Shown here in pieces: positions 1 to 64,000 of a stretch of DNA of 64,000 nt. The notes beneath the pieces were generated by a model, which was given only the letters and a program-made list of their open reading frames with translations, had not been told where the DNA came from and did not search any database. The number at the start of each line of letters is the position of its first letter. The first letter of the stretch is position 1. This DNA comes from a marine bacterium B5-7 (lineage in GTDB: Bacteria > Pseudomonadota > Gammaproteobacteria > Arenicellales > CAJQKF01), in assembly GCA_021604525.1 (NCBI GenBank), contig BQJD01000012.1, forward strand, positions 1 through 64,000, written 5' to 3'. The position numbers and the translations under genes were made by a program.

Positions 1-683
1 CGTTTTTCTGTTAATGCCGATGCCACCAGACCGGTTGGAACGGCGACGACACCAAGGCCCAGAACGAGTATGACGAAAGTAAAGATCCGCCCGCCCAGGG
101 TTACCGGATAAATGTCTCCGTAGCCAACAGTGGTCAACGTAGTCACCGCCCACCACATGCTGTGCAGGATCGACTTGAATTGATCCGGTTGGGCGGCGTT
201 CTCAAAATAATAAATGCCAACCGAAGCCAGGTAGAGCAAAACGACTATCATGAACCCGAATAATATGAGTTCGTGACGAACATCAAAAAAGGCCGTTGCC
301 AGGCGTTGTGCGGCACGGCTATATCTGAACAATTTGGCGATCCGTAGCAGGCGAAATATTCTTAGTACCCGAAGCGATCGCAGATCCAGTCCAGTTGCCA
401 GATAAAATGGCGCGATGGCGGCCAGGTCGATGAGTCCGTAGAAGCTGAATATGTAACGTAATCGCGATTTGGACGCTATCAGTCGTAGCAGGTACTCGGC
501 AGTAAAAATTACCACGACGACGAGTTCGAATACGTCGAAGGCATGTTGCCACTTCGTCGAAAGATCGGGGAGCGTCTCCAGGGTGAAGGCGACTATGGAG
601 GCTACGATCAGGATCTGGATGATGATAGCGAAATGCCGACCGATCGCCGTATGTTCGTCTATCAGACGCAATGTGCTTTTCAT
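1..683 (-). CDS. Voltage-gated potassium channel, six-TM type (3' end cut by window)
   Basis: An inner-membrane ion channel. The 227 visible codons cover the voltage-sensor and pore domains. An S4-like helix at residues 102-120 has arginines at 102, 105, 108, 111 and 114. The pore helix is followed by the K+ selectivity filter TVGYGD at 185-190, then the last membrane helix up to the window edge. The C-terminus lies outside the window. The start ATG at 683 lies six bases beyond the stop of the upstream glutathione transferase gene, so the two are probably cotranscribed. Membership of the Kv/KvAP-like bacterial family is clear. Gating and physiological role cannot be read from sequence. Confidence 0.93.
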   Translation of the reverse strand, partial: MKSTLRLIDEHTAIGRHFAIIIQILIVASIVAFTLETLPDLSTKWQHAFDVFELVVVVIFTAEYLLRLIASKSRLRYIFSFYGLIDLAAIAPFYLATGLDLRSLRVLRIFRLLRIAKLFRYSRAAQRLATAFFDVRHELILFGFMIVVLLYLASVGIYYFENAAQPDQFKSILHSMWWAVTTLTTVGYGDIYPVTLGGRIFTFVILVLGLGVVAVPTGLVASALTEK

Positions 684-688
684 GACGG

Positions 689-1315
689 CTATTGGCTCGC
701 GACCATGTCACTGTCCTGTGTATCACGGACGCGAGCCCGTGATAAGGCATCGCGAGCCAGTACCCGATCGGCATAACCGTTTACATTATCGGCGTTGATT
801 TCGAACTTTGCCCCTCGGGCCCATGACAAGGTATGTCCACACAGGATGTCAGCGATCGTAAATTCATCGCCCATCAAGAACTCACGCTCACCGAGTTTTT
901 GTCCAAAGGTATCGATCGACCGCGAAAACTCGCGACGACAGGCAGGCAGGATCTCGGCGACACGCAGTTTTTCAGGATACAGATAGGCGTTCTTCGCATA
1001 GTTCCACAAGGGTGGTTCAATGTCGGTCATGACGAAGTAGTTCCATTCATCAAAGCGGGCACGGTCACGGGTGCCAGGCGTCGGCGCTAGTCGAGTCTGT
1101 GGATGCTGATCAGCCAGGTAAGTACAAATGGCAGCAGATTCAGTGATTACGAAATCGTCGTCCTTCAGTATGGGAATCTTGCGTCCGGGGTTTAATTCCT
1201 TAACGGCTGCATCGCGCGGCGTGTGAATTTTCAGGTCATATTCTGCCCCGATCTCTTCAAGGGTCCATACGACGCGAATACCGCGGGATTTCGTGGCGGT
1301 GTAAAGCTGGTACAT
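689..1315 (-). CDS. Glutathione S-transferase family protein
   Basis: A 208-residue cytosolic protein with the two-domain GST layout. The thioredoxin-like N-terminal half carries the cis-proline in KIPIL (P48) and the glutathione-binding E59-S60 pair in ITESAA. The all-helical C-terminal half has the N-capping box FTIAD (D156). The length is normal for the family. It is the first gene of a probable two-gene unit with the K+ channel gene and is divergent from ubiK, with 140 bp between them for both promoters. The pairing with a K+ channel recalls the glutathione link of Kef systems, but this channel is not Kef-like. The substrate is unknown. Confidence 0.9.
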   Translation of the reverse strand: MYQLYTATKSRGIRVVWTLEEIGAEYDLKIHTPRDAAVKELNPGRKIPILKDDDFVITESAAICTYLADQHPQTRLAPTPGTRDRARFDEWNYFVMTDIEPPLWNYAKNAYLYPEKLRVAEILPACRREFSRSIDTFGQKLGEREFLMGDEFTIADILCGHTLSWARGAKFEINADNVNGYADRVLARDALSRARVRDTQDSDMVASQ

Positions 1316-1455
1316 CGGAGTTTTTCCTTAAAGCGGGTTGGATTCCAGACATTACGAAGTGTCTTTACAACTGTCAATAGAGGCTCAAAAGGTGACACGT
1401 ACTGTTATAATTTCACTTTATTAAGCTCTGCCTTTGACTGGACCTGTGACTGATC

Positions 1456-1701
1456 GTGGTAGTTAAAAATATTGTAGGCGCGGTAAACGCAATACTTCCG
1501 GAACGTCTCAGTGAGGACGTTAAAAAGAATGTCCGGGCAGCGGTGCGTTCAACAATCGAGAAGATGGATCTTGTGTCGCGCGAGGAACTGGAAGTACAGC
1601 GCCAGGTATTGCAGCGTACTCGCCACAAACTCGAGGCGATGGAAAGCCGGGTCGCCGAGCTCGAGCAACGCCTCGCGAAATCCGTCGACCGCCCATCCTA
1701 A
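1456..1701 (+). CDS. ubiK: Ubiquinone biosynthesis accessory factor UbiK (BMFP family)
   Basis: A small coiled-coil protein of 81 residues. It matches the UbiK/YqiC family in its central MDLVSREELEVQ segment and in the C-terminal heptad helix with KLEAMESRVAELEQRL. In Enterobacteria UbiK binds UbiJ and helps the aerobic ubiquinone-synthesis complex; that role is inferred here by family. The start is a GTG at 1456, since an in-frame TGA lies at 1447-1449. The N-terminus is slightly short for the family and the Shine-Dalgarno signal is weak, so the start is the least certain part. It stands alone between divergent gst and co-directional ettA. Confidence 0.85.
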   Translation: MVVKNIVGAVNAILPERLSEDVKKNVRAAVRSTIEKMDLVSREELEVQRQVLQRTRHKLEAMESRVAELEQRLAKSVDRPS

Positions 1702-1855
1702 GATCCGGCGTTAAAGGCTGTACACACCACCGGTTATTCCCACCATGTTGCATCCTTTAGTGTGTATGGCACTATCCCCGCACCGCGAGCCGTCTCGTCT
1801 GTAAATAATGCGGTGAAACCGCGAACCAACTTTTAATCTCAAGGATCGTATTTCG

Positions 1856-3523
1856 ATGTCCCAGTATATTTACACCATGATTGGCGTCAGCAAGACCGTG
1901 CCGCCGCGGCGCCAGATCCTGCACGATATTTCCCTGTCGTTTTTCCCCGGTGCCAAGATCGGTGTTCTCGGATTGAACGGCAGCGGAAAGTCGACCCTGC
2001 TGCGCATCATGGCCGGGATCGATACACAAATTGAAGGCGAGGCCCGCCCTCAGGCAGGAATTTCGGTAGGATTTTTGCCGCAGGAACCGGCGCTTGACGA
2101 AACCCGCGATGTGCGTGGCAATGTCGAACAGGCACTCGCCAACGTCATCGACGCCCTGTCGGAACTAGAGAAGGTGTATGCGGCATATGCAGAACCCGAT
2201 GCGGATTTCGACGCCCTTGCCAAGCGCCAGAGCGAACTCGAAGACATCGTCCAGGCGAGTGATGGACACAATCTTGAGCGTCAACTCGAGGTCGCCGCCG
2301 ACGCACTGCGGTTGCCCCCCTGGGATGCCGATGTCTCGCGCCTGTCGGGTGGTGAGCGTCGACGAGTTGCACTGTGTCGATTGTTATTGTCAAAGCCCGA
2401 CATGTTACTGCTGGATGAGCCGACCAATCATCTCGACGCCGAATCGGTGGCTTGGCTGGAGCGATTCCTGCACGACTATACCGGCACGGTGGTAGCGGTC
2501 ACCCACGACCGTTATTTCCTCGACAACGTTGCCGGTTGGATCCTTGAACTCGATCGTGGATACGGTATTCCCTGGAAGGGTAATTACTCATCGTGGCTGG
2601 AACAAAAGGAAGCACGACTGGAACAGGAACAGAAGCAGGAGTCGGCCCGCATCAAGGTCATGAAGCAGGAACTTGAATGGGTGCGGAGCAATCCAAAAGG
2701 ACGGCAGGCGAAAGCGAAGGCGCGCTTGAAACGTTTCGACGAACTACAGAACAGCGATTTTCAAAAACGCAACGAAACCAACGAGATCTACATTCCACCC
2801 GGTGAACGTCTTGGCGAACAGGTCATTGAAACCAACGGATTATCCAAGCGATTTGGCGACAAGGTATTGTTTGAGGATTTGTCCTTCAGCCTTCCTCGTG
2901 GTGGCATCGTCGGTGTGATCGGTGGCAATGGTGCCGGTAAAACGACCCTGTTCAGGATCCTCACCGGCGCTGAACAGCCTGATGAAGGCAATCTTAAAAT
3001 CGGATCGACCGTGCAACTGGCTGCGGTGGATCAAAGTCGCGATAGTCTTGATGACAGTAAGACGGTATGGGCAGAGATTTCCGATGAACTCGAAAATATC
3101 ATGGTTGGTCGGTTCGAGATGTCATCGAGGGCTTATGTCGGACGATTCAATTTTAAGGGTTCAGATCAACAGAAGCGGGTTGGCGACCTGTCCGGCGGTG
3201 AGCGAAACAGAGTTCATCTCGCCAAGCTCTTAAAGTCTGGTGGCAACGTCCTGCTTCTCGACGAACCAACCAACGATCTCGACGTCGAGACTTTGCGCGC
3301 GTTGGAAGAAGCATTGCTGGTCTTTCCGGGTTGTGCTGTCGTCATCAGTCATGATCGCTGGTTTCTTGATCGAATCGCCACACATATCCTTGCCTTTGAA
3401 GGCGATTCCAGAGTTGAGTGGTTCGAGGGCAACTACCAGGAATACGAGGTCGACCGTAGACGACGCCTGGGTGATGAAGCCGACCGCCCGCATCGCGTAC
3501 ATTACCGACGAATTGACGCCTGA
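1856..3523 (+). CDS. ettA: Energy-dependent translational throttle protein EttA (ABC-F)
   Basis: A soluble ABC-F ATPase of 555 residues with two nucleotide-binding domains and no membrane part. The first domain has Walker A GLNGSGKST at 39-47, signature LSGGE at 163-167 and Walker B DEPTNHLD at 187-194. A charged linker rich in Lys, Glu and Arg follows. The second domain has GGNGAGKTT, LSGGERNR and DEPTNDLD. The length and the full-length similarity to the EttA type set it apart from Uup or YheS. EttA binds the ribosomal E site and gates entry into elongation according to the ATP/ADP ratio. It is a single gene, convergent with lpxH. Confidence 0.95.
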   Translation: MSQYIYTMIGVSKTVPPRRQILHDISLSFFPGAKIGVLGLNGSGKSTLLRIMAGIDTQIEGEARPQAGISVGFLPQEPALDETRDVRGNVEQALANVIDALSELEKVYAAYAEPDADFDALAKRQSELEDIVQASDGHNLERQLEVAADALRLPPWDADVSRLSGGERRRVALCRLLLSKPDMLLLDEPTNHLDAESVAWLERFLHDYTGTVVAVTHDRYFLDNVAGWILELDRGYGIPWKGNYSSWLEQKEARLEQEQKQESARIKVMKQELEWVRSNPKGRQAKAKARLKRFDELQNSDFQKRNETNEIYIPPGERLGEQVIETNGLSKRFGDKVLFEDLSFSLPRGGIVGVIGGNGAGKTTLFRILTGAEQPDEGNLKIGSTVQLAAVDQSRDSLDDSKTVWAEISDELENIMVGRFEMSSRAYVGRFNFKGSDQQKRVGDLSGGERNRVHLAKLLKSGGNVLLLDEPTNDLDVETLRALEEALLVFPGCAVVISHDRWFLDRIATHILAFEGDSRVEWFEGNYQEYEVDRRRRLGDEADRPHRVHYRRIDA

Positions 3524-3561
3524 GTTTTTCCTGAGGGAACGAGTATGCGTACTAATTTATC

Positions 3562-4374
3562 TCAACTACCCAACGTATTGAATTCGATCTTCTGCAGGCC
3601 ATCGAGGAGATAGGTGATGCCGTAGCTGTTTACCTCGAGGCTGTTCGATTCATCAAACCAGGCACCGAGCACTACCCGGTATGCAGGTTTGCCGTCGACA
3701 TCAAGTGAGTGAATTGCCGGACGATGGGTGTGGCCGTGAATCATGATCCGGCAGTCATGCTGACGCAGGGCGTCATCAATGGCTGCGGCACTAACGTCCA
3801 TGATATCCATGGATTTGGATGATTTGCCCGACTCGCTGATACGGCGGGCTTCGTGTGCATAGGCGAGTCTTTCGTTGATGGACTTGCTCAGAAACTCGCT
3901 CTGCCATTGTGGATTGTGAACCATCTGTCGAAACTGCTGATGCTCGGTATCGTCTGTACAGTAGGCGTCACCATGGCTTAACAGGATGGTGTGGCCAGAA
4001 ATTTCGAGGTAGCACGGGTCTGGCAGCAGGGTGCAGCCGGTCTGTTGGCAAAAATCATTGCCGATGAGGAAATCGCGATTGCCGTGCATCAGATAGACGG
4101 TGCAGCCGGATGCGTCGGTAAAACGCTCCAGTAACTCAACCATTTCACTATAGCCGCAAGTCTCAGCAGCGTCGTCGCCTATCCAGAATTCGAACAGATC
4201 GCCGAGGATAAATAACACGTCAAGGTTGTTTTCATTGTTTTTGCCATGATGTCCGAGCCAGGCTTTAAAGCGTTGTGCGATGTCGGGGTGCTCAGCGCCG
4301 AGATGCAGATCGGAGATAAATTCGGCTCTTTGGGTGTCACCGAGTTGTATGCGTGCCGTTGTGTCAGTGGTCAT
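3562..4374 (-). CDS. lpxH: UDP-2,3-diacylglucosamine diphosphatase LpxH
   Basis: A peripheral inner-membrane calcineurin-like phosphoesterase that converts UDP-2,3-diacylglucosamine to lipid X in lipid A synthesis. Metal-binding motifs are all present: ISDLHLG (D22, H24), GDLFEFWIGD (D59), HGNRD (N99), LLSHGD (H134) and a late GHTHRP. I chose the ATG at 4374, giving 270 residues. The frame stays open to an ATG at 4467, but those extra 31 residues do not resemble LpxH. Even from 4374 the protein is slightly longer than the usual 240 residues. It is divergent from the ilv operon and convergent with ettA. Confidence 0.92.
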   Translation of the reverse strand: MTTDTTARIQLGDTQRAEFISDLHLGAEHPDIAQRFKAWLGHHGKNNENNLDVLFILGDLFEFWIGDDAAETCGYSEMVELLERFTDASGCTVYLMHGNRDFLIGNDFCQQTGCTLLPDPCYLEISGHTILLSHGDAYCTDDTEHQQFRQMVHNPQWQSEFLSKSINERLAYAHEARRISESGKSSKSMDIMDVSAAAIDDALRQHDCRIMIHGHTHRPAIHSLDVDGKPAYRVVLGAWFDESNSLEVNSYGITYLLDGLQKIEFNTLGS

Positions 4375-4571
4375 GTATTGGGCGCTTGGAAAATGATTTG
4401 CCGTTACTTGTGTGCCATCCAAGGTTATCGAATGGTCGACAAATCGGTTTTCATCGGAATTTTTCATGTCATCGGGCGATTCTGACAGAGTTTCAGATCG
4501 GGTTTGAAAGTATCGGTTTTACGACCGAATTGCCATGCTTGTTTATTGCAAACCTTACCCGATAGGGTAAT

Positions 4572-4600
4572 TTACCTTCACCACGCGGCGCGTTTATACT
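4572..4600 (+). promoter_or_regulatory. Possible sigma70 promoter for ilvIHC
   Basis: A good -10 hexamer TATACT lies at 4595-4600. Seventeen bases upstream is a weak -35, TTACCT at 4572-4577. A start of transcription near 4607 would leave a leader of about 55 bases before the ilvI start. The call rests only on hexamer match and spacing. Confidence 0.35.
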
Positions 4601-4662
4601 AGCGAGTTCATTTGCGCCCTGATTTGCAGGGCCTTTTCCAGACGATTAATTTGAGGTGGACC

Positions 4663-6405
4663 GTGGAACTGACTGGTGCGGATATCCTGGTACGCTGCCT
4701 GCAGGACGAAGGTATTAAACATATTTTCGGCTATCCGGGCGGCGCAGCGCTGCATATTTACGATGCATTGTACAAGCAGGACGTCGTAAAGCACGTACTG
4801 GTTCGTCATGAGCAGGGCGCCACCCACGCAGCCGACGGCTATGCGCGGGCGACCGGCAAGCCCGGCACGGTCCTGGTTACATCCGGACCCGGTGTGACCA
4901 ACACGGTCACCGGAATCGCCACCGCCTACATGGACTCCATTCCCATGGTGGTTTTCTCCGCACAGGTTTCAACCGCAGTGATTGGAGATGACGCCTTTCA
5001 GGAGGTCGATGCTATCGGCATCACCCGGCCATGCGTCAAGCATAATTTCCTGGTGAAAGACGTTCGTGATCTGGCCGTCACTATCAAAAAGGCTTTTTAT
5101 ATCGCCACCACCGGCCGCCCCGGTCCGGTTCTCGTCGACGTTCCCAAGGACGTCACTGCGGCTATCACCGAGTACGAATATCCCGAACGTATCGATATGC
5201 GATCCTATTCACCGTCGAGCCGCGGTCACCCCAAGCAGATTGCCCGTGCTGCCGAACTATTATTGTCCGCCAAGCGACCGATCATCTATACCGGTGGCGG
5301 CATCGTGATGGGAAAGGCCCATCAGGAGCTGACTGCACTGGTGAAGCATCTTGGCTATCCGTGCACCAACACCTTGATGGGGCTTGGCGGATTTCCGGGT
5401 GATGATCCACTGTTTATCGGCATGCTCGGCATGCACGGTACCTATGAAGCCAACATGTCCATGCACGAGTGTGATGTAATGCTTTGTATCGGTGCCCGTT
5501 TCGACGACCGTATTACTGGTGATGTGAAAAAGTTTTCGCCGTTTGCGCGAATTATTCACATCGATATCGATCCGGCCACAATTGGCAAGGTGGTATCGGC
5601 GGAGATTCCGATCGTGGGTCAGGCTGGTGCCGTATTGAAGGAACTGCTTGCCGCGATCAAGCGATCGGATCGCACTCCCGATAGCGAGGCACTGAAGACA
5701 TGGTGGAAGCAGATAGATGACTGGCGGGCTGTTAAAAGTCTTGAGTACGATCGTAAAAACACCAAGGTCATCAAACCGCAATACGTGATCGAAAAACTCT
5801 ATGAGCTGACCGGGGGCGATGCTTATGTAACCTCCGATGTAGGCCAGCACCAGATGTGGGCGGCGCAGTACTACAAGTTCACGGAGCCGATGCGCTGGAT
5901 TAACTCGGGCGGTCTTGGCACCATGGGCTTCGGTCTGCCGGCTGCCATGGGTGTGAAGATGGCTCTGCCGGACGCCACCGTCGCCTGTGTCACTGGTGAA
6001 GCCAGTATCCTGATGTGCATTCAGGAACTCGCTACCTGCAAGCAGTATGATTTGCCCATCAAGATAATCAACCTGAACAATCGTTATCTTGGCATGGTGC
6101 GCCAGTGGCAGGAGTTTTTCTACGACAGACGATATTCGCATTCGTATATGGATGCGCTACCTGATTTCGTGAAGATGGCGGAAAGTTTTGGTCACCGCGG
6201 AGTGTTGATCGATAATCCAGCCGACGTTGAAGGTGCTTTGAAAGAAGTACTGGCCGATAAGGATAATTTGTACTTCATGGACTTCATCACCGATCAAAAG
6301 GAAAACGTCTATCCGATGATTGCTGCTGGTAAGGGTCATCACGAGATGGCGTTGCAACCCGGCAGTCTTGTCGATGACTCGGTGACCGAAAGGGAGCTCG
6401 CCTGA
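4663..6405 (+). CDS. ilvI: Acetolactate synthase, large catalytic subunit
   Basis: A thiamine-diphosphate enzyme making 2-acetolactate (valine, leucine) or 2-aceto-2-hydroxybutyrate (isoleucine). It has 580 residues in the N-terminal PYR domain, central FAD/NADP-fold domain and C-terminal PP domain. The catalytic Glu is E50 in RHEQGA. The ThDP/Mg motif begins GEAS (446-449) and runs to NLNNRYLG. The family norm is GDGS or GEGS, so the Ala at 447 is a mild oddity. I placed the start at GTG 4663 because GAGGTGG sits just upstream and the N-terminus then reads like the family. The frame is open to 4612. ilvH follows two bases after the stop. Confidence 0.95.
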   Translation: MELTGADILVRCLQDEGIKHIFGYPGGAALHIYDALYKQDVVKHVLVRHEQGATHAADGYARATGKPGTVLVTSGPGVTNTVTGIATAYMDSIPMVVFSAQVSTAVIGDDAFQEVDAIGITRPCVKHNFLVKDVRDLAVTIKKAFYIATTGRPGPVLVDVPKDVTAAITEYEYPERIDMRSYSPSSRGHPKQIARAAELLLSAKRPIIYTGGGIVMGKAHQELTALVKHLGYPCTNTLMGLGGFPGDDPLFIGMLGMHGTYEANMSMHECDVMLCIGARFDDRITGDVKKFSPFARIIHIDIDPATIGKVVSAEIPIVGQAGAVLKELLAAIKRSDRTPDSEALKTWWKQIDDWRAVKSLEYDRKNTKVIKPQYVIEKLYELTGGDAYVTSDVGQHQMWAAQYYKFTEPMRWINSGGLGTMGFGLPAAMGVKMALPDATVACVTGEASILMCIQELATCKQYDLPIKIINLNNRYLGMVRQWQEFFYDRRYSHSYMDALPDFVKMAESFGHRGVLIDNPADVEGALKEVLADKDNLYFMDFITDQKENVYPMIAAGKGHHEMALQPGSLVDDSVTERELA

Positions 6406-6407
6406 TC

Positions 6408-6899
6408 ATGAGACGGATACTTTCCCTGTTAATGGAAAACGAGTCCGGTGCGCTTTCACGGGTTGCCGGTCTGTTCTCGGCACGTGGATACAACATCGAG
6501 TCGTTGACCGTGGCACCGACAGAAGACCATTCGCTGTCAAGACTAACCCTGGTTACCAAGGGCTCTGATCAGGTCATCGAGCAAATTACCAAGCAGCTTA
6601 ACAAGCTGGTGGATGTGGTGAAGCTGATGGATTTGACCGACGGCGCTCATATCGAGCGTGAGTTGATGCTGGTCAAGGTCCTGGCGCGTGATGATTTGCG
6701 CGAAGAAGTGAAACGACTGGTGGATATATTCCGGGGTCGTATTATCGATGTCACAAACGATACTTATACGATCGAGCTAACCGGCAATGGCGACAAGATC
6801 GACGCATTCATCGATGCGTTGTCGGTGACCGATATCGTTGAAGTCGTGCGCTCGGGTATCTCCGGTATTGCGCGTGGTTCCCGCGCCCTCAAACTCTAG
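6408..6899 (+). CDS. ilvH: Acetolactate synthase, small regulatory subunit
   Basis: A 163-residue regulatory partner of the large subunit. It has an N-terminal ACT domain (ENESGALSRVAGLF through the first 75 residues), which binds valine for feedback inhibition in characterised enzymes, and the C-terminal ALS small-subunit domain with the conserved RELMLVKV segment. The length is exactly that of proteobacterial IlvH. It starts two bases after the ilvI stop, so the two subunits are translationally linked. ilvC follows after 52 bp, and the three genes form a standard branched-chain amino acid operon. Confidence 0.97.
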   Translation: MRRILSLLMENESGALSRVAGLFSARGYNIESLTVAPTEDHSLSRLTLVTKGSDQVIEQITKQLNKLVDVVKLMDLTDGAHIERELMLVKVLARDDLREEVKRLVDIFRGRIIDVTNDTYTIELTGNGDKIDAFIDALSVTDIVEVVRSGISGIARGSRALKL

Positions 6900-6951
6900 T
6901 TTGGTTAACTAGTTAATATTTCAAAATTCCTCATTATTCCAAGGATACAAA

Positions 6952-7968
6952 ATGCAAGTTTTCTATGATAAAGACGCTGATCTCAGCATCATTCGTGGCA
7001 AGACCGTTGCCATAATCGGTTACGGATCCCAGGGGCATGCCCACGCCAATAACCTCAAGGAGAGTGGCGTCAACGTCATTGTGGGTCTGCGTAACAGCTC
7101 ATCGTCGGTAGCCAAGGCAGAAAAATCCGGCCTGACCGTGAAGCCGGTGAATGAAGCCGCCGCCGAAGCAGACGTTGTAATGGTGCTGGTTCCTGACGAG
7201 TTACAGGCAAAGCTCTATGAGGACGAGCTCAAGGGGAATATGAAACAAGGTGCGGCATTGGCGTTTGCCCACGGTTTCAATATTCACTTCGGCTATATCA
7301 AGCCCCGTGAAGATATGGATGTATTCATGGTAGCCCCGAAAGGTCCGGGTCACCTGGTTCGCTCAACCTATGTTGCAGGTGGTGGCGTGCCGACGCTAAT
7401 TGCTGTTCATCAGGATGCGACCGGTAATGCGCGCGACATCGCGATGTCCTACGCCAGTGCTAACGGTGGTGGACGCGCAGGAATTATCGAAACTTCATTT
7501 CGTGAAGAAACCGAGACCGATCTATTTGGCGAACAGGCTGTTCTGTGCGGTGGCGCCACGTCATTGGTCATGGCGGGTTACGAAACCCTGGTCGAAGCCG
7601 GATATGCGCCCGAGATGGCCTACTTCGAATGTCTGCACGAGTTGAAGCTGATCGTCGATCTGATGTACGAGGGCGGCATCGCCAATATGCGTTACTCAAT
7701 CTCGAATACCGCCGAGTTTGGCGATTTAACGCGTGGTCCACGGATCGTCAACGAGCAGACCAAGGCGGAGATGCGCAAGATTCTCAAGGAAATCCAGTCC
7801 GGTGATTTTGCCCGTGAATGGATGGATGAGAACGCCACCGGCGGCAAACGTTTCCCCGAACTTCGTGAAGGCGCGGCCAAGCATGGTATCGAAGAAGTCG
7901 GTACGCGATTGCGTTCGATGATGCCGTGGATAGATGCCTCGAAGATCGTCGACAAATCGGTCAATTGA
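6952..7968 (+). CDS. ilvC: Ketol-acid reductoisomerase (class I)
   Basis: A cytosolic enzyme that isomerises and reduces acetolactate to 2,3-dihydroxyisovalerate using NADPH and Mg2+. It has 338 residues, the short class I form. The Rossmann motif [10 protein letters not shown] starts at residue 23. The C-terminal helical domain carries the Mg ligands in [19 protein letters not shown] and the substrate segment [13 protein letters not shown]. It is the third gene of the ilvIHC set. The phospholipid genes follow 37 bp later and could share its transcript, as no terminator is visible between them. Confidence 0.97.
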
Positions 7969-8005
7969 ACCGGGTCATAGCTGACTATTTGCGGCAGCAA
8001 CAAGC

Positions 8006-8710
8006 ATGAAACACTCGCTTGTTGCCCGCGAGGGCTGGTTCTATATTCTGGTGACCCTGGGGGTCGCGCTGGTGGTGACCCTGGCCGGTGGTGGCTGGTG
8101 GTCCGTGCCTGCGTGGTTGCTGTTCGCGTTTGTTCTTCAGTTTTTTCGCGATCCGCCGCGCCTGATCCCCAGTGACATCGACGTCGTGGTTGCACCGGCA
8201 CACGGCAAGGTGGTCGCATTGGGTGAGGCGGACGATCCGTACCTGAAGCGAAGGGCGCGTCGTATCAGCATATTCATGAATGTATTCTCGATACATTCCA
8301 ACCGGATTCCCATGACTGGTGTGGTTCGCGGCCGCTGGTATCATCCGGGTCGGTTTTTCAACGCCGCACTGGATAAGGCGTCCGAGCAGAACGAGCGCAA
8401 TGCGTTATGGATTCACACAGCAGGTGGATTCGATGTGGTTGCTGTTCAGATTGCCGGACTGATTGCGCGACGGATACTGTGCTATGTGGAGAAAGGTGAT
8501 CCTGTCATGGTGGGTGAGCGTTATGGCTTTATACGCTTCGGTTCCCGAGTGGATGTCTACCTGCCCGATGATGCAACGTTTGAAGTCAAACTGGGCCAAT
8601 GGGTGCGCGCCGGCACTGATATTATTGCGCGCATCGAGCCAATGCCCGTGGTAAACGAGGTTGTTGCCTATGACATTGGCGAACAACCAGGAGTTGACGA
8701 CTATGACTGA
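8006..8710 (+). CDS. psd: Phosphatidylserine decarboxylase, short archaeal-type form
   Basis: A membrane-associated pyruvoyl enzyme converting phosphatidylserine to phosphatidylethanolamine. It has 234 residues, with hydrophobic helices at about 11-28 and 34-46. The self-cleavage site is GS at 179-180 in IRFGSRVDVYLP, where Ser becomes the pyruvoyl group. The conserved His is H97 in FSIHSNR. The usual Asp of the PADG segment is replaced by His (PAHG, H66), a departure at a residue taken as part of the self-cleavage triad in characterised enzymes. Its 3' end overlaps pssA by eight bases, so the two steps from CDP-diacylglycerol to phosphatidylethanolamine are coupled. Confidence 0.9.
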   Translation: MKHSLVAREGWFYILVTLGVALVVTLAGGGWWSVPAWLLFAFVLQFFRDPPRLIPSDIDVVVAPAHGKVVALGEADDPYLKRRARRISIFMNVFSIHSNRIPMTGVVRGRWYHPGRFFNAALDKASEQNERNALWIHTAGGFDVVAVQIAGLIARRILCYVEKGDPVMVGERYGFIRFGSRVDVYLPDDATFEVKLGQWVRAGTDIIARIEPMPVVNEVVAYDIGEQPGVDDYD

Positions 8711-9590
8711 TAACGGTACAGACCGCCCACGCAAGGGTATTTACGTTTTACCGAGCCTTGTTACTACAGCTAGTCTTTTTGTTGGTTTTTTTGCAATTGT
8801 CCAGGCGACCCTTGGTCGATTCGAGATGGCGGCCATCGCCATTTATATATCCATGGTGCTGGACGGTTTCGATGGGCGGATCGCCCGATGGACAAACACC
8901 GCCAGCGATTTCGGAAAAGAATACGACAGCCTTGTGGATGTGGTTTCCTTCGGCCTGACGCCGGCGCTGGTGATGTTCGAATGGTCGTTGTCCACCTATG
9001 GAAAGCTCGGCTGGTTGACGGCGTTTTTATATGTCGCCTGCACCGCGCTTCGATTAGCGCGATTCAACTCCGTGGATGTCAAGGACAAGCGCTACTTCCA
9101 GGGAATACCCTGTCCTGCTGCTGCCGCTTTTGTAGCCGGATGGGTGTGGGTAATGGTCGACTACGATGTCGGCGGACGAGACATTGGTATATTGAGTATC
9201 ATCATCATGGTGGGTGCTGCCCTCGCGATGGTCAGCAACTTGCCCTACAAGAGCTTCAAGGATTTTGATCCGAAGAATCGTGTTCCTTTCGTGGCGTTGC
9301 TACTCGTGCTGTTTCCTTTTGTACTGATCGCCTTTGATCCGCCACGGGTGTTATTTCTTGGATTTCTGGTCTACCTTTTGTCCGGGCCGCTGCTGTGGGC
9401 ACGCCGTCGTCGGGTCAAGGCACGGCTCAAATCGATCATGCCTGATAAAAATTCTACAGATAAAGATTCGTCCACGGCTATGTCGGGTGGCGAATCGCTT
9501 GAACCGTCCCCGGGTACAACGGAGGGCACGAAAAAGGACCCGGCAAATGACACTGCATCGAGCGCCAACGACAATACCGACCATCGCTAA
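8703..9590 (+). CDS. pssA: CDP-diacylglycerol-serine O-phosphatidyltransferase (type II)
   Basis: An integral membrane CDP-alcohol phosphatidyltransferase that makes phosphatidylserine for the adjacent decarboxylase. The family signature is complete: DG at 54-55, DG at 57-58, AR at 61-62, then G71, D75 and D79. About eight membrane helices follow to residue 240. The last 55 residues are hydrophilic, rich in Ser, Thr and Asp, and probably cytosolic and disordered. I chose ATG 8703, which overlaps psd in the usual way; the frame is open to 8661. leuA begins 89 bp downstream. Confidence 0.93.
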   Translation: MTDNGTDRPRKGIYVLPSLVTTASLFVGFFAIVQATLGRFEMAAIAIYISMVLDGFDGRIARWTNTASDFGKEYDSLVDVVSFGLTPALVMFEWSLSTYGKLGWLTAFLYVACTALRLARFNSVDVKDKRYFQGIPCPAAAAFVAGWVWVMVDYDVGGRDIGILSIIIMVGAALAMVSNLPYKSFKDFDPKNRVPFVALLLVLFPFVLIAFDPPRVLFLGFLVYLLSGPLLWARRRRVKARLKSIMPDKNSTDKDSSTAMSGGESLEPSPGTTEGTKKDPANDTASSANDNTDHR

Positions 9591-9679
9591 TCCGTCAGTT
9601 AAGTGCATGTCGTGCGCTACAATCTTGAACTGCAGGTTCCCGCCCGGGAATTGAAGAACGCGACTGGAGATCTCGCGAC

Positions 9680-11227
9680 ATGAAAGAACATCTGATCATA
9701 TTCGATACAACCTTGAGAGACGGCGAGCAAAGTCCCGGTGCGTCGATGACAGCGGATGAGAAAATTCGCATTGCACGTATGCTCGAACGCATGAATGTTG
9801 ATGTCATCGAAGCGGGATTCCCGGCAGCCAGTCCCGGCGACTTTGAATCTGTCCGATTGATTGCCAGCGAGATCACCGATAGTCGGGTTTGCGCCCTGGC
9901 GCGTGCTTCCGAGTCGGATATTCTCCGGGCTGCCGAGGCGGTTAAACCGGCTCGCGCTTCGCGAATTCACACCTTTATCGCTACCTCGCCGATTCACATG
10001 CGGGAGAAATTGCGGATGCAGCCGGATGAGGTGATCGAGCAGGCTGTGAAGTCGGTGAAACTGGCTCGTCAGTTTACGGATGATGTCGAGTTTTCTCCCG
10101 AGGACGCAGGTCGCACCGAGTTTGAATTCATGTTGCGCATTCTCGAACAGGTTATCGATGCCGGCGCAACTACAATCAACATTCCAGATACGGTTGGTTA
10201 CACCTTGCCGCAGGAATTCGGCACGATTATCCGCCGCCTGAAGGAGTCTTTGCCCAATGTCGACAAGGTGGTCCTGTCGGTCCATTGCCACAATGACCTG
10301 GGGGTGGCTGTTGCCAACTCGCTAGCTGCTGTGCAGAACGGCGCCCGCCAGGTGGAATGCACCATCAACGGCCTCGGCGAGCGGGCCGGCAATGCCTCGC
10401 TTGAAGAAATCGTTATGGCAGTTCGCACCCGTAAGGATCAGTTCGACTGCGACACCAGGATCGACTGCACGCAAATTGTGCCCATCTCAAGACTGGTTTC
10501 CAATGTCACCGGATTTTTGGTCCAGCCCAACAAGGCTATCGTTGGCGCGAACGCATTTGCTCATGAAGCCGGAATCCATCAGGATGGCGTCATCAAGAAT
10601 CGCGAAACCTACGAGATCATGCGTGCCCAGGATGTCGGCTGGAATGCCAATCGAATGGTGCTTGGCAAGCATTCCGGTCGCAACGCCGTGCGCGAACGTC
10701 TCAAGGCGCTCGGTATCGAATTCAATTCCGAGGAAGAACTCAACCGTACCTTTGTCCGATTCAAGGATCTTGCAGACAAGAAACATGAAATCCTCGATGA
10801 CGACCTGCAAGCGCTGGTAACCGAGGCCAACAGCGACAAGCGGCACGAACATTACCGGCTGGTGACTATGCGTGCCTCGTCACAAAGTGGCGAAGCGCCA
10901 GAAGCCCGAGTGACCATGCTTGTCGACGGTAATGAAGTGACAGCCGAATCTTCCGGTAGCGGTATGGTTGATGCGACTTTTCGCGCCATCGAAGCGCTGG
11001 TTGCCTCTGGCAGTGAGCTGCAACTGTATTCAGTCAATGCCATTACCAGTGGTAGCGATGCCCAGGGCGAAGTCAGCGTTCGTTTGATGAAAAACGGCGG
11101 GATCGTCAATGGCCACGGCGCGGACACCGATATTGTCATTGCCTCTGCCAGGGCATATATCGACGCCCTCAATGCGCTTGCGACCAGTGGTACCCGCCAG
11201 CATCCACAGTCGGGTGCCGCTGTTTGA
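9680..11227 (+). CDS. leuA: 2-isopropylmalate synthase
   Basis: The first committed enzyme of leucine synthesis, condensing acetyl-CoA with 2-oxoisovalerate. It has 515 residues. The TIM barrel carries the metal and catalytic motif [10 protein letters not shown] at 11-20 and the zinc motif HCHND near residue 203. The C-terminal regulatory (allosteric leucine) domain spans roughly 385-505. The length fits bacterial LeuA type 1. Its position after ilvIHC and psd-pssA is common in Gammaproteobacteria and supplies the rest of the branched-chain route. No leuBCD genes lie in the window. Confidence 0.97.
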
Positions 11228-11246
11228 TCCTACACCCGCGCTGTTG

Positions 11247-12071
11247 ATGAAACCTGGCGACTCAGACCCCGTGCAGAGCTTAAACGATGCGCGTTTAGCG
11301 GCCATGGGTATCGTTCGTTGGAAGACCCGGCGATCGGTCGTCGATGCTGATACATCAGTTGAGTTGGCAGCGTCGAATGAACCTTCCATATCGCACAGGC
11401 CTGCATCCAGTGAGAGTCACCAAACAGCCACTGCTGATGACTCTATGCATCCATCGATACAGGAAGATACGCAATCCGAGGACATAACCAGCGATGAAGT
11501 AATCACGCCTGAGACGTTGGAGATTATTGAATCAGAAGTATCCGTGTGCCAAAAGTGCACGCTGGCATCGGGCAGAATTCACACCGTTTTCGGTAGCGGC
11601 AATCCCAAAGCCCAGTGGATGATTATCGGTGAAGCGCCGGGTGCGGCAGAGGATGCCCAGGGCAAGCCCTTTGTGGGTCGTGCCGGGCAGCTCTTGACCG
11701 CCATGATCGAATCTCTCGACATGTCCCGCGATGCCGTCTATATCGCCAACGTGCTGAAATGTCGCCCACCGAACAACCGTGATCCCTTGGGTGATGAAGT
11801 GGCGAGTTGCTCGCCGTATTTAGTGCGCCAGATCCGGCTCATACGACCCGCGATCATTCTTGCACTGGGTCGTTTCGCCGCCCAGGCACTGCTGCAAACC
11901 CAGCAGCCGATTAGCCGACTGCGTGGTAGTGTTCATCGATATGGCGAATTTGATACGCCGCTGGTAGTCAGTTATCACCCAGCCTACCTTTTGCGCAGTC
12001 CGCTTGAGAAACGCAAAGCCTGGGAGGACCTGAAACTCGCCCGCCGTATCATGAGCGATGTCGTCGAATAG
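11247..12071 (+). CDS. Uracil-DNA glycosylase, family 4 (Fe-S)
   Basis: A DNA-repair glycosylase that removes uracil from DNA. The 274-residue protein has four cysteines spaced as in the family-4 4Fe-4S cluster: C101, C104, C172 (KCRPPNNRDP) and C188 (SCSPYL). Motif 1 is GEAPG (E129). Motif 2 is the late YHPAYLLR. An N-terminal tail of about 90 residues is variable and low in structure, apart from a conserved-looking stretch near LNDARLAAMGI. I chose ATG 11247 just after the leuA stop; the frame runs back to 11109 inside leuA. It overlaps rimI by 14 bases. Confidence 0.9.
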   Translation: MKPGDSDPVQSLNDARLAAMGIVRWKTRRSVVDADTSVELAASNEPSISHRPASSESHQTATADDSMHPSIQEDTQSEDITSDEVITPETLEIIESEVSVCQKCTLASGRIHTVFGSGNPKAQWMIIGEAPGAAEDAQGKPFVGRAGQLLTAMIESLDMSRDAVYIANVLKCRPPNNRDPLGDEVASCSPYLVRQIRLIRPAIILALGRFAAQALLQTQQPISRLRGSVHRYGEFDTPLVVSYHPAYLLRSPLEKRKAWEDLKLARRIMSDVVE

Positions 12072-12537
12072 CGATTCGAATGCGCCGCTGCGATTGAGGC
12101 CCATGGCGATGGCCGATGTCGATGCTGCCGCATGCATTGAACAACTGTCTTCGCCAGCGCCTTGGAACGCAACAATTATTGCCGGCTGTCTGCGACCGGA
12201 TTATCTTTGCACCGTGGTCGAACATCGGCGTGGACTTGCTGGCTTTGCCATTGCAAATCATGCAGTCAATGAAGGTCACCTTCTCAATATCGCGATACAT
12301 CCGCTGCACCGACGGCAAGGACTCGGCAGCAAGCTGATGAACTCAGTTCTCGCTTCCCTTGAAAGACGTCTGGCACATGTCATATATCTGGAAGTGCGTC
12401 GTTCAAACTCTGTCGCGATTGCGTTCTATCGCAGCTACGGATTCGAGGAATATGGGGTTCGCCCAGACTACTATGCGCTCGGTGACGGACGCGAAGATGC
12501 TCTGACCATGAAGCTGAAATTATTGACTGAGCGATGA
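12058..12537 (+). CDS. rimI: Ribosomal protein bS18 alanine N-acetyltransferase RimI
   Basis: A GNAT-fold enzyme of 159 residues that acetylates the N-terminal Ala of ribosomal protein S18. The acetyl-CoA P-loop is RRQGLGSKL. Downstream are the segments ERRLAHVIYLEVRRSNSVA and YRSYGFEEYGVRPDYY, typical of RimI. The start overlaps the end of the uracil-DNA glycosylase gene by 14 bases, an arrangement often seen around rimI. It is convergent with mltD, with only 18 bp between the two stops. Confidence 0.9.
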   Translation: MSSNSDSNAPLRLRPMAMADVDAAACIEQLSSPAPWNATIIAGCLRPDYLCTVVEHRRGLAGFAIANHAVNEGHLLNIAIHPLHRRQGLGSKLMNSVLASLERRLAHVIYLEVRRSNSVAIAFYRSYGFEEYGVRPDYYALGDGREDALTMKLKLLTER

Positions 12538-12555
12538 ATCACGCTCGCCGATCAA

Positions 12556-13917
12556 CTAACGTATGTAAATCTTGAGGAGTTGTCCAAGGGCGAGTGTGCT
12601 GCCAAATGAGATGCGATTCCATCGGGCGATTGAGCGTGCGCTGACTCCGTAAACCTGGGCAAGGCCTGTGAGGGTGTCGCCGCTGCGAACAGTGTGGACG
12701 ACTTCAGCGCCTGATCTTGTATTCTCCGGTTGTGTCATCCCGTCAGCAGGTACAGAGATAACCTGTCCTGGCATCAACATCATTACAGATGTGTTGGAAA
12801 GGGCAGGATTCATATTTTCAAGAGTCGCCAGCGACGTACCGTGCCGGCGTGCGATTGTCCATAGCGAATCACCGGATTGCACCACATAAGTTGAACTTTT
12901 TGCTGACGGTATCCGCGGTGGATTTCGGGCAATCATCAATTTGTTAAGTTCATGCTCAGTGAGGTAGGTCATGCAGTTTTTCGGGACCCTGAGTATCGAC
13001 GTAGTCGCTGGCGGTGTGATCCTGCGAACCTGGGCGGCATTCAAGTTATTTATCAACTCGACCGGTACAGTACATAGTTCAGCCAACGTACCGTGATCGA
13101 CTCGTTGGGTAGTTATGTAGTCATCAAAAAGTATGCGGTTTTCGATTAGGGGTAGTTCCACGCCGAACGCCAGTGGATTCTCAATAACATTTCGAAGGGC
13201 AATTAACCGCGGTACAAACTGTTGAGATTCACGTGGTAGCGCCAGTTTTTTGAGGCGTGGTTTTTGACCCTGGGTGTAACTTTTCTGAATGAGGGAGTTC
13301 AGTCGACCACCGCCAGTATTGTAGGCTGTTAGTGCGAGCAACCAGTCGTGATTGAATTGGCGATAAAGGGTTTCCAGATATTCGAGAGCTGCGCGGGTAG
13401 ATGCCTCGATGTCACGTCGTTGATCGAGCCATTTGGTATTTCGTAAACCGAAATGACGCCCGGTATTGGCAGTGAACTGCCATAATCCGGCCGCCCCGGT
13501 TGGCGATTGTGCTTGCGGATTGAGATCGCTCTCGATAATCGGCAGCAAGGCGATCTCACCCGGCAGGTTACGTCTCGCAACCTCACGGGATATATAGGGC
13601 AATAGCCATCGCGCCTGGTCAGCAATATCGGTGAGCATCATCGGCTGTGAGCGGTAGCGTTCCTCGTAGGTTTTCACGTCGGCATTTCGGTAATCGGGCA
13701 GGGCAAAGCGCGCCTTGATAACCGCGAAAACATCGCTGGTATCGAAGCCTACCGGATGCAGATTGGGCTCTAACGCATGCACCCGTTGGGGAGCTGGTTG
13801 GGGGGGCGGCGGGGTTGGCGAATCCTTGATCGAAGGCGGCGCGACCATGACACAGCCTTGCAGCGTGAAGGCGAACGCAATAATAATGGCAGAAAATACG
13901 GGGTTGACGGCAAGCAT
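12556..13917 (-). CDS. mltD: Membrane-bound lytic murein transglycosylase D (lipoprotein)
   Basis: An outer-membrane lipoprotein cutting peptidoglycan glycan strands to 1,6-anhydro ends. The signal peptide ends in lipobox LQGC (C22). The SLT domain has the catalytic Glu E129 in PIIESDLNP, followed by SPTGAAGLWQFT and the ALTAYNTGGGRL segment. Two LysM domains (about 345-390 and 408-452) bind peptidoglycan. The length of 453 residues is typical. In many relatives gloB sits between mltD and the yafS-rnhA-dnaQ group; here mltD is directly divergent from the methyltransferase gene and no gloB is present. Confidence 0.95.
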   Translation of the reverse strand: MLAVNPVFSAIIIAFAFTLQGCVMVAPPSIKDSPTPPPPQPAPQRVHALEPNLHPVGFDTSDVFAVIKARFALPDYRNADVKTYEERYRSQPMMLTDIADQARWLLPYISREVARRNLPGEIALLPIIESDLNPQAQSPTGAAGLWQFTANTGRHFGLRNTKWLDQRRDIEASTRAALEYLETLYRQFNHDWLLALTAYNTGGGRLNSLIQKSYTQGQKPRLKKLALPRESQQFVPRLIALRNVIENPLAFGVELPLIENRILFDDYITTQRVDHGTLAELCTVPVELINNLNAAQVRRITPPATTSILRVPKNCMTYLTEHELNKLMIARNPPRIPSAKSSTYVVQSGDSLWTIARRHGTSLATLENMNPALSNTSVMMLMPGQVISVPADGMTQPENTRSGAEVVHTVRSGDTLTGLAQVYGVSARSIARWNRISFGSTLALGQLLKIYIR

Positions 13918-14009
13918 AAGCCGGAGATACTAGGGTTATAAGCGTGATGGCGTCAACGTACCAGGATACGTTTTGGTCAAGTATTAACTAGCTACGATGG
14001 AAGGAAGAT

Positions 14010-14777
14010 GTGAAGGCGATCAAGGACCTCGAGCGACTGGAACAATTCGACCGCTGGCTGGCGTCTCCCCAAGGCGTTCAACTGGCCGAGCGCGAATGTG
14101 CTGCTGTTTCAGAACTCGCCCCTGAACGCTATTTTCCAGTGGCGGCACAATTTGGTGTCACCGGTAGCGATTTATTGGTTGATGTTAATGCCGGCCGCAG
14201 GGTCCGCGTAACGGCTCCTGGTGAACATGTGCCTGAAGGTGCAGTATTCAGTGATTTTCATGCACTGCCTTTCGGACACCACAGTATCGATCTGGCGGTA
14301 CTGCCGCACACCCTCGACTTTGTTGCCGACCCCCACGCATTGCTCCGTGAATTGACCGAGGCGATGGCGCCTGACGGTCATATCCTCATCATCGGATTTC
14401 AACCCTACAGTCTGTGGGGAGCGCGCAAGTGGCTATGGCTGCCTCGCGATGTGGTGCCGTGGTGCGGGCATTTTTTTTCAACTTCAAGGATTCAGGACTG
14501 GTTATCGCTAATGGGTTATCGGGTGCGTAGTGGGAAAATGCTGGTGTATAGACCACCAATCTTTCGCCAGGGAGTCCATGAGAAACTGGCCTTTCTCGAA
14601 AGGGCCGGTGACCGCTGGTGGCCCATGTTCGGCGCGGTCTATATGATTCATGCCCAGCTTGAAACCATGCGTATGATTCCGCTTAGACCGCTGTTCAGAA
14701 CAGCCCGTTTGAAACAGAAATTTACCCAACCGGCAGCCCGACGGCTGCGTTCAACACATTCCTCGCAGCGACCATGA
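14010..14777 (+). CDS. YafS-like SAM-dependent methyltransferase-fold protein
   Basis: A 255-residue class I methyltransferase-like protein related by position and sequence to YafS of the mltD-gloB-yafS-rnhA-dnaQ region. Motif I is degenerate, reading LLVDVNAG instead of a Gly-rich LDxGxG. The later motifs around [13 protein letters not shown] and [10 protein letters not shown] are well kept. Start is GTG 14010 with GGAAGGA a few bases upstream. Its stop overlaps the rnhA start as ATGA. Whether it still binds S-adenosylmethionine is uncertain, and no substrate is known to me. Confidence 0.75.
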
Positions 14778-15223
14778 ACGAACACGAGTGGGTCGTGATA
14801 CATACCGATGGTGCCTGTCGAGGCAACCCCGGTCCAGGAGGATGGGGCGCACTGCTTGAATACCGCGGAAAGACGAAAGAATTGAACGGATCGATGCCGG
14901 ACACTACCAACAATCGTATGGAGTTGACCGCAGCGGTCGAGGCGTTACGCTCCTTGAAACGTTCCTGTCGTATCAAGTTGTACACCGACTCCACCTATGT
15001 CAAGCAGGGACTTGGCGAATGGATGCCGCGTTGGAAACGCAACGGTTGGAAAACATCCGCTAAAAAACCGGTACGTAACCAGGACCTGTGGCAGGCCCTG
15101 GATGCCGAGGCTGCCAGGCATGAGATTGAATGGCACTGGGTCAAAGGTCATTCAGGCGACCCCGGTAATGAACGCGCCGATCAACTCGCGAACCTCGCTA
15201 TCGATGAAATGGAGGCTGCCTGA
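14774..15223 (+). CDS. rnhA: Ribonuclease HI
   Basis: A cytosolic endonuclease that degrades RNA in RNA-DNA hybrids. It has 149 residues with all active-site acids: D12 ([10 protein letters not shown]), E50 (NNRMELTA), D72 (YTDSTYV) and the C-terminal D in NERADQLA. The flap His lies in KGHSGD. This is the standard bacterial type 1 length. The start overlaps the methyltransferase stop (ATGA) and its own stop overlaps the dnaQ start (TGATG), so the three genes are one translationally coupled unit. Confidence 0.97.
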
Positions 15224-15915
15224 TGAGCATGCGTCAGGTCGTACTGGACACGGAAACCACCGGTCTTGAACCGGAGCTCGGGCATCGCATAATCGAGATC
15301 GGTTGTGTCGAAATGGTGGATCGACGATTCACCCACAACAACTTCCATTACTATCTGAATCCTGATCGGGAAATCGATCCCGGCGCCATTGAAATACACG
15401 GAATCAAGAATGAGTTTCTGGCCGATAAGCCGCGCTTTGAGGAAATTCGCGAACCGCTGTTGAAATATCTCGATGGCGCTGAACTCATCATTCACAATGC
15501 TGCATTCGACATCGGCTTCCTTGACGCAGAACTGGCGCTGGCAGGAATCGACGTGCGGATTGCCGATATGTGTGGCGTTATAGACTCCCTGCAGGTCGCT
15601 CGCAAACTCCATCCGGGTCAGAAAAACAGTCTCGATGCGTTATGCAAGCGGTACTTCATCGACAACTCGCAACGTACCCTGCACGGTGCACTACTCGATG
15701 CGGAAATACTTGCCGACGTTTACCTTGCAATGACCGGTGGTCAGACGGCGCTTAATCTTGAATTCGATACCCATGCCAGTAACATAGCGCGTGGAGCAGG
15801 CGATAGCCCGGCATTGCGCCCCGGTCTGAATCTTGTGGCAATACGCACAGGTGAGGATGATCTGGAACTACATCAGCGCTGGCTCGATATTTTGCAGGAA
15901 CGTTCCCTGTTCTAG
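15223..15915 (+). CDS. dnaQ: DNA polymerase III epsilon subunit (proofreading exonuclease)
   Basis: The 3'-5' exonuclease of the replicative polymerase. It has 230 residues with the DEDDh motifs: DTETTG (D9, E11), the second acid in HNAAFDIGFLDAE, and the final LHGALLDAEILADVYLAM with His and Asp. The C-terminal region after about 185 would bind the alpha subunit. The rnhA-dnaQ order is classic for Gammaproteobacteria. The TAG stop coincides with the left end of a dispersed repeat (see that entry). Confidence 0.97.
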   Translation: MSMRQVVLDTETTGLEPELGHRIIEIGCVEMVDRRFTHNNFHYYLNPDREIDPGAIEIHGIKNEFLADKPRFEEIREPLLKYLDGAELIIHNAAFDIGFLDAELALAGIDVRIADMCGVIDSLQVARKLHPGQKNSLDALCKRYFIDNSQRTLHGALLDAEILADVYLAMTGGQTALNLEFDTHASNIARGAGDSPALRPGLNLVAIRTGEDDLELHQRWLDILQERSLF

Positions 15916-16051
15916 AATCTGGCTCAAAATGGCCGTAACCCGCCAAAACGGTGTTAAATGTTCACTCAAATGCTCAATTACCCCTGTAAACTGCGCGTTT
16001 CTTTCCCATTTGCCTTGTCCTGGCGGCCTTCGCTCAGTTTGAGACAGGTTC
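15916..16051 (+). repeat. MITE-like dispersed repeat, copy 1
   Basis: About 136 bases directly after the dnaQ stop, similar along their whole length to the sequence after prfC at 28647-28776. Shared blocks include AAATGTTC/TAATGTTC followed by CTCAAATGCT, then CTGCGCG, CCTTGTC and the right end TTTGAGACAGGTTCT. The left end (GAATCTGGCTCAAAAT) is an imperfect inverse of the right end. There is no ORF of substance. It looks like a non-autonomous mobile repeat or a REP/BIME-type element, and this copy has a more decayed left terminus than copy 2. Confidence 0.7.
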
Positions 16052-16147
16052 TTGTTAGATTATTATAAAAATTAACGATTTACGTGTAATTACCTCACTC
16101 ACTCATACCCTCGGATACATGTAGCAAGCCCTGTATATTCTGTTCGC

Positions 16148-16176
16148 TTGCGATTTTATTTAATTCGTCGTACAGT
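16148..16176 (+). promoter_or_regulatory. Probable sigma70 promoter of the blaI-like operon
   Basis: TTGCGA at 16148-16153 and TACAGT at 16171-16176 are separated by exactly 17 bases. The expected transcription start (about 16183) falls inside the palindromic operator, so repressor binding would block the promoter, as in bla/mec regulation. Confidence 0.55.
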
Positions 16177-16177
16177 A

Positions 16178-16199
16178 CCTGACTACATATGTAGTCAGG
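16178..16199. promoter_or_regulatory. BlaI/MecI-type operator, perfect 22-bp palindrome
   Basis: The half-site CCTGACTACAT is followed by its exact reverse complement. The core ACTACATATGTAGT matches the TACA...TGTA pattern of BlaI/MecI operators from staphylococcal systems. It overlaps the predicted transcription start and ends at the Shine-Dalgarno sequence of the repressor gene, so autoregulation is expected. A shorter TACATGTA palindrome at 16116-16123 may be a second, weaker site. Confidence 0.8.
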
Positions 16200-16206
16200 A
16201 GTGTCC

Positions 16207-16596
16207 ATGTCAGATCTACCCAAAATCTCGGAAGCCGAGTGGCTGGTGATGGAAATTGTCTGGTCGCGTCATCCGGTCAGTGGAGCGCAAGTCGCAGCCG
16301 AATTGTCGGATAACCCGGGATGGCATCCGCGAACGGTCAAGACCATGCTTGGTCGGCTCGCACACAAAGGTGCAATCGGCTACACCAAGGATCGCAACAC
16401 CCATCACTACTCTCCCCTGATTTCACGTCAGCGCTACCTTGACCACCACAGCAAGAGTCTTATTCAGCGGCTGTTCGGTGGTGATGCATCAGAAGCATTG
16501 AGCCACTTTGTCGAAGTGGCCGATCTCGACAGCGACGATATCGAGGAGTTAAAGGACCTCCTCGATAACAAGAAAAATCGAGACAGCAACAGGTAA
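16207..16596 (+). CDS. blaI: BlaI/MecI-family transcriptional repressor
   Basis: A 129-residue winged-helix DNA-binding repressor. The N-terminal half has the family pattern KISEAEWLVMEIVW, then the recognition helix HPRTVKTMLGRLAHKGAI and the wing segment YTKDRNTHHYSPLI. The C-terminal helices (about 75-125) would dimerise and in BlaI/MecI contain the site cut when the partner protease is activated. I prefer ATG 16207, which has AGGAG six bases upstream; GTG 16201 is also in frame. The gene lies immediately behind its predicted operator and seven bases before the M56 protease gene, the normal order for blaI-blaR1 pairs. Confidence 0.93.
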   Translation: MSDLPKISEAEWLVMEIVWSRHPVSGAQVAAELSDNPGWHPRTVKTMLGRLAHKGAIGYTKDRNTHHYSPLISRQRYLDHHSKSLIQRLFGGDASEALSHFVEVADLDSDDIEELKDLLDNKKNRDSNR

Positions 16597-16602
16597 CAGG
16601 CC

Positions 16603-18600
16603 ATGCTCAATATCACAATGCACTGGCTAATCGACACCACCATCAATGGCAGCCTGGCCATTGTTGTTGTGTTGTCGTTACGCTGGGTGTTTTCACGCTA
16701 TCTCCGTGCCGGTTGGAGCTATGGACTATGGATTGTGGTAGCGATCGCCCTGGTCCTCCCGCAGCCGATCAACATCAGCTCATCAGTTATATTCAGTCGC
16801 TTTCATCCGGCGACGCTCGCCATGCAACTCGGCAAGACATTGAGTGACGATTTATTAGTCGAGCCCCCAGTTGTCCCTCTTGACGAACCGTTAACAATGT
16901 CCATTGATAACCGGTTTTTATCAGCACTTGCTGCATCGACGCCGCAACCAGACGTGTATCCCGCTATCGGGGACGATGGGAACGGGAGCATGGGCAATAC
17001 GAGTGTAGGCGATCCATTAGCACTGATTCATGCGGGTTCACCAACATATCGTCAACATCATCTGGCCATCGTCTTGTTGGTGATCTGGCTTATAGGTGCC
17101 GTAGTAATGCTGCGACGATTTTATGCAGGCTTTCGTGATGCAAGCCGAATGGTGTCGGCAGCCCGGCGATCCAAAAATCATCGCGTACTGAAGCTTTTCT
17201 CAAAGGCGCGAGAAGATTATCAACCAGGTGTCTGGTCATTTAGACCAGCAGTTAAGTTGAGAATTACCGATGCGCTGCGTTGCCCGGTTTCATACGGAAT
17301 TCTTAAACCAGCCATTCTTCTGCCCGCTCGTTTGCAAACGCTGGATGATGCTGAGCTTGAGATGATTTTTCACCACGAGTTAACTCACCACATACGCGGT
17401 GACGTTACAGTGAATGCGGTGATGCTGTGGATTAAATCACTGCATTGGTTTAACCCGATGGTCTGGTTGGCACATCGCCTGATGCGCACCGACTGCGAAC
17501 TGCGTTGCGATCAAGCCGTGACCAGTCACCTGACGCAGTGCGGGCGTGAGGCGTATGGGCATTTGCTGGTCGCGCTGGTCAGTCGCAATGTGGTTGGACA
17601 ACATGCACACGTTACCGCCGGAATGGCAGCCCGTATTGGTGAGATCAGGCGTCGTCTAGTATCACTTCGTGATCCGATCAAGGATGGTGGGGGACGGCGT
17701 GCCGTGATGATTGCCTGTTTCGTTGCGACGATGATGGTCGTGTTGACGTCGCCGGTGATGCCGGCCGAGCAACACAGTATCTTAAGTGTCCATGTCATGT
17801 TGCGTCCGGGTGAATTATCGGCATTACGAACTGCTTCAAAAGCCAAGTCTGCCGTGGATCAGCGACGTACGGATCGTGCGGTACTTGAAGGAATACTGAC
17901 CCGACCAGCCGATGATGGCCATTACCCGGCTGTGGTTCTCATGCATGGTTGTGAAGGGTTCTCCGATTATCAAGATAAGTGGGCTGAGCAACTGGCGCGA
18001 TCCGGTTTCGTGACATTGCGAATAAGCCGGAATGCATTTACCGATAACTATTGTGAACAAACCATTAGCGAGATCAATACCCTGACCGCGCGACAGGTGA
18101 TCGATGCATTCGAGGTGATTGAATACCTCGAAAGCCTTGATTTTGTCGAAGGGAATAACATTGGTTTAATGAGTTGGGGATCGTGGGCGGCCATCGGTGC
18201 AACAGCTCGCTACGGCGCCGGACAATTGTTCGAAGATCGATTTCAATCAGCAGTTGCTGTGTATCCGGACTGTTCGGCAACCTACGGTGGCGAGTTTACT
18301 GCACCATTGATGATCCTGGTGGGCGAGAACGACCAATGGGCAAACGTTGACGGCTGTAAGGCGATTAAGGCCGCTGCCCAATCGCATCCCAAATCAAATG
18401 TCGATCTGAAAATCTATAAAAATGCCCATCACGGATTCGACAATCCCGCTCTCACGAAGCCAACCTCAATACCGTATGCCAGAAGTCTGCTCAATCCGTC
18501 ACAACAGAACGCATACGCCGAATACGACGGTGCGGCGGATGCCGAGGCAAGATCTGCGGTTGAAGCATTTTTTACTGACACCCTGAAACGAGCGCCGTGA
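16603..18600 (+). CDS. BlaR1-like M56 membrane metalloprotease fused to a dienelactone-hydrolase-fold domain
   Basis: A 665-residue inner-membrane protein. Two N-terminal membrane helices (about 8-29 and 37-53) and a third (about 147-168) precede the M56 protease core. Its zinc motif is HELTH at 258-262 and its third ligand is probably E299 in DCELRCD. A fourth helix (about 367-385) leads to an extracytoplasmic C-terminal domain from about 425 to the end. In BlaR1 that place holds a penicillin-binding sensor. Here it is a dienelactone-hydrolase-type alpha/beta hydrolase (LMHGCEGF near 446). D577 (GENDQW) and H610 (NAHHGFD) fit the triad, but the nucleophile position is G526 in MSWGSW. I infer a ligand sensor that triggers cleavage of the BlaI-like repressor. 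Confidence 0.85.
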   Translation: MLNITMHWLIDTTINGSLAIVVVLSLRWVFSRYLRAGWSYGLWIVVAIALVLPQPINISSSVIFSRFHPATLAMQLGKTLSDDLLVEPPVVPLDEPLTMSIDNRFLSALAASTPQPDVYPAIGDDGNGSMGNTSVGDPLALIHAGSPTYRQHHLAIVLLVIWLIGAVVMLRRFYAGFRDASRMVSAARRSKNHRVLKLFSKAREDYQPGVWSFRPAVKLRITDALRCPVSYGILKPAILLPARLQTLDDAELEMIFHHELTHHIRGDVTVNAVMLWIKSLHWFNPMVWLAHRLMRTDCELRCDQAVTSHLTQCGREAYGHLLVALVSRNVVGQHAHVTAGMAARIGEIRRRLVSLRDPIKDGGGRRAVMIACFVATMMVVLTSPVMPAEQHSILSVHVMLRPGELSALRTASKAKSAVDQRRTDRAVLEGILTRPADDGHYPAVVLMHGCEGFSDYQDKWAEQLARSGFVTLRISRNAFTDNYCEQTISEINTLTARQVIDAFEVIEYLESLDFVEGNNIGLMSWGSWAAIGATARYGAGQLFEDRFQSAVAVYPDCSATYGGEFTAPLMILVGENDQWANVDGCKAIKAAAQSHPKSNVDLKIYKNAHHGFDNPALTKPTSIPYARSLLNPSQQNAYAEYDGAADAEARSAVEAFFTDTLKRAP

Positions 18601-21600
18601 ACACACATCCGATCTGGATGATCTCGACTACAATTTATGCAACCTTACTTGCAACCCTGCTGACGACGCTGCCCGCATCGGCGTCCGGACCTTCTGATAA
18701 AACGCAAACGGTCGTCAGTTTTAATGGCAAGCCGTATCCGGTATCAAAGCTTAAGAAACGCATTGCGCGACAGAAGGGCCTCTCACTCGAAGTCGAGGCG
18801 CCGCCCATTCTGCGGGGAATGGTTTACACACCAATCGGTGAAGGTCCACATCCTGCGATTATCCTTGTGCATGACTGCCGGGGTATTCGTGACTATCAGC
18901 GCACCTGGGCAGAACGTCTTCAGGACTGGGGCTATCTGGTGTTGATGCTCGACAGTTTCACTGATCGAAACATCGAATCTACATGCAATGGTCTGGCAGA
19001 AGAGGAAAACAACCGGATTCGCGGTGGACGGGTGGCGGATATATTTGCCGCCCACGACTACCTTATCTCACGCAATGATGTGCAGCGCTTTCGTATCGGT
19101 TTGATGGGCTGGGATTACCACAGCGTACTTGGCGCGGTGGCGCGTGATGGCATACAGCAGTTGTACGAAACACGCTTCATGGGCGCAGTGGCTATCTATC
19201 CAAGCTGTAATTCCACCAGTGGAACGGATTTCGTCACACCGCTATTAGTCCTGGTTGGCGAGGATGACGACTGGGCTCCGGCTGATGAATGTCGGGTGAT
19301 GGAACAAAGCGCCGCTGTCGGTCCGGAGATGCTGAAGGTCGTTTACCTTGAAGATGCAGCACATGGATTTGATGACCCCGAAATGGGCAAGGGTCAGTAT
19401 TTTCCGTCCTTTAGAAATTACTTCAAAAGCCCCGCTAATGGCGTCACCATGGCATACAACGAAGCGGCTGATCATCATGCGCAATTAAAGATACGCCAGT
19501 TTTTGAATTTTGAAATAAAGCATCGACCAATCCCCATGACGCTGGACGATCTCCCGAATCAATACACCGCGGAGGAGATCAGACGAGCCACCTATATTCA
19601 GGCTCCGGAAGAATTTGGACCGAACATGCCGGGCAAGGGAGCATCACTGTTTGATCGGCTGTTCAGTAGCGGCAACGAAAATAATCGTCACTACAATGTA
19701 CCTTATCCTTTTAATAAACTGATCAACGTGCTCGAACGTTATACAGTGAAGGACACGGATTCCGATACGGGCTTGAGAGCCGTGCTAATACCCCAGGGCC
19801 GGTCATTGGTTCGCGATGCAGCCGCACCGGATTTTTTCAAGTATCCGCGAATCGTTGTCGCTGTCGATAGAGAGCCACCTGTGATAGATGGCCACTATGG
19901 GCCATGGCTTCGCGATCGCCTCTACATCGCCTACCAGGAGAAAGCGAAGGCGCTTGAGGTTATTAGCTACAACCCGACCCTGCAGCGTTTCGAGTTTCAG
20001 ATAGTCAAGGACTATGCCCCTGGAGCATCGCCGAAGGTCTTGTATGCAGATCGCTCCTTGTGCGTGAGTTGTCACCAGAATCATGCACCGATTTTTGCCA
20101 ATGCTCCATGGGACGAGACCAATTTTAACAGCCAGGTATTCTCGCGAATCAGCCAGGTGAGAGATGAATTCTATGGCTTGATTCCAGCGGTGCCGGTGGC
20201 GAGTTCGGCCAATGCTATTGATCGTTCATCCAACCGTGCCACTGTGTTGCCGATCCTTAACAGCATCTGGCGCGAGGCTTGCGGGATACCGCGTGACGGA
20301 CGCGAGGCGCTGACCTGTCGGGCGGCGATGGTTAAAGCGATGATTCAATATCGGTTAAGTAACAAGACCGGACTTGATCGTGCGGATACAAACCTGGTCA
20401 GGAATTTTTTCAATCTTGCGGCGACATCATGGCGGCAACGTTGGCCTGGGGGTATCGCGGTGATGCCGTCCAACATCACCGATAGAAATCCGTTTACCGA
20501 GAGTATGCAGGTATCGGCGCGTTTTGATCCACTCACGCCAAGATTACCCGAACACATCTGGTATGCCGACAATACCGGCGATCTCGAACGAGTGATCATG
20601 CTGCTGGCTGACCAGATCAACAGTCATGATATTGCGACTCTTGATGCTGCATTGCAGCCATCAATGCAAGGTGAGTCGTTTAAAAAATACGCCAGTGATT
20701 GCACTATAACCCGTGTGCGGCGTACACCGATCCGTTATCTTGGAGATATTGAATGCTTTGATCGTGAGCGCACGGAGCTGAATAATTTCAGTTTGCGCGG
20801 GACCCTTGATATTGATCTTGAAACGGAGACGGTATCGGGGCGGTTTTTCAGTATCGAGCGGGATGCCGAGTTCATTCTTTACGATCTTGAATTCGATTCA
20901 AGCGAAATTACACCAGGTGCACGCCGTGTGGCCACATTCAAGGTACGACATCGTCGAAGTGACCTCGCAGTTCGGGCGCCTTCGGGCAATAGTGTATTGC
21001 CATTTAAATTGACCATTGGAATCGACGATCTGAAAACATTGCCCGATACCTTTCGCGTCGACCTCGAATTTGCCATCGCCGATGACTTTAAAAAAGTTGA
21101 AGAAGTACTCGGAGATTTGCTGACCGCAGCTATTGGCGACACCAAAGTCAACATCAGTGACAATGCTGCCGATGATCGATTGAATTCCGGGAATATCAAT
21201 GCGGTTGCCAGACGCGAGCGTCTTTTCAGCTCGAGGCCATTCGTCGGCAATCGTTACATGGCACCGATTCTTGAATCTTTGGGCATCGATTCACCGGTTC
21301 GCGACTGCTGCGATAATCCGTTCGTCGGCCCACCGAAAGCAACCGTGGATTTAGCCATGCAAACCGGCCCGGTTGATATTGAAACAGCGTCGGCCAATGA
21401 GCTTATGCTGTCGGTGTGTGGTCGATGTCATCGCAGCGGTGAATCGTTTCCACCAAGCTTTCTTTCCGGCAACGCTGAGCAGATACGTCGCAATATCGCC
21501 ATCTGCGGCGAACGCATTGCCTATCGAATCAACATGTGGAATGTCGACGAAGGGGCCCGTCTGAAGACCCCCATGCCGCCACGCCTGTCACTGGTTGGTC

Positions 21601-21773
21601 CGACAAATCTCAGCCGTGAACAATGGCAACGCTCAGGGGCTATCGATAGGGTCAGCCGCTATGCGTTGGCCGACTCGGAATTACCAGGTGATATAGCCAG
21701 TCAGCTCGCGTATGTATTGTCATTACCCTACGATCGATTAGCCGAGTGTGATGGTACCCTGCTGCTGCACTGA
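18597..21773 (+). CDS. Secreted dienelactone-hydrolase-fold / dihaem cytochrome c fusion protein
   Basis: A 1058-residue exported protein. The signal peptide ends near ASA (29). Residues about 60-310 form a dienelactone-hydrolase fold (ILVHDCRG, GEDDDW with D224, AAHGFD with H256), related to the domain at the end of the preceding gene. The nucleophile position is D173 in MGWDYHS, so ordinary hydrolysis is unlikely. The remaining 740 residues are a family I cannot name. They have two c-type haem sites, CVSCH at 489-493 and CGRCH at 941-945. The GTG start overlaps the protease stop (GTGA), so production is coupled to it. A periplasmic redox or binding role is likely; the substrate is unknown. 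Confidence 0.8.
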   Translation: MNTHPIWMISTTIYATLLATLLTTLPASASGPSDKTQTVVSFNGKPYPVSKLKKRIARQKGLSLEVEAPPILRGMVYTPIGEGPHPAIILVHDCRGIRDYQRTWAERLQDWGYLVLMLDSFTDRNIESTCNGLAEEENNRIRGGRVADIFAAHDYLISRNDVQRFRIGLMGWDYHSVLGAVARDGIQQLYETRFMGAVAIYPSCNSTSGTDFVTPLLVLVGEDDDWAPADECRVMEQSAAVGPEMLKVVYLEDAAHGFDDPEMGKGQYFPSFRNYFKSPANGVTMAYNEAADHHAQLKIRQFLNFEIKHRPIPMTLDDLPNQYTAEEIRRATYIQAPEEFGPNMPGKGASLFDRLFSSGNENNRHYNVPYPFNKLINVLERYTVKDTDSDTGLRAVLIPQGRSLVRDAAAPDFFKYPRIVVAVDREPPVIDGHYGPWLRDRLYIAYQEKAKALEVISYNPTLQRFEFQIVKDYAPGASPKVLYADRSLCVSCHQNHAPIFANAPWDETNFNSQVFSRISQVRDEFYGLIPAVPVASSANAIDRSSNRATVLPILNSIWREACGIPRDGREALTCRAAMVKAMIQYRLSNKTGLDRADTNLVRNFFNLAATSWRQRWPGGIAVMPSNITDRNPFTESMQVSARFDPLTPRLPEHIWYADNTGDLERVIMLLADQINSHDIATLDAALQPSMQGESFKKYASDCTITRVRRTPIRYLGDIECFDRERTELNNFSLRGTLDIDLETETVSGRFFSIERDAEFILYDLEFDSSEITPGARRVATFKVRHRRSDLAVRAPSGNSVLPFKLTIGIDDLKTLPDTFRVDLEFAIADDFKKVEEVLGDLLTAAIGDTKVNISDNAADDRLNSGNINAVARRERLFSSRPFVGNRYMAPILESLGIDSPVRDCCDNPFVGPPKATVDLAMQTGPVDIETASANELMLSVCGRCHRSGESFPPSFLSGNAEQIRRNIAICGERIAYRINMWNVDEGARLKTPMPPRLSLVGPTNLSREQWQRSGAIDRVSRYALADSELPGDIASQLAYVLSLPYDRLAECDGTLLLH

Positions 21774-21814
21774 TTGAGTATCACCCGGACCAGTAGCCTG
21801 CCTGATCGTCTTGA

Positions 21815-24184
21815 TCAGTGTTCTTGACCGGCCAGATACAACCAGGTTTCAACCACCGTATCGGGATTCAGGGATACGCTCTCGATGCCCTCATCCATTA
21901 GCCAGCGTGCGAGATCGGGATGATCGGAGGGTCCCTGACCGCATATACCGATATACTTACCGGCCTTGCGGCATGCCGAGATTGCCATGGATAACAACAT
22001 CTTGACTGCCGGGTCGCGCTCATCGAACAGATGGGAGATGACGCCGGAATCGCGATCCAGCCCGAGGCTGAGTTGAGTCAGGTCGTTTGAACCGATGGAA
22101 AAACCATCAAAATATTCAAGGAAGGAATCCGCCAGCAAAGCATTGGACGGAATTTCACACATCATGATGATTTTCAGATCGTTTTCGCCGCGCACCAGGC
22201 CATTATCAGCTAACAGTTCGGTGACTTGCCGTGCTTCATCTACGGTGCGGACAAACGGCACCATAATCCACATGTTGGTCAGCCCCATCTCGTCGCGAAC
22301 ATATTTTAATGCCCGGCATTCGAGTTCGAAACATTCGCGAAATCCGCTATCGATATAACGAGATGCTCCCCTGAATCCGAGCATCGGGTTTTCTTCCGAT
22401 GGCTCGAATAACGGTCCGCCGATCATGTTGGCATATTCGTTGGATTTAAAATCCGACAGACGAATGATGACCGGTCGCGGTGCAAACGCCGCAGCTAAGG
22501 TAGCGATTCCCTCGGTCAATTTATTAATGTAAAAAGTTACCGGATCAGTGTAGCCCGCTGAAACCGAGTCGATGCTGGTGCGCACGTCTTCACTCATCTG
22601 GTCATAGTGCAGGGCTGCCTTGGGATGAATGCCGATGGTGTTGTTGATGATGAATTCGAGCCGCGCGAGTCCGATGCCGTAATTCGGTAGCCGGGAAAAA
22701 TCAAAAGCCCGCTCCGGATTACCCACATTAAGCATGATTTTGAACTCGATATCCGGCATGTTATCCAGGGAGATGCGCTTCAATTCGTAATCGAGATGGC
22801 CGGCGTATACAAACCCGGTGTCGCCTTCGCTGCACGATACCGTGACCTCATCACCGTCATTCACTGCTCTGGTCGCATTGCCGCAGCCAACCACAGCGGG
22901 TACACCCAGTTCACGGGCAATAATTGCCGCGTGACAGGTTCGCCCACCGCGATTGGTGACAATGGCGCTGGCGCGTTTCATTACCGGCTCCCAGTCCGGG
23001 TCGGTCATGTCGGTTACCAGGATATCGCCTTCCTTAACTCGAGATAAATGTTCGATATCCGGCACAATGCGCACAACCCCGCTACCGATCCGCTGACCGA
23101 TTGCACGCCCTTCACACAATACCTTGCCACGACTTTTTAATTCAAATCGCTCCAGCACCTGACCGTCTGAACGGCTTTGCACGGTCTCAGGCCGTGCCTG
23201 CAAGATGTACAGTTTGCCGGTGTTGCCGTCGCGTCCCCATTCGATATCCATCGGCCGTTGATAATGCTGTTCAATAGTCACGGCCATGCGCGCCAGGGCA
23301 ATGACATCCTCATCAGTCAATGAGAAATGCTGTCGTTCGTCCGTCGAAGTATCGACAATAGTTACCGGATTTTCTTCGTCAGCATTGGCATAGATCATCT
23401 TGATGAGCTTGGAGCCGAGGTTCCGCTTTAATATGGACGGCCTGTTTGCAGCCAACGCATCTTTATAAACATAAAACTCATCCGGGTTCACAGAGCCCTG
23501 AACCACGCATTCACCCAGACCGAAGGATGAGGTGATAAATACGGCACGGTCGAATCCGGATTCGGTATCCAGGGAAAACATGACACCACTGGATCCGATA
23601 TCGCTTCTAACCATGTACTGGATGCCGGCTGACAGGGCGACGTCTGCATGGCTGAATCCCTGGTGCACGCGATAGGAAATGGCGCGATCGTTAAATAGTG
23701 ACGCGAACACCTGTTTCACCGATGTCAGAATGTTATCGATGCCGCGAACGTTCAGGAAGGTTTCCTGCTGGCCGGCAAAAGAGGCCTCAGGCAGATCTTC
23801 GGCAGTGGCCGATGAGCGTACTGCAACGGCGGTATCAGCGTTGTCGCCGACGAGTTCATGCCAGGCGCTGGTGATATCGCTCTGCAGATCATCTGGCAAG
23901 GGTGTTTCCTCGACCCAGGCGCGTATCTTTTGTCCGGCGGTGGTGAGTGCGGTGACGTCGTCGACATCCAGGGAATCAAGAATCGAGTTAATTCTCGTAT
24001 CGAGGCCATTATGGGCAAGAAATCGCCGATAGGCGTCGGCGGTGGTCGCAAAACCATCCGGCACATCGATACCAGCGCCCTTTAAAGAGCTGATCATTTC
24101 CCCAAGTGAGGCATTTTTGCCGCCCACGACAGGCACATCGGACATGCCGAGTTCCTTGAACCAGATGAGGTTTTCATTCATCAA
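21815..24184 (-). CDS. ppsA: Phosphoenolpyruvate synthase
   Basis: A cytosolic gluconeogenic enzyme that converts pyruvate, ATP and water to phosphoenolpyruvate, AMP and phosphate. It has 789 residues in three domains: the N-terminal ATP-grasp domain starting with [12 protein letters not shown]-like sequence, the swivelling His domain with [12 protein letters not shown] near residue 420, and the C-terminal PEP/pyruvate barrel ending with [12 protein letters not shown]. The length is normal. It is divergent from its own regulator gene ppsR, a common pairing. It would also draw on pyruvate released by sulfolactate desulfonation. Confidence 0.97.
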
Positions 24185-24278
24185 TAAGTACCAGTTTTAA
24201 AGATTAATCAGGTAGGTGGCTGCTAGAATACGCGCTCGCAGCCCACTGGCTGCGCAGTACGTATCCATAGGACAAGCG

Positions 24279-25100
24279 ATGAGTAATCGACCCGTATTCG
24301 TAGTATCAGACCGAACCGGAATCACCGCGGAAATGATGAGCCACAGTTTGCTCACCCAGTTTCCCAACGTGAAGTTCGACGTAACGACCCTGCCTTTCGT
24401 GGACACGGATGATAAAGTCAGTGAGGTCATAAAACAAATCAACGATGCAGGCGAACATACGGGCGTTCGACCGCTGATTTTTCTTACCTTTGTCGATGAC
24501 GCACATCGGGCCAGATTACTTGACTGCGGCGGGGTGTCTTTTGATCTGTTTGGAACGTTTCTCGATCCTCTCGAACAGGAGCTCGACCACAAGTCTTCCC
24601 ACAGTATCGGTGTATCCCACGGTATCGTCGACCCGGTCAAATATACCAACCGGATTGGTGCGGTGAATTATGCGGTACATTGTGATGATGGCCTCAACGT
24701 GCGCGATTATCCTTCAGCGGACGTCATTCTGGTGGGCGTGTCGCGTGCAGGTAAAACACCGGTCAGCCTGTATCTGGCTATGCAGTTCGGGGTGCACTGT
24801 GCCAATTACCCGCTGACAGATCATGATCTTGAACGGAGTAATCTGCCGCCAGCACTTGAGGATTATCGTGACCGTTTGTTCGGCTTGACCATTCGACCGG
24901 AACGCCTCCAGCAGATTCGCCAGGAGCGTCGCAACAGCTCGCGTTACGCAAGTATTCAGCAATGCCGCTACGAGTTGTCCCAAGCCGAGCAATTATATTT
25001 ACGCTACCGGATACCATCTGCCGATACCACCTCGCTGTCCATTGAGGAAATCGCCACTGGAATTATTCAAAAGCTTCGCCTTAAAAGAGATATTTATTAA
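24279..25100 (+). CDS. ppsR: Phosphoenolpyruvate synthase regulatory protein (bifunctional kinase/phosphorylase)
   Basis: A DUF299-family enzyme that inactivates PpsA by ADP-dependent phosphorylation of an active-site Thr and reverses it by phosphorolysis. It has 273 residues from ATG 24279. The start [18 protein letters not shown] is characteristic, and the P-loop-like [15 protein letters not shown] lies in the middle. The frame is open to 24216, but that extension is not family-like. Its TAA stop overlaps the rimO ATG (TAATG). It is divergent from ppsA. Confidence 0.95.
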
Positions 25101-26425
25101 TGAGTGCAGACAATCCTGCCGTCGGTTTTGTCAGTCTCGGCTGCCCCAAGGCTCTCGTCGATTCAGAACGAATTCTCACTCGCCTTAGGGCCGAGGGTTA
25201 TGAAATCAGCCCGAGTTACGAGAATTCCGATGTGGTGGTGGTCAACACCTGCGGGTTTATCGAATCCGCCGTCGCTGAATCTCTCGAGGCCATAGACGAA
25301 GCCATGACCGAAAACGGACGGGTGGTGGTCACCGGCTGCCTGGGTGCACGTGCCAACGAAATCCGTGATCGATTCCCCGGCGTATTGTCGATTTCCGGTC
25401 CCCAGGCCTATGACACGGTAATGGACGCCATTCACGCCGCCTCGCCGCCACCTCACGATCCGTTTGTCAGTCTTATTCCGCCAGGTGGTATCAAACTGAC
25501 GCCACGGCACTATGCGTATATCAAGATTGCTGAAGGCTGTAATCATAAATGCAGTTTTTGCATCATCCCGAGTATGCGCGGACCGTTATCCTCGCGCCCG
25601 GTGAATGAAGTCATCCGCGAAGCGGAAAAACTGGTTGAAGCGGGTGTGCGCGAACTGTTGATTGTTTCCCAGGATACCAGTGCCTATGGTGTGGATCTTC
25701 GCTATCGCGCCTTCGAGCACAACGGTCGACAGGTTGAAACCCGCTTGACCGCTCTCGCCAAGGAGCTTGGTGAACTGGATGTGTGGGTACGCTTTCACTA
25801 TATCTACCCATATCCGAATGTCGATAACCTGATTCCGCTGATGGCCGAAGAACGTATCCTGCCGTATCTGGATACGCCACTACAGCATGCCGAACCGCGT
25901 ATATTGAAATCCATGCGCCGACCGGCCAACGCCGAAAACACCCTGGAGCGCATTCGACGCTGGCGTGAAATCTGCCCCGTGATTGCCCTTCGAAGCAGTT
26001 TTATTGTTGGTTTTCCAGGAGAGACGGAGCAAGATTTCAATGTGTTGCTCGAATTTCTTGAAGAAGCGAAACTCGATCGGGTTGGCTGTTTCGAGTACTC
26101 ACCCGTTGAAGGCGCCAGTGCCAACCAATTACCGGATGCCGTTGCCGAGTCGGTTCGAACCGAACGTTATGAACGCCTGATGGAACTGCAAACGCAAATC
26201 TCAAGCGACCGACTGCGTAACCGTATCGGCCGAATCGAGCAGGTACTGGTGGACGAGATTGTTGCCCGCGATACCATTGTTGCGCGCAGCTATGCGGATG
26301 CGCCTGAAATCGACGGCAAGGTGTATATGGACTTTGTTGAGGGCATTGAGCCTGGGGATATGGTCGAGGTGGAGATCGTCGGCTCGGACGATCATGACCT
26401 GGTGGCAATGCCGGTCACGCAGTAA
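25100..26425 (+). CDS. rimO: Ribosomal protein uS12 methylthiotransferase RimO
   Basis: A radical-SAM enzyme that adds a methylthio group to an Asp of ribosomal protein S12. It has 441 residues. The N-terminal UPF0004 domain has its three cluster cysteines C15, C51 and C80. The radical-SAM motif is C147, C151, C154 in [15 protein letters not shown] domain occupies the last 65 residues. It is joined to ppsR by a one-base overlap, suggesting cotranscription even though the functions are unrelated. Confidence 0.97.
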
Positions 26426-26470
26426 TGATTAAAGGATAAATTCTTCGAGATATGGTTTTGGATTTAGTAT

Positions 26471-26758
26471 CTAGGCCATCATTCGTTTGAGCTTTTCGCA
26501 TAGTACAACGCCCGATTCACGTGAATTCGCGGATACGTGGTTGCGGCGATTTTCAAATACCTTGCCGAGATCGCTGGCACAATGTCGTGGCACAAGAGCC
26601 AGAGGCGGGTTGGAGGGCTTGCTCGATTCGATTCTGCTACCGGGTTTTTCCCTGATTGTATTCTCAGCCGTTGGAATACTGACTGAATCGGCTGTTGCCA
26701 TGGGTGCGCGTGTTATCGCGGATGACGTGTGATAAAACTTTTTTTGCACTTCTTTCAT
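26471..26758 (-). CDS. Hypothetical small protein
   Basis: A possible 95-residue, basic, Ser-rich protein beginning MKEVQKKFYHTS. GGAG lies about nine bases before the ATG at 26758; the frame is also open to an ATG at 26782. I recognise no family and see no membrane segment or signal peptide. An 81-residue frame on the opposite strand (26487-26732) competes for the same DNA. It sits alone between rimO and prfC, so it may be non-coding. Confidence 0.3.
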   Translation of the reverse strand: MKEVQKKFYHTSSAITRAPMATADSVSIPTAENTIREKPGSRIESSKPSNPPLALVPRHCASDLGKVFENRRNHVSANSRESGVVLCEKLKRMMA

Positions 26759-26950
26759 TAAACGGCGCTCCGTTTGGCGCATGAAGCTTTTGCGGTCGGC
26801 ACACCCCCACGGCTGGCCAAACCTGTGTTAGTGATCAAAGTGTAACGATGTTTGCCCGCATAACGAACATCTAACGGTCAAATACCACGAAATTGCCACA
26901 TCTTGCCCATCGGTTGTCCCGGGGTCCTCGTGTCGAGCCTTTCAAGCCGC

Positions 26951-26956
26951 TATAAT
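26951..26956 (+). promoter_or_regulatory. Possible -10 element upstream of prfC
   Basis: A perfect TATAAT at 26951-26956 lies 110 bases before the prfC start, in an intergenic stretch of about 280 bases. No convincing -35 hexamer stands 16-18 bases upstream, so this is only a candidate. The rest of the stretch shows no gene or RNA that I can recognise. Confidence 0.3.
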
Positions 26957-27065
26957 CCGCGCCCCCGAGCCCCGGGAAACCCGTTGTATTGGAATCCGGT
27001 GGGCGAATATTCAATACACCGGGCAGTGTGATAACCAACCAGCCTGTTCAATTTTTGCCTAACGT

Positions 27066-28646
27066 ATGTCATTTAATCGAGACGCCATTCAATCCCGCCG
27101 CACATTTGCGATCATCTCCCATCCCGATGCGGGTAAAACAACGCTGACCGAGCGACTACTTCAGTATGGCGGTGCTATTCAGCTTGCCGGCACCGTAAAG
27201 GCGCGCAAGAGCGGGCGCTATGCCACATCGGATTGGATGGAGCTTGAAAAACAGCGTGGTATTTCGGTGACCTCCTCGGTCATGCAGTTTCCTTACAAGG
27301 GCAGGGTTTTCAACCTGCTGGATACGCCCGGCCATGCCGACTTTTCCGAGGATACCTATCGCACCCTGACCGCGGTTGATTCGGCGTTGATGGTGATCGA
27401 TGTCGCCAAGGGCGTCGAGGAACGAACCATCAAGCTAATGGAAGTCTGTCGACTTCGCGATACGCCGATCATGACCTTTATCAACAAGCTCGACAGGGAA
27501 GGTCGAGAGCCGGTGGAATTGCTTGACGAAGTGGAAGACGTTCTTGGTATCGAATGCGCGCCCATGACCTGGCCTATCGGCATGGGCAAGGCGTTTCGAG
27601 GTGTTTACAGATTGTTTGACGATACCGCTTGCCTGTACGCGGAACGCAATCGTGATCTCAAGGAAGATCTTGTCATACATGGTCTTGCCAGCACGCAGCT
27701 CGATGAACGGCTTGGCGAGCATGACGCGGCTGCCTTGCGTGATGAGATCGAACTGGTGCGCGGCGCAAGTCACACGTTTGATGTCGATGCGTATCTGCGC
27801 GGTGAACAGACCCCTGTTTATTTCGGCTCAGCATTGAACCGACTTGGGACAGATGAGCTTATGGACGGTTTTGCAACCCATGCACCGTCGCCATTATCGA
27901 GAGAGACGGAAACACGCGCCGTGAAACCGTTGGAAGATTCCTTCACGGGCTTTGTATTCAAGATCCAGGCCAACATGGACCCGGCGCATCATGATCGTGT
28001 GGCGTTCCTGCGAATCACCTCAGGGCGCTTTAATAAGGGCATGAAGCTCAAACATGTTCGTGTCAACAAGTCCATGGTCATACACAATGCCATACAGTTT
28101 ATGGCGGCTAAAAGAGAAAGTGCGGAAGATGCCTGCGCCGGCGATATTCTTGGTCTTCACAATCACGGCACTATACGTATCGGTGATACGTTTACCGAAG
28201 GTGAAACGTTGAAATTTCTCGGCGTACCGAATTTCGCGCCGGAATTATTCAGACGAGTTCGTCTGAAGGATCCGTTACGCGCAAAGGCACTCAACAAAGG
28301 GCTGGTGCAACTCAGTGAAGAAGGCGCTACCCAGGTGTTCAAGCCGATGCTTGGTAACGATCTGGTACTGGGTGCTGTTGGAATTCTTCAGTTTGATGTA
28401 GTCGCTCATCGTCTTCAGCATGAATACGGGGTTGAATGCGCTTTTGAAGGTGTGCAAGTGGCTACCGCGCGCTGGGTAGGGTGCGAAGATTCGGTCAAGC
28501 TGGAAGAGTTTGAGCACAAGAACCAGATCAACCTGTCAGTTGATGGCTCCGGCGCGCTGGCCTATCTTGCTCCTAATCTGGCGAACCTGAGACTCACCGA
28601 GGAACGCTGGCCCGGCATTACGTTCCGGGCTACCCGCGAACACTAG
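27066..28646 (+). CDS. prfC: Peptide chain release factor 3
   Basis: A translational GTPase of 526 residues that recycles RF1 and RF2 after termination. The G-domain motifs are SHPDAGKTT (19-27), the Thr-containing switch region, LDTPGHADF and NKLDREG. The protein ends FRATREH, the natural C-terminus of RF3. The TAG stop is directly followed by a dispersed repeat, and the terminal bases of the repeat coincide with the stop. It appears to be a single-gene unit. Confidence 0.97.
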
Positions 28647-28776
28647 GACCTGTCTCAAGATAGCTGCAACTCACCAGCACGGTGTTTAATGTTCGCTCAA
28701 ATGCTTATTTGCTCATGTAACCTGCGCGCTTTCTATCCCATTGTCCTTGTCGCCGTCGCTCATTTTGAGACAGGTT
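28647..28776 (+). repeat. MITE-like dispersed repeat, copy 2
   Basis: About 130 bases with clear terminal inverted repeats. The left end is GACCTGTCTCAAGAT and the right end is the inverse of GAACCTGTCTCAAAAT. The interior is similar throughout to copy 1 after dnaQ, in the same orientation relative to the upstream gene. It contains no coding frame. It could act as a transcription end or mRNA 3' structure for prfC as well as being a relic of mobility. Confidence 0.75.
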
Positions 28777-28819
28777 CTAATCTAACGCGCATAGCGTTGT
28801 GGTTCTGAGTCGCAACGTA

Positions 28820-29128
28820 TTATCGCTCGTGTGGCGGAATTGATTTGATCGGCTCGGCAAATGCAGCATGCGCCGGTTGTGCAACTGACCTGTGTTTTAC
28901 AGTTGTCGATGCCGGATGCTTGCCGAGAGAATTATCGCTCTTCAAATTGTGATGCGGCCTGATAGGGCGATAACAAAAACCACCGCCACAGTTAGGACAC
29001 ACATTGCTTAATATCTCGTTGACGCAATGCTCGCAAAAGGTACATTCAAAACTGCATATCATCGCTTCCGTAGAAGAGGGCGGCAGTGCCTTGTTGCAAT
29101 GCTCACAGGTGGGTCGTAATTCAAGCAT
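28820..29128 (-). CDS. DUF1272 zinc-ribbon-like protein
   Basis: A 102-residue protein whose first 60 residues match the DUF1272 family: MLELRPTCEHCNKALPPSS, then SFECTFCEHC and CPNCGGGF. Eight cysteines in CxxC-like pairs suggest two zinc sites. The tail after about 60 is basic, His-rich and variable. The function of the family is unknown to me. It is the first gene of a small accessory patch and points away from prfC. Confidence 0.85.
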   Translation of the reverse strand: MLELRPTCEHCNKALPPSSTEAMICSFECTFCEHCVNEILSNVCPNCGGGFCYRPIRPHHNLKSDNSLGKHPASTTVKHRSVAQPAHAAFAEPIKSIPPHER

Positions 29129-29223
29129 GATTCAATTCACTATTCTTTAATCCCGGTCTTTCCGCTTTCGGCTCGATGATGTTGTAATGTCGCATGTAAA
29201 TGGAGTCAGGTCCTGGCAACTAT

Positions 29224-29706
29224 TTATGATGCGTCATTATCTGTTTCAATTGGAATATCGAAGTGCAGAACCTCCTCACGTATTCCCAACTTTGTATACA
29301 GCGCGATTGCGGGCGGATCATCGATATCTGCTTGAACGACAATGACATAATCGTTTCGTGCCTTGGCGATATCTTTAAGCTTTTCAATCATGGCAGTTGC
29401 AATACCCTCGCGCCGATGTTCAGCCGCCACAGCCAGATCGTATATGTAAATCTCACTTCGTTCCTGTTAGAACTTCTGTAGTTCATACGCGGTGATGCCG
29501 CCCACTATTGAATCATGTTTAATCGCTGCAAGTGCGATGAAGCAATCGGTAGCAAGCAAGCGCGATAGATAGTTCTTGCCTGGCCGAGCTTCAATATAGG
29601 TTTTATTATCATCGAATGCTTTGCCGAAAGTTGTCATCATGGCTTCCATTAGTATCACATCATCAGATGTAAGCTGACGGATGATTAATGGTATTGATAG
29701 TGGCAT
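29224..29706 (-). pseudogene. AAC(3)-I-like GNAT acetyltransferase, broken by one in-frame stop
   Basis: Reading from ATG 29706 gives about 79 residues of an AAC(3)-I-type N-acetyltransferase ending TAYELQKF, then a TAA at 29467-29469. The same frame continues with [13 protein letters not shown], the acetyl-CoA motif [15 protein letters not shown] and [18 protein letters not shown](3)-I proteins carry Glu at the stop position ([12 protein letters not shown]), so one GAA-to-TAA change explains the break. The whole frame of 160 codons is family length. The gene is either a recent pseudogene or a sequencing error. Aminoglycoside resistance cannot be assumed for environmental homologues. Confidence 0.85.
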
Positions 29707-29769
29707 TCGCAGTTCTCTTTTATATGATTTTTCAACTAGTGGTTGTCATCCTTCAGCGCTTTCAAGCTT

Positions 29770-29901
29770 TCAAGCATTCAGCAGTCTGGGCTGGACGACC
29801 TCCCAGTCGTCTTCCGCTATAAACTCGGCACAACCACCATTGTCTGACAGGAACAGGATGAATGTATCTTCATATCGACAATTGCAAGAAGTGCATTTGG
29901 T
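29770..29901 (-). pseudogene. Possible sulfatase gene remnant
   Basis: In this 44-codon open stretch, the translation EDTFILFLSDNGGCAEF strongly resembles the conserved segment of type I arylsulfatases (x-LFLSDNGG-C). It then runs through EDDWEVVQPRLLNA to a stop. There is no start codon, no CxPxR active site and no more of the domain nearby. It looks like a scrap of a deleted gene. The remaining bases up to the HNH gene (about 29902-30064) and on to 29706 show nothing else I can support. Confidence 0.4.
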
Positions 29902-30064
29902 TTAACCGGCATAAGTCATCTCCCATTTCGAATGGATATGAATTGCTACTTGGAGATGTCATTTATCACGGTTTGCGAGTTGAAGAGCGTATTGCCTCCA
30001 GTGCCATATCATGAATTGATTCCAGTTGACGTTCAGTTTCGAGTGATCCATGCCGTTAACATTG

Positions 30065-30970
30065 TCAGGTGCGAAAGAATTTTTCATATCGGTATTCCAG
30101 CGCTTCTTTACTCGGTTTCTGATTTTCCCGGCGGGGTACATTGATCCTGGCTCCATGCATCTTCTGAAGTCCAAACTTCAGCATGGGACCGTCTGCCTCT
30201 TGCAGGATATCTTTACGAATCTCAACAATATAGTCAGGACGTATTCCTAATATATTCCTGTCAAAGGCAGCATGATGGATCTTGCAAAGGGCAATTCCGT
30301 TGTCGATACGTGGCTCACCGCCAGCTTCTGAATCAGGAATAATATGCGCTGCTTCCAGAAGTTCTACATGTCGAAGTCTGCATAATGCGCATCGCTCTTT
30401 ATAGGCACTCAATACACGCTCGCGAAATAACCGTTGATGCAAACGCACCTTGACTGCCGCTGTAATGTAGTGGCGTCGATACTCGATGACGGGTTCTGTG
30501 TATGAAGATGTTATCGATTTGGATACTGAGTTCATGTCATCAACTGCAACGGTAACGCACAAATCATCGGGATCGTCTTTGATTATGTAAACAGGCCATG
30601 CAGCTACATATTTCCCCGGCACAATTCCGTGAAAATAAACGAGTGGCTTGATTCCTGTCATTGCGGTTCGAAGCCTGACATTATCCGGATGATCAGGATT
30701 AGTGCCTCTATACCGATACTTGAGAAATCCATCATCGGAAAAAGCGTCGTCATAGGGACTATTTGGGGCAGTTGTTATCGAAATTGGTATATCTAGAATC
30801 CTGGGCTTGAATATGCCTTGGGGCCCCAGCATGGGAACCCTGTGTCCCTGGAACGAAAATCCAACCTGTAGAGGTCCATATGGCAGGATGTCTCCAAACT
30901 GGGATGAAAGGTCCGCCAGGAACTGAAAGGCCCCTTGTCGAACCAGAAAGTCAAAGTCTGATGAATTCAA
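30065..30970 (-). CDS. HNH endonuclease, putative restriction-type
   Basis: A 301-residue protein. The C-terminal HNH (beta-beta-alpha metal) nuclease has C194-x2-C197, AAH at 207-209, the DNG segment at 223-225 and C229-x2-HH at 232-233, as in the predicted restriction endonuclease group COG3440. The N-terminal 160 residues are a separate domain with GPLQVGFSFQGHRVP and PLVYFHGIVPGKYVAAWPV, which may recognise modified DNA. I cannot name it with certainty. There is no methyltransferase or specificity gene beside it, which favours a modification-dependent or solitary defence role. It sits in a patch with two decayed genes. Confidence 0.8.
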   Translation of the reverse strand: MNSSDFDFLVRQGAFQFLADLSSQFGDILPYGPLQVGFSFQGHRVPMLGPQGIFKPRILDIPISITTAPNSPYDDAFSDDGFLKYRYRGTNPDHPDNVRLRTAMTGIKPLVYFHGIVPGKYVAAWPVYIIKDDPDDLCVTVAVDDMNSVSKSITSSYTEPVIEYRRHYITAAVKVRLHQRLFRERVLSAYKERCALCRLRHVELLEAAHIIPDSEAGGEPRIDNGIALCKIHHAAFDRNILGIRPDYIVEIRKDILQEADGPMLKFGLQKMHGARINVPRRENQKPSKEALEYRYEKFFRT

Positions 30971-31530
30971 TATGCCACCCCCCAGTAATCGATTTGGCTT
31001 CCATGTCTCAAATCAGACGCGCCTATTTGACGAGAACTCAAACATATTGGAAAGCTGTGCCTTTAGCTGCCCCTGATGAGGGAACACCTGTACGATAGAA
31101 TGCTGCGCCAATAATAGAGATTCTACAGATCAAGTATCAGGGATGTGTGAGATGGTGGATTGTTCAGACGCAAAAGACATGGAAGGTGGTGTGAAGATTG
31201 CGGAAATTTGGCAAAAAACATTCCTTGGAAATTCGCAATAATCTTCGACACCCAGTATTTGGGTTGATAATGGAAGGCGCCAATTACAGTAGGGAGGCAT
31301 TACTTGAAGAACTCTTGCGAATATTACAATTCTTTAATTAATTATATAATAATATACGATTTAACTGGCTTTAAGCGATTTTCAAACTGATCTTGGTAAA
31401 TAACTTCTGCAAAACTTATGGCAATTTTGTGCAGAAAACACCATAATACGCGCGCTCAAGGTTTAACCGATTCGGCCTCTCTTCGCATGGCAGCGCCCGA
31501 CCGAAACGCCAACACCCGGTAAATTTCATC
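30971..31530. other. 560-base AT-rich intergenic stretch with a doubtful short frame
   Basis: No confident gene is present. A frame at 31198-31341 (+) starting at TTG encodes 47 residues, including EGANYSREALLEELLRILQF, a plausible amphipathic helix. It lacks a strong ribosome site and may be a remnant. The stretch is richer in A and T than its surroundings (for example around 31320-31380). It would contain the promoter of the cell-wall hydrolase gene. Confidence 0.4.
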
Positions 31531-32010
31531 ATGTTTTCGTTAAGACAACTTACGAGACGCGTCGCGCTGACGTTTGTTCTGCCACTAACCGCCGGCGTTG
31601 CCATCGCCGGATTCGCGCCTGCCAACACCCAGGCGCTGGCCCAGACCGAAATCGGATGCTTGGCCCTGAATATTTATCACGAAGCCCGTGGCGAGTCGTT
31701 ACAGGGGCAGAAAGCCGTTGCGGCGGTGACTCTTAACCGCGTTCGCGATGATCACTTCCCGAATTCGATCTGTGCTGTCGTCTGGCAGCCCTATCAGTTT
31801 AGCTGGACACATACCCAGAAAACGTACTTCCCGACCGAACTGGATGCTTGGAAACAAGCACTTTCCATCGCTGAATCAAGTCTTGATCAGAAAGTGGTTG
31901 CCGAGTACGAGAACTTGTTGTATTACCACAGTAAACGTGTACGACCTGAGTGGAGCAAGCATAAACGCTTCGTGGCTCGCGTTGGCAGTCACCTCTTCTA
32001 TTCGATCTAG
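31531..32010 (+). CDS. Cell wall hydrolase, SleB/CwlJ (Hydrolase_2) family
   Basis: A 159-residue exported peptidoglycan hydrolase. The signal peptide covers about residues 1-38 (hydrophobic core VALTFVLPLTAGVAIAGF, then AxA-type LAQ). The Hydrolase_2 domain has the catalytic Glu E51 in NIYHEARGES and the conserved AVTLNRV, FPNSICAVVWQPYQFSWT. In Gram-negatives this family probably acts as a lytic transglycosylase or amidase in wall turnover. It lies alone, 112 bp before the cytochrome gene. Confidence 0.88.
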   Translation: MFSLRQLTRRVALTFVLPLTAGVAIAGFAPANTQALAQTEIGCLALNIYHEARGESLQGQKAVAAVTLNRVRDDHFPNSICAVVWQPYQFSWTHTQKTYFPTELDAWKQALSIAESSLDQKVVAEYENLLYYHSKRVRPEWSKHKRFVARVGSHLFYSI

Positions 32011-32122
32011 TTCCTCTCGACTTGGAATTAGTGTCCGGAAGCCAGATACAAGACGTGTTGCTACTTTGGTCTTCGTTTTAAAATTTCTTTACCCGTAATT
32101 TTATCTAACAGGAGATTGATCC

Positions 32123-32443
32123 ATGAAGTTCAAACAGGTCCTTGCAGGTGTGAGCGCCATTGCCGCTCTGATGACGGTATCCGCGGGCGTATTGGCTGAC
32201 GGCGAATCCGACTATAAAACAGCATGTTTCGCCTGCCACGACACGGGTGTTGCCGGTGCGCCAAAATTGGGCGACAAGGAAAACTGGGCACCACGTATAG
32301 CACAAGGCTCCGATACGCTTCACAAGCATGCAATTGAGGGTTATCAGGGTTCTGCCGGCTTTATGCCGCCGCGTGGTGGCAGCGCACTGAGCGACGACGC
32401 TATTATGGGTGTTGTTGACTACATGGTTGAGAAAGGGCAGTAA
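32123..32443 (+). CDS. Cytochrome c5-type electron carrier
   Basis: A small periplasmic c-type cytochrome. It has 106 residues with a signal peptide to about residue 25 (VLA-D). The haem motif is CFACH (C35, C38, H39). The likely sixth ligand is M81 in GFMPPRGG, and the ending VDYMVEKGQ is typical of the cytochrome c5 family. It probably carries electrons to a terminal oxidase or takes them from sulfur oxidation. A strong ribosome site AGGAG precedes the ATG and an intrinsic terminator follows. Confidence 0.93.
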   Translation: MKFKQVLAGVSAIAALMTVSAGVLADGESDYKTACFACHDTGVAGAPKLGDKENWAPRIAQGSDTLHKHAIEGYQGSAGFMPPRGGSALSDDAIMGVVDYMVEKGQ

Positions 32444-32460
32444 ACCAGCGAATAATCACG

Positions 32461-32490
32461 AAAAAGGCCGGGCATTGCCCGGTCTTTTTC
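32461..32490 (+). terminator. Intrinsic terminator after the cytochrome c5 gene
   Basis: GGCCGGGC, a three-base loop ATT, then GCCCGGTC, flanked by AAAAA on the left and TTTTT on the right. It lies 18 bases after the stop codon. The A/T flanks make it potentially bidirectional. Confidence 0.9.
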
Positions 32491-32624
32491 GTGGTAATGA
32501 GGTAATTGGTAAACTGATCCGTTGCATTTGTCAGGGACAATTCGGGTATTGTCAGTATCATTGTCAGCAGCTTTTTATTTTTTATATAACTGTGTCCACG
32601 AAACCCGTAACGCATTGATTTCCC

Positions 32625-33614
32625 ATGAGTGACCGATGGGGCCGCTATGCACCGAGCCCGAGCGGTCCGCAGCATCTCGGCAATTTGCAGACCGCGCTTG
32701 GTGCATGGCTACAGACGCGGGTTTGTGGTGGTGGCTTTATTCTCAGAATCGAGGATCTCGATCTTGATCGATCACACCCACAGCATAGCTCAAAAATAAT
32801 CGAGGATTTACGCTGGCTCGGCCTTAATTGGGATGTCGGACCGGGAGCCGGTGATGTATCCGACTATCTGCAGAGTCATCGATCAGCTCATTATCATGCG
32901 GCGCTCGAGCATCTGCGCAACGCCGATTTGCTCTATCCCTGCACGTGCAGCCGACGCGATATTCGAACGATCGCCAGCGCGCCTCACGGACCTCTGGGAA
33001 CGGTATATCCGGGTATTTGCAGTGGCAATGCCTTGCCTCCGCAGTTTCGTTGGCAGTCAGAGGTTGACCATCCAGCAGCCGTGCGTTTTCGCAGTGGCAC
33101 GGGCAGGCAATCATTTGTCGATGTGGTGCAGGGCCAATTTACCTGCGATATCGCCAGAGAAGTCGGGGATTTCGTGGTTTTTCGTCGCGATGGCCTGGTT
33201 GCGTATCATCTCGCTGTGGTAGTTGATGATATTGCCATGAATGTCACAGACGTCGTACGTGGCGGCGACCTGATTGCGTCGGTGTTTCCCCAAAGCTGTC
33301 TCTACCAGGCGCTTGGCATGCGACCACCGCGTTACTGGCACCTGCCGCTGCGCATGGATGAAAGCGGTGAACGGTTGTCCAAACGCGATGGCGCTCAATC
33401 GCTTGCTACCCTCATTGATTCCGGTATGTCGCCGGAACAGGTGATCGGAATTCTCGCATCGGGACTGGGTCTGATCGATCGCGAACTGCCGATATCCCTT
33501 GCTGAGCTTGTTTGTGATCTCGATGAATCACGTCTGATCGAAGCGTTCAGGTCAACATGCCCGGATAATAAATACGCCAGTCAATTCCGTGATGAAGCTG
33601 ATCAAGAGTTGTAG
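32625..33614 (+). CDS. gluQ: Glutamyl-Q tRNA(Asp) synthetase
   Basis: An aminoacyl-tRNA synthetase paralogue that attaches Glu to queuosine in the anticodon of tRNA-Asp. It has 329 residues and lacks the anticodon-binding half of GltX. The HIGH-like motif is SPSGPQHLGN (11-20) and the KMSKS-like motif is RLSKRD. Zinc ligands C106, C108, Y128 and C132 have the family spacing. In many Gammaproteobacteria gluQ follows dksA; here it follows a cytochrome gene. Its 3' end overlaps the convergent apeB by 13 bases. Confidence 0.95.
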   Translation: MSDRWGRYAPSPSGPQHLGNLQTALGAWLQTRVCGGGFILRIEDLDLDRSHPQHSSKIIEDLRWLGLNWDVGPGAGDVSDYLQSHRSAHYHAALEHLRNADLLYPCTCSRRDIRTIASAPHGPLGTVYPGICSGNALPPQFRWQSEVDHPAAVRFRSGTGRQSFVDVVQGQFTCDIAREVGDFVVFRRDGLVAYHLAVVVDDIAMNVTDVVRGGDLIASVFPQSCLYQALGMRPPRYWHLPLRMDESGERLSKRDGAQSLATLIDSGMSPEQVIGILASGLGLIDRELPISLAELVCDLDESRLIEAFRSTCPDNKYASQFRDEADQEL

Positions 33615-34906
33615 AAAGCCTGCAACACCCGATGCAGGTAATAGGCGTCGCGGCTGCCGGCAGTTTCGCGCAGCGAGTGCATGGCCCATTGCGGAATGCC
33701 CACATCGACCACCGGAATGCCAATTGCGGCTGAGCTGATAGGGCCGATGGTGCTGCCGCAGGCCATGTCGGCACGCATTGCCATGGCTTGGACCGGCACG
33801 CCGGTTTCTATGCACAGGTTGCGAAATAACGCTGCGGTTTCACTATTGGTCGCGTAGCGCTGGCTGGCGTTGAACTTGATTACCGGTCCGCCGTTCAAAA
33901 CCGGACGATGATTGTGGTCATGCTTGTCGGCGTAGTTTGGATGCACAGCATGAGCGTTATCTGCGGAGATCATCAGAGAACGCTGGGTAATTCGGGTGAG
34001 CTCGCCCGGATCAAGTTGCCCGGCACCTGGAAATAACCGTCGTAACACGTCAATCAAAAACGGACTTTGCGCACCGCTGGATGAGACGCTGCCAACTTCT
34101 TCGTGGTCGTGACAGACAAGAATACAGGTGGCATCACCGGGGCGGGCGGATTCAATGGAGCGCATTGCGGTGTAGCAACTCAATAGATTATCCAGTCTCG
34201 CGGCGCTCAGAAATTCGTCTGCAAGACCCACGAATGCCGGGCCATTGGTGTCATACAGGTACAGATCGAAGTCCAGAAGTAAATCGATATCGATATTGCC
34301 GTACTCTTCCTCTATCTGTTCCAGGATGCAGTCGCGAAAACTGAATTCGTCATCTTCACCGGTCATTCCGGTAATGGCGACCACATGCTTTTCCGGGTTG
34401 ATCTCGCGCTTTGAATTGACATCGCGATCAAGGTGGATGGCGAGGCTTGGAATAATGGCAACGGCGCGCTGAAAATCGATCAGGACGCTGCTTACCCCGC
34501 CCTGATTGTCGCGATAACTGACGCGACCGGCGATGGACAAATCGCGGTCAAACCACGGGTTGAGCAACGCACCACCGTACACTTCAACGGAAAGTTGGTT
34601 ACAGCCGCCGCGAACGCGCTCCGGCTCCGGCTTGATTTTCAGGCACGGACTATCGGTATGCGCGCCGACAATTCTCAATGTGGCGTTATCAATGTCGGCA
34701 TCGCCACAGATGAAGGCTGCAATCGACCCGTCGCCGCGACTGGTCATGTAGCGTCCGCCTGGTTCCAGTGACCAGGGTTCATTTTCCTCAAGCAGCACAA
34801 AATTGTGCTCCTCGAGTGAATTCACCATATTCTGTACACAGTGAAAAGGAGTGGGTGAACGATGCAGGAACTGAATCAGGTCGTGGTTGAATATTTCCTG
34901 GGTCAT
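33602..34906 (-). CDS. apeB: M18 family aminopeptidase
   Basis: A cytosolic dinuclear-zinc aminopeptidase that probably releases acidic N-terminal residues from peptides. It has 434 residues with M18 motifs: [13 protein letters not shown] (H83, D85), the HDHEEVGS segment with the catalytic and bridging acids, and [10 protein letters not shown]. The C-terminal GSTIGPI with [12 protein letters not shown] completes the active site. Length is normal. The start overlaps the ttcA stop as ATGA on the minus strand, so the two are coupled. Confidence 0.94.
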
Positions 34907-35760
34907 AATGCCGAATCCTCATCGCTGGCCATACCAGCCCCCATAAAGGGCGTGTCGGCTTGTTGTTGTCCAGAAAATGGATACAGGGCGCGATCGGCCA
35001 GTTGCGAGGCCTTGACGTTTTGAACCGCGCTGAAAATATTTTCCATTCGCCCCGGGAAGCGCTGCTGCCAATCGCGCAGCATGGACTTGATGGCCTGACG
35101 CTGCAGGTGATCTTGTGAACCGCACAGGTTGCAAGGGATGATGGGAAAATCGCAATATTCGGCGTAGCGTTCGATGTCCATCTCACGGCAGTAGGCAAGT
35201 GGTCGAATGACAATATTCTTGCCGTCATCACTCTTAAGCCAGGGCGGCATGGCCTTGAGTGTGCCACCATGAAACATATTCAGGAAAAGCGTTTCGAGAA
35301 TATCGTCGCGATGATGTCCAAGGGCAATTTTGGTGAAGCCATGTTGTTCAGCGAAACCGTACAAAGTGCCGCGTCTTAAGCGGGAACACAGGCCGCACAT
35401 GGTCTTGTTCTCAGGCACCACGCGTTTGACCACGCTGTAAGTATCGCGCTCGATGATGTGATAAGGCACACCCAGTCGTGCCAGATAGTCGGGTAAAATA
35501 TGCGTCGGGAAGTCCGGTTGTTTTTGATCGAGATTCACTGCGACCAGTTCAAAATCGATTGGTGCCTTGGCCTTGAGTCCGAGCAGCAAATCAAGCATCG
35601 TATAGGAGTCCTTGCCGCCTGACAGGCATACCATGACCCGGTCGCCAGCTTCGATCATATTGAAATCGGCGATGGCGCGGCCGGTCTCGTGACGCAGCTT
35701 TTTGCGCAACTTATTGAACTCGATGTGCTGTCCCTGGTCTGTATCGACTATCGCGTGCAT
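34903..35760 (-). CDS. ttcA: tRNA 2-thiocytidine(32) synthetase TtcA
   Basis: An Fe-S enzyme that thiolates cytidine 32 of tRNA. It has 285 residues. The ATP PP-loop is SGGKDS at 47-52. The cluster-binding cysteines C122 and C125 (MCGLCSRL) and the second pair C210 and C213 (PCNLCGSQ) are present, with [19 protein letters not shown] between them. Length and motifs are standard. It is upstream of and overlaps apeB, and it is divergent from the large AsmA gene, with 92 bp between them. Confidence 0.96.
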
Positions 35761-35852
35761 TCGACTATTCCGAAACTGTTAACCGTGTTTTTAAAGATGC
35801 GGTATGTTACAACAACTGCTATGTATCGTATCTCCCGAACCATCATTCCGGC

Positions 35853-38800
35853 ATGGCTACTCGACTTATAAAAATTTTCACTGGCGTGGTTTTTGGCCTG
35901 GTGCTGATGATCGCCGCCGGATTATTGTTCCTGACCACGGACACAGCCCGCGATTTGCTGGCTGATTACCTGAGTTCAATCAGTGGCCAGGTTGTGCGGA
36001 TCGACGGCGATCTCGATTTTGACTTTTCCGAATGGTCTCTTAAAACGCGGGATGTCAGCGTAGCCACAGACGACTCCGAACCATTTGTTGAACTGGAGCG
36101 GATCGAACTACGCGATTTGAAGGCGGTACTTAACACTGCCGGCGGTCCACCCGTCAAAATCAAGGTCGAACATGTCGATGTGCATATGGATCGGCTGCCT
36201 TCTGGCGGTGGCACCCCATCGAAGTCGCTGGCGGAGCTACTGCCGCCATTCGGGTTCGCTCTTGAGGTGGTTAATCTGAATGCTTATGGGCGTGAACGCG
36301 AAAAGCCGTTGATAATAATAGACGGTACCACGCTCGATTTCGATACACCCCATAATCTTGCGTTTGCGGTGCGCGGCGAATTTCGTGACAACCCTCTGAC
36401 GTCGAGACTGACCCTCGAAATGCCTGATGATTCGGCAGTGGCGGGAAAAGCGGCAGGAAACCCAGACGAAAATACAGACAGCAAGGCATCAGCCGGGCAT
36501 CATCCTCACCTGTCGGGCTGGATTGATTATTCAGGTTTGACGCTACTGGTGGACGGTGAGATAGCCGATGTAATGAGTGCCCGGGGAATAAATCTCCATT
36601 TCACCGCCGGTGGCGATATCGGACAACAGGCGATCGGCAGTAGTGCTGCATTTATCGATGAGCATGTTTCGGGTCGATTGAGTGGCGATGTCGGCAATCT
36701 GACTTTCGACATCGAACAGTTCGATGCGACTACCCGGTACGGATCAATCAGTCTCGCCGCAAAGGTCAATACAGTTGACCGAGTCATGCTTGTTGAATCC
36801 GGCAAGTTTTCGGTTGTCGCCAACAATATTCAGGCTTTTCTGGGCGATTTCGAGATTCCCCTTGGCTACCGTGGCCCGGGTACGGCCGCGGCCGCTTTCA
36901 GGGGTGATCTCGATGACATGATGATCTCTGACATCGACATCAATGTGGGCAATGGACAGCTAATCGCTCGCGCCGATGTTGGTGTGACAGGAACAAAAGA
37001 CGCACGAGTCGTTTCTATCACCGATGGCAAGGTCACCCTTGATATCGAAGATTCTGCATCGTTACTCACTCTCACGGATTATTGGCTTCCGCTTAACGGG
37101 ACTCTCAAAGGTGGTGCATCGGTTAAAGGTTCGCTTGGCAATCTCGTTATAAATGATTTTATTGTGAATCTTAACGATGGCGAACTTCGTACTGATGGCG
37201 CTTTTGATGTGGGATTAACACCCGAGCAACCGCCGGAAATTACTCTGCGCGATGTCAATGTTTCGATTAATACGTCGGACATCGGGCCGCTAATAAAGCA
37301 AGTTGACGCCAAGGGTGGTTGGTTTATCAAGCATGATCGGAGCGTTACAGAGCAGTGGGTGGAATTCATTGGGCCACCAGTCGATCGCACGGCTGGCGAT
37401 TCCCCTGATTCAGCAGCGAGTGAAGTGGTAGCTGACAACAAGGTTCATCTGCCCACGAAGGGCGCTCTGAAGGCCAGCGCAAAGCTTAATGGTACGTTCC
37501 GAAAAATAGCGATTCAGAAGCTAAAAGCCGACTATCATGACGGGCTTTTAAGTGGCGAAGGCGCTGTTGATATCGTCCTGACCGACAGCAAGCCTGAGGT
37601 GATACTTAAAGACACGGCGCTGCGATTGAATGCCAAGGATTTCGCGCAAGCAGCCCGCATAATTGGATTGAACATTCCGAGTGAAGGCAATATCAACGCC
37701 AATGCCGTTGTTAGTGGGCCAATCGAGAATATACAAATTTCCACACTCAAGGCCGATCTTGGTGAGGGTGCGGTCATCATTGATGCTAATGGCACAGCGG
37801 GTTTCGGCAGGGGTGCCGAGACTGATGACGCGAGGGCGATGCTCAACTTGGTAACAACGGCAACATTCGACCGCGCCGATCGGGTCTTCAAGACAATGCC
37901 GATGCCAACCTGGTTCGGCGGGACGGGCCTTGTCAGTGGCACATTAGTGCATGCGGATCACCTGACCAGCCTTAATCAACTCGACGCAGGTTTTACCGGC
38001 AGCGCCGGCAAGACCCGGATAACGGGTGATATCAAGAACCTTGAGAACTTCGCGTTTTCCGGGTTAATAATTGAATTCGATGCCGCGCCAGGAAGTGGTA
38101 CGGAAGCTTCAAGCAACGGTTTGGTGGATGCCAGCGAGGAACCTGACAAGTCATCCGGTAATACAACGATACAGAAATTGCATGTCACGGTGGAATTACC
38201 TGATGGTCTTGATGGCGTTGGTCAATTTTCCGGCTCTGCGGTTACTGACCTCGGTCATGTACAAACAAAAGGTACAGTGGCCGCACCTCGGGAATTCGGC
38301 AAAATAGACGCCAGCTTTGAATTCGAACCAGTCGAAAGACGTTCGCCTGACAACGAAGTGGCTGGTTCGACATCGCTCAAGACATTTACTGGTACGATCA
38401 AGATGGACAGTCTTGTAAGTCGCCGTCTTGAAATCAATGCGAAAACCGCCGATGGTACTGGCCGCATTCACTACAGCGGCGCGGTTGATCCGGCCGGTGG
38501 TGACGGCACCCTGTTAATCGAACACCTGGACCTCAATATTCTCGCGGCCATCGCCGGGGTCGACTCAACATTTGCAAACCACATTGATCTTGATGCGGGA
38601 ATTGTCTATGACAAGTCGTCGCTCGAGTTCAAGGATGTACTGCTTAAAGCTGGCGATTCGGATGTTAGCGGTAGAATTCTGGTTGATCTACCCGGAGAAA
38701 ACAAACCCTTACCCGTGGTGCATGCCGATGTTCAATCGAGGATGCTGAAGTTTTCGGATTTTATTGTCGAAGAATCGAAATCGGAGGCTTCAGGTGATGA

Positions 38801-39776
38801 ATCTGATAAAGCTTCGCGCATATTTTCAACTACTCCGGTGAATGTCGAATTTCTGAACAAGATTGATCTTGATCTGAAAGCTGGTATTAACGAATTTCAT
38901 TTCGGCGATCTTCCTCTCGAGAAAATTCAGATCAAGGTCGATGGCAGTAATGGCGTGGTGAATGTGTTGTCTCATCAAATACTGTTTGAAGGTGACTCAA
39001 CTCTTGATCTTAAGGTGGATGTGCGTTCTGAAAAGCCGCGTGTTGATATCGATTTCAAGGCATCGGCAGTCAACCCTGGTCGTTTTGTTAAATCAGGGAA
39101 TAATGATCATCAATATAGTGGTGATGTCGATATTGATATTGCTCTGAAAGGCGTGGGTAATTCTCAGAATGCGATAGTTTCATCCGGCACCGGTTATTTG
39201 ATACTTACTGTGAACAAAGCATTATTGCCGGACAGCAAACTTGATCTGTTGTCTGCGTCGATCGTGATGGAAGTGCTGCGATTGGTCAATCCGTTCAAGA
39301 AGCAACAGCAAGGTATGAAAATTGAATGCGGATTGATTGCCTGGAAAATCGGCAATGGATTTGCAGTTGCTGATAAAACCATCGTCATAAAGGGTGATCG
39401 TCTATTTCTTCTTGGTGAGGGCAAGATCAATTTGTCAGATGAGTCTTTGGAAATGGTGTTTATACCCAAAGCCCAGGAAGGTTTGGGTTTTAATACATCG
39501 GGGCTGATGAAATTTATCGGCGTAGGTGGCACGCTATCCAAGCCGGTAATCAGACCCGATGCCAAGGGGCTGTTAAAAAGTGGCGCAAGTATAGGTGCGG
39601 CCTGGCTCAGTGGCGGTATGAGCCTGTTGCTACAGAACATGTTTGATCGCGTAACCGCCGGTAGTCGTGAATGCGAACGCGTAGAGGGTTTGTTCCGCGA
39701 TCATCTGGCAGGTGTCCAATCATCACCCGAACAAAGCACTGGCACACAAGCGCCTAGCAAACAACAAACACGTTAA
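35853..39776 (+). CDS. AsmA-family large envelope protein
   Basis: A 1307-residue protein with one N-terminal membrane helix (about 7-28, LIKIFTGVVFGLVLMIAAG). The AsmA-like N-terminal region follows (GQVVRIDGDLDFDFS...LKTRDVSV), then a very long repetitive beta-rich periplasmic part. The C-terminal AsmA_2-like domain includes DLLSASIVMEVLRLVNPF, IAWKIGNGF and FIGVGGTLSKPVIRPDAKG. Such proteins form hydrophobic-groove bridges thought to move phospholipids to the outer membrane. It is larger than E. coli AsmA (about 617) and nearer to YhdP in size. It stands alone. Confidence 0.88.
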   Translation: MATRLIKIFTGVVFGLVLMIAAGLLFLTTDTARDLLADYLSSISGQVVRIDGDLDFDFSEWSLKTRDVSVATDDSEPFVELERIELRDLKAVLNTAGGPPVKIKVEHVDVHMDRLPSGGGTPSKSLAELLPPFGFALEVVNLNAYGREREKPLIIIDGTTLDFDTPHNLAFAVRGEFRDNPLTSRLTLEMPDDSAVAGKAAGNPDENTDSKASAGHHPHLSGWIDYSGLTLLVDGEIADVMSARGINLHFTAGGDIGQQAIGSSAAFIDEHVSGRLSGDVGNLTFDIEQFDATTRYGSISLAAKVNTVDRVMLVESGKFSVVANNIQAFLGDFEIPLGYRGPGTAAAAFRGDLDDMMISDIDINVGNGQLIARADVGVTGTKDARVVSITDGKVTLDIEDSASLLTLTDYWLPLNGTLKGGASVKGSLGNLVINDFIVNLNDGELRTDGAFDVGLTPEQPPEITLRDVNVSINTSDIGPLIKQVDAKGGWFIKHDRSVTEQWVEFIGPPVDRTAGDSPDSAASEVVADNKVHLPTKGALKASAKLNGTFRKIAIQKLKADYHDGLLSGEGAVDIVLTDSKPEVILKDTALRLNAKDFAQAARIIGLNIPSEGNINANAVVSGPIENIQISTLKADLGEGAVIIDANGTAGFGRGAETDDARAMLNLVTTATFDRADRVFKTMPMPTWFGGTGLVSGTLVHADHLTSLNQLDAGFTGSAGKTRITGDIKNLENFAFSGLIIEFDAAPGSGTEASSNGLVDASEEPDKSSGNTTIQKLHVTVELPDGLDGVGQFSGSAVTDLGHVQTKGTVAAPREFGKIDASFEFEPVERRSPDNEVAGSTSLKTFTGTIKMDSLVSRRLEINAKTADGTGRIHYSGAVDPAGGDGTLLIEHLDLNILAAIAGVDSTFANHIDLDAGIVYDKSSLEFKDVLLKAGDSDVSGRILVDLPGENKPLPVVHADVQSRMLKFSDFIVEESKSEASGDESDKASRIFSTTPVNVEFLNKIDLDLKAGINEFHFGDLPLEKIQIKVDGSNGVVNVLSHQILFEGDSTLDLKVDVRSEKPRVDIDFKASAVNPGRFVKSGNNDHQYSGDVDIDIALKGVGNSQNAIVSSGTGYLILTVNKALLPDSKLDLLSASIVMEVLRLVNPFKKQQQGMKIECGLIAWKIGNGFAVADKTIVIKGDRLFLLGEGKINLSDESLEMVFIPKAQEGLGFNTSGLMKFIGVGGTLSKPVIRPDAKGLLKSGASIGAAWLSGGMSLLLQNMFDRVTAGSRECERVEGLFRDHLAGVQSSPEQSTGTQAPSKQQTR

Positions 39777-39818
39777 CATTTGTCGACTCTAGTGGTCGCT
39801 TCGAGTAACAGGCCACTG

Positions 39819-40304
39819 TCAGGATAGATTCTTTTCGAAGAATACGCTCATGGGGTCTTCTCGATAAGCGCCATATGATGAACGTCGTACATATCCTGCG
39901 TATTCATACAAGGCAATTGGTCCTGCATCAAGCGATCCCGTTTCAAGACGCGCCAAAGCAATACCACGTTGTATCAATTCGAGTTCAAGTGTAGAGACTA
40001 TACGACTCGCTATGCCAAGACCCCGTGATTCGGGTTCGACATACACGCGCTTGATCTCAGCATATGTTCCATCGTCATGCATGATTTTGAACATCCCGCA
40101 ACCGACGATCTTATGGTCAATTATCGCGCCAAATGCGCAGCCACCATGAGCTTCAAGCGTCTCGATGTCATCAAGATGATTACTCTCAAGCGGATACAGA
40201 TCGGCAAGTTCAGCGTCAAGTCTGGAGACAAGATTCACCAGTTGTGGATGTCGTAGCGAACAAGCTTCGATAATCAGGTTTTCCCCAATGTTTGTTGTGC
40301 TCAT
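39819..40304 (-). CDS. GNAT family N-acetyltransferase
   Basis: A 161-residue acetyltransferase-fold protein. The acetyl-CoA-binding loop is PESRGLGIASRIV. It is preceded by the core strand YAEIKRVYVEP and followed by the ALYEYAGYVRRSSYGAYREDP segment. The C-terminus, with an acceptor Tyr in the GYV region, is usual for the family. Its substrate cannot be told from sequence. Single gene between the AsmA gene and a divergent TPR protein. Confidence 0.85.
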   Translation of the reverse strand: MSTTNIGENLIIEACSLRHPQLVNLVSRLDAELADLYPLESNHLDDIETLEAHGGCAFGAIIDHKIVGCGMFKIMHDDGTYAEIKRVYVEPESRGLGIASRIVSTLELELIQRGIALARLETGSLDAGPIALYEYAGYVRRSSYGAYREDPMSVFFEKNLS

Positions 40305-40507
40305 GGTTCCTAAAAAATTATCAATCGGGCAATGTATTCAGTTGGCAGAAACAATAATCATATTATTCGAGTCGACTATAACCTTTGTCCATGACTACAC
40401 CCTATTTTGGTATCGTCACAGATTATGGCAACGCTACCGGCTGGACAGCCGATGATGATCCATGTCATCGTTTGATCATGCATACTTTTCCCACTAGAGT
40501 AAAAATA

Positions 40508-41179
40508 ATGCTTGCGGTTATTGCGGCAGGTGGATTTACGCACGCCTGCGCAAGCGAAGATCCGATCGAAGACCAGCTTGTATATGCCTACGAGCTGTTC
40601 CTCCTGGAAAATCCGTCAGACCCCCTAAGCGCTGAATTATGGCAAAAACTCGGAAATATTTATCTGCATCAAGGACATTATGATGATGCACGCAAAGCCT
40701 ATGGCAATGTGATACGTCTGGCTGTCGAATCGCCGGACCATGATTCACCCGAACGTTTGGCCGCAGAGCTTGGTATCGGGCTGAGTTTAAGCGCTGAGAG
40801 ACGTTTCGATGAGGCCGTAGTGCAACTGCGTAAAGCGGCTGACAATGCGTCCTCAGCAGACGTTTCGAAAAACATGATATCGGTGTATCGCGAACTTACC
40901 AGTATTGGGCTTCGCACGGATGACTACGTATTGTCGTTTGAATATGCGAGTCACGCACAGAAAATTTATAAAACACTCGGTTATTTGAACGATGAAGCCG
41001 ACATGTTGTTGGTCATGGGTGTATCGAGCGCGCAACAGGGAAACATGCAACAAGCCCGGGAATTGTTGAAAAAAAGCTTCCACATTCTGACGGAGATTGA
41101 TAACGCCACGAGTATTGAGCAGGCGAGTCGGGTTGTGAAGATCGCCAATGAATTTGGTATCGACTCAAGCGCGTGGTAG
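40508..41179 (+). CDS. Exported tetratricopeptide-repeat protein
   Basis: From ATG 40508 this gives 223 residues. The start is a short signal peptide MLAVIAAGGFTHACA, with cleavage likely after ACA. TPR-type helices follow, for example AELWQKLGNIYLHQGHYDDARKAYGNVIRLA and LLVMGVSSAQQGNMQQARELLKKSF. The frame is open to 40385 with another ATG at 40478, so the start is uncertain. It is probably a periplasmic scaffold. The last 15 bases overlap the convergent RND permease gene. I know no named homologue. Confidence 0.65.
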   Translation: MLAVIAAGGFTHACASEDPIEDQLVYAYELFLLENPSDPLSAELWQKLGNIYLHQGHYDDARKAYGNVIRLAVESPDHDSPERLAAELGIGLSLSAERRFDEAVVQLRKAADNASSADVSKNMISVYRELTSIGLRTDDYVLSFEYASHAQKIYKTLGYLNDEADMLLVMGVSSAQQGNMQQARELLKKSFHILTEIDNATSIEQASRVVKIANEFGIDSSAW

Positions 41180-44100
41180 ATCGGACTCAATCCGCTTCAA
41201 TCCGTGGTTAACCCGCCTATGGCTGCGCCCCATGAATATTCGATAAAGAAGCGGAACAAAAAACAGCGTTAACAGGCTTGAGATGCTGAGTCCCCAAACA
41301 ATCGATGTGGCCACCGGACCCCATAACAGCGACTTGCCACCGAGACCGGTGGCTAATGACAGCAGCCCGGCGATTGTGGTGAGGGATGTGATCAATATCG
41401 GTACGACGCGCCTCCTCGCCGCATACAGGATCGCATGAATGACCGTGTAGCCAGTGTCCAAGCGTATGTTGGCGGCCGAGATAAGCACAATCGCCGAGTT
41501 GACAGAAATTCCCGCCAACGCGACCACGCCATACAGGGTAAACAGGCTTAACGGGTTATCGCTGATAATCAAACCAAGTACCACGCCTGTAAATGCCAGC
41601 GGAATACTCGACAGAATCATGATCGGTTGAAAGTAGCTCTTGAACTGTGTTCCTAGAATCAAGTAAATCAGGCCAACACCAAACAGAAACAACATGCCGA
41701 TAGCATCGAGGCTTTCTTCGATATCGTCAAGTACACCGGTAAAGTCGAGATCGATACCAGAATGACGATCGTTAATGGTTTCCCAGAATGCGCGTATCTC
41801 GTTGTTGATAGCAACCGTGTCGGTCGCTTCCTTGTCGATATCCGCACTCAGCGTTATGGCGCGTCGAAAATCATAATGACGAATATTTCCCTGTCCGCGT
41901 TGGTAAGTTGGCTTCAACAAAGTCGATAGTGGCACGGCCTGATTGTCACGGCCGGGCAGGGTGGTTTCGAGAATACTGTTGATGTCGCTCATCGTATCTT
42001 CGGCCGACTTGAGGCGTACCTCGACCTTTTCGCCGCGATCCTGAAAACTTGTCAACACTTCACCGTCGACCAGTATGCGCAGAGTAAGATAAAGTGCGCT
42101 CGGATCGACCCCGGTGCGTGCCAGTGCGTCGAAGTCGACTCTTAAACGCAGTTCCTGCTGGCCCGGTTCTTCATCGTCGCCGAGATCGAAGACGGTCTTC
42201 TTGTTGGCAAGGAATTCACGTAGTTGTGCTACCGCAGAGCGTATGGCATCGAAGTCATCGCCGCGAACCTTGATGTTGATTGGCTTGGATATTGGCGGAC
42301 CGCCTGCCAGTCGAAGAAAAGTCAGGCGCTTGGGTCCGGGTATCCTTTCAATCTTGGGGCGTAACGATTCGATGATCTCATCGACGCTCCGAATGCCGGG
42401 TCCTGTAGGCTTCAGGGAAACCAGAATCTGTCCGTAGTGATCTCCGAACAAGGGTTCAATTTCAGTGAATGTCTGGCCTGCATAACTGACCACCGAGCGT
42501 ACCTCGTTACCCCTGAGTTCGCGTCTGACGATGGCTTCGACTTCGCTTACCTTATCCATGGTGGATTCGAGTCGGCTGCCACCCGGCATTTCGATGTTTA
42601 CATAAAAAAGTCGCAGTGGATCACTGGCAAAGAAATCAAGGCGTATCGTGCCCATTGCAACCGCACCGATTGAACCTGAAATCATCAACACAATGGCGAT
42701 TGCTGAGACCCATGGATGACGAAACACACGGATCAGCATCCTTGTATATAAGACACGAATAGAATGCAGGAAGCGTACCCGCATACGTTGTATCCAACCT
42801 GGGTTCGACAAATCGATGCGCATCGATGTGATATGCACAGGCAGCATCCAGAAAGCTTCGATCAGGCTGATGGCAAGCGCAACCGTTACAACCAACGGAA
42901 TCACCAGCATGAACTGACCGAGTATTCCAGGCAGGAGCATCAATGGCAGGAACGCTGCCATGGTGGTTAAAACCGCGGTGGTAACCGGCGCAGACACCTC
43001 TGATAGTGCTGCAACTGTTGCCTCGAATGCCTGATAGCCGCGCTGTAACCGATAATAGATTGACTCGACTACAACGACCGCATCGTCCACCAACATGCCG
43101 AGGCTGATGACGATACCGAGCAGTACGCTGACGTTAAGTGTTTGATCGAAGTTTTTCAGTACCAGAAACGTACCGGCAAGAATGAACGGTATGCCGATGC
43201 AGGTTAAAACCGCAATGCGCATGCCAAGAAACAGCCAGGTCACTACCAGCACCAAAGACAAGCCCAGCGCGGCATTGGTCTGCATGACGCGCAGCGCATC
43301 ACGAGTCACCTGGGTTTGATCATCAACCAGCTCTGCGAATACTCCCTGGCTTTTCATCAACGAGTTGAAGCGTTCGGTATAAGTGTGAAGTCGCTCGACC
43401 AGGTCAATGATATTGGCGTCGGCTTTCTTGGTGACCGACAGCATTACCGCCGGATGTCCCTTGTAGCGAACCTTGCGGCGCGCTTCGGCAGCGCTCCGTT
43501 CGATATCGGCGACATCACCGAGGCGCACTTCCATTCCAGGCAGTGGCAGGGTGATGTCAGCGAGATATTCAGGATCGGGGCTGGTGCCGAGTAATCTCAC
43601 CAGCCAGCGTTCGTCATCTATATCAATACTGCCGGCGGCGACGTCGCGAAAATATGTCTGGATAGTGTGGGCAACATCGGCTGGTGAAAGTCCGAGTGAT
43701 TCGAGACGTTGGGGATGCAGCCGGACTATCATTTCCGGATCGGGTAAAGCCGTGGTTAGTACCCGATCAACATCCTTCATCCGTTCCAGCTCGTCATTTA
43801 CGCGTTGGGCGTGACTGCGCAGGTGTTCGCTATCGGCCAATCCGTAGACTACGATTGTCGCCGTTGGAAAAGCATTGGCGCTCGTCACCTCGAATATGAC
43901 CGGGTCAAGTACGGCGTCGGGAAGCTCAGCCTCGGTATTTTGTATCTCACGCCTTAGATCGTTAACGCGCTTGTCGAATACGTCGCTGTCGATTTCATTG
44001 AATCGCACCACGATGTTGGAGGTTGACTCACGACTGGTACTGGAGACGAAGCGTACGTCGGAGAGTTTCTGCACGGCATCTTCAAGAACATCGGTAACAC

Positions 44101-44278
44101 GCTTTTCGACGTCTTCGGCAGATGCGCCCGGATAGATTGTAGTGATATCGATCCAGTTGAAATTGATGGTCGGATCCTGCTCCCTCGGCAATGTCATATA
44201 GACGAGCGAACCCAGTATCAGCACCAGTGCAAACATCAGGTTGGCGAGAACGTGATTATTGAGCAGCGTACGCAGCAT
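41165..44278 (-). CDS. RND-family efflux permease (HAE1/AcrB-like)
   Basis: A 1037-residue inner-membrane proton-driven exporter. It begins with one helix (NHVLANLMFALVLILGSLVYM), a large periplasmic pore loop, then six helices, and the duplicated second half. The proton-relay pair of aspartates is in GMLVDDAVVVVES. Helix 10-11 sequences (YGVVALAGISVNSAIVLI) match the family. The acidic pair points to HAE-type substrates rather than heavy metals. It is downstream of its fusion-protein gene, with 26 bp between them. No outer-membrane partner lies nearby, so a shared TolC is assumed. Confidence 0.93.
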   Translation of the reverse strand: MLRTLLNNHVLANLMFALVLILGSLVYMTLPREQDPTINFNWIDITTIYPGASAEDVEKRVTDVLEDAVQKLSDVRFVSSTSRESTSNIVVRFNEIDSDVFDKRVNDLRREIQNTEAELPDAVLDPVIFEVTSANAFPTATIVVYGLADSEHLRSHAQRVNDELERMKDVDRVLTTALPDPEMIVRLHPQRLESLGLSPADVAHTIQTYFRDVAAGSIDIDDERWLVRLLGTSPDPEYLADITLPLPGMEVRLGDVADIERSAAEARRKVRYKGHPAVMLSVTKKADANIIDLVERLHTYTERFNSLMKSQGVFAELVDDQTQVTRDALRVMQTNAALGLSLVLVVTWLFLGMRIAVLTCIGIPFILAGTFLVLKNFDQTLNVSVLLGIVISLGMLVDDAVVVVESIYYRLQRGYQAFEATVAALSEVSAPVTTAVLTTMAAFLPLMLLPGILGQFMLVIPLVVTVALAISLIEAFWMLPVHITSMRIDLSNPGWIQRMRVRFLHSIRVLYTRMLIRVFRHPWVSAIAIVLMISGSIGAVAMGTIRLDFFASDPLRLFYVNIEMPGGSRLESTMDKVSEVEAIVRRELRGNEVRSVVSYAGQTFTEIEPLFGDHYGQILVSLKPTGPGIRSVDEIIESLRPKIERIPGPKRLTFLRLAGGPPISKPINIKVRGDDFDAIRSAVAQLREFLANKKTVFDLGDDEEPGQQELRLRVDFDALARTGVDPSALYLTLRILVDGEVLTSFQDRGEKVEVRLKSAEDTMSDINSILETTLPGRDNQAVPLSTLLKPTYQRGQGNIRHYDFRRAITLSADIDKEATDTVAINNEIRAFWETINDRHSGIDLDFTGVLDDIEESLDAIGMLFLFGVGLIYLILGTQFKSYFQPIMILSSIPLAFTGVVLGLIISDNPLSLFTLYGVVALAGISVNSAIVLISAANIRLDTGYTVIHAILYAARRRVVPILITSLTTIAGLLSLATGLGGKSLLWGPVATSIVWGLSISSLLTLFFVPLLYRIFMGRSHRRVNHGLKRIESDLPRA

Positions 44279-44304
44279 GATGAACGGGATGATCGACTAT
44301 GAGT

Positions 44305-45429
44305 TTAGTGGCTTGCTTCGACAATAACCTTGCGGCCATCTTCGAGGGCATGTCGGCCATCGATCACGATACGTGTATCGGCGGCCAGATCTGTTTGTAC
44401 CGGTTTGCCTTCAAGGGCGCCTATGAGTTTGACAAAGCGTGCATGCTCTCCATCAACCACAAAAATTCCCAGAGATGCATTGCGCCGAACTAGTAGATGG
44501 GCGGGAATTGCAAGGCCAGGCAGGGTCCACACAAGACGTCCCGGGGTGCCCGCAGTGGCTGTCGCGCCCTCGAACTCCAGTCGCGCCTGTTGGCTACGAG
44601 TTCCTTCATTCACTAACGGAACAACCGACCGAAGTTTTATCGGGTAACTCGTACCGCCGGCACTGAATGTCAATATTTGCCGGTCAAGTGATTCAATCGC
44701 ATCCAGCGGCACATCGGCACGAACTTCGAGTCGATTGGTATCAAGTACTTCAACTACCGGTGTTCCTGGCATGACATAAGCACCGAGACTGACCGGGCGT
44801 TGAATGACCACACCGGCAAAGGGACTGCGTATTTCACAAAGACTCACCTGGCGACGGGATAGTGCAATTTGCGCCTTTTGAGCGCTGATTCCGGCCACCG
44901 CTGAATCGAAGTCTGCCTGTCGTTGAACAAGCTGTTCTTCGGAGATATTCCGTGTCTTGATCAGTTTGAGAGCCCGATCAAGCTCCTCGCGCGCCAGCCG
45001 CCGGCGTGCCACCAGGGCGAGTAGCTGTGATTCATCCCGTGCCAGGATTTGCTGGAAATCGGCGCAATTGATGGTCGCGAGAATGCCGTCAGCTTCAACC
45101 GTGTCGCCTACTTCGACGCCGATAGATGATATGACTCCAGAGATTTGCGCGGCAACCTGCGTACGGTTGAGGCTGACCACGGTTGCCGGCGCACTCGATT
45201 CAATCACAACGGACACACTGGCCAATGTATCGACCGTCACCTCAAGTGGAGTTTCGACAATATCATCAGCGGCGTAAATTGAAGCGGGGCATGTTGTCGC
45301 GCACATCATTACCAATAAAATCAGAATCCTTCCGGAAATACTTGTTGAGCGTCGACGAAAACCGTGAACAGACGCCGTCGCTTCGGTAGAATACCGGACA
45401 CCACTCATCGGTTGGTTGCTTGATTCCAT
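44305..45429 (-). CDS. RND efflux periplasmic adaptor (membrane fusion protein, HlyD-like)
   Basis: A 374-residue periplasmic adaptor linking the RND permease to an outer-membrane channel. The hydrophobic export segment ISGRILILLVMMCATTCPASIYA is preceded by an unusually long basic N-terminus. Next comes a lipoyl half (VAAQISGVISSIGVEVGDTVEADGILATI is spread around residues 95-130), a coiled-coil hairpin, then the second lipoyl half (RSPFAGVVIQRPVSLGAYV) and the beta-barrel. I chose ATG 45429 because AAGGGA precedes it, although a start at 45408 is possible. The frame is open to 45567. Its start overlaps that of the opposite-strand gene. Confidence 0.88.
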   Translation of the reverse strand: MESSNQPMSGVRYSTEATASVHGFRRRSTSISGRILILLVMMCATTCPASIYAADDIVETPLEVTVDTLASVSVVIESSAPATVVSLNRTQVAAQISGVISSIGVEVGDTVEADGILATINCADFQQILARDESQLLALVARRRLAREELDRALKLIKTRNISEEQLVQRQADFDSAVAGISAQKAQIALSRRQVSLCEIRSPFAGVVIQRPVSLGAYVMPGTPVVEVLDTNRLEVRADVPLDAIESLDRQILTFSAGGTSYPIKLRSVVPLVNEGTRSQQARLEFEGATATAGTPGRLVWTLPGLAIPAHLLVRRNASLGIFVVDGEHARFVKLIGALEGKPVQTDLAADTRIVIDGRHALEDGRKVIVEASH

Positions 45430-45775
45430 GGTTCCCTTTTTAACCTTTTTAAAACAGTTGGCTCGCGATATCGGCCCATTGCGCGTAATGCACACAATAT
45501 TTCTCTTGATATTGATAGTGTCAGCTCCGTTTGCCGGAGGTGAAGGCGCGCGTAGTGGTTTTGCCATGTGGCCGACCCTGATAGCACCCGCCCTGGTGCC
45601 AATTTTTTACTTCGTTCTGCCACTGGATATGACCATGTCTGCGGTCACTCGATCCGGCGTGGTGGGCGAAGAGCACGCACGTCTGACGCGGGTAATCCGC
45701 ATCGATGCCATACTTTTTGTGGCGCTATTGGCGGCCTGGCTGCCATTCTTCCTGGCGCTCGTTTCCTACAGCTAA
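45428..45775 (+). CDS. Conserved small membrane protein of unknown function
   Basis: A 115-residue protein with three predicted membrane helices (about 21-37 VMHTIFLLILIVSAPFA, 48-68 WPTLIAPALVPIFYFVL and 92-113 AILFVALLAAWLPFFLALV). The middle loop is DMTMSAVTRSGVVGEEHARLTR. I do not recognise the family. The ATG at 45428 has no clear ribosome site and shares bases with the start of the divergent adaptor gene; TTG 45416 is also in frame. The M24 gene starts 16 bases later, suggesting a shared transcript. Confidence 0.6.
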   Translation: MVPFLTFLKQLARDIGPLRVMHTIFLLILIVSAPFAGGEGARSGFAMWPTLIAPALVPIFYFVLPLDMTMSAVTRSGVVGEEHARLTRVIRIDAILFVALLAAWLPFFLALVSYS

Positions 45776-45790
45776 TATCCGAGAACGCGA

Positions 45791-46939
45791 ATGTTACCTT
45801 TTTCCGGAGAGGAATTCCTTAACCGTCAGGCGCGTCTTCGTGCCGAGTTGAAAATCCGGAACCTCGATGGTCTGCTGATGTTTCGTCAGGAGAGCATGTA
45901 CTGGCTTACCGGTTATGAAACATTTGGCTTCTGTTTCTTCCAGTGCCTGTATTTTGGTGTGGACAGGCGGATGTTTCTGCTTACCCGGTCGGCGGATCAG
46001 CGTCAGGCACAATTGACTTCGGTGATCGATGAGATTCATGTCTGGATCGACGGTGATCCGCAAGGTCCGACCCTGCAACTGCGACAATTACTTGATTCAC
46101 ACGGAACCACCGGCGCCCGCCTTGGGGTTGAATATGAAAGTTACGGCCTGACCGCCCGTCGTGGCCGAGAACTGGATGCGGCGCTTGCTGGATTTTGCCA
46201 ACTGGAGGATCACTCCGAGCTGGTTGGGCGCTTGCGAATGATCAAATCTGAAGCGGAGCTTGAACATGTAAGACGGGCCGCGGAGCTCGCTGACGATGCA
46301 CTCGATGCGGCTGTCGGTTTAATCGGCCCGGGTGCCGACGAAGGTCACATTCTGGCCGCCATGCAGGGTGCCGTATTCGCGGGCGGCGGCGATTATCCAG
46401 GTAATGAATTTATAATCGGTTCCGCAGAACGCGCGCTTTTATGTCGTTACGCTTCGGGTCGTCGTGAACTTGGTGCCAATGATCAGTTAACCCTCGAATT
46501 CGCCGGCGTTTACCGGCATTACCACGTGGCTTTAATGCGCACGGTGCTGGTGGGCGATGTACACCCAGAGCATCGTGCGATGTTCGACGCGGCGGCCGAC
46601 GCTCTGACGGCGTGTAACGAAGCGCTTAAACCAGGCGCCACTGCCGAGGATGTGTTTAATGCCCATGCCCGGGTTCTCGATGCCGCCGGTTTCCAATCTC
46701 ATCGCCTGAATGCCTGTGGCTACAGCCTGGGTGCGCGTTTTACCCCGAGCTGGATGGATTACCCGATGTTCCACCAGGGCAATGCGGAAGTCATAACCGA
46801 GGACATGGTGATGTTTATGCACATGATAATAATGAAAAGCGACAGTGGCCGTGCCATGACCCTGGGAGAAACGGTTATTGTTGGCGCCAACGGTAACGAG
46901 CGCTTGAGTCGCCATCGCCCAGAGCTGATCTGTCGTTGA
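45791..46939 (+). CDS. M24-family protein, metal-independent creatinase / ectoine-hydrolase-like
   Basis: A 382-residue two-domain protein with the creatinase N-terminal domain (MFRQESMYWLTGYETFGF) and a C-terminal pita-bread fold. Canonical M24 metal ligands are mostly absent: the first Asp is E236 (LTLEFAGVY) and the second is A247 (YHVALMRT). The usual His motif reads GYSLGARF and the first Glu motif reads FMHMIIM. The YHxALxRT segment with H245 is like metal-free C-N hydrolases such as creatinase and ectoine hydrolase DoeA. It should therefore not be called an aminopeptidase by default. The substrate is unknown. Confidence 0.78.
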   Translation: MLPFSGEEFLNRQARLRAELKIRNLDGLLMFRQESMYWLTGYETFGFCFFQCLYFGVDRRMFLLTRSADQRQAQLTSVIDEIHVWIDGDPQGPTLQLRQLLDSHGTTGARLGVEYESYGLTARRGRELDAALAGFCQLEDHSELVGRLRMIKSEAELEHVRRAAELADDALDAAVGLIGPGADEGHILAAMQGAVFAGGGDYPGNEFIIGSAERALLCRYASGRRELGANDQLTLEFAGVYRHYHVALMRTVLVGDVHPEHRAMFDAAADALTACNEALKPGATAEDVFNAHARVLDAAGFQSHRLNACGYSLGARFTPSWMDYPMFHQGNAEVITEDMVMFMHMIIMKSDSGRAMTLGETVIVGANGNERLSRHRPELICR

Positions 46940-46971
46940 CAGGCAACTCACCGGGGCGTTGAAATCAACTT

Positions 46972-47904
46972 GTGATGCAAATTGAGAGCGTGACTGATTT
47001 TCTCTCAAGGTTGTCCAATTCAGCCGGGGTTGTCCTTCTTTATCATGCGACTTTTGCTCGTGTACCTTCGAGTCTGGCCAAGGGGCTGCACAATATCCGA
47101 CCGGAGATCTTGCGCACGCAGATTGAAGGACTTGCACGTTATTTCAAATTTATCGATGTCGATGAATTCGCCATCCTGGACGACCCGCGTGGCTATGCGG
47201 CGGTCAGTTTCGACGATGGCTATCGCTGTATATTCGATGAGGCTTTACCAATATTTGAAGAACTGAATATACCGATCACGGTGTACTTGAACGGTATTAA
47301 TTTTGCCGGTGGCAGTTTCTGGAGAGACAAGGTCAGGCTGGTTGAAAATCACGGCTGGACGAGTGAGTTCGAACGTTTTAGTGACGCCTTCAAGTCGGTT
47401 TCCGGAAAACGTTTTTATCGTTACAGTAAAAATCCGGCAATCAACAGCCGCATCATCGACCAGGAACTCGATCGGTTTATCGCCCATAAAGGCGGTATCG
47501 ATACACGTGTAACGGCGTGTGTCGATAACATCGACGATCTGCCGCGGCACCCGTTGGTTGGTTATGGCAATCACAGTCAGCATCACTACGTGCTGTCATC
47601 GCTGGACGCCACGGAACAGCATCTGGAAATTACTGCGACCGATGATTTACTGGAACGTATTGAGAATGCTCATATCAGCAAATTGTTCTCAGTGCCTTTC
47701 GGTGATGTGGGAGATTTTAACGAGGAGACCGTACGCATCCTCAAAGACGCAAACTATAATCATGTCTTAATGAGCCGAGGGCATGCGCATCGCGGTAATC
47801 ACAGCGTTCATGGCATCACTGCGGTGGAGCGTTGCATGCCCGCCGACACGATAGTTGACCTCGGTCTTGGTGCTTTGCGAACCAATAAGCACCATTATGG
47901 TTAA
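46972..47904 (+). CDS. Polysaccharide deacetylase family protein
   Basis: A 310-residue NodB-fold deacetylase. Motif 1 is AVSFDDGY (the catalytic base and metal Asp). Motif 2 is GNHSQHH with the metal His residues. Motif 3 is within KLFSVPFGDVGDF. An insertion of about 90 residues between motifs 1 and 2 is typical of the group acting on cell-surface sugars. No signal peptide is seen, so it may act in the cytosol on lipid-linked sugars. Start is GTG 46972 or ATG 46975; neither has a strong ribosome site. It starts 32 bp after the M24 gene. Confidence 0.85.
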   Translation: MMQIESVTDFLSRLSNSAGVVLLYHATFARVPSSLAKGLHNIRPEILRTQIEGLARYFKFIDVDEFAILDDPRGYAAVSFDDGYRCIFDEALPIFEELNIPITVYLNGINFAGGSFWRDKVRLVENHGWTSEFERFSDAFKSVSGKRFYRYSKNPAINSRIIDQELDRFIAHKGGIDTRVTACVDNIDDLPRHPLVGYGNHSQHHYVLSSLDATEQHLEITATDDLLERIENAHISKLFSVPFGDVGDFNEETVRILKDANYNHVLMSRGHAHRGNHSVHGITAVERCMPADTIVDLGLGALRTNKHHYG

Positions 47905-47996
47905 AAAAACTCCGCCAATCGGCTAGAATCGGTGCCCCGCAACGGGATACCCGCTGCCTTGTCATCGTTCGTAAACTGCAACTTTATAAACCAGCC

Positions 47997-49076
47997 ATGT
48001 CCAACAAGTACCGAACGGACGATTTAAGGATCGCCGATATCAAGGAAGTCGCCAATCCACTGACGGTTTGCGAAGAGTTCCCAGCCAGCGAGGATGTTGC
48101 GCGGGTCACATACGAAGCTCGTAACCAGATTCAGGACATCATGGATCGCAAGGACGATCGCCTGATTGTGATAACCGGCCCGTGTTCGATTCATGACACC
48201 AAAGCCGCCATGGAGTTCGCCAGCCGGCTTGCCGAATTACGAGTGCGCTTCGCCAACAATCTGTTGATTATCATGCGAACCTATTTCGAGAAACCGCGCA
48301 CCACGGTCGGCTGGAAAGGCTTGATTAATGACCCGGACCTCGATAATGGATTTCATATCAATAAGGGTCTTCGGGTGGCGCGCAAGCTGGTTCTGGATAT
48401 CAATGCGCTTGGTGTTCCGGTCGCTACCGAGTATCTCGATATCATTACGCCCCAGTACATCGCTGACGCGATAGCCTGGGGTGCCATCGGCGCACGCACC
48501 ACGGAAAGCCAGGTTCATCGGGAAATGGCATCGGGTTTGTCAGGGCCCGTGGGTTTCAAAAACGGTACCAAGGGGAATCTGCAGATCGCGGTAGATGCAA
48601 TCGGCGCCGCCAGACACCCGCATCATTTTTTATCGTTGACCAAGGCCGGACAATCGGCGATCTATCACACGACCGGCAATCCATATGCGCACATCATCCT
48701 GCGGGGGGGCAGCGAGCCAAATTACAGTCGTGAACACGTCAATCAAACGGCGACATTGCTACAAAAAGCAGGTTTGCCGGAATTGGTCATGATTGATTTC
48801 AGCCATGCCAACAGCCGTAAGATTGCCACCCGACAGCTTGAAGTGTGCGCCGATGTGAGCCACCAGATTGCCGACGGCGATGCCCGTATTTTTGGTGCGA
48901 TGATTGAAAGTCATCTGGTTGAGGGGCGTCAGGATGCAAGTTCCGGCAAGGAACTCGTATATGGCCAGAGCATCACTGATGCATGTATTGGATGGGATGA
49001 CAATGTGCGTATTCTTGATCAACTTGCTGAATCAGTCGCTGCTCGCCGTGCCCGTACGAGACGACAGGCAAGTTGA
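47997..49076 (+). CDS. aroG: 3-deoxy-7-phosphoheptulonate (DAHP) synthase, class I
   Basis: The first enzyme of the shikimate pathway, joining phosphoenolpyruvate and erythrose 4-phosphate. It has 359 residues of the AroFGH type. Motifs include GPCSIHD, MRTYFEKPRTTVGWKGLINDP, GARTTESQVHREMASGLS, GFKNGT and DFSHANS. The N-terminal 30 residues carry the usual allosteric segment. Which aromatic amino acid regulates it cannot be told with confidence, so the isozyme letter is tentative. It is a single gene with 92 bp upstream of its start. Confidence 0.95.
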   Translation: MSNKYRTDDLRIADIKEVANPLTVCEEFPASEDVARVTYEARNQIQDIMDRKDDRLIVITGPCSIHDTKAAMEFASRLAELRVRFANNLLIIMRTYFEKPRTTVGWKGLINDPDLDNGFHINKGLRVARKLVLDINALGVPVATEYLDIITPQYIADAIAWGAIGARTTESQVHREMASGLSGPVGFKNGTKGNLQIAVDAIGAARHPHHFLSLTKAGQSAIYHTTGNPYAHIILRGGSEPNYSREHVNQTATLLQKAGLPELVMIDFSHANSRKIATRQLEVCADVSHQIADGDARIFGAMIESHLVEGRQDASSGKELVYGQSITDACIGWDDNVRILDQLAESVAARRARTRRQAS

Positions 49077-49359
49077 GGAATTAGCCTATACCCTTACCGA
49101 AATCGGAAACCACGCCGCTCGATTCAGCCGCTGACATTTATATCGCAATCAAATTGTTTAGTGCCGCGGGCACTGCATTTCGCTGTTATGCAGTGCTAAT
49201 GTTTTGGCTTTGAACGAGTCGTCTTCAGCCGGCATACTGGTTTGCTGGCTCAGACATGGTATTTCCGACATCGTAACTACAAGTATTCGGCAATCATCAC
49301 TGAATGATCAAGGTTTGGTTGTGATGTGCCGAGCATCTGATTTTATGGGAGAGATGACT

Positions 49360-50550
49360 ATGATAAAGCCGCATGGAGCCGATGAACTGAAACCACTTTT
49401 TGTGGCTGACGAAGACGAGCGCCAACGTTTGTCAGGCGAGGCATCGAATCTGCCTTCAATTATTGTATCTTCGGCCACAGCGGCCAATGCCGTCATGTTG
49501 GGTGCCGGTTACTTCACGCCGCTTGAAGGCTTTATGAATCTTGCCAATGCAATAAGCGTGGCCACTAATATGAAAACCACCGACGGTTTGTTCTGGCCTG
49601 TGCCGATATTGAATTGTTGCCAGGATGACCACGGCGTTACAGCGGGAACCACTATCGCGCTTCGTGATCCCAATATCGACGGCAATCCGGTCCTCGCCGT
49701 TATGGAAGTCGATGCGGTTGAGGAGATGAGCGAACAACAACAAGACCTCATCACCGAGCGAGTGTACGGCACCCTTGATATGGCGCATCCTGGAGTTGCG
49801 GCCTTCAAAAGCCAGGGAAGAATTATTTTGTCAGGGCCAATAAAGGTATTGAACTACAGTTACTTCGAGCGGGATTTCGCCTCGACATTCAGAACTGCCC
49901 AACAAATTCGCGATGGCATTACCGAGCGAGGCTGGCAGAAGGTTGTTGCCTTCCAGACACGCAATCCGATGCATCGCGCTCATGAAGAACTCTGCAAGAT
50001 GGCCAAGGATGCGACTGGCGCCGATGGGGTGCTGATCCACATGCTGCTTGGCAAACTGAAGCCGGGGGATATCCCCGCGCCAGTGCGTGATGCAGCCATA
50101 CGCAAGATGGTGGAACTGTATTTCCCGGCCAACACAGTGATGATTACCGGATACGGTTTCGATATGCTCTATGCCGGGCCACGCGAGGCAGTGCTACATG
50201 CCTTGTTCAGGCAAAATGCCGGCTGCACACACTTCATTATTGGCCGCGATCATGCCGGTGTAGGTGATTTTTATGGTGCCTTCGACGCGCAGACAATCTT
50301 CGATGAAGAAGTGCCAAAAGGAGCGCTCAAAATCGAGATATTCCGAGCCGATCACACAGCCTATTCAAAGAAGCTCGACAGGGTGGTGATGATGCGCGAT
50401 GCGCCAGATCATACCAAGGAGGATTTCGTACTGCTGTCAGGTACCCGTGTCAGGGAAATGCTTGCCAATGGCGAAGAATTACCGGTTGAATTCGCAAGAC
50501 CCGAAGTTGCCCATATCCTGATGGACTACTATCGCCAGCAGGCGGCGTGA
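49360..50550 (+). CDS. sat: ATP sulfurylase (sulfate adenylyltransferase), single-chain type
   Basis: A cytosolic homo-oligomeric enzyme of 396 residues interconverting sulfate plus ATP with APS plus pyrophosphate. The active-site motif is FQTRNPMHRAHE, and the GRDHAGVGDFYGAFDAQ and MRDAPDHTKEDF segments follow. This form, unlike CysDN, is the one used by sulfur oxidisers to make ATP from APS, although it can also assimilate sulfate. ATG 49360 is favoured by GGGAGAG just upstream; the frame runs open to 49204. No apr genes are in the window. A strong terminator follows. Confidence 0.93.
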   Translation: MIKPHGADELKPLFVADEDERQRLSGEASNLPSIIVSSATAANAVMLGAGYFTPLEGFMNLANAISVATNMKTTDGLFWPVPILNCCQDDHGVTAGTTIALRDPNIDGNPVLAVMEVDAVEEMSEQQQDLITERVYGTLDMAHPGVAAFKSQGRIILSGPIKVLNYSYFERDFASTFRTAQQIRDGITERGWQKVVAFQTRNPMHRAHEELCKMAKDATGADGVLIHMLLGKLKPGDIPAPVRDAAIRKMVELYFPANTVMITGYGFDMLYAGPREAVLHALFRQNAGCTHFIIGRDHAGVGDFYGAFDAQTIFDEEVPKGALKIEIFRADHTAYSKKLDRVVMMRDAPDHTKEDFVLLSGTRVREMLANGEELPVEFARPEVAHILMDYYRQQAA

Positions 50551-50570
50551 TTATCACCTTCCATTGAAAT

Positions 50571-50598
50571 AAAACGGCCCCGGAAACGGGGCCATTTT
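50571..50598 (+). terminator. Intrinsic terminator after sat
   Basis: A perfect seven-base stem GGCCCCG, tetraloop GAAA, CGGGGCC, with AAAAC before and ATTTTC after. It begins 20 bases past the sat stop. The stable GNRA loop and A/T flanks make this a confident call. Confidence 0.9.
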
Positions 50599-50779
50599 CA
50601 TTGGGAAATGTGAATCCATGGGGCAATTCGATACATGCCAGGTCATCACTTATCGGCATGAACTGGCATGGTCGTGTTAAAGCGCTGCATAATATCTTTT
50701 GCGGATGGCAATTATTAAAGAAATGACAATAAGTCGATTTATAAGAGTCTATTTAAATACGGCAACAGGGGGAGAAGTT

Positions 50780-50836
50780 ATGAGCCATCGAACAGTACTG
50801 TATTTGGAAGATGGCCGGGCAGCATGCGTCTTCTGA
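50780..50836 (+). CDS. Possible 18-residue leader peptide before the EEP-family gene
   Basis: ATG 50780 has the strongest ribosome site in this area (GGGGGAGAAG just upstream) and encodes 18 residues starting MSHRTVLYLEDG. The frame ends 13 bases inside the following gene. The downstream ATG at 50824 has no ribosome site of its own, so the short frame may serve translational coupling. No amino acid is over-represented as in an attenuator leader. Confidence 0.35.
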   Translation: MSHRTVLYLEDGRAACVF

Positions 50837-51600
50837 CCTGGAACATACATAAGGGCATCGGCAGTCTGGATCGACGCTACGACTTCAAACGCATTATCGA
50901 TGTTATCGATCACTACCAACCGGATGTGGTGACCATGCAGGAGGTTGACCAGGGTGTACCAAGATCGCGCGGCGACGATCAGACGCAGCTTCTGGCGTCA
51001 GTGATCGGTTATCCGTATTACATCTTCGGTGCTAACGTTGATTTGAAGCAGGGCCGCTACGGCAATGCCACGCTGTCTCGGTTTCCCATACGCCATTGGC
51101 AGAATATCGACCTGACATTTACCGGTAAAAAGTCGCGAGGCGCGTTGTATACCGAGTTGACTGTGCCTCAGCACGGCCGCCGGCTGACCGTCCACGTTGT
51201 TAATATTCATCTTGGGTTGTCCGGTATGGAACGACGCTGGCAGATCCGACGGCTGCTTGAATCAGATGATATTATCCATCTCGACAGTGGCAGTCGCATG
51301 ATCGTATCGGGGGATACTAATGACTGGAGCGGGGCCTTGGTTCGCGGTCGGCTGCGTCAGATGGGTTTTCGTTGTGCCACCGGCACGGGTGCTCGGGCCT
51401 CGTTGACCTTTCCGTCATGGGGACCTGTTGGTGCCCTGGACCGCGTTCTGGTTCGTGGCGCCCTGGCAGAATTTCATCACACCCGTGCCCGTCTGTCGCT
51501 GGCAAGCAGTGCCTCGGATCATCTGCCGGTAGTCATAGATATGGACGTGGTACCGATGTCCAAAGCAGATGTCGGTAACGATGCCCCAGTTGTCGGTTGA
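50824..51600 (+). CDS. Endonuclease/exonuclease/phosphatase (EEP) family hydrolase
   Basis: A 258-residue metal-dependent phosphodiesterase with the full EEP active site: TWNIH (N7), MQEVD (E40), GNATLSR, VNIHLG, GDTNDW (Asp, Asn), LDRV and the final SDHLPV. The family includes DNases, sphingomyelinases and lipid phosphodiesterases. No signal peptide is visible from this start, so it is probably cytosolic. It is similar in layout to the small EEP proteins found next to cardiolipin-synthase-like genes, but no such gene is here. Substrate unknown. Confidence 0.88.
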   Translation: MRLLTWNIHKGIGSLDRRYDFKRIIDVIDHYQPDVVTMQEVDQGVPRSRGDDQTQLLASVIGYPYYIFGANVDLKQGRYGNATLSRFPIRHWQNIDLTFTGKKSRGALYTELTVPQHGRRLTVHVVNIHLGLSGMERRWQIRRLLESDDIIHLDSGSRMIVSGDTNDWSGALVRGRLRQMGFRCATGTGARASLTFPSWGPVGALDRVLVRGALAEFHHTRARLSLASSASDHLPVVIDMDVVPMSKADVGNDAPVVG

Positions 51601-51674
51601 GGTCGTCCGCCGGGATATCAGTTCAGGATATGGAGTCAGGTAGGCACAGGTGCGTAGTTGCCGATTATGGATGA

Positions 51675-51932
51675 TTACTCGAAATTTGCGGGGATCGCCA
51701 GGTCCTCGAGCATGATAGGTATATCGTCTTCTATTTTGTAAATGGTATTACCGTTTCGGGTAATCAACGCACCATCGAGAGGACGTTCGACCAGGGTGCC
51801 GTCGACATGTTTTATCTCACCCTTTTCAATGAGTTGGTTCAGGTGATCGAGTCGTTCTGCTGACAGCATTGTGACTGATTGTTTGGTCACGGGGCAACGC
51901 AGAATCTCCAGCAACTTGGCGTCAACAGTCAT
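51675..51932 (-). CDS. Trm112 family protein
   Basis: An 85-residue protein of the Trm112/YcaR group, usually longer than the 60-residue E. coli form. It begins DAKLLEILRCPVTKQ and ends with the conserved DGALITRNGNTIYKIEDDIPIML segment. Only one Cys of the usual zinc set (CPVT) is evident, as in several bacterial members. Eukaryotic relatives activate methyltransferases; the bacterial role is unclear. It is separated by 64 bp from the sterol-desaturase-like gene upstream on the same strand. Confidence 0.85.
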   Translation of the reverse strand: MTVDAKLLEILRCPVTKQSVTMLSAERLDHLNQLIEKGEIKHVDGTLVERPLDGALITRNGNTIYKIEDDIPIMLEDLAIPANFE

Positions 51933-51996
51933 GAGTGCTCCTTATAAAATTGATCAATGCGGTAATTGTCTCACATTGGCTGTTATTCGTTGCGTA

Positions 51997-52797
51997 TTAG
52001 CGTAGCGGTTGCAACAACAGCCGATCAAGTCGTTGATCATCTCCCGATCGAAACTCCTCGAGACCGATCTGCATCTGTTCGTGACCATTTTCGGGTTGAT
52101 CCCGGTACGTACCAAAAGCACGATCCCACCAGGGAATGTTGAAACCAAAATTACTGTTGGTTTCGTGGGGCAGAATCGAGTGATGAACCCTGTGCATATC
52201 CGGCGTGACCAGAATGAAACGCAGGATTCGGTCGAGACGCTGGGGCAGGCGGATATTCGCATGATTAAACAAGGCAGCGCCGTTGAGGACGATTTCAAAT
52301 ATCATCACCACGATACCCGGTGCGCCGAGTGCGATAATCACCGCAAACTTGATGATCATCGATAGTAAAATCTCCAGCGGATGAAATCTGAGTGCGGTGC
52401 TGAAATCAAATGCCGTATCGCTGTGATGCAGCCTGTGAAGGCGCCAAAAGAGTGGCACGGCGTGAAAGATTCGGTGCTGAAAATAGATAGCAAGATCGAG
52501 AGCGAGGAATGCCAGCAGACCACTTATAAAGGCAACCGGTACCGATGTGTCGAGAGTGTCCCGCGAAATTAAATTGAGTAAGCCGATACCGCGTTCATTT
52601 GCCACAATTGCGACGCCTGTTGCTCCAAGCGGCAGCAAAACCCGTACCAGGAACACGTCGATAACTACAATGGAAAAATTAACGATCCAGCGCCGCCTGG
52701 AAGTTTCGGGGCGCCGTGGCAAGAACACTTCAAGTATGGCCATGGCGCTCAGGATAACCAGAAAAATAAGCAGGCGAATGGCTGTTTCGTATCCCAT
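51997..52797 (-). CDS. Sterol desaturase / fatty acid hydroxylase superfamily protein
   Basis: A 266-residue integral membrane di-iron oxygenase-like protein. The His clusters HRIFH, HRLHH and MHRVHHS match the HxxxH, HxxHH pattern of the superfamily. Four or five membrane helices surround them (for example LLIFLVILSAMAILEVF and ALDLAIYFQ). Bacterial members modify membrane lipids or hopanoids and sterols. The substrate here is unknown. The gene probably forms a unit with the downstream Trm112-family gene. Confidence 0.88.
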   Translation of the reverse strand: MGYETAIRLLIFLVILSAMAILEVFLPRRPETSRRRWIVNFSIVVIDVFLVRVLLPLGATGVAIVANERGIGLLNLISRDTLDTSVPVAFISGLLAFLALDLAIYFQHRIFHAVPLFWRLHRLHHSDTAFDFSTALRFHPLEILLSMIIKFAVIIALGAPGIVVMIFEIVLNGAALFNHANIRLPQRLDRILRFILVTPDMHRVHHSILPHETNSNFGFNIPWWDRAFGTYRDQPENGHEQMQIGLEEFRSGDDQRLDRLLLQPLR

Positions 52798-53241
52798 GGC
52801 TACCGCTATGCCTTATTCATATAGATATTCATCAATATGGATATTCGATTTATAGGAGGGTGTAATACTTGTCCCCTCGATTCTATCCAAAACTTTGACC
52901 GAGCACAGCTTATGCTGATATCCGTTAATGTGTCACAAATTGCCTCGGGATATGGCGGTGGCTACTATCTTCATGCTGTCCGTGCAGAGGCCAGATTTAC
53001 CAAAATATCGACACATATGTTGCCTGAATGCAATCCGGTTGCGTGCTCTCAAAGTGTTAAACTTAAGCACTGCAATTCAAGCAAAAGTTGATTTATCCTC
53101 GAAATACCGGTGCCAGGTTGTATCTGACAGGGATTTTGCAACTGTGACCGAATCTTGAAGAAAACCTTGCGAATGGATATTCGTCAACTCGTCGCGGCCT
53201 AGTCGTCGCGCTATTCACTCACTATCAATCAGGAAAAATGA
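52798..53241. other. 444-base intergenic stretch without a supported gene
   Basis: Two overlapping plus-strand frames (52837-53091 and 52928-53158) have no ribosome site or family resemblance and compete with each other. I see no RNA gene or repeat. The region should contain divergent promoters for the desaturase-like gene and the FKBP gene. Confidence 0.5.
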
Positions 53242-53937
53242 ATGAAACCTTACTTGAACGTCGGTTGCGGCGCACTGTTATCTCTGTTCGCTGCCAGCAC
53301 CGTATTGGCTGCCGACGAATCTTTGGACAGTGAACTCCAGAAATACAGTTACGCAATGGGTTACAGCATTGGTAATCAGGTGCTGAATCAGTTTGGATCG
53401 GAGAATATCGATCTTGACCCGGCAGCCTTCGCGAGGGCGATTCGAGATGCCATGAGCCAGCAAGACCCGGCGCTTGCTCCTGAGGAAATGCAGGCCGTGG
53501 TGATGGCACGCCGCGAAAAACAAATGGCTGAAATGCAAGAGGCTGCCGATAAAGCCAAGGCTACCGGTGAGGCATTTCTCAAGGAAAATGGCCAGCGTGA
53601 CGGCGTTGTAACAACTGACTCCGGTCTTCAGTATGAAATTTTGACCGAAGGCGCAGGCGACAGTCCCAAAGCTACGGATACCGTGGTAGTTCATTATCGC
53701 GGTACATTGCTGGATGGTACCGAGTTTGATAGTTCCTATCGCCGCGAGAATCCGGCGACATTCGCCCTGGATGGGATCATCCCGGGATGGAAGGAAGTTT
53801 TACAGCTAATGAATGTAGGTGCCAAGTGGAAAGTTTATATCCCCTCGGAACTGGCCTACGGTGAGCGTGGTGCGGGCGACACCATCGGCCCGAATGAAGC
53901 ATTGATTTTCGAGATCGAATTGCTCGAGGTTAAATAA
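53242..53937 (+). CDS. FKBP-type peptidyl-prolyl isomerase, periplasmic (Mip/FkpA-like)
   Basis: A 231-residue exported folding helper. The signal peptide is about residues 1-23 (LLSLFAASTVLA). A helical dimerisation region (about 28-125) contains the Mip-like YAMGYSIGNQV and a long Lys/Glu/Ala helix. The C-terminal FKBP domain has VVHYRGTLLDGTEFDSS, IIPGWKEVLQLM, VYIPSELAYG and the final IFEIELLEV. It catalyses proline isomerisation of envelope proteins. A strong terminator follows, so it is monocistronic. Confidence 0.94.
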   Translation: MKPYLNVGCGALLSLFAASTVLAADESLDSELQKYSYAMGYSIGNQVLNQFGSENIDLDPAAFARAIRDAMSQQDPALAPEEMQAVVMARREKQMAEMQEAADKAKATGEAFLKENGQRDGVVTTDSGLQYEILTEGAGDSPKATDTVVVHYRGTLLDGTEFDSSYRRENPATFALDGIIPGWKEVLQLMNVGAKWKVYIPSELAYGERGAGDTIGPNEALIFEIELLEVK

Positions 53938-53960
53938 CCACTGTCAGACAGCTGGTAACC

Positions 53961-54006
53961 AAAACGGGTGTCGAATGCTCACCGGAGCAAGGCACCCGTT
54001 TTTTGT
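53961..54006 (+). terminator. Intrinsic terminator after the FKBP gene
   Basis: A ten-base perfect stem: AAAACGGGTG pairs with CACCCGTTTT, enclosing an inner GCTC/GAGC hairpin, and runs straight into a T-tract. It starts 24 bases beyond the stop. Confidence 0.88.
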
Positions 54007-54162
54007 GCTGCGTACAAGCTCTCGCGTTCTACATCTATTTAATTCTCTGTGCTGTGATATGGCGCCACACCGACAATTCCATCCATGACAAATATGTGAT
54101 ACGAATACGCACTGCCGGCTGGAACCGAGCCACACAATAATTTTTCCCACCTTTATTACGTC

Positions 54163-55011
54163 TTGGAATCCAACAGTTTTCTGATAGCACTGGTACTTCT
54201 GGCTGCGTTACTGCACGCAAGCTGGAATGCGCTGGTGCGCATTGGTGGCGATCGGCTGATCGTGCTGGCCGCGGTCAATTTTACCGGGACAATGATCGGC
54301 GCGACCCTGATCGGTTTCCTGCCAATGCCAGAGCCTGCGGCGTGGCCCTATCTGGCGCTGTCCGTTGTTCTGCATTCGGGATACTACTTTTATCTGTTGC
54401 GCGCTTATGATCGTGGAGAACTCATACAGGTTTACCCGCTGGCCAGGGGCAGTGCGCCTCTTCTGATCAGCCTTGGTGGACTGGTCTTTGCTGGAGAGAC
54501 TTTAGGTGTGGCGGGGTCGATTGGGGTGGTACTGACCTCGCTTGGAGTCATTGGGCTTGCCTTCGAGCGGGGTTCGGCATGGCGCAATGGCAGTGCGGTC
54601 GTGCCGGCGCTAATCACCAGTATCTGGATAGCCGCGTATTCGGTTACAGATGGCCTGGGCGGTCGGCTGTCAGGCAATGTGTTGAGTTATATTTGCTGGC
54701 TGTCCTTCCTGGACGGATGGCCCATTGTGATATATACGGTCATAGCCCGGCGCCATGGGATCATCCCGTATCTGCAATCGAACTGGAAGCCCTGTATCGG
54801 CGGTGGGATTCTGTCCATGAGTGCTTATGGGTTGGTTATTTTTGCAATGAGCTTAGGTGCCATGGGAATGGTCTCGGCGCTCCGTGAAACCAGCGTCATC
54901 ATGGCAGCAGTCATCGGGATATTCTGGTTGAAAGAGAAAGTCAGCGTTATTCGTATCTCAGCAATACTCATGGTCGTATGCGGTGTGATGATCATGCAGA
55001 TTAACGGATAG
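54163..55011 (+). CDS. DMT-superfamily (EamA) transporter
   Basis: A 282-residue inner-membrane protein with about ten helices in two EamA repeats (first ALVLLAALLHASWNALVR, second from about 145). Such proteins export small metabolites or amino acids. The start is a TTG at 54163, with no strong ribosome site. Its last nine bases before 55020 face the convergent GntR gene. Being next to the sulfolactate cluster, it might export a product or sulfite, but that is only positional. Confidence 0.85.
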   Translation: MESNSFLIALVLLAALLHASWNALVRIGGDRLIVLAAVNFTGTMIGATLIGFLPMPEPAAWPYLALSVVLHSGYYFYLLRAYDRGELIQVYPLARGSAPLLISLGGLVFAGETLGVAGSIGVVLTSLGVIGLAFERGSAWRNGSAVVPALITSIWIAAYSVTDGLGGRLSGNVLSYICWLSFLDGWPIVIYTVIARRHGIIPYLQSNWKPCIGGGILSMSAYGLVIFAMSLGAMGMVSALRETSVIMAAVIGIFWLKEKVSVIRISAILMVVCGVMIMQING

Positions 55012-55019
55012 ACGTTCTC

Positions 55020-55769
55020 TCAGGTTACCTGGCTGCTGTAGTGATGACTATGGGTATTAACCAGGCTGGTTCGAAGTTCTACAGCCAACCCGTTCAGATC
55101 GTAAGCTGTCCGCTCGATACTAAGCAGTGCCGCGCCCTTGTCGATATCCAGCGTTCGAGCGATTCTGGCGCCGGCGAGGACTGCCTTGATTTTCTCATCG
55201 GCGCGATGAATGGTAATACCGTATTGCGTTTCGTAGAACTCGTATAGCGTATTGGGGAGATCGTTGGGGGTGAGTTTATCGAGTCCCGGAAATTTTCGTG
55301 CCGATACTGCAATCGTTTCAAAGAAAACATTTTTATGAGACAGGTCCCGTACACGTTCAATGCGCACAACCTGGCCACCATCCTCGAGTCCCAGAGACTC
55401 CTTTTCACGTCGCGTCGCAACTCGCCGGCGACATGACAGCGTGTGAGAGCGCGGGTGTGATCGATCGGAATGATCGGCAACAATATGAAAAAAGTGGAAC
55501 AGTTCGCGGCGTCGATCGTGGGCAGCAACAAACGTGCCCTTGCCTTGCTGCCTTACTAGCACATTACGTGCTACCAGTTCGCCAATTGCCTTGCGAACCG
55601 TTCCCTGACTGACCTCAAGCTCGCTGGCGAGGTGTGATTCGCCGGGAATAGGCTTGCCTGGTTTCCACGCACCTTTTTGCACGCGTTGCATGAGGATATC
55701 GCGAACCTGTGCATACAGAGGCCCATTACCGGCGATTATTGGTTGCAGTGGTTCGTTATCAGTGAACAT
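55020..55769 (-). CDS. GntR-family (HutC/UTRA) regulator, probable SuyR
   Basis: A 249-residue transcription factor. The winged helix-turn-helix is at about 18-85 (recognition helix region SQGTVRKAIGELVARN, wing RQQGKGTFVA). The UTRA effector-binding domain occupies about 95-245. It is divergent from the sulfolactate genes, and a perfect 22-bp palindrome lies in the shared region. Regulators named SuyR are known from other sulfolactate clusters. I infer that it responds to sulfolactate or a derivative. It could be a repressor or an activator. Confidence 0.85.
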   Translation of the reverse strand: MFTDNEPLQPIIAGNGPLYAQVRDILMQRVQKGAWKPGKPIPGESHLASELEVSQGTVRKAIGELVARNVLVRQQGKGTFVAAHDRRRELFHFFHIVADHSDRSHPRSHTLSCRRRVATRREKESLGLEDGGQVVRIERVRDLSHKNVFFETIAVSARKFPGLDKLTPNDLPNTLYEFYETQYGITIHRADEKIKAVLAGARIARTLDIDKGAALLSIERTAYDLNGLAVELRTSLVNTHSHHYSSQVT

Positions 55770-55842
55770 CGATTACTCCGGTTCAACAAAATCAAGCGTG
55801 AACTATTGGTCAGATTTCGAGGAATTTTCCATTCCCGGAAAG

Positions 55843-55864
55843 ATAACTCTTATATAAGAGTTAT
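55843..55864. promoter_or_regulatory. Perfect 22-bp palindrome, likely operator of the GntR regulator
   Basis: ATAACTCTTAT is followed by its exact inverse ATAAGAGTTAT. It lies 73 bases before the regulator start codon and nine bases upstream of the -35 box of the suyA promoter. That position fits either activation of suyA or autorepression of the regulator. Confidence 0.7.
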
Positions 55865-55873
55865 ACAAGACAA

Positions 55874-55902
55874 TTGACAACACCCCCGAGCGGTTTTATA
55901 GT
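55874..55902 (+). promoter_or_regulatory. Strong sigma70 promoter of the sulfolactate operon
   Basis: A perfect -35 TTGACA at 55874-55879 and a good -10 TATAGT at 55897-55902 are separated by 17 bases. Transcription would start near 55909, leaving a leader of about 50 bases before suyA. Confidence 0.75.
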
Positions 55903-55961
55903 TGCCCATTCGCGGCTTATTGGAGGCCGCCTTGTCACATTTACATCCGCGGGAGATTTTC

Positions 55962-56243
55962 ATGATTCATTTTGTGGTACACGACGATGGTGATTCAGTG
56001 GGGGTTGTCGTCGTAGAGGGCGTCAGTTCCGGAGATGAACTGACTGGCTGGATAATGGATCAGGATAAAGACATAACCTTCAAGGCAACAAGCGATATAC
56101 CTATCGGTCACAAGCTCGCTATAAAGCCCATGAAAAAAGACGATACCGTCATCAAGTACGGTGTCGATATCGGTCGTGTAGTCGCCGATATCGGCTTGGG
56201 CGAACATGCCCATGTGCATAACATCAAGACAAAGCGCTGGTAG
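55962..56243 (+). CDS. suyA: (2R)-sulfolactate sulfo-lyase, small subunit SuyA
   Basis: The small subunit of the lyase that splits (R)-3-sulfolactate into pyruvate and sulfite. It has 93 residues with a UxaA-type SAF domain: MIHFVVHDDGDSVGVVVVEG region, DIPIGHKLAIKPM, and the ending HVHNIKTKRW, which matches SuyA closely from memory. ATG 55962 has GGGAGA upstream. It is distinguished from altronate dehydratase halves by being a separate small gene followed by a SuyB-like large subunit and two sulfolactate dehydrogenases. suyB starts 98 bp later. Confidence 0.88.
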   Translation: MIHFVVHDDGDSVGVVVVEGVSSGDELTGWIMDQDKDITFKATSDIPIGHKLAIKPMKKDDTVIKYGVDIGRVVADIGLGEHAHVHNIKTKRW

Positions 56244-56341
56244 ATACTCGCACTCATTTTAATCTCTGGACAATTCACCTGGTGAATCCGGAGTTGCCGC
56301 ATAAAACATCAGTTTGAACGAATTTATTCGGAGCAATTTTC

Positions 56342-57517
56342 ATGACATTTGACATCAATAATGCAACCTTTATGGGTTACCGACGTGAGAACGGTCGGTT
56401 TGGCGTTCGAAACCACGTTATCGTCCTGCCCGTAGACGATCTTTCAAATTCCGCTTCCGAAGCGGTTGCCCACAATATCAAAGGCGCCATGGCGATTCCG
56501 CATCCGTATGGACGACTTCAGTTCGGTGAGGATCTCGAGGTGCATTTTCGTACCCTGATCGGTACCGGATCTAATCCCAATGTCGCAGCCGTTATCGTCA
56601 TCGGTATCGAAGAAGGCTGGACCAAACGGGTGGTGGATGGAATTGCCGCGACAGGCAAACCTGTAGTCGGATTCGGGATCGAGCAACATGGCGATCACGA
56701 AACCATCATGAAAGCTTCCAAGGCTGCACGTGAATATGTGCAGTGGGCGTCAGAGAAGCAGCGTGAACAAGCGCCATTGTCGGAATTGTGGGTGTCAACG
56801 AAATGCGGTGAATCCGATACAACTTCTGGTTGTGGTTCCAACCCGACGGTCGGAAATGCTTTTGACAAAATGTATGACAAAGGCGTCACCATGTTGTTTG
56901 GCGAGACCTCTGAGATTACCGGTGGTGAGCACCTGGTCGCTGAACGTTGCCGCGATGAGGCAGTGCGCGAACGCTTCATGTTCATGTTCGATCGTTATCA
57001 GGACATGATCAATCGATATAAAACCAATGATCTGTCCGAGTCGCAGCCAACCAAGGGGAACATCGAAGGTGGTTTGACAACCATTGAAGAAAAAGCGCTT
57101 GGTAATATTCAGAAAATCGGTCGAAAATGTATCGTCGATGGTGTTCTTGACAAGGCTGAAGCGCCGACAGGACCGGGTCTATGGTTTATGGATTCATCCA
57201 GCGCAGCGGCCGAGATGGTCACGCTGTGTGGCGCGGCTGGTTACGTGGTGCACTTCTTCCCGACGGGTCAGGGCAACATAATCGGTAATCCCATCGTGCC
57301 GGTAATCAAATTGTGCGCCAATCCGCGTACGGTACGCACGATGTCTGAGCATGTCGACGTCGATGTTTCCGGGCTACTGCGCAAGGAAATGACACCTGAT
57401 GAGGCAGGCGATGCATTGCTTGAGATGATGCTGCGAACGTCCAATGGTCGACTGACTGCTGCCGAGGCCCTGGGACACCGCGAATTCGTACTTACCAAAC
57501 TATACGAAAGCGCCTGA
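56342..57517 (+). CDS. suyB: (2R)-sulfolactate sulfo-lyase, large subunit SuyB
   Basis: The catalytic large subunit, 391 residues, of the altronate-dehydratase (UxaA C-terminal) family. It begins [22 protein letters not shown] and contains the Cys-rich segments [17 protein letters not shown] and [16 protein letters not shown], and the [13 protein letters not shown] stretch. The family is iron dependent. With SuyA it performs desulfonation, the step that yields sulfite. A strong GGAGCA site precedes its ATG. slcC follows after 34 bp. Confidence 0.9.
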
Positions 57518-57551
57518 TCAAGTCTCAACACGGATCTGCGTGGGAGCCGTT

Positions 57552-58505
57552 ATGCCGGACATAGTCATTTCCGAGTTCATGGATGAATCGGCTGTGCAAA
57601 TGCTCAAGTCGAATTTTTCGGTACGCTATGACCCTGACCTGGTCGATGATCGTCCTGCACTTGAAGCTGCCATAAGTGAGGCGCGGGGGTTGGTAGTTCG
57701 TAACAGAACGCAAGTCAACGCGGCATTGATTAAATGTGCCCCGGACCTTGAAGTTGTTGGTCGTCTCGGTGTTGGTCTGGATAATATTGATCTCGGTGCC
57801 TGTGCTACTGCGGATATTGCGGTTTGCCCTGCGCTGGGTGCAAACGCAGTCGCAGTAGCCGAGTATGTCATTGCGGTATCAATGATCCTGTTTCGACCGG
57901 TGTTTCTTGATAGCGCTTCAGTCATACACGGTGGATGGCCGCGAGAAGCCGGTGCCGGACGGGAACTGGGTGGCAAAACACTGGGTCTTGTAGGCTATGG
58001 CACCATAGCGCGCGAAACAGCACGGCGTGCAATTGCACTGGATATGCGAATCGCCTGGTTTGATCCCAATATCAACGCTGGTGATGCAGCAGAATTCAGC
58101 GATAATACTACTCGCTACAGCGATCTGGCCGATCTGGCTGGCATTGCGGATGTTGTCAGCATTCATGTTCCACTGAATGATTCAACCGACCATCTGATTG
58201 ATCGTTCGATGCTGAAGCGCATGAAACCGAGTTCTATCCTGGTAAATACGTCCCGGGGCGGCATTGTTGATGAAGAGGCATTGGTGGAATTTCTCAACGC
58301 AGGAAATCTTGCCGGTGCGGCACTGGATGTTTTTGAGCACGAACCGCTCAACACAGTTGACGGGACACGGTTTTCCGGCGTTCCAAATTTACTAGTCACG
58401 CCGCACATCGCCGGTGTCACGGATGAATCAAATGTTCGGGTTGGTCGGATCACGGCTGAAAATGTCATTGCTGTTCTTGCAAGGGCTCAGACGGAAAAGA
58501 AGTAA
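57552..58505 (+). CDS. slcC: (S)-sulfolactate dehydrogenase SlcC
   Basis: A D-2-hydroxyacid dehydrogenase family enzyme, 317 residues, that oxidises (S)-sulfolactate to sulfopyruvate with NAD+. The nucleotide-binding turn is GLVGYGTIARETARRA (about 145-160), and the catalytic R235 (TSRGG), E264 (FEHEP) and H285 (TPHIAG) are present. ATG 57552 has GGGAG five bases upstream; a GTG at 57540 is also in frame. The assignment to sulfolactate rests on its place between suyAB and comC, the known set of Chromohalobacter. By sequence alone it is a generic family member. Confidence 0.82.
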   Translation: MPDIVISEFMDESAVQMLKSNFSVRYDPDLVDDRPALEAAISEARGLVVRNRTQVNAALIKCAPDLEVVGRLGVGLDNIDLGACATADIAVCPALGANAVAVAEYVIAVSMILFRPVFLDSASVIHGGWPREAGAGRELGGKTLGLVGYGTIARETARRAIALDMRIAWFDPNINAGDAAEFSDNTTRYSDLADLAGIADVVSIHVPLNDSTDHLIDRSMLKRMKPSSILVNTSRGGIVDEEALVEFLNAGNLAGAALDVFEHEPLNTVDGTRFSGVPNLLVTPHIAGVTDESNVRVGRITAENVIAVLARAQTEKK

Positions 58506-59527
58506 TGGCGGATCCGGATTCAATCATCCTGAAAATCGACCAGGCTCATCACTTGGTAACCGCTGCACTGGAATCCAATCGAACCTCAAGTGAGAATGCT
58601 GCGAGCGTTGCCCAAGCGCTTGTAAGCGCGGAGATTGACGGTCAGATTGGACATGGATTGTCGCGTGTGCTCGCCTATGCGAGTCAGTCTCGATCTGGCA
58701 AAGTTGATGGTTTCGCAACACCACGTATTATTGCTGACAAGCCTGCTGCGGTTCGTATAGATGCGGCATCAGGGTTTGCGTTTCCTGCCATGGATCTGGC
58801 TGTTTCGACTCTTTCGGAGCGGGTTGCAAATACCGGGATCGCGGTCTCCTCAGTATTTCGCTCACATCACTTCGGCGTTGCCGGTTATCATGCGGAACGA
58901 CTTGCCAATGAAGGGATCATCGCCCTGGCACTTAGCAATAGCCCCAGGGCGATAGCTCCCTGGGGTGGTAAAAGTGCACTATTCGGCACCAATCCTGTTG
59001 CCTTCGCCGCACCGAGAAAGGACGGATCTCCATTGGTTATCGATCTCTCCTTGAGCAAGGTGGCGCGGGGAAAAATCATGGTCGCCGCACGCAATGGCGA
59101 TTCAATACCTGAAGGCTGGGCGCTCGATGCCAATGGCCATCCAACCACAAATGCCGATGCTGCACTTGCTGGCACCATGTTACCCATGGGCGATGCCAAG
59201 GGCGCAGCTCTGGTGTTGATGGTGGAGCTGCTGGCAGCAGCCATGACGGGTGCAAACTTTGGATTCGAGGCGTCTTCATTCTTTACCGCCGAAGGCGACC
59301 CGCCTGGTATTGGTCAAGTGCTGATTGGCTTCGATGCAAGGATGTTGTCTGGTGACAGCTACCTGGAACGAATTGAGCATTTGATCGAAGCGATTGTTGC
59401 ACAACCGGGTACACGTCTGCCGGGCAGTCGGCGACTTAATGCACGTTTGCGTGTGGAAGCGGATGGTCTAGCGGTATCGCGCTCGCTGGTAGATGAATTA
59501 ACCCAATTGGCTAATCATTCTGTTTGA
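58505..59527 (+). CDS. comC: (R)-sulfolactate dehydrogenase ComC
   Basis: A malate/L-lactate dehydrogenase type 2 family enzyme, 340 residues, that reduces sulfopyruvate to (R)-sulfolactate with NAD(P)H. Family segments are SSVFRSHHFGVAGYHAER with the catalytic His, ALSNSPRAIAPWGGKSALFGTNP, and VIDLSLSKVARGKI. SlcC and ComC together act as a racemase that feeds SuyAB. The ATG shares its A with the slcC stop (TAATG). It is the last gene of the plus-strand unit; the 132 bases after it hold nothing recognised. Confidence 0.85.
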   Translation: MADPDSIILKIDQAHHLVTAALESNRTSSENAASVAQALVSAEIDGQIGHGLSRVLAYASQSRSGKVDGFATPRIIADKPAAVRIDAASGFAFPAMDLAVSTLSERVANTGIAVSSVFRSHHFGVAGYHAERLANEGIIALALSNSPRAIAPWGGKSALFGTNPVAFAAPRKDGSPLVIDLSLSKVARGKIMVAARNGDSIPEGWALDANGHPTTNADAALAGTMLPMGDAKGAALVLMVELLAAAMTGANFGFEASSFFTAEGDPPGIGQVLIGFDARMLSGDSYLERIEHLIEAIVAQPGTRLPGSRRLNARLRVEADGLAVSRSLVDELTQLANHSV

Positions 59528-59659
59528 TTATTAGCCTCGATTTTGCGGGATAAATTTCACGCGGGCAGGATGAATAAGAAGGTGGCTTGGCCGACGTACG
59601 CGAATATCCCCGCCGGTTCAAATTAAATCGATCTAATCTGCTTGTATAAAAATCATGAC

Positions 59660-60541
59660 CTAACCGCCCAGGAATAATCGACCGACCTCGGGATTCTGAA
59701 GCAGATCATCTCCGCGACCGGCGATGGCGATTTGTCCAGAAACCAGTACATAAGCAAGATCTGCAAATTCCAGCCCCTTTTTGGCATTTTGCTCGACCAT
59801 GACGATGGTCTTTCCTTCACTGTGCTGCAGATCGTCGAGAATATCGAAAACCATGTCGATAAACCGTGGTTCCAGGCCAATCGAGGGTTCGTCGACCAGC
59901 AGAATTTCAGGATCCATCACCAGAGCACGGGATATCTCCAGCAGTCGACGCTCGCCACCCGATAACACTTTCGCCTGTTTCTTGCGTCGTTCGGCCAACC
60001 TAGCGTACTTGTCGAAAACCCGTTCCGCGGCAATTTTTGCATCGGCGGTCGAATCCATCAGGTAACCGCCCATCCACAGGTTTTCCTCCACAGTCATGTC
60101 GGGGAAAACTGATTTATCCTGCAGGATGTAAGCGATGCCGGCGCGCGCCAGCTTCTGGTTGGAACTCATTCGGGTGACATCCATTCGCTTGTCGGCGTCA
60201 CTAATGGTGATTGATCCTGAGAAAATCCGGTTGAATCCGAAAATCGAATGAAGGATGGTTGACTTACCGGCACCGTTCGGTCCAATCAGGCATAACGATT
60301 GCCCTTTGCCGACGCGCATGCTGAAGTCATGAAGTATTTCCATCTTGCCGTAGCCGGCGTACAGGTTATCAATTTTAAGGTAAGGTTCATCGGTAACCAG
60401 TGCATCGAGTTCTTCCACCGAGACACCGTCACCCAGTTGTTCGGCTTGGGCGATAACGGCTTCAACAGAGATGACGGTTTCCACTGAACCACCATGGTAA
60501 CCCGCAGCGCGTTTTTCCTCTTCCGTTTTTTCCTCACTCAT
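59660..60541 (-). CDS. Branched-chain-type ABC transporter ATPase (LivF-like) with N-terminal extension
   Basis: One of two ATPases of a Liv/HAAT-type importer. It has 293 residues. Walker A is GPNGAGKST at 87-95, the signature is LSGGERRLLE and Walker B is ILLVDEP. The ABC domain begins only near residue 52; before it is an acidic, helical extension starting MSEEKTEEEKRAAG that normal LivF proteins (about 235) lack. No other Met start lies before the domain. It is the last gene of a livK-H-M-G-F order. The substrate is not encoded in the ATPase. Confidence 0.9.
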   Translation of the reverse strand: MSEEKTEEEKRAAGYHGGSVETVISVEAVIAQAEQLGDGVSVEELDALVTDEPYLKIDNLYAGYGKMEILHDFSMRVGKGQSLCLIGPNGAGKSTILHSIFGFNRIFSGSITISDADKRMDVTRMSSNQKLARAGIAYILQDKSVFPDMTVEENLWMGGYLMDSTADAKIAAERVFDKYARLAERRKKQAKVLSGGERRLLEISRALVMDPEILLVDEPSIGLEPRFIDMVFDILDDLQHSEGKTIVMVEQNAKKGLEFADLAYVLVSGQIAIAGRGDDLLQNPEVGRLFLGG

Positions 60542-60558
60542 TATTTAATACCTGCCGA

Positions 60559-61299
60559 TCAGTGCGCGCCAAGATAGGCGTCAATGACGCGCTGGTCGTT
60601 TTGAATTTCATCCGGTGTACCGTGTACGAGCAATTCTCCGTGTGCAAGACAGTAGATGCTTTTGGCAAGATTCATGATGACTCGCATATTATGTTCGATC
60701 ACAAACAGGGTGATTCCGAATTCACTATTTGCCCGTTTAAGACGGTCAATCAAGCCGTTGATCAGGGTAGGATTGATACCAGCGGTCGGCTCATCCAGAA
60801 GCAATACTTTGGGTTCATTCATTAATGCCATGGCAAACTCGAGAAGTTTCTGCTGCCCGAAAGACAAGTCGCCAGAGATCAGATGGCGTTTCTGATAAAG
60901 GCCGACAAATTCCAGGAGATGCTCTGCCTTATCAATTAATCCTGAAGAATAGCTACCAAACATATTGCGTAACCCCTCATTTCTATGGGGTACGGATATG
61001 AGCAGATTTTCGACACAGTTCATCTTGTCGTAGATTCGCGTCTGCTGGAACGTACGAAGTAGACCCAGACGTGCAATCTGTTGAACCCTAAACCTGGAAA
61101 TCTCTTGCCCTTCAAATGCAATTGAGCCGGAGTCGATTGGGTGAAAACCGACAATTGAGTTAAATAGAGTGGTCTTACCCGATCCATTAGGACCGATCAA
61201 CCCTGTGATTGATCCCTCAGGGACTTCAAGACTAACGTTACTATTGGCGACTACGCCGCCATAAGATTTGCTGACGTTTTTAACTTCCAGTGAAATCAT
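60559..61299 (-). CDS. Branched-chain-type ABC transporter ATPase (LivG-like)
   Basis: The second ATPase of the importer, 246 residues. Walker A is GPNGSGKTT at 36-44, the signature is LSFGQQK and Walker B is VLLLDEPTAGINP. The FRVQQIARLGLLRTFQQTRIYDKM segment is typical of LivG. It ends 17 bp before the LivF-like gene and its start overlaps the end of the LivM-like gene by four bases, so it is part of one operon. Confidence 0.93.
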   Translation of the reverse strand: MISLEVKNVSKSYGGVVANSNVSLEVPEGSITGLIGPNGSGKTTLFNSIVGFHPIDSGSIAFEGQEISRFRVQQIARLGLLRTFQQTRIYDKMNCVENLLISVPHRNEGLRNMFGSYSSGLIDKAEHLLEFVGLYQKRHLISGDLSFGQQKLLEFAMALMNEPKVLLLDEPTAGINPTLINGLIDRLKRANSEFGITLFVIEHNMRVIMNLAKSIYCLAHGELLVHGTPDEIQNDQRVIDAYLGAH

Positions 61300-62351
61300 G
61301 TGCTGCCCTCGCGAGCTTCCTTACTCATTCGCTTGTCTACCCTGACGCCAAAGCGCTCTGGCCATTTCTGTTGCATCCAGCCCATGATCCCTTGCTGGAA
61401 AAACACAACATTTATGATGATCAACAGACCCAACGCCACCCACTGCCAACCAAGCAGATAGGTCCAGGTCACCTCCTTCACGATGTGGAATACAGTGGCA
61501 CCGATTACGGGGCCCCAGAGGGTTCCTTTACCGCCCAGGAGAGACATCACGACCATGAAAATTCCGAAGGTGATGGTAGGAAATGCGACTTCCAGCGGTT
61601 CAACGAAACCTGTCAAATTGCCAAATAGCGCACCTGAGATTCCAAGAAAGAATGCCGATACAGCCCAGGCGAATGTTTTGTGACGCCATGTATGGATGCC
61701 CATTGCCTCGGCCTTCACTTCATCGTCGCGAATGGCGTTGATGGCCAAGGCAAATCGAGTGGAATATAGCCAGCGTACACAAATGAACGTGAGTATTGCC
61801 AGAACAAATATGAGCGCATAGAAAACCAGAGATTTTTCATCGGGATACCCGGGATATACAGGCATTGCGATACCACTGCCACCGCCGATCCATTCCCATG
61901 TTCCCGCAAGCTCACGGGCAGACAAAGCAATACCCAATGTGCCAATTGCAAAATAAGGCCCGCGCAACCCAAACATGACCCAGCCAAGAATGATGGCAAA
62001 TATTACACACCCCAATGCGGCCGCTATTGAGCCGACAAACATACTGCTGAAGTAATCCCAGTAACCGAGTACCAGTTGTTCACCGCCACGTGCTGATGTG
62101 TATGTACCGACATCGGTAAACATGCCAATCTGGACAACAGCCGAGATATACATGCCGGCACCGAAAAAGAAAATGTTCCCTAGAGAGTTATATCCCATCT
62201 GCCCGCCGACAAGATCCCATGTCAGGGCAAATAGAATCATCAACCAAAGGAAGGCGATCTGCGTCGTATAAGCTGGAAATACCAGCGGCGCGATGATACC
62301 GCCGACCAGCAACAGGACGTACACCCACCATGGAGTCTGGTCACTACGCAT
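61296..62351 (-). CDS. Branched-chain-type ABC transporter permease (LivM-like)
   Basis: A 351-residue inner-membrane permease with about nine helices and the conserved loop NAIRDDEVKAEAMGIHTWRHK (EAA-like) that contacts the ATPase. The LLGGKGTLWGPVIGA segment near the end is characteristic of LivM. The C-terminal tail is basic. The gene lies two bases after the LivH-like gene and overlaps the LivG-like gene. Confidence 0.93.
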   Translation of the reverse strand: MRSDQTPWWVYVLLLVGGIIAPLVFPAYTTQIAFLWLMILFALTWDLVGGQMGYNSLGNIFFFGAGMYISAVVQIGMFTDVGTYTSARGGEQLVLGYWDYFSSMFVGSIAAALGCVIFAIILGWVMFGLRGPYFAIGTLGIALSARELAGTWEWIGGGSGIAMPVYPGYPDEKSLVFYALIFVLAILTFICVRWLYSTRFALAINAIRDDEVKAEAMGIHTWRHKTFAWAVSAFFLGISGALFGNLTGFVEPLEVAFPTITFGIFMVVMSLLGGKGTLWGPVIGATVFHIVKEVTWTYLLGWQWVALGLLIIINVVFFQQGIMGWMQQKWPERFGVRVDKRMSKEAREGST

Positions 62352-62353
62352 TG

Positions 62354-63256
62354 TTATTCCACCACCTGTCTATGTCTCGATAGCTGGATTTGACGCCAGA
62401 CGAGCACGACGACCAATAGTCCAACTACGGTTGCTTGTTGAAATTGGGCGCCAAGAACGAAACCCGAGTACTGTTCGGCAACACCGAGGCCCAGTCCGGC
62501 GATAATGACACCCGGCAGATTACCTAGTCCGGCAGCCGTGACAATGACAAAGGCACGGATGGAATGCACCACGCCGTAGAAGGGTTGTATGACCCAAATC
62601 ATGGATATCAGCACGCCGGCAGCACCACAAATCGCAGCATTGAGGGCGTATGTAAATGCGTAAACCCGTTCTGTGTCGATACCCATTACCCGTGCCGCCC
62701 TGGCATCCTGGGCAGTCGCCCTGATGGCCTGTCCCATGCGACTGCGTTTCATAAAGATAATGACGACTGCAGCGAGAACGATACACAGTAAAAATGAGAC
62801 AAATTTAATTTCTGCTATGGTAACCATTCCATTAAAGAATGATCTGGTAGTGAAACCCGATGCAGCAGTCCTGACTTCTGGTCCATAGGCAAGATTCAAT
62901 GCCTGTTGGACTACCAAGGCGATACCAAATGTTGCGAGCAGGGAAGTAAAAAGATCTCGGGTGATGACCCACTTGATGATTGTGATGTAAAGCAGCCAGC
63001 CGAATACGAACATGATGGCGCAGACAATGGGCATCCCGAGGATCGGATGAATACCGTATGTCGAAAGATGCCAGGCGAAGTATCCGCCCATGATGACAAA
63101 CTCACCTTGAGCAAGGTTTTTGACATTCATGACGCCCCAGACGAGGGCAAGTCCGTAAGCGGCCAGAACGAATATTGCTCCGATAAACAAACCATCCAGG
63201 AGCAATTGAATGTTCAAAACCGGAACCTTAGTGAGTAGGATCAGATTATCCAGCAT
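62354..63256 (-). CDS. Branched-chain-type ABC transporter permease (LivH-like)
   Basis: A 300-residue permease with about eight helices, including GLFIGAIFVLAAYGLALVWGVMNV and the coupling loop RATAQDARAARVMGIDTERVY. The ending GLGNLPGVIIAGLGLGVAEQY is standard LivH. I chose ATG 63256; the frame runs back to 63319, but that stretch overlaps a hairpin and is not family-like. It follows the binding-protein gene after about 86 bases containing an inverted repeat. Confidence 0.93.
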   Translation of the reverse strand: MLDNLILLTKVPVLNIQLLLDGLFIGAIFVLAAYGLALVWGVMNVKNLAQGEFVIMGGYFAWHLSTYGIHPILGMPIVCAIMFVFGWLLYITIIKWVITRDLFTSLLATFGIALVVQQALNLAYGPEVRTAASGFTTRSFFNGMVTIAEIKFVSFLLCIVLAAVVIIFMKRSRMGQAIRATAQDARAARVMGIDTERVYAFTYALNAAICGAAGVLISMIWVIQPFYGVVHSIRAFVIVTAAGLGNLPGVIIAGLGLGVAEQYSGFVLGAQFQQATVVGLLVVVLVWRQIQLSRHRQVVE

Positions 63257-63292
63257 TGCGCATGTCCCCGGTATCGATAAGAACCTGACCCC

Positions 63293-63308
63293 CGCCCGAA
63301 TTCGGGCG
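63293..63308 (-). promoter_or_regulatory. Hairpin between binding-protein and permease genes
   Basis: A perfect 16-base palindrome (CGCCCGAA and its inverse) in the 86-base gap after the binding-protein stop. It lacks a T-tract on either strand, so it is not a clear terminator. Such stem-loops after periplasmic binding-protein genes often stabilise the upstream mRNA and raise its dose above the permease genes. Confidence 0.45.
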
Positions 63309-63342
63309 AGGGCGGCCAATTACCAAGATTAACTGGTACTTC

Positions 63343-64000
63343 TTATTTGGCGACTCGTGGCCACACGATGGAGTGGGAGGCCCATTTCAACGGTGCCACT
63401 ACGTTGAACTGACCGTCCTGGACCTGACGCAGCACCATCGGCTTGGCAATATTATTGCCGGCTTCGGAAAACTTGATGGGTCCATAGAAGGTTGTCATAT
63501 CGGTGCTGGCAATAGCATCTCGAACTTTCTCGGGATCAAAGGAGTTGGCATGTTCAAACGCCTCTTTCCAGACAATCACTGCGGCGGCAGCCTGAGCTGA
63601 TTGATATGGGACGTTCTTGTAACCTTCGTAAGTCGACTTGAACAATTTGTCAAAATCGCCTGCACTGCCGAAGTATTTGTCCTCATAGCTCAAGGTCTCG
63701 GCCCACTGGGTCGGACACAGGTAGCCATCGGCTGAAGGCCCGAACTGGGAGACTATTTTGGCGCCTTCGCAATGTGTCATGGCAATCATGGGGACATCAA
63801 CCTGAAGCTCCTTGATTTGCCGCGCTGCTGTTACCGCACCTTTGTTGTGACCTGAGATGACCAGCAAATCAGGCTTGAGTGCTTTTACTTTTGTAAGCGT
63901 TGCGGAGATGTCCGAAAGATCGGCTGGCATTTTGTCATCGATAACGGTCTGCATGCCGAATTTCGCCATATCTTCAACGACACCTGCCCTCACATCAAGA
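63343..64000 (-). CDS. ABC transporter substrate-binding protein, LivK-like (5' end outside window)
   Basis: The last 218 residues of a periplasmic type I solute-binding protein of the amino acid/amide group. The visible part covers the second lobe and hinge: TLTKVKALKPDLLVISGH, QSAQAAAAVIVWKEAFEHA and the final FNVVAPLKWASHSIVWPRVAK. The frame is open to the right edge, and the signal peptide lies beyond it. It is the first gene of the livK-H-M-G-F order. Binding residues cannot be assigned from this fragment, so the ligand (branched amino acid, amide or a sulfonate) stays open. Confidence 0.88.
   Translation of the reverse strand, partial: LDVRAGVVEDMAKFGMQTVIDDKMPADLSDISATLTKVKALKPDLLVISGHNKGAVTAARQIKELQVDVPMIAMTHCEGAKIVSQFGPSADGYLCPTQWAETLSYEDKYFGSAGDFDKLFKSTYEGYKNVPYQSAQAAAAVIVWKEAFEHANSFDPEKVRDAIASTDMTTFYGPIKFSEAGNNIAKPMVLRQVQDGQFNVVAPLKWASHSIVWPRVAK

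Follow-up and report, generated by a model that had tools for sequence, protein, structure and literature searches.

A BlaI/M56 receptor variant with a dienelactone-hydrolase fold in the sensor position, encoded together with a DLH-dihaem protein

In the window (the whole stretch of 64,000 nucleotides analysed here), positions 16201-21773 carry three genes on the plus strand. The first encodes a BlaI repressor and the second an M56 protease of the BlaR1 type with a dienelactone-hydrolase (DLH) fold at its C-terminal end; the third encodes a secreted protein that combines a DLH domain with a dihaem part. Our data demonstrate that this three-gene module is real, and that it is a variant of the BlaI/M56 receptor systems of which one case is known so far. 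We see about even chances that it forms a self-contained, autoregulated envelope-sensing operon with a dead hydrolase as sensor and a dihaem protein as output. Since the sensor fold and the effector's first domain are related to each other, the switch probably senses something that the dihaem effector also binds.

A gap of 6 bp separates blaI from the M56 gene, and the GTG start codon of the effector gene (18597) overlaps the M56 stop codon by 4 nt. The earlier note on this DNA had listed the same parts (BlaI repressor, M56 protease, effector), which are confirmed by Pfam matches and motifs, and had given a spacing of 4-7 bp; the close packing holds, and the figures are corrected to the values given here. 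From dnaQ to ppsA, operon and flanks alike, GC content is even, and signs of a chimaera are absent. The operon is flanked by a conserved methyltransferase-rnhA-dnaQ block (14010-15915) on one side and by ppsA (21815-24184) on the other. In relatives of the same genus or order, the stretch read after dnaQ contained neither the operon nor ppsA, and the block is kept (in relative G003, its rnhA-dnaQ part). The M56 gene of the operon is the only one in the genome above the family cut-off, and the effector gene is the genome's only member of its dihaem family.

The repressor gene (16207..16596) encodes a protein of the BlaI/MecI/CopY family (Pfam PF03965 Penicillinase_R, E=4e-33). ATG at 16207 is more likely to be its start codon, because AGGAGT sits just upstream; GTG at 16201 is possible. 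Identity to the BlaI proteins of other M56 loci is 31-40% for 17 of 18, and 17% for the last. Comparison by eye with S. aureus BlaI tentatively points to the His-Phe bond in ALSHFVEV as a candidate cleavage site.

Operators of the TACA-N2-TGTA type are typical of the BlaI/MecI family. Such a core is present at 16184-16193, within a perfect palindrome of 22 bp (CCTGACTACATATGTAGTCAGG, 16178-16199) that overlaps the blaI ribosome-binding site, includes TACATATGTA and matches GAYTACANNTGTARTC. Of 17 BlaI genes adjoining other M56 genes, 12 have a TACANNTGTA core, mostly inside GATTACANNTGTAATC, ahead of the gene or where it begins, and four further genes of these 17 have a near variant of it. The 4.4-Mb genome holds one exact match to GAYTACANNTGTARTC, which is this predicted operator. 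Three sites with one mismatch were counted, no more than in the control, and the 20-bp operator core is unique in the genome with up to 3 mismatches allowed. The palindrome, the comparative cores and the sole exact copy thus bear out the operator that had been predicted before. Since the operator has a single genomic copy and one-mismatch sites stay at the control level, the regulon, as judged from the sequence, probably consists of this operon alone. Elsewhere in the window we noted one other perfect 22-bp palindrome (ATAACTCTTATATAAGAGTTAT, 55843-55864) and, outside the operon, a second TACANNTGTA match (TACACGTGTA, 47502-47511).

The second gene (16603..18600) encodes a 665-aa membrane metalloprotease of the BlaR1 type (PF05569, E=1e-48) with a C-terminal DLH fold (PF01738, E=2e-12). 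The M56 family match confirms the previously assigned zinc-binding and catalytic motif HELTH (residues 258-262; 17374..17388), and BlaR1 (8exs) aligns to the receptor over the HEXXH region and the helices after it. Four hydrophobic segments with positive residues inside, the last transmembrane helix being residues 368-386 (17704..17760), predict the BlaR1 arrangement, with the HELTH protease cytoplasmic and the C-terminal domain on the outer side. The AF2 model of the receptor (mean pLDDT 74.8) is confident for the protease core and the DLH domain, and of low confidence for the outer loop (about residues 56-150). No penicillin-binding (class D beta-lactamase-like) sensor was found in the receptor; according to Pfam and the AF2 model its C-terminal domain has a DLH fold. 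This supports the earlier view that such a fold takes the sensor position of BlaR1, and the predicted topology places it on the outer face. Against the NCBIfam model blaR1_generic the receptor scores 144 bits versus a cut-off of 400. The C-terminal parts of six other M56 proteins were also scanned and matched no Pfam family, so that their sensors are unnamed too.

The predicted periplasmic sensor domain comprises residues 391-663 of the receptor (17773..18591), and the DLH domain of the effector residues 33-309 (18693..19523; DLH Pfam E=1e-13). In AF2 models both align to the dienelactone hydrolase 3f67 (sensor: Z 23.4, rmsd 2.6, 219 residues; effector: Z 24.9). The receptor model was built with DLH relatives in its alignment and is therefore not independent of the sequence assignment. 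The two domains share 33% identity, and the effector does begin with a related fold, as had been proposed. In the sensor the elbow reads SWGSW, with neither Ser nor Cys at the aligned nucleophile position, and that of the effector, GWDYH, lacks them as well. Stand-alone DLH relatives mostly have G-[WF]-S-x-G-G or G-[FY]-C-x-G-G at this place, and the three other effector fusions have GWAYD, AWGPR and GWGDA. A few stand-alone DLH proteins, for example L072 (GWGLGG) and L173 (GWANGA), are also without the nucleophile. All five fused DLH domains lack it, four of them with a two-residue gap at the elbow. The Asp and His positions are retained in both window domains and in the fusion protein from Chromatiales, and are less clear in the other two fusions. 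Since most stand-alone relatives keep a nucleophile that is missing in both window domains, the latter, judged by sequence, are probably binding modules and not enzymes.

Sequence comparison indicates that the sensor and effector DLH domains are of common origin and belong to one clade, the support for which depends on long branches. In a tree of 52 rows the five fused domains form one group (98/88); in a tree of 20 rows that keeps the long branches, support for the fused clade was 51/44, and with the long branches removed the receptor domain, the window effector and the Chromatiales effector grouped at 99/98. The closest partner of the receptor domain was not told apart (window pair 81/58; AU p 0.57 for the other pairing). 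We can therefore propose only tentatively that the receptor acquired its sensor domain from the very protein under its control, so that a dead hydrolase common to both would recognise the same molecule; we regard this as possible, if rather doubtful. If true, it would show how M56 receptors gain new inputs. The nucleophile loss and the common origin of both domains are additions to what the earlier note contained.

The effector (18597..21773; 1058 aa) has an N-terminal signal peptide. Its residues from about 320 to 1058 belong to an unnamed family of dihaem cytochromes, as seen from two CXXCH motifs and family similarity; a family profile that includes the window protein matches the effector at E=4e-212. 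The motifs, CVSCH for haem 1 (residues 489-493; 20061..20075) and CGRCH for haem 2 (941-945; 21417..21431), are in agreement with the previous designation as a dihaem protein. Across 41 aligned family members no conserved distal His or Met is present for haem 1 (C489-H493). For haem 2 (C941-H945) the candidate distal ligand Met993 (21573-21575) is conserved in 98% of these members. On the model of dihaem peroxidases, this pattern hints at a haem that is open and possibly catalytic beside another that transfers electrons.

Scanning GTDB genomes with the effector alignment yielded 213 relatives, of which 80 were kept. Only three other family members among these 80 have a DLH domain, all from gammaproteobacteria, and blastp with the window proteins detected no BlaI or M56 protein in the fetched flanks of these three loci, one of which (L076) lies on the same contig as G272. 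When 66 family loci were compared, an unnamed lipoprotein-like protein of 300 aa was a neighbour in 40, a dihaem protein of approximately 870 aa in 38 and a RoxA-like di-haem cytochrome c peroxidase (NF040606) in 35; these counts are rough, as the clusters include some ORFs that overlap or lie on the opposite strand. For the family (L079-L155), which often adjoins the lipoprotein-like protein and RoxA-like peroxidases, neither Pfam nor NCBIfam has a dedicated model. The effector itself matched no RoxA-like or CytoC_perox model in Pfam or NCBIfam, and a profile search of PDB sequences for the dihaem part gave weak cytochrome c matches only. In the structure comparisons with the PDB, both lists of matches were taken up by the DLH domain. 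A RoxA-like query, run without a positive control, had no match in this genome.

A second M56-DLH fusion was not found in overlapping, non-exhaustive draws of 60, 109, 398 and 369 genomes (relatives, order, phylum and class), in 72,556 plasmids at 80% coverage or in a viral scan. In the genomes and plasmids sampled, the layout has thus been met only once, and the search for further fusions that the earlier note had proposed returned none. That note had named homologues in which the three genes are never neighbours as an argument against its reading. This is in part what we found: three DLH-dihaem relatives stand without BlaI/M56, and there is no second fusion in the sample. The other argument that it had named, a C-terminal domain that has no hydrolase fold or does not face outwards, is contradicted by the predicted structure and topology. 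The note knew of no described system with this layout; among the papers searched, none pairs peptidase M56 with dienelactone hydrolase, and a wider search turned up nothing relevant. A cytochrome controlled by a BlaI/M56 pair, which the note had not mentioned, is already known from PetRP (PMC7896320).

Gene order, domains, topology, operator, nucleophile loss and common DLH origin were obtained from sequence, comparison or models, and from there we infer ligand, activation, repressor cleavage and haem chemistry as follows. With its dimers on the palindrome at 16178-16199, BlaI would keep all three genes repressed. The receptor is predicted to cross the membrane four times, with the zinc protease in the cytoplasm and the DLH domain in the periplasm. 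Because its nucleophile is lost, the sensor would not turn its ligand over but hold it in the former active-site cleft; the ligand is probably an ester, a lactone or an aromatic acid. Once the cleft is occupied, the sensor would shift against the transmembrane helices and the long outer loop and activate the HELTH site, which would then cleave BlaI and derepress the operon. The dead DLH domain of the effector may recruit the same or a similar molecule to the haem centre for oxidation or reduction. In favour of this reading we count the families and motifs, the operator with its comparative support and single exact copy, a DLH fold in each of the two proteins, the nucleophile loss, the fused clade, the presence in the genome of only one M56 gene above the cut-off and one dihaem-family gene, and the BlaR1 precedent. 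Counted against it are the occurrence of the module in one genome only, the effector relatives without BlaI/M56, the fused-clade support of 51/44 with long branches, and the poorly modelled outer loop.

The presence of two related DLH domains within one operon (33% identity, one clade), both deprived of the catalytic nucleophile, would also suit a receptor that senses the product of its own operon: the sensor domain would pair with the effector domain, or compete with it for a partner, and so read effector amount or haem loading. However, the DLH-dihaem protein exists elsewhere without such a receptor adjoining, and we consider product sensing unlikely. Somewhat less likely again is a response to metal or haem stress as for PetRP/CopY, in which the protease or the transmembrane segments would receive the signal and the DLH domain would be no more than a scaffold. 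PetRP is a BlaI/M56 pair that controls cytochrome c6 and plastocyanin in response to copper (PMC7896320), and the present system likewise has a c-type cytochrome as output, but the DLH domain occupies the very place of the BlaR1 sensor and is related to the effector domain.

That the DLH domains have remained enzymes, with hydrolysis by another nucleophile or by water as the driver of signalling or detoxification, appears improbable. Both window domains keep Asp and His of the triad, and Asp173 of the effector is near the nucleophile position; in the five fused domains, however, the elbow carries residues such as Gly, Asp or Ala, with the two-residue gap in four, while Ser or Cys is kept in most stand-alone relatives. 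We give the least credence to a BlaI/M56 pair that came to lie by chance beside an unrelated DLH-dihaem gene. Although the effector stands elsewhere without BlaI/M56, such an accident is at odds with the tight spacing with overlapping stop and start codons, the single operator, the related DLH domains in both proteins and the even base composition.

BlaI/M56 pairs are common, and few have a known input. In the envelope-sensing operon that we favour, the sensor fold is recognisable and has a relative in the protein that the operon itself produces. The search for the ligand is thereby narrowed, and a way in which BlaI/M56 receptors may acquire specificity becomes testable. The module also draws attention to a dihaem family without a name, which has more than 200 members and is linked to RoxA-like oxygenase/peroxidase genes. 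The effector belongs to this family with its residues from about 320 to 1058, whereas nearly all other members seen have no DLH domain. With the dienelactone hydrolases (PF01738) both window domains share the fold (Z 23-25 to 3f67) and the retained Asp and His, but not the Cys or Ser nucleophile expected at the elbow (GWSxGG/GYCxGG).

Like BlaI-BlaR1 and MecI-MecR1, whose operators are of the TACA-N2-TGTA type, the system combines a BlaI repressor and such an operator with a four-helix M56 protease that carries HEXXH and whose C-terminal sensor, on the outer side, is related to an enzyme family. In PetRP of cyanobacteria, a copper-responsive pair that swaps plastocyanin for cytochrome c6, a BlaI-type regulator and a BlaR1-type protease likewise control a c-type cytochrome; its response is to copper, and the excerpts of the report mention no DLH sensor (PMC7896320). 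BlaR1 cleaves BlaI directly, has a sensor related to class D beta-lactamases, and signals with involvement of the outer loop and sensor displacement (PMC9834060). Unlike BlaR1, the receptor described here remains far below the blaR1_generic cut-off, its sensor has a DLH fold without a nucleophile where BlaR1 has a penicillin-binding one, and the output of the system is a dihaem protein.
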